Assembly: GCF_900634715.1 (NCBI RefSeq)
Contig: NZ_CAAAFO010000147.1
Coordinates: 68,733-101,348, forward strand
Length of the DNA stretch: 32,616 nucleotides
Direction of reading: 5' to 3'
Source of the DNA: Candidatus Protofrankia californiensis
GTDB lineage: Bacteria; Actinomycetota; Actinomycetes; Frankiales; Frankiaceae
Numbering within the stretch: the first letter of the stretch is position 1; every line of letters starts with the position of its first letter. Below are positions 1 to 32,616 of this stretch, one piece after another. The notes under the pieces are model-generated. The model saw only the letters and a program-made list of their open reading frames with translations. It searched no databases and was not told the origin of the DNA. The translations under genes and the position numbers were made by a program.

Positions 1-401
1 TGCCGGCGCAGCGGGTCAACCCCATACGACGCGTCACCGATCCGATAGACATAGCGACGGGACAACGCGGAGAAGCGGGCGTCGAAACCCGGCGAGGCCG
101 GCGCCAGGGCCGTGATCCGCACCGCGCGGTCCAGCACACCGTTGAGCCTGCGCGCAAGCCCACCGAGCGGCACGTCGTCAGGGATATCCACGTGGGCCAC
201 CTGACCACGGGCATGGACGCCAGCATCGGTACGCCCGGCGACCGTGAGCCGGACCGCCGGCAACCGCGCCACCCGCATCAGCGCGTCCTCGACGTCGCCC
301 TGAACAGTGCGCTGCCCAGGCTGACGCGCCCACCCCGCGAACGGAGTGCCGTCATAGGCAAGATCGAGGCGTAGCCGGACCAGCCCGTCGAGAGTGCTCA
401 C
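1..401 (-). CDS. truA: tRNA pseudouridine synthase A, N-terminal part (cut by window edge)
   Basis: TruA converts uridines 38-40 of the tRNA anticodon stem to pseudouridine. Reading the complement from a GTG at 401 gives an open frame of about 133 codons that runs off the left edge. The product carries the family signature [16 protein letters not shown], which includes the catalytic aspartate of the RTDAGVHA motif, and an early [14 protein letters not shown] segment typical of TruA N-termini. An AGGAAG stretch lies just before the GTG and supports this start, although the spacing is short. The C-terminal half is outside the window. The gene lies downstream of rplQ, its usual actinobacterial position, but a strong hairpin and a possible promoter separate the two, so it may be transcribed independently. 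Confidence 0.93.
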
Positions 402-434
402 CGCTTCCTGGCGATTCGGGTTACACGGTCCTGG

Positions 435-440
435 ATCATA
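435..440 (-). promoter_or_regulatory. possible -10 element for truA
   Basis: On the minus strand TATGAT lies about 35 bases upstream of the truA start, close to the TAnnnT consensus of housekeeping sigma factors. No good -35 hexamer is seen 16-18 bases further upstream, so this is a weak call. It would allow truA to be expressed after termination behind rplQ. Confidence 0.3.
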
Positions 441-527
441 CTTCGGGTCACATCGTCCCGCAGGATACAAAGATGATGATGTAAGCACATCGGGAATCAC
501 CGGGATCACGGTGGTGAACGAAACACG

Positions 528-559
528 AGGCCCACCATCCTCCATCGGATGGTGGGCCT
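528..559 (-). terminator. hairpin terminator after rplQ
   Basis: AGGCCCACCATCC (528-540) pairs perfectly with GGATGGTGGGCCT (547-559) around a 6-base loop, giving a 13-bp stem. On the minus strand it is followed by the moderately T-rich CGTGTTTCGTTC. It sits about 85 bases past the rplQ stop and before truA, which fits the end of the alpha operon. Confidence 0.72.
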
Positions 560-642
560 GTGCGATGCGGCTCCTGCTCAGTCAGGACTTGCAGGACCTG
601 AGCCAAGGTGTGGCTCTTGTCCGGTCGGCTTGAGTCCGCTGC

Positions 643-1299
643 TCAGCCGGCCTTGGGCGTGTCTGTGTCATCGCCGGTGGTCTCCTCCGCCGACAGCGCC
701 TGTGCCGGCTCAGCGCGGACGTCGGCCGGCGCGGCACCAGCCCCGGCCTCGGTGACGTCAACCTCGGTGACGTCGGGTTCGGCGGCGTCGGACTCGACCT
801 CGGCGGCAACCGCTGCCGCAGTGGGCGATTCCTTCGCCAGGTCGGCCGCGGCCTCGGCCGTCGCCCCAGTGGGACTGCGACGGGACGCGAAGCGGCTGCC
901 GCGAGCCCGCTCGGCCTCCCGTACCGCCTCCTGGGCAACTGTCAGGGCCTCGACCAGCTCGATACGGGCCAACGGGGCGTTGTCCCCCTTGCGTGGCCCG
1001 AGCTTGACGATGCGGGTGTAGCCGCCGTTGCGATCCGCGTAGCGCGGTCCGATTTCGGTGAACAGAACGTGTACCACGGACTTGTCCCGGACGACCCTGA
1101 GCACACGTCGACGGGCGTCCAGGTCGCCGCGCTTGGCGAAGGTGACCAGTCTCTCGGCATATGGGCGAAGCCGCTTCGCCTTGGCCTCGGTCGTGGTGAT
1201 GCCGCCGTGCTCGAACAGCGCGGTGGCGAGGTTGGCCAGCAACAGCCGCTCGTGCGCGGGGCTGCCACCGAGCCGGGGGCCCTTGGTAGGCGTGGGCAT
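643..1299 (-). CDS. rplQ: 50S ribosomal protein L17 with long C-terminal extension
   Basis: L17 is a large-subunit protein near the exit tunnel. Residues 1-120 match the family, starting [21 protein letters not shown] and including the [20 protein letters not shown] segment. Beyond that, about 100 residues are rich in Ala, Glu, Asp and Thr, with no recognisable domain and a net acidic charge. The total of 218 residues far exceeds the usual 115-130; extended L17 tails are known in actinobacteria. The ATG at 1299 has GAGGAG at good distance. It is the last gene of the infA-rpmJ-rpsM-rpsK-rpsD-rpoA-rplQ group but is separated from rpoA by 331 bases of palindromic DNA, so its expression may be set separately. 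Confidence 0.96.
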
Positions 1300-1334
1300 A
1301 ACAGGTGCTCCTCGATCCTTTCGCTGTCCGCTTC

Positions 1335-1365
1335 CCCCGGATAGCGGCTCCGCCGCTATCCGGGG
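1335..1365. other. perfect 14-bp hairpin upstream of rplQ
   Basis: CCCCGGATAGCGGC (1335-1348) pairs with GCCGCTATCCGGGG (1352-1365) around a TCC loop. It lies about 36 bases before the rplQ start on the transcribed strand. It could be an attenuator, an RNA-processing site or a palindromic repeat. No T-run follows, so a classical terminator is not clear. Confidence 0.6.
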
Positions 1366-1393
1366 ACCCTAGCTCGTGGACTGGCCACTACCC
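1346..1393. repeat. 48-bp direct repeat, copy 1
   Basis: Starting GGCTCCGCCGC, this segment matches 1453-1500 at about 39 of 48 positions by eye. It overlaps the right arm of the 14-bp hairpin. The second copy has lost part of the palindrome. Confidence 0.6.
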
Positions 1394-1452
1394 AGGGCGG
1401 CGTAATCACCTTCGGCGATCACGCTCTATCACAACCTACTACCCTACCGAGT

Positions 1453-1500
1453 GGCTCCGCCGCGATCCGGAGACCCGAGCTCATGGGAAGGCCACCGCCC
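1453..1500. repeat. 48-bp direct repeat, copy 2
   Basis: This is the second, diverged copy of the repeat at 1346-1393, offset by 107 bases. It also begins GGCTCCGCCGC and ends in a GGCCAC-containing segment. Confidence 0.6.
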
Positions 1501-1506
1501 AAGAGC

Positions 1507-1533
1507 CGCCCGGTCGCCTTCGACGACCGGGCG
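1507..1533. other. 10-bp hairpin in the rpoA-rplQ spacer
   Basis: CGCCCGGTCG (1507-1516) pairs with CGACCGGGCG (1524-1533) around a 7-base loop. It could act as a weak terminator or pause signal about 100 bases after rpoA. No U-tract is seen on the minus strand. Confidence 0.45.
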
Positions 1534-1555
1534 AGGGAAAGATCAATATATGCAG

Positions 1556-1597
1556 GCTGCCGGGCGGCGCAAAAAATGATACCGCGCCGCCTTCGGC
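1556..1597 (+). repeat. conserved-loop hairpin repeat, diverged copy
   Basis: GGCGGCGC (1563-1570) pairs with GCGCCGCC (1584-1591) across an A-rich loop containing AAAAAATGAT, followed by TTCGGCC. The layout matches the hairpins at 11927, 11983, 13525 and 13584 but the loop and flanks have drifted. It lies about 35 bases past the rpoA stop. Confidence 0.55.
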
Positions 1598-1630
1598 CTG
1601 GGGTTTGTGGTGCTCCTCAGTACTATTTCG

Positions 1631-2680
1631 TCAGTACTGTTCGGTTTCGACGAACTCCGAGCTGTCATCGGCCGGGTCGCTGAACGGGGCCGAGTACGTG
1701 TCGGTGCCGTAGGTGTCCACTGCCTGCCGCGGGTCGAATCCGGGCGGGGAGTCCTTGAGCTGCAGACCCATCGCGGCAAGCTTCGTCTTGACCTCGTCGA
1801 TCGACTTCTGCCCGAAGTTGCGGATGTCGAGCAGGTCCGCCTCGCTGCGGGACACCAGCTCACCGATGGTGTGAATACCCTCACGCTTGAGGCAGTTGTA
1901 GGAACGGACGGTGAGGTCCATCTCCTCGATCGGCAGTGCCAGATCCGCGGCAAGCGCGGCGTCCGCGGCGGACGGGCCGATGTCGACGCCTTCTGCCTCG
2001 GCGTTCAGTTCCTGCGCAAGGCCGAAGAGGCCGACGAGTGTCTTTCCGGCGCTGGCCATCGCGTCCCGCGGCGAGATCGACTGCTTCGTCTCGACGTCCA
2101 CGATGAGCCGGTCGAAGTCGGTGCGCTGCTCGACGCGGGTTGCCTCGACCTTGTAGGTGACCTTGAGTACCGGGGAGTAGATGGAGTCCACCGGGATCCG
2201 GCCGATCTCCTGCCCCGGCTGCTTGTTCTGGGTGGCGCTGACGTAGCCACGACCTCGCTCGACGGTCAGTTCGATCTCGAGCTTGCCCTTGTCGTTCAGG
2301 GTTGCCAGCACCAGGTCGAGGCTGTGGACCTCGACGCCAGCCGGCGGAGCGATGTCCGCCGCGCTCACCACTCCCGGGCCCTGCTTGCGCAGGTACATCA
2401 CGGTCGGATCGTCGTTCTCCGAGCTGACGACCAGTTCCTTCAGGTTCAGGATCAGGTCGGTGACGTCCTCCTTCACACCGGGGACGGTGGAGAACTCGTG
2501 CAGCACCCCGTCGATGCGGATGCTGGTCACCGCCGCACCGGGGATGGACGACAGCAAGGTCCTGCGAAGCGAGTTGCCGAGGGTGTAGCCGAAACCCGGC
2601 TCAAGCGGCTCGATGACGAACCTCGAGCGGAACTCCGAGATCGGCTCCTCGATCAACGTCGGGCGCTGGGCGATAAGCAT
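1631..2680 (-). CDS. rpoA: DNA-directed RNA polymerase subunit alpha
   Basis: The alpha subunit dimerises to nucleate RNA polymerase assembly, and its C-terminal domain contacts UP elements and activators. Residues 1 to about 230 form the N-terminal domain, with the conserved [22 protein letters not shown] dimerisation segment near residue 24. After a linker, the helix-hairpin-helix C-terminal domain spans about 245-315 ([20 protein letters not shown] and [11 protein letters not shown]). A short acidic tail ends the protein. The total of 349 residues is normal for actinobacteria. The ATG at 2680 has GGAAGGA at about 8 bases. The gene follows rpsD after a 147-base gap. Confidence 0.98.
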
Positions 2681-2728
2681 GGTTACATCCTTCCGGACAC
2701 GGCGACCGCTATATGACGCCGTGGCTAC

Positions 2729-2744
2729 GGCTCCGGCCGGAGCC
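2729..2744. other. 16-bp perfect palindrome in the rpsD-rpoA gap
   Basis: GGCTCCGGCCGGAGCC is self-complementary. It lies about 49 bases upstream of the rpoA start, between the 15-bp tandem repeats and the gene. As RNA it can form only a tight hairpin; as DNA it could bind a symmetric protein. No function can be assigned. Confidence 0.4.
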
Positions 2745-2792
2745 CGTGGACGAGGCCTCTGTCCACCCCGCCCACGTCGTGCCTGTTCCAGT

Positions 2793-2837
2793 CTGGACTA
2801 CCTGGAACGGACCCACCTGGAACAAGACTACTTGGAG
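2793..2837 (-). repeat. 3 x 15-bp imperfect tandem repeat across the rpsD stop
   Basis: On the minus strand three 15-base units of the form YTCCARGTRGTCYNG follow one another (2837-2823, 2822-2808, 2807-2793). The first unit includes the rpsD stop codon at 2830-2828. The other two look like duplications of the gene's 3' end into the spacer. Confidence 0.6.
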
Positions 2838-3454
2838 TAGAGCTCGACGATGAGCTGTTCCTGAACCTGGGTGTCGATCACCTGGCGAGCCGGCAGTGAG
2901 TGCACCAGCACCCGCAACTGGCTGGGAATGACCTCCAGCCAGGCCGGGACGGTGCGCTGACCGGCAATCTCACGAGCGATGATGAACGGGGTCAGCTCAC
3001 GTGCCTTGGGCGCGATCTCGATGATGTCGTTCTCGCTGACCCGGTAGCTGGGGATGTCGACCTTGCCGCCGTTGACCACGACGTGGCCGTGGCGGACGGC
3101 CTGGCGCGCGGCGTCCCGGGAAGGAGCGAAGCCGGCGCGGTACACGACGTTGTCGAGCCGCGATTCAAGGATCTTCAGCAGCTCGTCACCGGTCTTGCCG
3201 GTACGCCGGTTGGCCTCGTCGTAGTAGCCGCGGAACTGCTTCTCCAGAACGCCGTAGATACGCGCGCACTTCTGCTTCTCACGCTTCTGCAGCAGGTACT
3301 CGGATTCCTTGGTGCGGCCCCGGCCGTGCTCGCCCGGAGGATAGGGCCGGATCTCGATCGGGCACTTGGGCGACTCGCACTTGCTGCCCTTGAGGAACAA
3401 CTTCGTCTTCTCACGGCGGCAGCGCTTGCAGTCCGCGCCGGTGTAGCGGGCCAT
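2828..3454 (-). CDS. rpsD: 30S ribosomal protein S4, zinc-binding form
   Basis: S4 is a primary 16S rRNA-binding protein that starts 30S assembly and often controls alpha-operon translation. The protein starts MARYTGADCKRCRREKTKLF and has cysteines at 9, 12, 26 and 31, the Cys4 zinc-binding set. The S4 RNA-binding domain follows (LESRLDNVVYRAGFAPSRDAARQ ... GHVVVNGGKVDIPSYRV). The total of 208 residues is typical. The frame stays open for 20 further codons to 3514, but the family start MARYTG and the upstream AAGGA favour 3454. The 159-base gap before it contains a conserved-loop hairpin at 3477-3522, within the leader where S4 feedback would act. Confidence 0.97.
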   Translation of the reverse strand: MARYTGADCKRCRREKTKLFLKGSKCESPKCPIEIRPYPPGEHGRGRTKESEYLLQKREKQKCARIYGVLEKQFRGYYDEANRRTGKTGDELLKILESRLDNVVYRAGFAPSRDAARQAVRHGHVVVNGGKVDIPSYRVSENDIIEIAPKARELTPFIIAREIAGQRTVPAWLEVIPSQLRVLVHSLPARQVIDTQVQEQLIVELYSK

Positions 3455-3476
3455 GCTTGTCCTTCTCTCCTTTTTC

Positions 3477-3522
3477 GGCCAGAGATGGCGCGACGATGTG
3501 CTTCTTCGCGCCATCGGAGGCC
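3477..3522 (-). repeat. conserved-loop hairpin repeat upstream of rpsD
   Basis: On the minus strand GGCCTCC leads into GATGGCGCGA (complement of 3515-3506), a 12-base loop, then TCGCGCCATC (complement of 3493-3484) and a final GGCC. The 10-bp stem is perfect, and the outer GGCC arms can pair. It shares the GCGA...TCGC inner stem and A-rich loop start with the hairpins near 11.9 and 13.5 kb, but its outer stem sequence differs. It is the only copy in sense orientation to the operon. Confidence 0.72.
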
Positions 3523-3613
3523 TTAAGCCCTGGTGTTGCTGGCGCGAACCCGACCGGAGGTGACACGATCATGTCCTGCCCCGCGCCACCGGAAGCCGTG
3601 ATACTGCTGTTGG

Positions 3614-4018
3614 TCAGACCCTGCGTCGCTTGGGCGGCCGGCAGCCGTTGTGAGGAGTCGGGGTCACGTCCTGGATGGCGCCGACCTCAAGGCCAGCTGC
3701 CTGCAGGGAGCGGATCGCGGTCTCCCGCCCCGAACCGGGACCCTTGACGAAGACGTCCACCTTGCGCATCCCGTGTTCCTGCGCCTTACGGGCGGCGTTC
3801 TCCGCGGCCATCTGCGCGGCGAAGGGAGTCGACTTCCGCGATCCCTTGAATCCGACATGGCCGGCGCTCGCCCAAGAGATCACGTTCCCACTGGGATCGG
3901 TGATCGAAACGATCGTGTTGTTGAAGGTGCTCTTGATGTGGGCGTGGCCGTGCGCGACGTTCTTCTTTTCCTTGCGCCGGACCTTCTTGATGCCGGCGGC
4001 ACGCGTCTTTGGCGGCAT
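3614..4018 (-). CDS. rpsK: 30S ribosomal protein S11
   Basis: S11 lies on the 30S platform and helps shape the mRNA path near the E site. The protein shows the family core [19 protein letters not shown], the [20 protein letters not shown] helix, the [17 protein letters not shown] loop and the basic C-terminus [16 protein letters not shown]. The length of 134 residues is usual for actinobacteria. The ATG at 4018 matches the family start MPPKTRAA; the nearest GGAG is about 13 bases upstream, which is long. It lies between rpsM and rpsD. Confidence 0.98.
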
Positions 4019-4111
4019 ATGCGTTCGTGATCTCCGTTTGCGAGGTCGTCGGTCAGAGCCCGGTCATGGCTGCCATCGGTGGCCACGTCGGCCGGGGCCC
4101 CTGACTACTTA

Positions 4112-4492
4112 CTACTTCTTACCGGCCTTCTTCTTACCGGCGATGGCACGGCGCGGGCCCTTGCGGGTACGCGCGTTGGTGTGGGTTCGCTGACCGTGGA
4201 CGGGAAGATTGCGCCGATGCCGCAGTCCCTGGTAGCAACCGATCTCCATCTTCCGGCGGATGTCCTGACGCACCTCCCGGTGCAGGTCACCCTCAACCCG
4301 GTAGTTCGCGTCGATCCACTCCCTGAGCCGGACGATCTCCTCGTCGGTCAGGTCCCGGACGCGCGTGTCGGGGTTGACCCCGGTTGCGGCAAGAGTCTCC
4401 AGGGAGCGGCTACGGCCGATCCCGAATATGTAGGTGAGAGCAATCTCCACCCGCTTCTCACGCGGGAGGTCTACGCCGGACAGGCGTGCCAT
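4112..4492 (-). CDS. rpsM: 30S ribosomal protein S13
   Basis: S13 sits in the 30S head and contacts P-site tRNA and L5 across the subunit bridge. The start [20 protein letters not shown], the helix-two-turn-helix ([17 protein letters not shown]) and the basic tail [20 protein letters not shown] are all present, ending in a Lys-rich stretch. The length of 126 residues is standard. The frame extends upstream, but the ATG at 4492 is the family start and has AGGAAA upstream. It follows rpmJ after 195 bases and precedes rpsK by 93. Confidence 0.98.
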
Positions 4493-4687
4493 GCCAGGTG
4501 TTTCCTTCCTGTACCGGAGGTCTTGAGCGTCCCCGTCCCGTGCCGACGAGCTGTTCGCCGGCCCGGGCCCCGGCCTCCGACCGGGGGTGAGTACCGCGTG
4601 ACGCGGCCTGGTGACGCTTGGACGGACGTTGCGCCACCGCGGCAACCACAGGCACCAGCCTGGGCCTGGGGCTACCCGGCGGAGCGG

Positions 4688-4801
4688 TCAGCCCTGACGC
4701 TGCTTGTGGCGCAGGTTGTCACAGATGACCATCACACGACCATGGCGACGGATCACTTTGCACTTGTCGCATATCTTCTTGACGCTCGGCTTGACCTTCA
4801 C
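4688..4801 (-). CDS. rpmJ: 50S ribosomal protein L36, zinc-ribbon form
   Basis: This 37-residue protein reads (V/M)[15 protein letters not shown], then [13 protein letters not shown]. Cys11, Cys14, Cys27 and His32 form the zinc-binding set of the C+ version of L36, which stabilises 23S rRNA near L16. A GTG at 4801 gives the exact family length, with GGGAGG 11 bases upstream. The frame is open much further upstream, but those residues do not resemble any r-protein. It lies between infA and rpsM, its normal position. Confidence 0.95.
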
Positions 4802-4916
4802 GGCTGCACGAACCTCCCTTGCGCAGCCGCTGGGGCGCGCGTGCGAATGGCTGGGGTTGTCACCAGACTGCCGACGACAGCGGGAAGCAGGATCACGCTG
4901 TCGGTAGCCAGGTAGC

Positions 4917-5138
4917 TTACTTGTAGCGGTAGACGATCCGACCACGGGACAGGTCGTAGGGCGACAGCTCGACCACCACCCGGTCCTCCGGAAGGATTCG
5001 GATGTAGTGCTGACGCATCTTGCCACTGATGTGGGCGAGCACTCGATGACCGTTCTGGAGCTCGACCCGGAACATCGCGTTCGGGAGTGGCTCCACAACT
5101 CGGCCTTCGATCTCGATAGCCCCGTCTTTCTTCGGCAT
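4917..5138 (-). CDS. infA: translation initiation factor IF-1
   Basis: IF-1 binds the 30S A site during initiation. It is a single OB-fold, here [19 protein letters not shown] followed by [20 protein letters not shown] and [20 protein letters not shown], for a total of 73 residues as expected. The ATG at 5138 has GGAGG immediately upstream with a short 2-base spacer. An upstream in-frame ATG at 5192 would add 18 residues unlike any IF-1. It starts the infA-rpmJ-rpsM-rpsK-rpsD-rpoA-rplQ group and is separated from map by 254 bases. Confidence 0.97.
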
Positions 5139-5294
5139 GTCCTCCGCTGTCCTACCCTCGGGTGTCCGACGGTGGACACAGACGAACATCAATGCCCCGC
5201 TAACCGTCGGCTTTTAAGTGTACGTGGCCCACCCGTCAAGGGCCAACCCGGCTCGGTCACTGCTGTCGGAGGCCCAGGTTCCCGGGCCGCGCAA

Positions 5295-5321
5295 GGCGGG
5301 GCCTGCCCACGCGGCCCCGCC
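5295..5321 (-). terminator. hairpin between map and infA
   Basis: GGCGGGGCC (5295-5303) and GGCCCCGCC (5313-5321) form a perfect 9-bp GC stem around a 9-base loop, about 70 bases past the map stop. No U-tract follows. It could be a terminator for secY-adk-map or a pause site. Confidence 0.45.
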
Positions 5322-5392
5322 GTCGACGTCGGGTGTCGGGTGTCGGGAGCGGACGGAGGTGCGGCGGGGGCGACCGCGGCAACGGGGTGACG

Positions 5393-6232
5393 TCAGGACG
5401 CGGAGGTCTCGGCTGGCTGGCCGCAGGGCACTCCCAGCTCGGCGAACTGCGCCGTACCACCGTCCAGGGCCGTCAACACCCAGGGCCCGCGTGAGGTCAC
5501 CGCGACCGTGTGCTCGGTGTGCGCCGCCCAGGAGCCGTCCGTGGTGGCCACGGTCCACTCGTCGTCGAGAATCCGGGTGTCCGGCCGACCCATCGTGATC
5601 ATCGGCTCGATCGCCAGCGCGATCCCCTCGACCAGGCGGATCCCCCGGCCCGGCCGCCCGTGGTTGAGAACATGTGGTGGCTGGTGCATCTCGGTCCCGA
5701 TGCCGTGACCGCCGTAGTGATCCACTATGCCGTACCCCCGAGGGCTGACAGAGCGTTCGACCGCCGCGGAGATGTCGGTCAGCTTGCCACCCAGCTGCGC
5801 GGTTGCCAGACCCTGCCACAGCGCCTGTTCGCACGCCTCGATCAGATCGAGAAACGGCTGGGGCACCGTCCCGACCGGGACAGTGATCGCGGAGTCGCCG
5901 TGCCAGCCATCAGCGATCGCGCCGCAGTCGATGGAGATGATGTCTCCTTCGCACAGTACCCGCTTGCGGTGCGGTATCCCGTGGACGACCTCGTCGTTCA
6001 CCGACGCACAGATCGACGCGGGAAAGGGGGGCTGACCGTAGCCCTTGAAGGAGGGGATCGCACCGTCGTCGCGAATCGACTTCTCCGCGATCGCGTCGAG
6101 CTCCCCGGTGGTGATCCCCGGTTCGACCGCTGCACGCAGCTTTTCCAGGGCGCGCGCGACAACGAGTCCCGCCACGCGCATCTTCGCGATCTCACTGTCG
6201 GTCTTGATCTGGACATGCTCTCGTCGCGCCAC
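5393..6232 (-). CDS. map: type I methionine aminopeptidase
   Basis: Map removes the initiator methionine from nascent proteins. The pita-bread fold is complete, with metal ligands in ISIDCGAIADGWHGDSA (two Asp), GGHGIGTEMHQPPHV (His), LAIEPMIT (Glu) and HTEHTVAV (Glu). The substrate-contacting His lies in NDEVVHGIP. I chose the GTG at 6232, giving 279 residues; a GTG at 6277 would add 15 residues but has no ribosome-binding site. It follows adk after 323 bases in the common actinobacterial order secY-adk-map-infA. Confidence 0.94.
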   Translation of the reverse strand: MARREHVQIKTDSEIAKMRVAGLVVARALEKLRAAVEPGITTGELDAIAEKSIRDDGAIPSFKGYGQPPFPASICASVNDEVVHGIPHRKRVLCEGDIISIDCGAIADGWHGDSAITVPVGTVPQPFLDLIEACEQALWQGLATAQLGGKLTDISAAVERSVSPRGYGIVDHYGGHGIGTEMHQPPHVLNHGRPGRGIRLVEGIALAIEPMITMGRPDTRILDDEWTVATTDGSWAAHTEHTVAVTSRGPWVLTALDGGTAQFAELGVPCGQPAETSAS

Positions 6233-6555
6233 GCTCGTCGCCCCGGTCCGTATCCCTAGTAACCCTTTGTCCTGCACGCCTGTGACGGCGGTCGTCCCGT
6301 ACGCCTCCGGTGGCGCGAACAGCGGAGATCACGCTATCGGAGCCGGCTGGTCCCGTGCCCGTGAGCTTGCCATCGGTACCCTGCCCCGCCCAAGTGTGCC
6401 TGTCGCGCTGCCGCGTTGCCGGTCGTATCAGAGCGGCCACACAATGCCCCGGTCACATGATGCCAACCACACGGAGACAGCCGCACGATGCCCGGTGGTG
6501 CCGGCCGGTCCCGCGAGGCATGCCATCCGCGGGGCAGGCTCAATGGTCAGGGACG
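6233..6555. other. adk-map intergenic region
   Basis: This stretch of about 320 bases (278 if map begins at 6277) holds no credible gene. It has CA-rich segments with several CAC(A)NGATGCC-like motifs around 6439-6492, but no strong hairpin or promoter that I can defend. Confidence 0.5.
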
Positions 6556-7209
6556 TCAGCTCGCGTAGTGACGCAGGGCGTCGAGCGCGCGGTCGGTAAC
6601 GTTGTCCACCGGGCCGGTCGCGTCGATGCCGATCAGCAGGCCCTTCGCCGCGTAGTAGGCAACCAGCGGCGAGGTCTGCTCGGCATAGACCTCCAGACGG
6701 TGACGTACCGTCTCAGAGCGGTCGTCGTCCCGCTGGAACAGCTCGCCGTTACAGCGGTCACATATGCCTTCCACCGCGGGTGGATCGAAGTCCATATGCC
6801 AGATGTGACCACAGTTACGGCACGTCCGCCGCCCGGACAGGCGCCGCACTACCTCGTCGTCATCGACTACGAGCTCCAGGACGACGTCCAGGCGTGTCCC
6901 CATCTCCTCGAGCAGCTGACCCAGCACCTCGGCCTGGGGCACGTTGCGGGGGAAGCCGTCGAGCAGGAAGCCCTTGGCCGCGTCGTCCTCGGCCAGCCTG
7001 TTGCGGACCATACCGATGGTGACCTCGTCGGGGACAAGGTCGCCGGCGTCCATGTACTGCTTGGCGAGCACCCCCAGCTCGGTGCCCTCCCGGACGTTCG
7101 CCCGAAAGATGTCTCCCGTGGAGATCTTGGGAATTGACCGCGCCTGGGCGATGAACGCGGCCTGGGTGCCCTTGCCGGCACCCGGCGGTCCGACCAGTAC
7201 GAGGCGCAC
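6556..7209 (-). CDS. adk: adenylate kinase, zinc-containing long LID form
   Basis: Adenylate kinase interconverts ATP plus AMP and two ADP. The P-loop GPPGAGKGT lies at residues 7-15. The AMP-binding segment [19 protein letters not shown], the LLDGFPRN motif and a full LID domain with two CxxC pairs (TCRNCG and ICDRCN) follow; the four cysteines predict a structural zinc. The protein has 217 residues. The GTG at 7209 overlaps the secY stop by one base (TAGTG), which suggests translational coupling. The frame is open far upstream inside secY, but the family N-terminus fixes this start. Confidence 0.97.
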
Positions 7210-8501
7210 TACCGCAGAAAACCTTCGTAATTGCGGAGCATAAGCTGGCTTTCGATCTGTTTCACCGTCTCCAACCCCACCCCGACAATGATCAGTACTG
7301 AAGTCCCGGCGAACGGGAAGGGTTGCTGTTTGGTGAGGTTCAGCAGGGCCAGCGGGAGGACGGTGATGGCACCGAGGAAGAGCGAACCCGGCAGCGTGAT
7401 CCTGGACAACACCCGGTCGAGGTACTCCGCGGTGGGGCGTCCTGGCCGGATGCCGGGGATGAAACCGCCGTACTTCTTCATGTTGTCCGCCACCTCGGTC
7501 GGGTTGAAAGTGATGGCCACGTAGAAGTAAGTGAAGAAAATGATCAATCCGGCGTAGATGACGAGGTACAACGGATGGTCGCCACGAGCCAGATAGCGCT
7601 GTTCGAAGTCCCGGAAGGTCGTGTTGCTCCATACCTGCCCGAGCAGCTGCGGCAGCTGTAGCAGCGCGGATGCGAAGATCACGGGGATGATGCCCGCCTG
7701 GTTGACCTTGATGGGCAGATAGGTCGAGGTACCGCCGTACATCCTGCGCCCGATGAGACGTTTGGCGTACTGCACCGGGATGCGGCGCTGCGACTGCTCG
7801 ACGAACACGACGAACACGACGATCGCGAGCCCGAGCAGACAGACGAGGGTGAAGACCACCCCGCCAGCCACCTGGAGGATCCGGCTCCCCTGGGAGGGCA
7901 ACGCCGCCGCGATCGACGTGAAGATCAGAAGGGACATTCCGTTACCCACGCCACGAGCGGTGATCAGTTCACCCAGCCACATGATGACGGCGGTGCCGGC
8001 GGTCATGGTGATCACAATGACCGCCACCCGGAACAGGCTGGTGTCCGGGATGATCGGCGTGGCGCAGCCGGGGAACAGGTTGCCGCTGCGGGCGAGGGCG
8101 ACGATGCCCGTGGCCTGTAGGACGGCCAGCGCAATCGTCAGATAACGGGTGTATTGGGTGAGTTTCTGCTCGCCGGAGCTGCCTTCCTTCTTCAGCTGCT
8201 CAAGCCTGGGGATCACCACGACCAACAGTTGGATGATGATGCTTGCCGTGATGTACGGCATGATCCCGAGCGCGAAGACGGACAGCTGCAGCAGCGCACC
8301 GCCACTGAACAGGTTGATCAGCGAGTAGACGTTGCTGCTGTCAGCACTCGCCGAGGACAGACAGGTGTTGATCGCTTTGGTCGACACCCCGGGGGAAGGC
8401 AACACACTGCCGATCCGGAACAAAATGACGATCCCGAACGTGAAGAGCAGCTTCTTGCGCAGGTCAGGCGTGCGGAAAGCCCGTGTGAAGGCGGTGAGCA
8501 C
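7209..8501 (-). CDS. secY: preprotein translocase channel subunit SecY
   Basis: SecY is the pore of the SecYEG translocon in the plasma membrane. The protein begins [20 protein letters not shown] and has about ten hydrophobic membrane segments. Conserved features include the [18 protein letters not shown] segment, GNGMSLLIF, and the cytosolic loop [17 protein letters not shown]. Its 430 residues match actinobacterial SecY. The GTG at 8501 is preceded by AGGAGGAG. It is separated from rplO by 365 bases with a strong hairpin, so it may have its own promoter. It is co-transcribed with adk. Confidence 0.98.
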
Positions 8502-8866
8502 GACTCCTCCTGCTGATCGTCACGGCAAACGCACTCGGTGGACGACTGTCCCGACCGAACATAGGACCGGCAGTGCGCGGTGTGCCGACTGTAACAGTAG
8601 AGACGGTCCACTCGTCCCGACATGGGCCTGCGGCAGGTCCAGCCTCCCTGGTCACCGCAGGTCTCGGAAGGGTGCGGAACTGTCGTCCACCTCCGGCAAC
8701 CAGCGGCATCAGGGCATCAACCTCGGCGTTCGGGGCGTTCGGGGTAAGGGTAACGGTAGTGCGCCGCCCGAAGCCAGCAGACTCGGGCGGCGCGGCGGCC
8801 GTAGCGGGCGGAACAGGCGGGATTGCCGGACGGCAGCCCTCCGGCGTGAGCTGTCCGGTGCGCGTT
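8502..8866. other. rplO-secY intergenic region
   Basis: These 365 bases contain no credible gene. They hold the hairpin at 8761-8793, a short direct repeat (GGCGTTCGG twice, near 8728-8741), and presumably the secY promoter, for which I find no convincing hexamer pair. A TATGTT on the minus strand near 8560 is the best -10-like site. Confidence 0.6.
8761..8793 (-). terminator. hairpin after rplO
   Basis: GCGCCGCCCGA (8761-8771) pairs perfectly with TCGGGCGGCGC (8783-8793), an 11-bp stem with an 11-base loop about 75 bases past the rplO stop. It lacks a U-tract, as many high-GC terminators do. It probably ends or attenuates the spc operon before secY. Confidence 0.55.
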
Positions 8867-9361
8867 CTAGATCTCGGTGACGCTGCCGCCGACAGCAGTG
8901 ATCTTCTCTTTGGCCGTTGCGGAAAAGGCGTGGGCGCGCACGCTCAACGCGATCCCGATCTCCCCGTCACCCAGCACCTTGACCAGAGCATTGCGGCGGA
9001 CGGCACCGGCGTCAACAAGATCATCAACGCCGATCTCGCCACCGTCGGGGAACAGTTCGGCAAGAATCTCGACGTTGACGACCTGGTATTCGGTGCGGAA
9101 CCGGTTCTTGAAGCCCTTGAGCTTGGGCACCCGCATGTGCAACGGCATCTGGCCACCCTCGAAGCGGGCCGGAACCTGCTTGCGGGCCTTCGAACCCTTG
9201 GTGCCGCGACCGGCGGTCTTGCCCTTGGATCCCTCACCACGACCGACACGGGTCTTGGCCTTGTGGGCACCCGGAGCGGGCCGCAGGTGATGGACCTTGA
9301 GGCCACGTCCCCGTCGGGCATCGGCGGTCTCCGGCTCGGTTGCCTTGGTCAGCTCGCTCAT
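8867..9361 (-). CDS. rplO: 50S ribosomal protein L15
   Basis: L15 is a late-assembly large-subunit protein whose basic N-terminal loop threads through 23S rRNA. The motif [22 protein letters not shown] and the Gly/Lys-rich [18 protein letters not shown] loop are clear, followed by the globular domain. The length is 164 residues. The ATG at 9361 overlaps the rpmD end by four bases (ATGA) and has GAGGAGGT upstream. It is the last ribosomal gene of the spc group here. Confidence 0.97.
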
Positions 9362-9543
9362 GCATCCACCTCCTCGACCTTGACCAGATGAGTCACGGTC
9401 GCGATCATCCCGCGCACCTCTGGACGGTCGTCCCGTTCGGTCGTCGCGTTGATCCGGCGCAGGCCGAGGGTCCGCAACGTTTCACGCTGGTTACGGGTCC
9501 CGCCGATCTCCGAACGGATCTGTGTGATCCTGAGACGGGCCAT
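9358..9543 (-). CDS. rpmD: 50S ribosomal protein L30
   Basis: This 61-residue protein ([20 protein letters not shown], then [20 protein letters not shown]) matches L30, a small protein on the large subunit. The start overlaps the rpsE stop by one base (TGATG), and the end overlaps rplO by four, so the three genes are probably translationally coupled. The length is normal. Confidence 0.97.
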
Positions 9544-10151
9544 CAGAGACCGGCCCCGACCGTGCGGGCACGCAGCATCGCCGGCGGCGCCACGTCCTCG
9601 ATGGGCAGACCCCGCCGGGCTGCGATCTCCTCAGGGCGCATCAGACCCCGTAGCGCCGCAACAGTGGCGTGCACGATGTTGATGGGGTTCGACGAGCCGA
9701 GCGACTTCGACAGGACGTCATGGACGCCCGCGCACTCAAGCACCGCGCGGACCGGGCCGCCGGCGATGACACCGGTACCCGGGGAAGCCGGCTTCAGGAG
9801 CACGACCCCTGCCGCGGCCTCGCCCTGGATCGGGTGCGGGATCGTCGAGCCGATCCGCGGCACCTTGAAGAAGTGCTTCTTGGCCTCCTCCACACCCTTG
9901 GCGATGGCGGCCGGCACCTCCTTAGCCTTGCCGTAGCCGACGCCGACGGTGCCATCGGCGTCCCCGACCACGACCAAAGCGGTGAAGCTGAAGCGCCTAC
10001 CGCCCTTGACGACCTTTGCCACCCGGTTGATGGCGACAACCCGTTCGACGTAGGCGTTCTTGTCCTGCGCCGGACCGCCGCCCTGGCGGTCGCGGCGTTC
10101 CCGACGGTCAGAGCCGCCGGAGCCGCCTCCGCGGCGCTGCTGGCCTGGCAT
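9543..10151 (-). CDS. rpsE: 30S ribosomal protein S5
   Basis: S5 contributes to decoding accuracy and mRNA unwinding at the entry tunnel. After a Gly/Arg-rich N-terminal stretch of about 30 residues, the double-stranded RNA-binding domain ([20 protein letters not shown]) and the C-terminal domain ([20 protein letters not shown] and [16 protein letters not shown]) are intact. The length is 202 residues. GGGAG lies 8 bases before the ATG at 10151. It follows rplR after 49 bases. Confidence 0.98.
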
Positions 10152-10200
10152 CAGTCAATCTCCCTGTTCGTTGAATGTCCGCGCGTGGAAGGCCGAGGCA

Positions 10201-10569
10201 TCAGAACTCCAACCCGCCTTCCCTGGCGGCGTCCGCCAGCGCGGCGATACGCCCGTGGTAGGTCCGACCGCCGCGGTCGAAGACCACCGTGGTGATCCCG
10301 GCCTTGCGGGCGCGTTCGGCGACCAGCTGGCCGACGGCCTTCGCGTGGGCGGTCTTGTCGCCGTCCACGGTACGCAGCGCGGCGTCCAGCGTGGACGCCG
10401 AGACCAGCGTGTGGCCGGCGAGGTCGTCCACGACCTGGGCGTAGATGTGACGGGCCGAGCGGGTGACCACGAGTCGCGGGCGGGTGGGAGTACCCGCCAC
10501 CTTCTTGCGTATCCGCACGTGCCGGCGAAGCTTCGCCGTACGCCGCTGAGCGCTGACACTGACAGCCAT
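10201..10569 (-). CDS. rplR: 50S ribosomal protein L18
   Basis: L18 binds 5S rRNA with L5 in the central protuberance. The basic N-terminus ([19 protein letters not shown]), the [20 protein letters not shown] strand and the terminal [20 protein letters not shown] segment are diagnostic. The length is 122 residues. The ATG at 10569 has GAGGAA upstream, and the gap from rplF is 11 bases. Confidence 0.97.
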
Positions 10570-10580
10570 GATCCGTTCCT

Positions 10581-11117
10581 CTACTTCCCGGACTTGCCGA
10601 CCTTGCGGCGGACGACCTCGCCCTGGTACCGCACGCCCTTGCCCTTGTACGGGTCGGGCTTGCGGAGCCGCCGGATCTTGGCTGCCACCTCACCGACCTG
10701 CTGCTTGTCGATCCCGTGGATGACGAAACGGGTCGGCGTCTGCACCTCGAACCTGATGCCCTCGGGAGCCTTCACCGCGACCGGGTGGCTGAAACCGAGA
10801 GCGAACTCCAGGTCGGAACCCCGAGCCTGCACGCGGTAGCCGACACCGACGATCTCAAGCGTCTTGGAATATCCGGCGGTGACGCCGGTCACCATGTTCG
10901 CCACGAGGGTGCGGGTCAGACCGTGCAGCGCACGCGAGCGACGCTCGTCGTCCGGACGGCTGACGAGCAACCGGCCGTCCTGTGCGCTGACAGTGATCGG
11001 CTCTGCCACCGAGTGACTGAGAGTGCCCTTGGGGCCCTTGACCACGATCTCCGGGCCATCGACGGAGATGTCCACACCGCTTGGCACCGGAATCGGTAGA
11101 CGTCCGATACGTGACAT
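10581..11117 (-). CDS. rplF: 50S ribosomal protein L6
   Basis: L6 lies near the sarcin-ricin loop and the factor-binding site. The two homologous domains are visible, with the start [20 protein letters not shown] and the C-terminal signature [19 protein letters not shown]. The length is 178 residues, as in the family. AAGGAG precedes the ATG at 11117. It starts 11 bases after rpsH. Confidence 0.98.
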
Positions 11118-11128
11118 CGCGCGACTCC

Positions 11129-11536
11129 TTACCAGACGTAGGCGAGGACTTCCCCGCCTACCCCGCGCTTGTTCGCCTGTTTGTCGGTCAGCAGACCCGA
11201 CGACGTGGAGATGATCGCCACGCCAAGCCCACCCAGCACCTTGGGAAGGTTGGTCGCCTTCGCGTAGACCCGCAGGCCCGGCTTGCTGATGCGCTTCACA
11301 CCGGCGATGGACCGCTCCCGGTTCGGGCCGTACTTCAGCTCCACGACAAGGGACGCGCCAACAGCCCCGTCCGGTGGCTCCTCAACGTGCCACCCGGCGA
11401 TGTACCCCTCCTGCTGGAGGATTTCCGCGATATGCGTCTTGATCTTGCTGTTCGGCATCACCACCTGATCGTGGTATGCCCGGTTGGCGTTGCGGACACG
11501 AGTCAGCATGTCCGCAATCGGATCTGTCATCGTCAT
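11129..11536 (-). CDS. rpsH: 30S ribosomal protein S8
   Basis: S8 binds the central domain of 16S rRNA and in many bacteria also represses the spc operon. The start [20 protein letters not shown] and the C-terminal signature [20 protein letters not shown] are present. The length is 135 residues. Two in-frame ATGs are possible (11536 or 11530); the first is used because AGGAAGG lies about 10 bases upstream. The 186-base gap before it contains a 12-bp tandem triplication. Confidence 0.97.
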
Positions 11537-11660
11537 GGGGCTGGAACCTTCCTCGCGACGGTTCCCCGCAGCACAGGTACGGGGCCTACCGCGAACGGTG
11601 GGTGGTGTGCGTCAGCTGCCGGAGCCTTCGCCGACGTCGGTACAGTTCGCCATGCAACGA

Positions 11661-11696
11661 CTAGCAGTGCGTCTAGCAGTGCGTCTAGCAGTGCGT
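11661..11696. repeat. 3 x 12-bp perfect tandem repeat in the rpsZ-rpsH gap
   Basis: CTAGCAGTGCGT is repeated three times without a mismatch. It lies between the rpsZ stop and the rpsH start and includes a CTAG tetranucleotide in each unit. Perfect identity suggests recent or ongoing slippage. Confidence 0.9.
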
Positions 11697-11722
11697 CGTA
11701 CTGACGGACAGCGGTACGGCCG

Positions 11723-11908
11723 CTACCACGAGCTCTTGGTGACCCCGGGGAGCTCGCCGCGGTGCGCCATCTGCCGCAGGCAGACCCGACAGAGGCCGAA
11801 CGCCCGGTAGACCGACCGCGGACGCCCGCACCGCTGGCAGCGGGTGTAACCCCGCACACCATACTTCGGCTTGCGGATCGCCTTCTCAATCAGTGCTTTC
11901 TTCGCCAT
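11723..11908 (-). CDS. rpsZ: 30S ribosomal protein S14 type Z (zinc)
   Basis: This 61-residue protein is the short, zinc-binding S14 that sits in the 30S head. Cysteines at 24, 27, 40 and 43 form two CxxC pairs (TRCQRCG and GLCRVCL). The sequence [20 protein letters not shown] and the ending [13 protein letters not shown] match the actinobacterial form. It lies between rplE and rpsH, as usual. The 118-base gap from rplE is filled by two tandem hairpin repeats. Confidence 0.97.
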
Positions 11909-11926
11909 CTGACCTGTTTCTTCCAG

Positions 11927-11968
11927 GGCCTCCGGCCGTGCGAAAAAATCATCGCACGGCCTTTGGCC
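11927..11968 (+). repeat. conserved-loop hairpin repeat, rplE-rpsZ copy 1
   Basis: GGCC-TCC-GGCCGTGCGA, an 8-base loop (AAAAATCA), TCGCACGGCC-TTT-GGCC. The inner stem is a perfect 10 bp, and the outer GGCC arms pair as well, giving a two-tier hairpin. It lies immediately upstream of rpsZ on the transcribed strand, about 19 bases before its start, and could influence its translation. Confidence 0.8.
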
Positions 11969-11982
11969 AACAGCCTCTCCCA

Positions 11983-12024
11983 GGCCTCCGACCGTGCGAA
12001 AAAATCATCGCACGGCCTTTGGCT
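11983..12024 (+). repeat. conserved-loop hairpin repeat, rplE-rpsZ copy 2
   Basis: This is a near-identical tandem copy of 11927-11968 at a 56-base offset, with the same loop AAAAATCA. One stem position (A at 11991) breaks pairing, and the last base of the outer arm differs. It ends three bases from the rplE stop codon. Confidence 0.8.
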
Positions 12025-12026
12025 GG

Positions 12027-12596
12027 CTAGCTCTCCCGGAAGGGAAAGCCCAACGCCCGAAGCAACGCCCGACCTTCGTCGTCGGTGGTTGCGGTCGTGA
12101 CAACCGTGATGTCCATACCGCGGATCCGGTCGATCCGGTCGATGTCGATCTCATGGAAGATCGACTGTTCGATCACGCCGAAGGTGTAGTTGCCGGAACC
12201 GTCGAACTGCTTCGGCGACAGCCCCCGAAAGTCGCGGATACGCGGGAGGGCGATCGAGACCAGCCGGTCCAGGAACTCCCACATACGGTCGCCGCGCAGG
12301 GTCACCTTCGCGCCGATGGGCATTCCCTCGCGCAGCTTGAACTGCGCGATGGACTTCTTCGCCCGCCGGACGGCCGGCTTCTGGCCGGTGATCGAAGCAA
12401 GGTCCCGCAGCGCCCCGTCAATGAGCTTGGCGTCCCGGGCGGCGTCACCGACGCCCATGTTGACCACGACCTTGACCACGGTCGGAATCTGCATCACGTT
12501 CGCGTACTGGAACTGCTCACGCAGGTTCGCCGCGATCTCCTCGCGATACCGCTGCTTGAGCCGCGGCAGCGGACGGGCTTCAGTGGTAGTTGTCAT
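12027..12596 (-). CDS. rplE: 50S ribosomal protein L5
   Basis: L5 binds 5S rRNA and contacts P-site tRNA and S13. The core [57 protein letters not shown] and the late [20 protein letters not shown] are all family features. The ATG at 12596 gives 189 residues; an upstream in-frame start at 12641 adds 15 residues lacking family similarity. The spacer before it is 167 bases and GC-palindromic. Confidence 0.97.
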
Positions 12597-12670
12597 CTCT
12601 CGTTTCCTTGCAGCCTCTGCCCAACGGACCGCGATCCCCACGGCGACCCGGCAGGGCCGTGGGAGGCGCC

Positions 12671-12689
12671 GCGTGCCCGGAGGGCACGC
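12671..12689. other. hairpin in the rplX-rplE gap
   Basis: GCGTGCCC (12671-12678) and GGGCACGC (12682-12689) pair around a GGA loop, with further GC-rich imperfect palindromes downstream to about 12732. It is a possible attenuator or processing site in the spc transcript. Confidence 0.4.
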
Positions 12690-12763
12690 AAGCCGACAGG
12701 AACGCCGCCAGGCGCCGCCTGGGCGCCGCCGGTAATCCCGTCGATCACATTAGCCATGTCTGT

Positions 12764-13096
12764 CTACAGCTCGGTGCCGGTACGGCGGGAGATCCGCACC
12801 TTCGTGCCGTCGTCGTTGATGCGGTAGCCGATCCGGGTGGGGCGGCCGTCGGAGGGATCCACGATCATGACGTTGCTGATGTGGATGGGCGCTTCCTGGG
12901 TGATGATCCCGCCGGACTGCGAACCGCGAGCCGAGGTGTTCACCCGGGTGTGCCGGGTGACCCGGTTGGCACCCTCGACGAGCACCTTGTTCTCGGTTGG
13001 GAAGGCCTTGATGACCTTTCCCTTGAGACCGCGGTCCTTGCCCGTCACGATCTGGACCGTGTCACCTTTTCTGATCTTCATTCCGGCCACGGTCAC
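12764..13096 (-). CDS. rplX: 50S ribosomal protein L24
   Basis: L24 initiates large-subunit assembly and lies by the tunnel exit. The KOW motif is seen in [20 protein letters not shown] and [20 protein letters not shown]. The GTG at 13096 overlaps the rplN stop by four bases (GTGA) and has GGAGGT close upstream, giving 110 residues; the ATG five codons later is an alternative that matches many homologues but is far from the ribosome-binding site. Confidence 0.96.
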
Positions 13097-13461
13097 AGCA
13101 CCTCCGGCGCCAGCGAAATGATCTTCATGAACTTCTTGTCACGCAACTCGCGACCAACCGGCCCGAAGATACGCGTGCCTCGGGGATCTCCGCCGTCCTT
13201 GATGAGCACGGCCGCGTTCTCATCGAACCGGATGTAGGAGCCGTCGGGGCGACGACGCTCCTTGGTAGTGCGTACGACGACCGCCTTGACCACGTCACCA
13301 CGCTTGACGCCGGCCCCGGGCAGGGCGTCCTTCACGGTCCCGACGATGATGTCGCCGATACCGGCATAACGACGCCCCGAACCACCGAGTACGCGGATGC
13401 ACAGCAGTTCCCTGGCACCCGTGTTGTCGGCGACCCGAAGTCGCGACTCCTGCTGGATCAC
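13093..13461 (-). CDS. rplN: 50S ribosomal protein L14
   Basis: L14 forms an intersubunit bridge and binds the silencing factor RsfS in other bacteria. The sequence [20 protein letters not shown], the [16 protein letters not shown] segment and [20 protein letters not shown] are canonical. The length is the usual 122 residues. The start is GTG with GGAG upstream. It opens the spc group after a 172-base gap from rpsQ that carries two tandem hairpin repeats. Confidence 0.98.
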
Positions 13462-13524
13462 TTCCCGCTCCCGAACTGCGTCGGCGCCCGCCTGCCGGCG
13501 GCCGGCTCGCTGGACCTACTGTGC

Positions 13525-13567
13525 GGCCTCCGGCGACGCGAAGAACATCATCGCGTCGCCTTCAGCC
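13525..13567 (+). repeat. conserved-loop hairpin repeat, rpsQ-rplN copy 1
   Basis: GGCC-TCC-GGCGACGCGA, loop AGAACATCA, TCGCGTCGCC-TTC-AGCC. The 10-bp inner stem is perfect. Compared with the copies at 11.9 kb, bases 4-6 of the stem differ and their partners differ to match. Confidence 0.8.
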
Positions 13568-13583
13568 ATCCCCAGACCTGCAA

Positions 13584-13626
13584 CGCCTCCGGCGACGCGA
13601 AAAGCATCATCGCGTCGCCTTCAGCG
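13584..13626 (+). repeat. conserved-loop hairpin repeat, rpsQ-rplN copy 2
   Basis: CGCC-TCC-GGCGACGCGA, loop AAAGCATCA, TCGCGTCGCC-TTC-AGCG. The stem is the same as its tandem neighbour at 13525 but the loop differs at three bases; the offset is 59 bases. It ends 8 bases from the rpsQ stop. Confidence 0.8.
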
Positions 13627-13633
13627 GGTCGAC

Positions 13634-13969
13634 CTACTTGGCTTTCTCCAGAATCTCCACCACACGCCAGCGCTTTGTCGCCGACAACGGCCGGGTCTCC
13701 ATGAGAAGAACCCGGTCACCAACACCGGTGGTGCTGTTCTCGTCGTGCGCCTTGACCTTCTTGGTGCGCCTGATCGTCTTGCCGTAGAGCGGGTGCTGCA
13801 CCCGGTCCTCGACGGCGACAACCACGGTCTTGGCCATCTTGTCGCTGACCACCAGGCCCTCACGGACCTTGCGGAAGCCACGACCGGTTTCCGCGGCCGG
13901 CGTCTCGTTCTGCGCGGTCGCTGCCGCGCTGTCCGTCGTCGGGGTGTCGTCCGTTGTCATCCCACTCAC
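13634..13969 (-). CDS. rpsQ: 30S ribosomal protein S17
   Basis: S17 is a primary binder of the 5' domain of 16S rRNA. The OB-fold core ([59 protein letters not shown]) is intact. It is preceded by a 30-residue Thr/Ala-rich N-terminal extension, giving 111 residues. The GTG at 13969 overlaps the rpmC stop (GTGA); the ATG three codons later is an alternative. It is the last gene of the S10 group. Confidence 0.97.
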
Positions 13970-14265
13970 GCCCGTTCCGCCTGGGTTGCCGTTTGCAACT
14001 GCTCGGCGTCGTCAGCTACGACAGCCACGCCGGTTTCCACGAGCTCCGGATCGTCGGTAAGACCCAGCTCACGTTCCCGCAGCACCGTGTAGATACGCGC
14101 GATGTCACGCCGGACGACCTGCAACCGGTGGTTGTTGGTGAGCTGGCCGGTCGCGGCCTGGAAGCGGAGGTTGAACAGCTCCTCCTTGGCCTCGCGCAGC
14201 TTGTCCACCAGATCCTGCCCGGACAGGGCCCGCAACTCGTCCGCGGTCACAGTCGCGGCCGCCAT
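13966..14265 (-). CDS. rpmC: 50S ribosomal protein L29
   Basis: L29 is a helical protein at the tunnel exit that helps dock SRP and trigger factor. The core [40 protein letters not shown] and [15 protein letters not shown] matches the family. A 30-residue acidic tail makes it longer (99) than the usual 65-80. The ATG at 14265 overlaps the rplP stop by one base (TGATG) with GGAGGT at a good distance; a GTG one codon earlier is also possible. Confidence 0.96.
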
Positions 14266-14681
14266 CACGCACCTCCCTCACGGGTCACGAACCGGCACTT
14301 CATCGGCAGCTTGTGGATGGCCCGCCGCATCGCTTCCCGTGCCACCGGCTCGGCAACACCCGACAGCTCGAACATCATGCGGCCGGGTTTGACGTTGGCG
14401 ATCCACCACTCGGGCGAACCCTTACCGGAACCCATCCGGGTCTCAGCCGGCTTCTTGGTCAGCGGGCGGTCCGGGTAGATGTTGATCCAGACCTTGCCGC
14501 CACGACGGATGTGGCGGGTCATCGCGATACGCGCCGACTCGATCTGCCGGTTCGTCACGTAGGCGGACTCGAGCGCCTGGATGCCGAACTCACCGAACGC
14601 AAGCTTGGTGCCGCCTTTGGCCGCACCGTCACGACTGGGATGGTGCTGCTTGCGGTGTGCGACCTTGCGGGGAATCAGCAT
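14265..14681 (-). CDS. rplP: 50S ribosomal protein L16
   Basis: L16 contacts A-site tRNA and is needed late in 50S assembly. The start [60 protein letters not shown] and [12 protein letters not shown] are canonical. The length is 138 residues. The start is four bases after the rpsC stop, with its GGAGG inside the rpsC end. The frame is open upstream through the rpsC tail, but those residues are an Arg-rich shadow. Confidence 0.98.
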
Positions 14682-14685
14682 CGTC

Positions 14686-15695
<1,010 letters not shown>

Positions 15696-15696
<1 letters not shown>

Positions 15697-16133
15697 TACC
15701 GGGCCCTCCCTGCAGTCTTCGGTGCGCCGGTCGACGCGCCGCGGGTCGCCGCAACCGGCTTTCGGCTTTCCACGACGACCGTGATGTGGCTGGTCCGCTT
15801 GCGGATCCGGTAGGCACGGCCCTGTGCCCGTGGGCGGATGCGCTTGAGGGTCGGGCCCTCGTCGACATAGGCCTCACCGACCCAGAGCGTGATCGGGTCG
15901 AGGCCGTGGTTGTGCTCGGCGTTGGCCACCGCGCTCGCGACCACCTTGTAGACGTCCTCGCTGGCCGCCTGCGGGGCGAACCGGAGGATGTCGAGGGCTT
16001 CGCGGGCCGACCGGCCACGAACCAGGTCGATGACCCGACGGGCCTTCGTCGGCGACACCCGGACGTAGCGGGCCGACGCGCGGGCGCCCGGCAGCCCGGA
16101 CCTGGTCAGCCCGTCAGCAACGACGTCAGCCAC
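15696..16133 (-). CDS. rplV: 50S ribosomal protein L22
   Basis: L22 extends a beta-hairpin into the exit tunnel, near macrolide-resistance sites. The core [40 protein letters not shown] and [20 protein letters not shown] is clear, and a short basic/Ala tail follows. I chose the GTG at 16133, which has GGAGGT six bases upstream and overlaps the end of rpsS by eight bases, giving 145 residues. An ATG at 16160 (nine residues longer) is an alternative but has weaker ribosome-binding support. Confidence 0.95.
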
Positions 16134-16407
16134 GACGTGACCTCCGGTCTTCCTTGACATGGCCGCGGAAGGTCCGGGTCGGTGCGAACTCACCGAGCTT
16201 GTGGCCGACCATCCCCTCGGTGATGAACACCGGGATGTGCTTGCGACCGTCGTGTACGGCGATCGTGTGACCCAGCATGTCCGGGATCACCGTCGAGCGC
16301 CGTGACCAGGTCTTGATGACGTTCTTCGTGCCCTTGGCGTTCTGAAGGTCCACCTTCTTGAGCAGGTGGTCGTCGACGAACGGGCCCTTCTTCAGGCTGC
16401 GTGGCAT
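16126..16407 (-). CDS. rpsS: 30S ribosomal protein S19
   Basis: S19 in the 30S head contacts S13 and tRNA. The sequence [40 protein letters not shown] and [20 protein letters not shown] is canonical at 93 residues. GGAGGAGA precedes the ATG. It follows rplB after 73 bases and overlaps rplV. Confidence 0.98.
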
Positions 16408-16480
16408 GGCGTGTGTCTCCTCCTTCCTGCTCAGAATCGGTGGTGAGGCGTTGTGTACCGCCGGATGTGAATCATCGTGA

Positions 16481-17314
16481 TCACCGCCGCCTGTTCTGCT
16501 TCCGACGACGGACGATCAGCGCGTCGCTCGACTTGCGGGTTCTGCGGGTACGTCCCTCGGGACGGCCCTTCGGGTTCACCGGGTGGCGGCCACCGGAGGT
16601 CTTGCCCTCACCACCACCGTGCGGGTGGTCGACCGGGTTCATCGCCACACCGCGGACGGTGGGACGACGGCCCTTCCAGCGCATCCGACCGGCCTTACCC
16701 CAGTTGATGTTGCTCTGCTCGGCGTTGCCGACCTCGCCGACCGTGGCCCGGCAGCGGACGTCGACGTTGCGGATCTCCCCCGACGGCATCCGCAGCTGGG
16801 CGAAGGGGCCGTCCTTGGCGACCAGCTGGACGCTCGTCCCGGCGCTACGCGCGATCTTCGCACCACCGCCGGGACGCAGCTCGATGGCGTGCACCACCGT
16901 GCCGGTCGGGATGTTGCGCAGTGGGAGGGAGTTGCCGGGCTTGATGTCGGCGGTCGTGCCCGAGCTGACCACGTCACCCTGCTTGAGCTTCACCGGGGCG
17001 AGGATGTAGCGCTTCTCGCCGTCGGCGTAGTGGAGCAGCGCGATCCGGGCGGTCCGGTTCGGGTCGTACTCAATGTGGGCGACCTTGGCCGGCACGCCGT
17101 CCTTGTCCCGCCGAAAATCGATCAGACGGTAGGCGCGCTTGTGGCCACCGCCCTGGTGCCGGGTGGTGATGCGCCCGTGGACGTTGCGACCGCCCTTGGA
17201 GTGCAGCGGGCGGACCAGCGACTTCTCCGGGTGGTCACGAGTAATCTCGACGAAGTCGGCGACGCTCGAGCCACGGCGTCCCGGCGTCGTCGGCTTGTAC
17301 CTACGAATCCCCAT
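16481..17314 (-). CDS. rplB: 50S ribosomal protein L2
   Basis: L2 is essential for subunit association and peptidyl-transferase-centre structure. The start [20 protein letters not shown], the [20 protein letters not shown] region and the catalytic-centre-proximal [20 protein letters not shown] with its conserved His are present, followed by a basic tail. The length is exactly 277 residues, the family norm. The ATG at 17314 has GGTGG upstream. The frame is open further upstream but without family similarity. Confidence 0.98.
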
Positions 17315-17388
17315 CGTTATCCACCGTGTCCTAGTCCCCGCACGCCAGGCCCAGCAGGCCCCTGGCTGCGTACTCGTCGGCTTGCATG

Positions 17389-17685
17389 TCACGCACCGGG
17401 ACCTCCGAAGATCTCGATGGAGTCTCCCGGCGCCAGACTGACCATGGCCCGCTTGGTGGACTTGCGCTGGCCCCAGCCGGTGCGCGTGCGCTTGCGCTTG
17501 CCCGAGCGGTTGCTCGTGTTGACGCTGAGCACCCGGACGTTGAATATCTGCTGGACCGCAATCTTGATCTCGGTCTTGTTCGCGTCCGGGCGGACGATGA
17601 AGGTGTAGACGTTCTCGTTCAGCAGGCCGTAGCTTTTTTCGGACACGACCGGCTTGATGACCACGTCGCGCGGGTCGGGGATCAC
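17389..17685 (-). CDS. rplW: 50S ribosomal protein L23
   Basis: L23 is the docking site for trigger factor and SRP at the exit tunnel. The sequence [40 protein letters not shown] and [20 protein letters not shown] fits, with 98 residues. The GTG start overlaps the rplD stop by four bases (GTGA) and has GAGGAGG upstream. A 74-base gap separates it from rplB. Confidence 0.97.
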
Positions 17686-18506
17686 TTGGCTTCCTCCTCG
17701 GCTTCCGCGTCGTCATCGGACCCGGCCGGCGCCTGGGCCCCCGACACTTCCGGTGCGTCGGTCGCGGCGGTGGCAGGCCTTACCCCACGGCCACGGGAGG
17801 CCGGCGCCTGCGAACGGTCCAGGAACGCGGCCAGGGCACTGCGGGTGAACACCACGTCGTCGCTGACGAGCACGTCGTAGGTGTTGAGCTGGCCGGGGTC
17901 GAGCAGATGCACGGCAGGAACGTTGCGCAGGCTCTTCCAGGTGAGCTCGTCGTTACGAGCCGCCACCACCAGCACCCGGCGGGTATCCGTGATCGTCCGC
18001 AGGGCCGTGAGCGCGGCCTTCGTCGACGGTGTGTCACCGATCAGCAACGACGACACGACATGCACCCGCTGGTTGCGCGCCCGGTCGGACAGGGCGCCGC
18101 GCAATGCGGCGACCTTCATCTTCTTCGGCGTCCGCTGGTCGTAGGAGCGGGGCTTGGGACCGTGGACGATGCCACCACCGGTGAACTGCGGAGCACGCAG
18201 CGAACCCTGCCGGGCCCGACCGGTGCCCTTCTGCCGGTACGGCTTACGCCCACCGCCGCGGACCTCGCCGCGGGTCAGCGTGGAGTGGGTTCCCTGCCTG
18301 GCTGCCGCGAGCTGTGCCACCACCACCTGGTGGATGAGCGGCACGTTCACCGCCACGTCGAAGATCCCGCCCGGCAGTTCGACGCTGCCGGCCTCACCGC
18401 CGACAGGGGCGTGGACGACGACCGTCCGAGTCTGGGGCGGCGCGCTCTGGTCGTCGTCGCCCGCACCCCGCGACCGCCTACGCGCTGACGCCGTCACGGC
18501 GCTCAT
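17682..18506 (-). CDS. rplD: 50S ribosomal protein L4 with extended termini
   Basis: L4 reaches into the exit tunnel with an extended loop. The core includes [40 protein letters not shown] and [20 protein letters not shown]. About 25 Arg/Ser/Asp-rich residues precede the core and about 40 Ala/Asp/Glu-rich residues follow it, for 274 residues against the usual 205-220. The ATG at 18506 overlaps the rplC stop by four bases (ATGA) and has GAGGAGGT upstream. The frame is open far upstream, overlapping rplC, but that part is a shadow. Confidence 0.97.
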
Positions 18507-19243
18507 GCCGATACCTCCTCGCTGGACGTCGCGGCGCTGCCGTCGGCGGGTGCCTCGGCGGCGGCCGTCTCGGCGACGGGCTCGAAGTCCGCCGGCGCGG
18601 GACGCTTGGCCGCGCTGCGGACGAGCACCAGGCCACCGTCCGGGCCGGGAACCGCACCCTTGATCAGCAGGAAGCCGCGGTCGGTGTCGACGGCGTGGAT
18701 GCTCAGGCCCGCAATGGTGACCCGCTCGTGCCCCATCCGCCCGGCCATCCGCAGGCCCTTGAAGACGCGGCCGGGGGTGGCGCACCCGCCGACCGAGCCG
18801 GGCGAGCGGTGCTTGCGCTCGACACCGTGGCCGGCGCCGAGGCCCTTGAAGCCGTGCCGCTTCATCACACCGGCGAAGCCCTTGCCCTTGGATGTGCCGG
18901 TCACGTCCACGATGCTGCCCGTGGAGAAGACCTCGCCGGTCAGCTCCTGGCCAGGGCGGTAGTTGGCGGCGTCCGCGGTGCGCAGCTCCACCAGATGCCG
19001 CCGCGGCGGCACACCCGCGCGCGCGAAGTGGCCACGCAGCGGCTGGGTCACCCGGCGGGGGTCGACCTCGCCGTAACCGAGCTGGACCGCCGAGTAGCCG
19101 TCCCGATCCGGTGTCCTGACCTGCGTCACCACGTTCGGCCCGGCTTTGATCACCGTGACCGGAACGACGCGGTTGTTCGCGTCCCATACCTGGGTCATCC
19201 CGAGCTTGGTGCCCAGGAGCCCCCTGTAGTTGCGATTGAGCAT
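18503..19243 (-). CDS. rplC: 50S ribosomal protein L3
   Basis: L3 starts 50S assembly and its loop reaches the peptidyl-transferase centre. The family start [20 protein letters not shown], the [20 protein letters not shown] region and the loop [20 protein letters not shown] are seen. An Ala/Glu tail of about 30 residues ends the protein. I chose the ATG at 19243 (246 residues), preceded by AAAGGGG; a start at 19285 would overlap rpsJ and add 14 non-family residues. Confidence 0.97.
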
Positions 19244-19259
19244 GACTGCGCCGGCCCCT

Positions 19260-19568
19260 TTAAAGCTTGATCTCGATGTCGACACCGGCGGGAAGGTCGA
19301 GCCGCATCAGCGAGTCGACCGTCTTCGGTGTCGGGTCAAGAATGTCGATCAGCCGCTTGTGCGTACGCATCTCGAAGTGCTCGCGGCTGTCCTTGTACTT
19401 GTGCGGCGACCGGATCACGCAGTAGACGTTCTTCTCCGTCGGCAGCGGCACCGGTCCCGCGACCTGCGCACCAGTCCGCGTCACCGTCTCGACGATCTTT
19501 CGTGCCGAGCTGTCGATGATCTCGTGGTCGTAGGCCTTGAGCCGGATGCGGATTTTCTGTGCCGCCAT
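19260..19568 (-). CDS. rpsJ: 30S ribosomal protein S10
   Basis: S10 is a 30S head protein and, in many bacteria, NusE in antitermination. The sequence [40 protein letters not shown] and [20 protein letters not shown] is canonical at 102 residues. It opens the S10 operon, 168 bases after tuf, behind a strong hairpin at the tuf end. The S10 promoter should lie in that gap, but no clear hexamer pair stands out. Confidence 0.98.
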
Positions 19569-19684
19569 GGTGGGCTTCGCCTGTCCTGTCTGTCTCGTCC
19601 GGCTCGCAGGCCCTGCAGGGTCCGTTCCTTCGCCGGAGCTGCCGCCGGATGTACCGCTTGTTGTCAGGTGCGTGCACTGCGCAA

Positions 19685-19728
19685 GCGGCGGGCCGTATGC
19701 CCCGGATCGGGCATACCGGGCCCGCCGC
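19685..19728 (-). terminator. hairpin terminator after tuf
   Basis: GCGGCGGGCC plus GTATGCCC (19685-19702) pair with GGGCATAC (19709-19716) and GGCCCGCCGC (19719-19728), an 18-bp stem with a two-base bulge and a six-base loop. It begins 8 bases past the tuf stop. No U-tract follows, as is common in high-GC actinobacteria. It would separate the str and S10 operons. Confidence 0.72.
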
Positions 19729-19736
19729 CGCGGTGG

Positions 19737-20930
<1,194 letters not shown>

Positions 20931-20980
20931 GGGTGTCCCTCCAAGGACGGGTGGTGTCGTGCCGTGCTAGTGATCCCTGG

Positions 20981-21021
20981 GACCTCCGGCGACGCGAGAT
21001 CTGTGATCACGTCGCCTTCCG
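20981..21021 (+). repeat. conserved-loop hairpin repeat, diverged copy in fusA-tuf gap
   Basis: ACCTCC-GGCGACG (20988-20994) pairs with CGTCGCC (21010-21016), followed by TTCCGGCC. The flanks match the family, but the centre is replaced by GATC-TGT-GATC, itself able to pair. This is a derived copy. Confidence 0.6.
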
Positions 21022-21093
21022 GCCACTGGTAGCCTGCTAATGATCAGTGGTGGTGCCGGATTCGCGAGCGGTACCGCTACGTCCGGTCACCGG

Positions 21094-23190
21094 TCACTCC
21101 CCACGTGCCTTTGCGATGATCTCCTTCGCGACCCCCGCCGGAACCTCGGCATAGGAGTCGAACTGCATCGAGTAGACGGCCCGGCCCGAGGTCTTCGACC
21201 GCAGGTCCCCGACATAGCCGAACATCTCGGACAGCGGGACGATCGCCTTCACGATGCGTGCACCGGACCGTTCGTCCATGGCCTGGATCTGCCCGCGCCG
21301 CGAGTTCAGGTCGCCGATCACGTCACCCATGTAGTCCTCGGGGGTGGTGACCTCGACCGCCATCATCGGCTCGAGCAGCACCGGGTCGGCCCGCCGCGCC
21401 GCCTCCTTGAACGCCATCGAACCGGCGATCTTGAAAGCAAGCTCGGACGAGTCGACGTCGTGGTACTGACCATCGGTCAGGGTGACCTTCACGTCGACGA
21501 GGGGGTATCCGGCGAGCACGCCGAACTCCATCGCCTCCTGACACCCGGCGTCGACCGACGGGATGTACTCACGCGGGATGCGACCGCCGGTGACCTTGTT
21601 CTCGAACTCGTAGCCGCCGCCGTCGCCGCCGGAGGGCTCGAGATCGATGATCACCCGGGCGTACTGCCCGGAGCCACCGGTCTGCTTCTTGTGCGTGTAG
21701 TCGACCTTCTCGACCTTGCGCCGGATGGTCTCCCTGTAGGCGACCTGCGGCTTACCGACGTTGGCGGTGACGCCGAACTCGCGGCGCATCCGGTCGACGA
21801 GCACGTCGAGGTGCAGCTCACCCATGCCCGCGATGATCGTCTGCCCGGTCTCATCGTCGGTGCGGACCTGGAAGGTCGGGTCCTCCTCCGCCAGACGGCC
21901 GATGGCCGTTCCCAGCTTCTGCTGGTCGGCCTTGGTCTTCGGCTCGATCGCGACGCTGATGACCGGGGCCGGGAAGGTCATCGACTCCAGGATGATCGGG
22001 GTGTTGGGATCGCACAGCGTGTCACCGGTCGTGGTGTTCTTCAGACCGACGACGGCGACGATCTGACCCGCTCCGACGCCCTCGCGGTCCTCCCGGTGGT
22101 TGGCGTGCATCTGCAGGATGCGGCCGATCCGCTCCTTGCGGTCCTTGGTCGAGTTCAGCACCGGGGAGCCCGCGGTGAGGCGTCCGGAGTAGACCCGGAT
22201 GTAGGTCAGCTTCCCGACGTAGGGGTCCGTCATGATTTTGAAGGCGAGCGCGGCGAACGGTTCGTTCTCGTCCGGTTCGCGGGAGACCTCGCTCTCCTCG
22301 CGGCCGATGGCGTGACCGACGGTGACACCGATGTCCAGCGGGCTCGGGAGGAAGTCGACGACGGCGTCGAGCATGGGCTGCACGCCCTTGTTCTTGAACG
22401 CCGACCCGCACAGGACCGGGTTGACCGAACCGGTCAGCGTGGCCCGGCGCAGTGCCGCCCGCAGCTGCTCCTCGGTCGGCTCCTCGCCCTCCAGGTAGAG
22501 CTCCATCAGGCTGTCGTCGTTCTCGGCGACAGTCTCGACGAGCTTGTCCCGCCACTCCTGCGCGGCCTCGACGTGGTCGCGCGGGATGTCAACGGTCTCG
22601 TAGGAGGCGCCCTTGTCCTCGGTGTGCCAGAGCAGGCCCTTCATCCGGACCAGGTCGATGACGCCCTTGAAGTCGGCCTCGACACCCCACGGCAGCTGGA
22701 TGACGGCCGGGGTCGCGGCGAGCCGGTCGACCATCATCTCCACACACCGGTGGAACTCCGCGCCGACCCGGTCCATCTTGTTGACGAACGCGATCCGCGG
22801 GACGTCGTAACGGTCGGCCTGGCGCCAGACGGTCTCGCTCTGCGGCTCGACGCCGGCCACGGCGTCGAAGACCGCGACGGCACCGTCGAGGACACGCAGC
22901 GACCGCTCCACCTCGACCGTGAAGTCGACGTGCCCCGGAGTGTCGATGATGTTGATGGTGTGATCGCGCCAGGTACAGGTGGTGGCAGCGGAGGTGATGG
23001 TGATCCCCCGCTCCTGCTCCTGCTCCATCCAGTCCATGGTGGCGCCGCCATCGTGGACTTCACCGATCTTGTAGTTGACGCCGGTGTAGAACAGGATCCG
23101 CTCGGTGGTGGTGGTCTTGCCCGCGTCGATATGGGCCATGATCCCGATGTTGCGGGTCGAGGCCAGCGCGGCATGTACGTCAGCAGACAT
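21094..23190 (-). CDS. fusA: translation elongation factor G
   Basis: EF-G drives translocation and ribosome recycling. The G1 motif [13 protein letters not shown] near residue 19, DTPGHVDF (G3) and [10 protein letters not shown] (G4) are clear, followed by domains II-V with [20 protein letters not shown] and the domain V segment [18 protein letters not shown]. The length is 698 residues. The ATG at 23190 is six bases after the rpsG stop, and no good ribosome-binding site is visible, which suggests coupling to rpsG translation. Confidence 0.98.
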
Positions 23191-23196
23191 TGTTGG

Positions 23197-23667
23197 TTAC
23201 CAGCGGTAGTGAGCGAAGGCCCTGTTGGACTCCGCCATCTTGTGGGTGTCCTCGCGCCGCTTCACGCTCGCGCCGAGACCGTTACTGGCGTCGATCAGCT
23301 CGTTCATGAGGCGCTCGGTCATGGTCTTCTCACGCCGCTGCCGGGCGTAGCCGACAAGCCAGCGCAGCGCGAGTGTCGTACTCCGGCTCGCGCGTACCTC
23401 GACCGGTACCTGGTAGGTGGCGCCACCGACCCGGCGGCTGCGCACCTCCAGGGTCGGCTTGACGTTGTCGAGAGCGCGCTTGAGCGTGACCACGGGGTCG
23501 TTGCCGGTCTTCTCCCGAGCGCCCTCCAGCGCCCCGTAGACGATCCGTTCGGCCAGCGACTTCTTGCCGCTCAGGAGAACCTTGTTGACCAGCGCTGTCA
23601 CCAGCGGTGAGCCGTAGACCGGATCGACGACGACGACGTGCTTGGGAGCCGGGCCCTTGCGTGGCAT
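23197..23667 (-). CDS. rpsG: 30S ribosomal protein S7
   Basis: S7 nucleates the 30S head. The sequence [60 protein letters not shown] and the terminal [14 protein letters not shown] match the family at the standard 156 residues. The ATG at 23667 overlaps the rpsL stop by one base (TGATG). The longer open frame upstream overlaps rpsL and is a shadow. Confidence 0.98.
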
Positions 23668-24041
23668 CAGGCCTTCTCCTTCTTTGCTCCGTACTTGCTG
23701 CGTGCCTGCTTGCGGTTGCGGACACCCTGCGTGTCCAGCGTCCCACGAACGATCTTGTAGCGGACGCCCGGAAGGTCCTTCACTCGGCCGCCGCGCACCA
23801 GGACGATCGAGTGCTCCTGCAGGTTGTGCCCCACCCCCGGGATGTAGGCGGTGACCTCTATCCCGCTGTGGAGCCGGACCCGGGCAACCTTGCGCAGCGC
23901 CGAGTTCGGCTTCTTGGGCGTGGTCGTGTAGACGCGGGTGCACACGCCACGACGCTGCGGGCTCCCCTTGAGCGCCGGGGTCTTGGTCTTTTCGACCTTG
24001 TCCTGCCGGCCCTTGCGGACCAACTGCTGGATCGTCGGCAA
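23667..24041 (-). CDS. rpsL: 30S ribosomal protein S12
   Basis: S12 sits at the decoding centre and is the streptomycin target. The start (L/M)[19 protein letters not shown], the [20 protein letters not shown] loop with [18 protein letters not shown] and the [20 protein letters not shown] region are present. The resistance-associated lysine (TTPKKPN) is wild type. A TTG at 24041 with GGGAG upstream gives exactly 124 residues; a longer frame to 24146 adds residues unlike S12. Confidence 0.97.
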
Positions 24042-24412
24042 CGCCGCTCCCGTTCCTGTTCCGTTCCTGCCGGTACCTGCTGTTATGTCAGCTGTGTCCG
24101 ACCCACGCGGTCGGGCGTGTCGCAATCCCTGGGAAGACCGGAACAACCGGGACGGTCTGCCATGGGAGTACGCCCGCCCGCCTTCGTGAAGGCCGGGTCA
24201 TCCCCGTCACCGCCGGCCCGGCAGGACGGGCCACAGTGCCATGGGATGGCGCAAGACACAGGTCAACCTTGCAACGCATAGCGCCGCAGAAAGCGAGACT
24301 ACAGACCCGGCAACGGCTGTGTCGAATCGGGGTACGGCAAACGCCTCGAGGACCACGACATCCCGGTCGGCAGGTCGTGCTGTCGCGGCGCCGAAAGGCT
24401 GCAGGCCGCAGT
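24042..24412. promoter_or_regulatory. str-operon upstream region
   Basis: This 371-base gap between rpsL and the RNA methyltransferase should carry the promoter of rpsL-rpsG-fusA-tuf, because rpoC no longer lies next to rpsL. On the minus strand the best pair I find is TTCGAC, 17 bases, TGTAGT (about 24335-24297), which is weak. A short inverted repeat GCCTTC/GAAGGC lies near 24180. No credible gene is present. Confidence 0.4.
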
Positions 24413-25363
24413 CTAGTCCGGCAGTTTCCGCAGCTTGCAGACGAAGAAGCCCTCGAACGCCGGGCCCGGCAGGATGCGCCGGGCGCCGGCAAGCGCCGGA
24501 TGGAAGGTCTCGGTCCGCCAGTGCCGCAGACCCGGCCGCCATGCGCCCGGCGCGAAGCCGTCGATGTCGACCTCGATCGGGCACACCTCGACGGGATGGT
24601 GACGCAGAAGGTAGCTCAGCGGCGCCTCGTTCTCCTCCGGGCCGAACGTGCAGGTGGAGTAGACGAGGATGCCGCCGGGACGCAGCAGCCGGCAGGCCGC
24701 CACCAGCATCTTGCGCTGCAGCCAGCCATAGTCGATCACTCGCTGCTCGGTCCAGTACCGCAGCGCCGAGGACTCCCGCAGATCGACCAGGCCCTCACCG
24801 CTGCACTGGGCGTCCAACAGCACCCGGTCGAAGCGCTCGGCTATGAACTTGTCGGCGTACTGCGCGGGGTGACAGGTCGTCTCGGCGAGGCGGACGTGGA
24901 ACTGCTGGGTGACCTCGCGCAGCTTGTCCAGCCGGGGTCTGATGGCGTCGTTCGCCCACAGGCGCGCGTCATTGCCGACCAGTGCCGCGATGTGCGCCGT
25001 CTTGCCGCCCGGCGCCGCACACAGATCGATGATCGACCCGGCCGGTGCGGGCTCGAGGGCCAACGCGGGCACCAGGCTCGAGATGTTCTGGATATAGGCG
25101 TGGCCGCCGCCGAACACCTCCGACCGCGACAGCACGCGCTTGTCGCCACGCAGGAGATAGCCGTCGGGGCACCAGCCGAGCGGGTCGAGGGTGAGCCCGA
25201 GATCCGCGATGGCGCGGTGGACTGCATCCACGCCCAGCGGTGAGAGCTGGTTGACCCGGACACCGGTACGGCGGTCCAGGCACAGACGGTCGACCACCTC
25301 GGACTCGGCCAGCTGAAGGATCTCGGACAACCGCCGCACGAACAGCGTCCGCTTCCGGCTCAC
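24413..25363 (-). CDS. NOL1/NOP2/Sun-family RNA (cytosine-5) methyltransferase
   Basis: This enzyme probably methylates a cytosine in rRNA or tRNA using S-adenosylmethionine. In the 316-residue form the SAM-binding motif DLCAAPGGKTAHIA begins near residue 113, motif IV DAQCSGEG has Cys187, and motif VI YSTCTFGPEENE has Cys238, so both catalytic cysteines are present. Motif IV is usually DAPCSG; here Pro is Gln. There is no NusB-like N-terminal domain, so it resembles RsmF or archaeal Trm4 types rather than RsmB; the target cannot be named. The GTG at 25363 has AGGGGG upstream; the frame is open to 25462. It lies between rpoC and rpsL, divergent from the orphan small gene. Confidence 0.88.
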   Translation of the reverse strand: MSRKRTLFVRRLSEILQLAESEVVDRLCLDRRTGVRVNQLSPLGVDAVHRAIADLGLTLDPLGWCPDGYLLRGDKRVLSRSEVFGGGHAYIQNISSLVPALALEPAPAGSIIDLCAAPGGKTAHIAALVGNDARLWANDAIRPRLDKLREVTQQFHVRLAETTCHPAQYADKFIAERFDRVLLDAQCSGEGLVDLRESSALRYWTEQRVIDYGWLQRKMLVAACRLLRPGGILVYSTCTFGPEENEAPLSYLLRHHPVEVCPIEVDIDGFAPGAWRPGLRHWRTETFHPALAGARRILPGPAFEGFFVCKLRKLPD

Positions 25364-25733
25364 CCAACCCCCTGCCACGTCCTGATCGCGCCGCCGGCCA
25401 CGGGTACGCCGGTCCGGCAACACCGTCTCCATCGCCAAAATACCCACCATCGGTCCGGCCACCAGCCGGTGACGGTACCGCGGACGCCCTGCCGGTCACG
25501 CCCGTGCGATTCATCCGACACCGGCCTTGATACGCCTGGCATGCCGAGCGTATCGAGGGTCACAGGCCCGACCCAGCCGCGCCGGTCCGGTTGCCGACTG
25601 CGGCCGCGGGCAGCGGTCGGTGCGCCTGTTTTCCCGGGCCGGCGCCGCCGGCCCCGGTTACCCCCGCCGGCACCCCTGACCACCTGCGAAAACGCCGCGG
25701 GCCGCAGCGTCACCAAAAAAAATTCCCCGCCGC

Positions 25734-25803
25734 ATCACAGCTTTTGTCGCATCGCACATGTCGTGTTCGAGACCAAATACTTGGGTACTGCGAAAGCTGT
25801 GAT
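25734..25803. promoter_or_regulatory. 11-bp inverted repeat upstream of the orphan gene
   Basis: ATCACAGCTTT (25734-25744) and AAAGCTGTGAT (25793-25803) are perfect complements separated by 48 bases. They lie upstream of the promoter-like site. They could be paired half-sites for a regulator or a transposon footprint. Confidence 0.45.
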
Positions 25804-25824
25804 CCGAGTCATGATGTTGGATCC

Positions 25825-25853
25825 TTGCCCAGTAATCGGCGTCCCGATAACTT
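25825..25853 (+). promoter_or_regulatory. putative promoter of the orphan gene and ABC exporter
   Basis: TTGCCC (25825-25830), a 17-base spacer and TAACTT (25848-25853) resemble a housekeeping promoter. The predicted start near 25860 would give a leader of about 38 bases to the ATG at 25898. Confidence 0.42.
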
Positions 25854-25897
25854 CGGTTTTGTCACCGTCAAGTTCGGCTGACCACGATGGAGGACAG

Positions 25898-26209
25898 ATG
25901 CCCACTTCTTTTCAGCCCCCCGACTGCGCAGAAATTATCCCGTCAAGCACCTTCGGGCTGGTTATAGAGGTATCCGAGGACGTGGAGATATCCGTTTTCA
26001 GTGGAACGGAAGAAGCTGCTGAAAAGCCGATCCTGGCATCGCTGGTCACCCGCGCCCCGCAGCCGGATGACGGCCACGACAACCAGCTTCTGAGCATCCA
26101 TCCCGGCCCTGACGCCGACACCGACCCGATCCCCGACCCGATCCCCGATCTGGAAACGGCGGCCGACAGCGCCGAGAACGCAACGAAAACCCCGCCCAGC
26201 GACGGCTGA
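25898..26209 (+). CDS. small acidic orphan protein upstream of an ABC exporter
   Basis: I do not recognise this family. The 103-residue product starts MPTSFQPPDCAEIIPSSTFG and continues LVIEVSEDVEISVFSGTEEA. Its first half is mixed hydrophobic/acidic, with a single cysteine at residue 10. From about residue 54 it is Asp/Pro-rich (DADTDPIPDPIPD) and ends in a soluble, likely disordered tail. There is no signal peptide or membrane segment. GGAGGA lies about 5 bases before the ATG. The gene ends 32 bases before the exporter with no terminator between, so the two are probably co-transcribed. The size and position suggest a precursor peptide or an exporter accessory; the F-x-L-x-(I/V)-x-V stretch at residues 19-25 only loosely resembles FxLD-type leaders, and no Cys/Ser-rich core is present. 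Confidence 0.7.
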   Translation: MPTSFQPPDCAEIIPSSTFGLVIEVSEDVEISVFSGTEEAAEKPILASLVTRAPQPDDGHDNQLLSIHPGPDADTDPIPDPIPDLETAADSAENATKTPPSDG

Positions 26210-26241
26210 GTTCCGGACCAGTACCAGGCAAGCGGCTCACA

Positions 26242-28263
26242 ATGACGACATCTCGCCGGTCGTCCACCGGGACCAGCGGGTGGATCGGGCAGCCGAACCA
26301 CCAACAGACCTCGGCGGGGACGACATTCCCGAAGACCACCGCCACTGTATCCTGGCTGTACGGACGCCTGTTCGCCTGGCTCACCGGGAATCCCGCGGCC
26401 GCCCGCGTCGAGCATTTCATCCGGGACCAGAACAAGGCGACCGTCGCGCACGCCGCTCTTTCTCTGCTGGGTTCGTCGGCACTGGTGGTCGCCCCGTTCG
26501 CAATTCGGAACCTGATCGACGGATGGCTCCTGCGGCTGCGGACGAGCGGCATACTCCTACCGGTATTCCTCATACTCGGCGCCTTTGTGCTCAGCGCCGC
26601 CGTGTCGACGGTGCGGTACATACTGATCGGCTATTTCAGCGAGAAGCTCGCCCTGCGGATCCAGCGCGACCTGCACCAGCACGCGATCGCGCTGCCGTTC
26701 CCCCACTTCGCCCGGGCCCGGCACGGTGATGTCGTCACCCTCTTCACCATCGACACCGCTAAGGTCCAGACCGCGGCCGCGGTCTGTCTGCCCGCCATCG
26801 CGACCATGGCGGTCGAACTCGTCGTCTCCGGAGTGGTCGCATACCTGCTCCAGTGGCGCCTCGCGTTCGCCGTGGCCGTGATCGGCGTGATTCCACTCGT
26901 CCTGCTGCGGCTGGTGCGTGGACGCGTCCGGGCCATCAGCAGGGTGGAGATCGAACGGCACAGCCGCATGGTCGATCATCTCGTCGAGCTGACCGGGCCG
27001 GTGGGAGCGCTGCACATGCGCGCCTTTCGCGCGCAGAGCGCCGGCCAGGAGGAGTTCGAACGGCTGGGCTCGGCCATTTCGACAGCCGCCCGCACCCGCG
27101 TGCAGGTCTTCGCCCGCCTGCAGCTCATCGCCGCGGGAAGTTCGGTGCTGGCAACCATGACCGTGATCGGGTTCGGGGTGTGGCTCACCCTGGATCAGAC
27201 GATGACGGTCGGCACTTTCGTGGCGTTCCTCAGCGTGCTCCTCCTGGCATTCCGTTCCATTGCAGGCTTCGCCAACCTGCGTACCCAGCTCTTCGACGGC
27301 GAGTCCTCCCTCATCCGCATCCTGGCCTTTCTCGACATCCCGCTGGAGCCGGCGCCCGCGGCTGACCGCAGCAATGTCAGACCATTGGCGACGGCCGATC
27401 GGCCACACCCGCCAAAGAGCACTCCGGCGCCGACGGACCCAGCGGCCCCCAGCCCCGAAAGCACTCCCAGACCACCGGTTCACGGCGATCTCGTCCTGGA
27501 GAACGTCTCCTACTCCTACGCGCCCGACGTACCGGCTCCCAGCTGGGCCGTCCGTTCCGTCGACATCGTCGTGGAGCGCAGCGAAATGGTGGCTGTCGTC
27601 GGATTCAGCGGCGCCGGGAAGACCACGCTCTGCCATCTCGCGAGCGGCCTGCTCACCCCCACCAGCGGGCGCGTCCTGCTCGGCGGCCGTGATGCCGCCG
27701 GGCTTTCCCCCACCGCGGGCCGAGCCGCCGTCGGCCTGGTTTCGCAGGAACCGTTCATCCAGCGCCGTACCGTTGCGGAGAACCTCCGCTTCGGGAATCC
27801 GGCTGCAACGACCGACGAGCTCTGGGCCGCCCTGGAGGCGACCGGTCTGGTCACGCTCGTGCGCTCCCTTCCGGAGGGAATCCACACGCCGCTGGGACAC
27901 AGCGGTTACCAGATCTCCGGTGGGGAGCGGCAACGGCTGTCCATCGCCCGCGTACTCGTTCAGAATCCGCGAACCGTCATCCTCGACGAGGCCACGTCGA
28001 ACCTTGACACGCTGACCGAGGATCTCCTGCGCGCCTCCCTCGAACGTCTTCTCGCCGATCGCAGCTGCCTCGTCGTCGCCCATCGGGCGACGATGACCGT
28101 CGCCGCCGACCGCATCTACGTACTGGAAAACGGCACAGTGATGGAGGCCGGCCCACACGACCGGCTCATCCGCAGCGGCGGTATCTACGCCCGGTTGACC
28201 CGTGGACCGGCGGAGAGGACGTCGAGGAAGGAAGCGAAGAAGGAAAGGAACGGCGGCCGGTAG
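26242..28263 (+). CDS. ABC exporter, fused permease and ATPase
   Basis: This 673-residue half-transporter resembles lipid, drug and peptide exporters. After about 65 N-terminal residues, hydrophobic segments lie near 68-95, 102-130, 175-224 (two), 296-316 and 322-345. A Pro/Ala-rich linker (about 370-413) leads to the ATPase: Walker A GFSGAGKT (454-461), Q-loop Gln502, signature SGGER (559-563), Walker B VILDE (579-583) and H-loop His614. No C39 peptidase domain is present, so it would not cleave a double-glycine leader itself. The ATG at 26242 lacks a clear ribosome-binding site; translation may be coupled to the upstream small gene. It is followed by a perfect 20-bp hairpin. The substrate is unknown; the neighbouring small protein is the obvious candidate. 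Confidence 0.92.
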   Translation: MTTSRRSSTGTSGWIGQPNHQQTSAGTTFPKTTATVSWLYGRLFAWLTGNPAAARVEHFIRDQNKATVAHAALSLLGSSALVVAPFAIRNLIDGWLLRLRTSGILLPVFLILGAFVLSAAVSTVRYILIGYFSEKLALRIQRDLHQHAIALPFPHFARARHGDVVTLFTIDTAKVQTAAAVCLPAIATMAVELVVSGVVAYLLQWRLAFAVAVIGVIPLVLLRLVRGRVRAISRVEIERHSRMVDHLVELTGPVGALHMRAFRAQSAGQEEFERLGSAISTAARTRVQVFARLQLIAAGSSVLATMTVIGFGVWLTLDQTMTVGTFVAFLSVLLLAFRSIAGFANLRTQLFDGESSLIRILAFLDIPLEPAPAADRSNVRPLATADRPHPPKSTPAPTDPAAPSPESTPRPPVHGDLVLENVSYSYAPDVPAPSWAVRSVDIVVERSEMVAVVGFSGAGKTTLCHLASGLLTPTSGRVLLGGRDAAGLSPTAGRAAVGLVSQEPFIQRRTVAENLRFGNPAATTDELWAALEATGLVTLVRSLPEGIHTPLGHSGYQISGGERQRLSIARVLVQNPRTVILDEATSNLDTLTEDLLRASLERLLADRSCLVVAHRATMTVAADRIYVLENGTVMEAGPHDRLIRSGGIYARLTRGPAERTSRKEAKKERNGGR

Positions 28264-28308
28264 GACCGCCGGAGGAACCACCGCAGAACCATCGGAAAAC
28301 TCACCGGA

Positions 28309-28356
28309 AAACACTTGTGCCCGGACCGCATGCCATAGCGGTCCGGGCACAAGTGT
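28309..28356. terminator. perfect 20-bp hairpin after the ABC exporter
   Basis: Twenty bases starting AACACTTGTGCC (28309-28328) pair without mismatch with the stretch ending GGCACAAGTGTT (28337-28356) around an eight-base loop. It lies about 45 bases past the exporter stop in a convergent region. Being symmetric, it could stop transcription from both sides. An A-rich stretch precedes it, giving a U-rich 3' side on the minus strand (GTTTTCCGG). Confidence 0.78.
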
Positions 28357-28389
28357 TGGAGCGGTTGTCCTCGCAGACGGCTGTCACCC

Positions 28390-28437
28390 GCTGTTGCCAC
28401 CACCTGCTGTTGTCACCACCCACTGTTGTCACCGGCT
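28390..28437. repeat. 3 x 16-bp tandem repeat
   Basis: Three imperfect copies of GCTGTTGTCACCACCC lie in the convergent gap between the exporter terminator and the rpoC terminator. An extra partial unit may precede them near 28376. Confidence 0.8.
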
Positions 28438-28473
28438 CGGCGGTCATTCACCGGCAATCCGGCTCCACACGGC

Positions 28474-28520
28474 AGGCGGCCCGGGTGGGCGCCCAACGAG
28501 GACGCTCACCCGGGCCGCCT
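28474..28520 (-). terminator. rpoC terminator hairpin
   Basis: AGGCGGCCCGGGTG (28474-28487) pairs with CACCCGGGCCGCCT (28507-28520), a perfect 14-bp stem with a 19-base loop, 29 bases past the rpoC stop. No strong U-tract follows. Confidence 0.7.
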
Positions 28521-28549
28521 GGTAGTCCGGGGATCCGGGGCAGAAGGAC

Positions 28550-32443
<3,894 letters not shown>

Positions 32444-32616
32444 GTGTCTTCTCTCTCTGCCGTCTGGCTGCCCGCTGTCGCCGGCAGGCTTCGTGAGGAT
32501 GGCGGCGGCTGTGGGCTTGGGCCGTCAGTTTGTCCAAGGTCGGCGGGGATACCGCGACACGGCCGGTGTTTCCGGGCTACCGGGTACCGTGTCCCGACCG
32601 CGTGGTCCGCGGCCAC

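Follow-up and report, generated by a model that had tools for sequence, protein, structure and literature searches.

Two adjacent genes in the gap between rpoC and rpsL of a Protofrankia genome, encoding a small acidic protein and a fused ABC exporter, are both intact, co-oriented and retained together in five species of the genus. That they are read as one transcript, act jointly and stand to each other as cargo and transporter is what we infer, and a genus-specific two-gene operon in which the exporter carries its small partner is tentatively preferred here. The early-branching Protofrankia are root-nodule symbionts with few cultured strains; a pair that all five examined species have kept, and that the other Frankiaceae surveyed lack, is a candidate genus-specific trait. 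Export would make the small protein a peptide family without known relatives, bearing an export signal not yet described; as an accessory, it would instead be a small ABC-exporter partner of a new type. In actinobacterial genomes it is, in itself, not rare for a variable site to contain a small gene restricted to one genus next to a pump.

The gap between rpoC and rpsL

Most of the window (the whole 32,616-nucleotide stretch of Candidatus Protofrankia californiensis DNA that was analysed) is occupied by the rpoC, str, S10, spc and alpha operon region, and among its named relatives Protofrankia coriariae BMG5.1, Frankia sp. CiP1_Cm_nod1 and Frankia sp. CIT1 are the closest. Three genes lie between rpoC and rpsL, encoding an RsmB/F-type RNA methyltransferase, the small acidic protein and the ABC exporter:

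within 23667-24146, minus strand: rpsL
24413-25462, minus strand: RsmB/F (Nop2/Sun) type RNA m5C methyltransferase gene (PF01189, 4.4e-41), divergent from the pair
25898-26209, plus strand: small acidic protein gene (ATG 25898, stop 26209; 103 aa by translation)
26242-28263, plus strand: fused ABC exporter gene (ATG 26242, stop 28263; 673 aa)
28550-32443, minus strand: rpoC

A preliminary description of this DNA had given the coordinates of the pair exactly and had placed it correctly on the strand opposite rpoC and rpsL, with 32 bases between the two genes, but overlooked the methyltransferase gene in the same gap. The pair is no chance juxtaposition, as the same genes recur in the same order in five Protofrankia species. 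While this linkage stood, the accompanying premise that rpoC and rpsL are normally adjacent did not: in ten other Frankiaceae examined (loci L105-L114) they are separated by 1.9-5.6 kb filled by different genes, those checked against Pfam including a uracil-DNA-glycosylase superfamily gene, a pseudouridine synthase and a CcdA-like antitoxin, among others. The rpoC-rpsL junction in Frankiaceae is therefore a variable accessory site, so that extra genes there are not unusual in themselves. In P. coriariae a gene for a putative Uma2-family endonuclease (L003 8026-8802, minus strand) lies between the exporter and rpoC, and the window has no such gene. An Rfam search returned no match, and a literature search found no paper on the small gene and exporter pair.

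The methyltransferase gene adjoins rpsL in all five Protofrankia, which are the only ones among 35 Frankiaceae to carry it at E ≤ 1e-40, and relatives of 33-40% identity occur in a few other Actinomycetota of the phylum sample; a horizontal gain is possible. Its true start is probably internal, near residue 34, because homology with more distant species begins about there. It is best regarded as a neighbour of the pair and, at most, a candidate member of the unit.

Retention and candidate control signals of the pair

Each of the five Protofrankia genomes carries the exporter, at 74-87% identity to the window copy; it is absent from 36 other relatives searched at E ≤ 1e-120, and without further match in a sample of 198 Actinomycetota genomes at E ≤ 1e-80. 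At a looser limit its best relatives outside the genus share about 32% identity, typical of general ABC exporters, and their neighbourhoods, read by eye, contain no recognisable small acidic gene alongside, a few adjoining enoyl-CoA hydratase-like or ABC-F-like genes instead. Exporter relatives on plasmids have, among the matches listed, at most 35.5% identity, and the plasmid search found no relative of the small protein. In each of the five Protofrankia genomes the small gene immediately precedes the exporter (for G001 this order comes from the P. coriariae record, L003, and a profile search confirmed it), and a small-protein profile of the N-terminal 42 columns detected no further homologue among 35 Frankiaceae, 396 Actinomycetota and 395 genomes of the class, samples that overlap. 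Weak profile matches outside the genus were discarded as noise, their frames overlapping other long reading frames (e.g., nuoL) or coding poorly. The preliminary description asked whether the small gene always precedes this exporter, and it does so in five of five genomes of this one genus; a small gene lacking an exporter was never seen in the genomes searched. Since all five genomes belong to one genus, the pairing shows one ancestral arrangement retained, rather than repeated independent linkage; the small protein forms an orphan family restricted, as far as the searched data show, to that genus.

The sequence upstream of the small gene and that following the exporter contain several candidate control elements:

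25799-25824, plus strand: conserved block TGTGAnCCGAnTCATGATGTTG, immediately before the promoter-like site (20/25 columns invariant in 25798-25822)
25825-25853, plus strand: promoter-like site TTGCCC-17 nt-TAACTT, with hexamers (TTGCC, TAACTT) and spacing fixed in five species
25889-25893, plus strand: ribosome-binding site GGAGG, invariant in five species and adjoining the start codon
28310-28357, no strand assigned: perfect 20-bp inverted repeat with an 8-nt loop, in the interval where the exporter gene and rpoC converge

Actinobacterial sigma-70-type promoters have the form TTGnnn, TAnnnT, and the promoter-like site, which in every one of the five species lies 43-44 nt ahead of the start codon, fits this pattern. 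A simple scan with a stricter consensus did not report it, although its invariance in five species supports the promoter-like site originally noted. In a block of some 75 bases upstream of the start, 17-20 of 25 columns are invariant among the five species, versus 1-11 further upstream, and the segment TGTGAnCCGAnTCATGATGTTG within it is perhaps a regulator-binding site. The hairpin 3' of the exporter (-48.8 kcal/mol over a 71-nt stretch, z -8.7) has no long T-run, and its sequence is not kept in relatives, with a different long hairpin in G003 (L005) and none of at least 10 bp in the other three. It is probably the terminator that the preliminary description had postulated, ending transcription from one or both sides.

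A pair found in one genus only, whose linkage has been tested by evolution within just five related species, and which occupies a variable accessory site holding unrelated genes in other Frankiaceae, would also suit a small protein that is unrelated to transport (a small regulator or stress protein, for instance) and is linked to a genus-specific exporter only through a common promoter. Such a role is considered unlikely, since none of the five species departs from the gene order, promoter-like site or short spacing, even though the flank is not fixed, as seen from the Uma2 gene in P. coriariae.

The two proteins and their possible relationship

The small protein (103 aa, pI 4.05) contains 21 D/E, 3 K/R and one Cys, and matches no family in Pfam, NCBIfam, PHROGs or PADLOC, in keeping with its initial portrayal as acidic and unrecognised. 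A PDB sequence search with it gave two matches only, both to entries called MB07 and, at E 0.5-0.6, not significant. An apparent paralogue in the same genome (34% over 59 residues, E 0.02) was rejected, as the DNA there encodes unrelated genes in its frames. Segment-wise dN/dS among the five orthologues divides the protein into two parts:

residues 12-38: conserved stretch EIxPSSTFGLVIEVSEDVEISVFxxTEE, followed by an unconstrained acidic tail

The five species agree at sixteen of the first 41 residues (M1, E12, I13, S16, S17, G20, L21, I23, E24, S26, V29, I31, S32, V33, F34 and E38, with the GTG start codon of one species counted as M at residue 1). In ratios derived from pairwise Nei-Gojobori dN and dS values, codons 1-38 give a dN/dS of 0.17-0.41, and residues 1-38 are under purifying selection; the 0.75-1.81 of the tail, where poor alignment inflates dN, denotes no visible constraint rather than positive selection. 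Tail length differs between species with the reading frame staying intact, and only scattered single residues of the tail are common to all five. These data bear directly on whether the small reading frame is a gene at all. Upstream of the ATG the frame stays open over a long distance, a common feature of G+C-rich DNA, and the tail is without protein-level constraint, but the low N-terminal dN/dS, the conserved start and ribosome-binding site, and a frame kept despite length changes largely refute the notion of a spurious frame, leaving it very improbable. Structure prediction yielded a pLDDT of 48 for the small protein and of only 38 for the surely folded exporter at equal alignment depth, and is uninformative on disorder because the alignments are shallow, as the exporter's own score demonstrates.

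Descent from an FxLD-family lanthipeptide precursor that degenerated after losing its enzyme might be suggested by the segment STFGLVIEVSED, superficially similar to the FxLD leader (DFDLDVSIVES), and by the presence of FxLD precursors elsewhere in the same genome. Against this, neither TIGR04363 nor any other NCBIfam model matches even at E 10, a profile comparison aligns two columns with a probability of 0.3%, and a Cys-containing core is lacking, so that membership of this family was rejected and such an origin is extremely improbable. The two FxLD-type precursor-like genes of the genome lie at G000:C152:22549-22668 (L129 8538-8714) and G000:C127:34806-34895 (L130 7789-8001), the former adjoining a partly N-masked long open frame that is LanB-like by eye only.

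In contrast to its partner, the exporter belongs to a known and very large class, within which it is divergent; its domains were assigned by Pfam as follows:

residues 73-337: PF00664 (65.8 bits; gathering cut-off 28)
residues 439-586: PF00005 (95.4 bits; gathering cut-off 25), with Walker A, Q-loop, signature, Walker B and H-loop intact in all five species

These two domains with intact ATPase motifs identify it as an ABC exporter. Its Pfam matches comprise ABC_membrane and ABC_tran only, plus generic ATPase cross-matches, with no peptidase family among them and no domain match for residues 1-60, in agreement with the earlier view of a fused exporter without a C39 peptidase. The whole protein is under purifying selection (dN/dS 0.19-0.31, pairwise Nei-Gojobori), and hydropathy reveals about six membrane-helix regions, with a conserved N-terminal extension of some 60 residues ahead of the first helix and a Pro/Thr-rich linker preceding the ATPase. 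The best-scoring NCBIfam models, all far below their cut-offs, are MsbA-related, MsbA and NHLP bacteriocin exporter models; no NCBIfam exporter equivalog cut-off is reached, and no curated model names a substrate. Its PDB relatives by sequence are P-glycoprotein-type pumps, the bacterial ones being TM287/288, Sav1866 and BmrA. No known anti-phage defence system was recognised: partial matches to MADS, limited to the exporter ATPase and the methyltransferase, were taken as shared domains, and the small protein had no match.

If the small protein is indeed cargo, a single promoter would drive its expression and, 32 bases on, that of the ABCB-type exporter, which is expected to act as a homodimer. 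The conserved N-terminal stretch, in which two hydrophobic runs flank a short acidic turn, would be the part recognised by the exporter and perhaps the entire active peptide, and the loose acidic tail may be a spacer or be removed by an unlinked protease, the exporter then delivering the small protein to the cell surface or to the exterior. A leader followed by a variable rest is the pattern of exported peptide precursors, and the cargo role is preferred because such precursors usually show a constrained N-terminus and a free tail, and because the small gene appears to share a promoter with the exporter. Also in its favour are the occurrence of the pair, in this order, in all five Protofrankia and in no other genome searched, a promoter-like site and ribosome-binding site invariant in five species, an N-terminus constrained while the tail evolves freely, and the inclusion of peptide exporters in this ABC class.

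On the other side, the searches found no signal sequence, conserved cleavage site, C39 domain, linked protease or modifying enzyme; any RiPP core would lie in the tail, which evolves as if unconstrained; the protein is strongly acidic, unlike most bacteriocins; and shared descent alone can explain co-retention within one genus. Specifically, hydropathy indicates neither a signal sequence nor a membrane segment, the alignment contains no GG/GA cleavage site common to all five orthologues, and the small protein has no Cys-containing core. The gap holds no RiPP modification enzyme, as the preliminary description had stated, its sole other gene being that of the RsmB/F-type RNA methyltransferase, and no test applied here identified a bacteriocin or modified peptide. 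A bolder extension of the cargo role, namely a new family of unmodified acidic secreted peptides restricted to Protofrankia symbionts, whose short conserved N-terminus would be the export signal for a dedicated peptidase-less ABC exporter and which might have a role in the root nodule, is quite unlikely.

An accessory role fits nearly as well as a cargo role. Here the small protein would remain cytosolic, docking through its N-terminal motif on the exporter or its substrate and tuning activity, with a lipid, drug or metabolite as the transported species. The exporter's resemblance to general ABCB pumps (P-glycoprotein-type, TM287/288, Sav1866 and BmrA being its PDB relatives) is consistent with this, a short conserved motif and loose acidic tail with no export signal would suit a docking protein, and the conserved extension of about 60 residues at the exporter N-terminus could serve as its docking site. 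Conversely, searches of Pfam, NCBIfam and PDB disclosed no resemblance to a known exporter accessory, and the exporter relatives of about 32% identity are without such a small gene, so that this role is judged possible but rather doubtful.

Comparison with known systems

With FxLD lanthipeptide precursors (TIGR04363) the small protein has in common a short alternating-hydrophobic stretch after a Phe near the N-terminus, but it is without their profile match, FxLD motif or Cys-rich core. Lantibiotic operons and bacteriocin genes found in other Frankia are reported to be absent from strain Dg1 (PMC4447401). Peptide and bacteriocin export units (C39-type PCAT and NHLP exporters) likewise place a small gene directly before an ABC exporter, whereas the Protofrankia pair lacks a C39 peptidase, a modification enzyme and a double-glycine leader common to five species, and its product is acidic. 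Leaderless bacteriocin operons (e.g., aureocin A70) also combine a small unmodified protein with an ABC transporter and no processing gene; their products are short and cationic, in contrast to the acidic Protofrankia protein of about 100 aa with its non-conserved tail. The exporter itself resembles ABCB-type homodimeric exporters (MsbA, Sav1866, BmrA, TM287/288) in its fused transmembrane and ATPase domains and complete set of ATPase motifs. None of these characterised members is close, however, and the Protofrankia exporter is set apart from them by its N-terminal extension, its Pro/Thr-rich linker and the small acidic gene linked to it.
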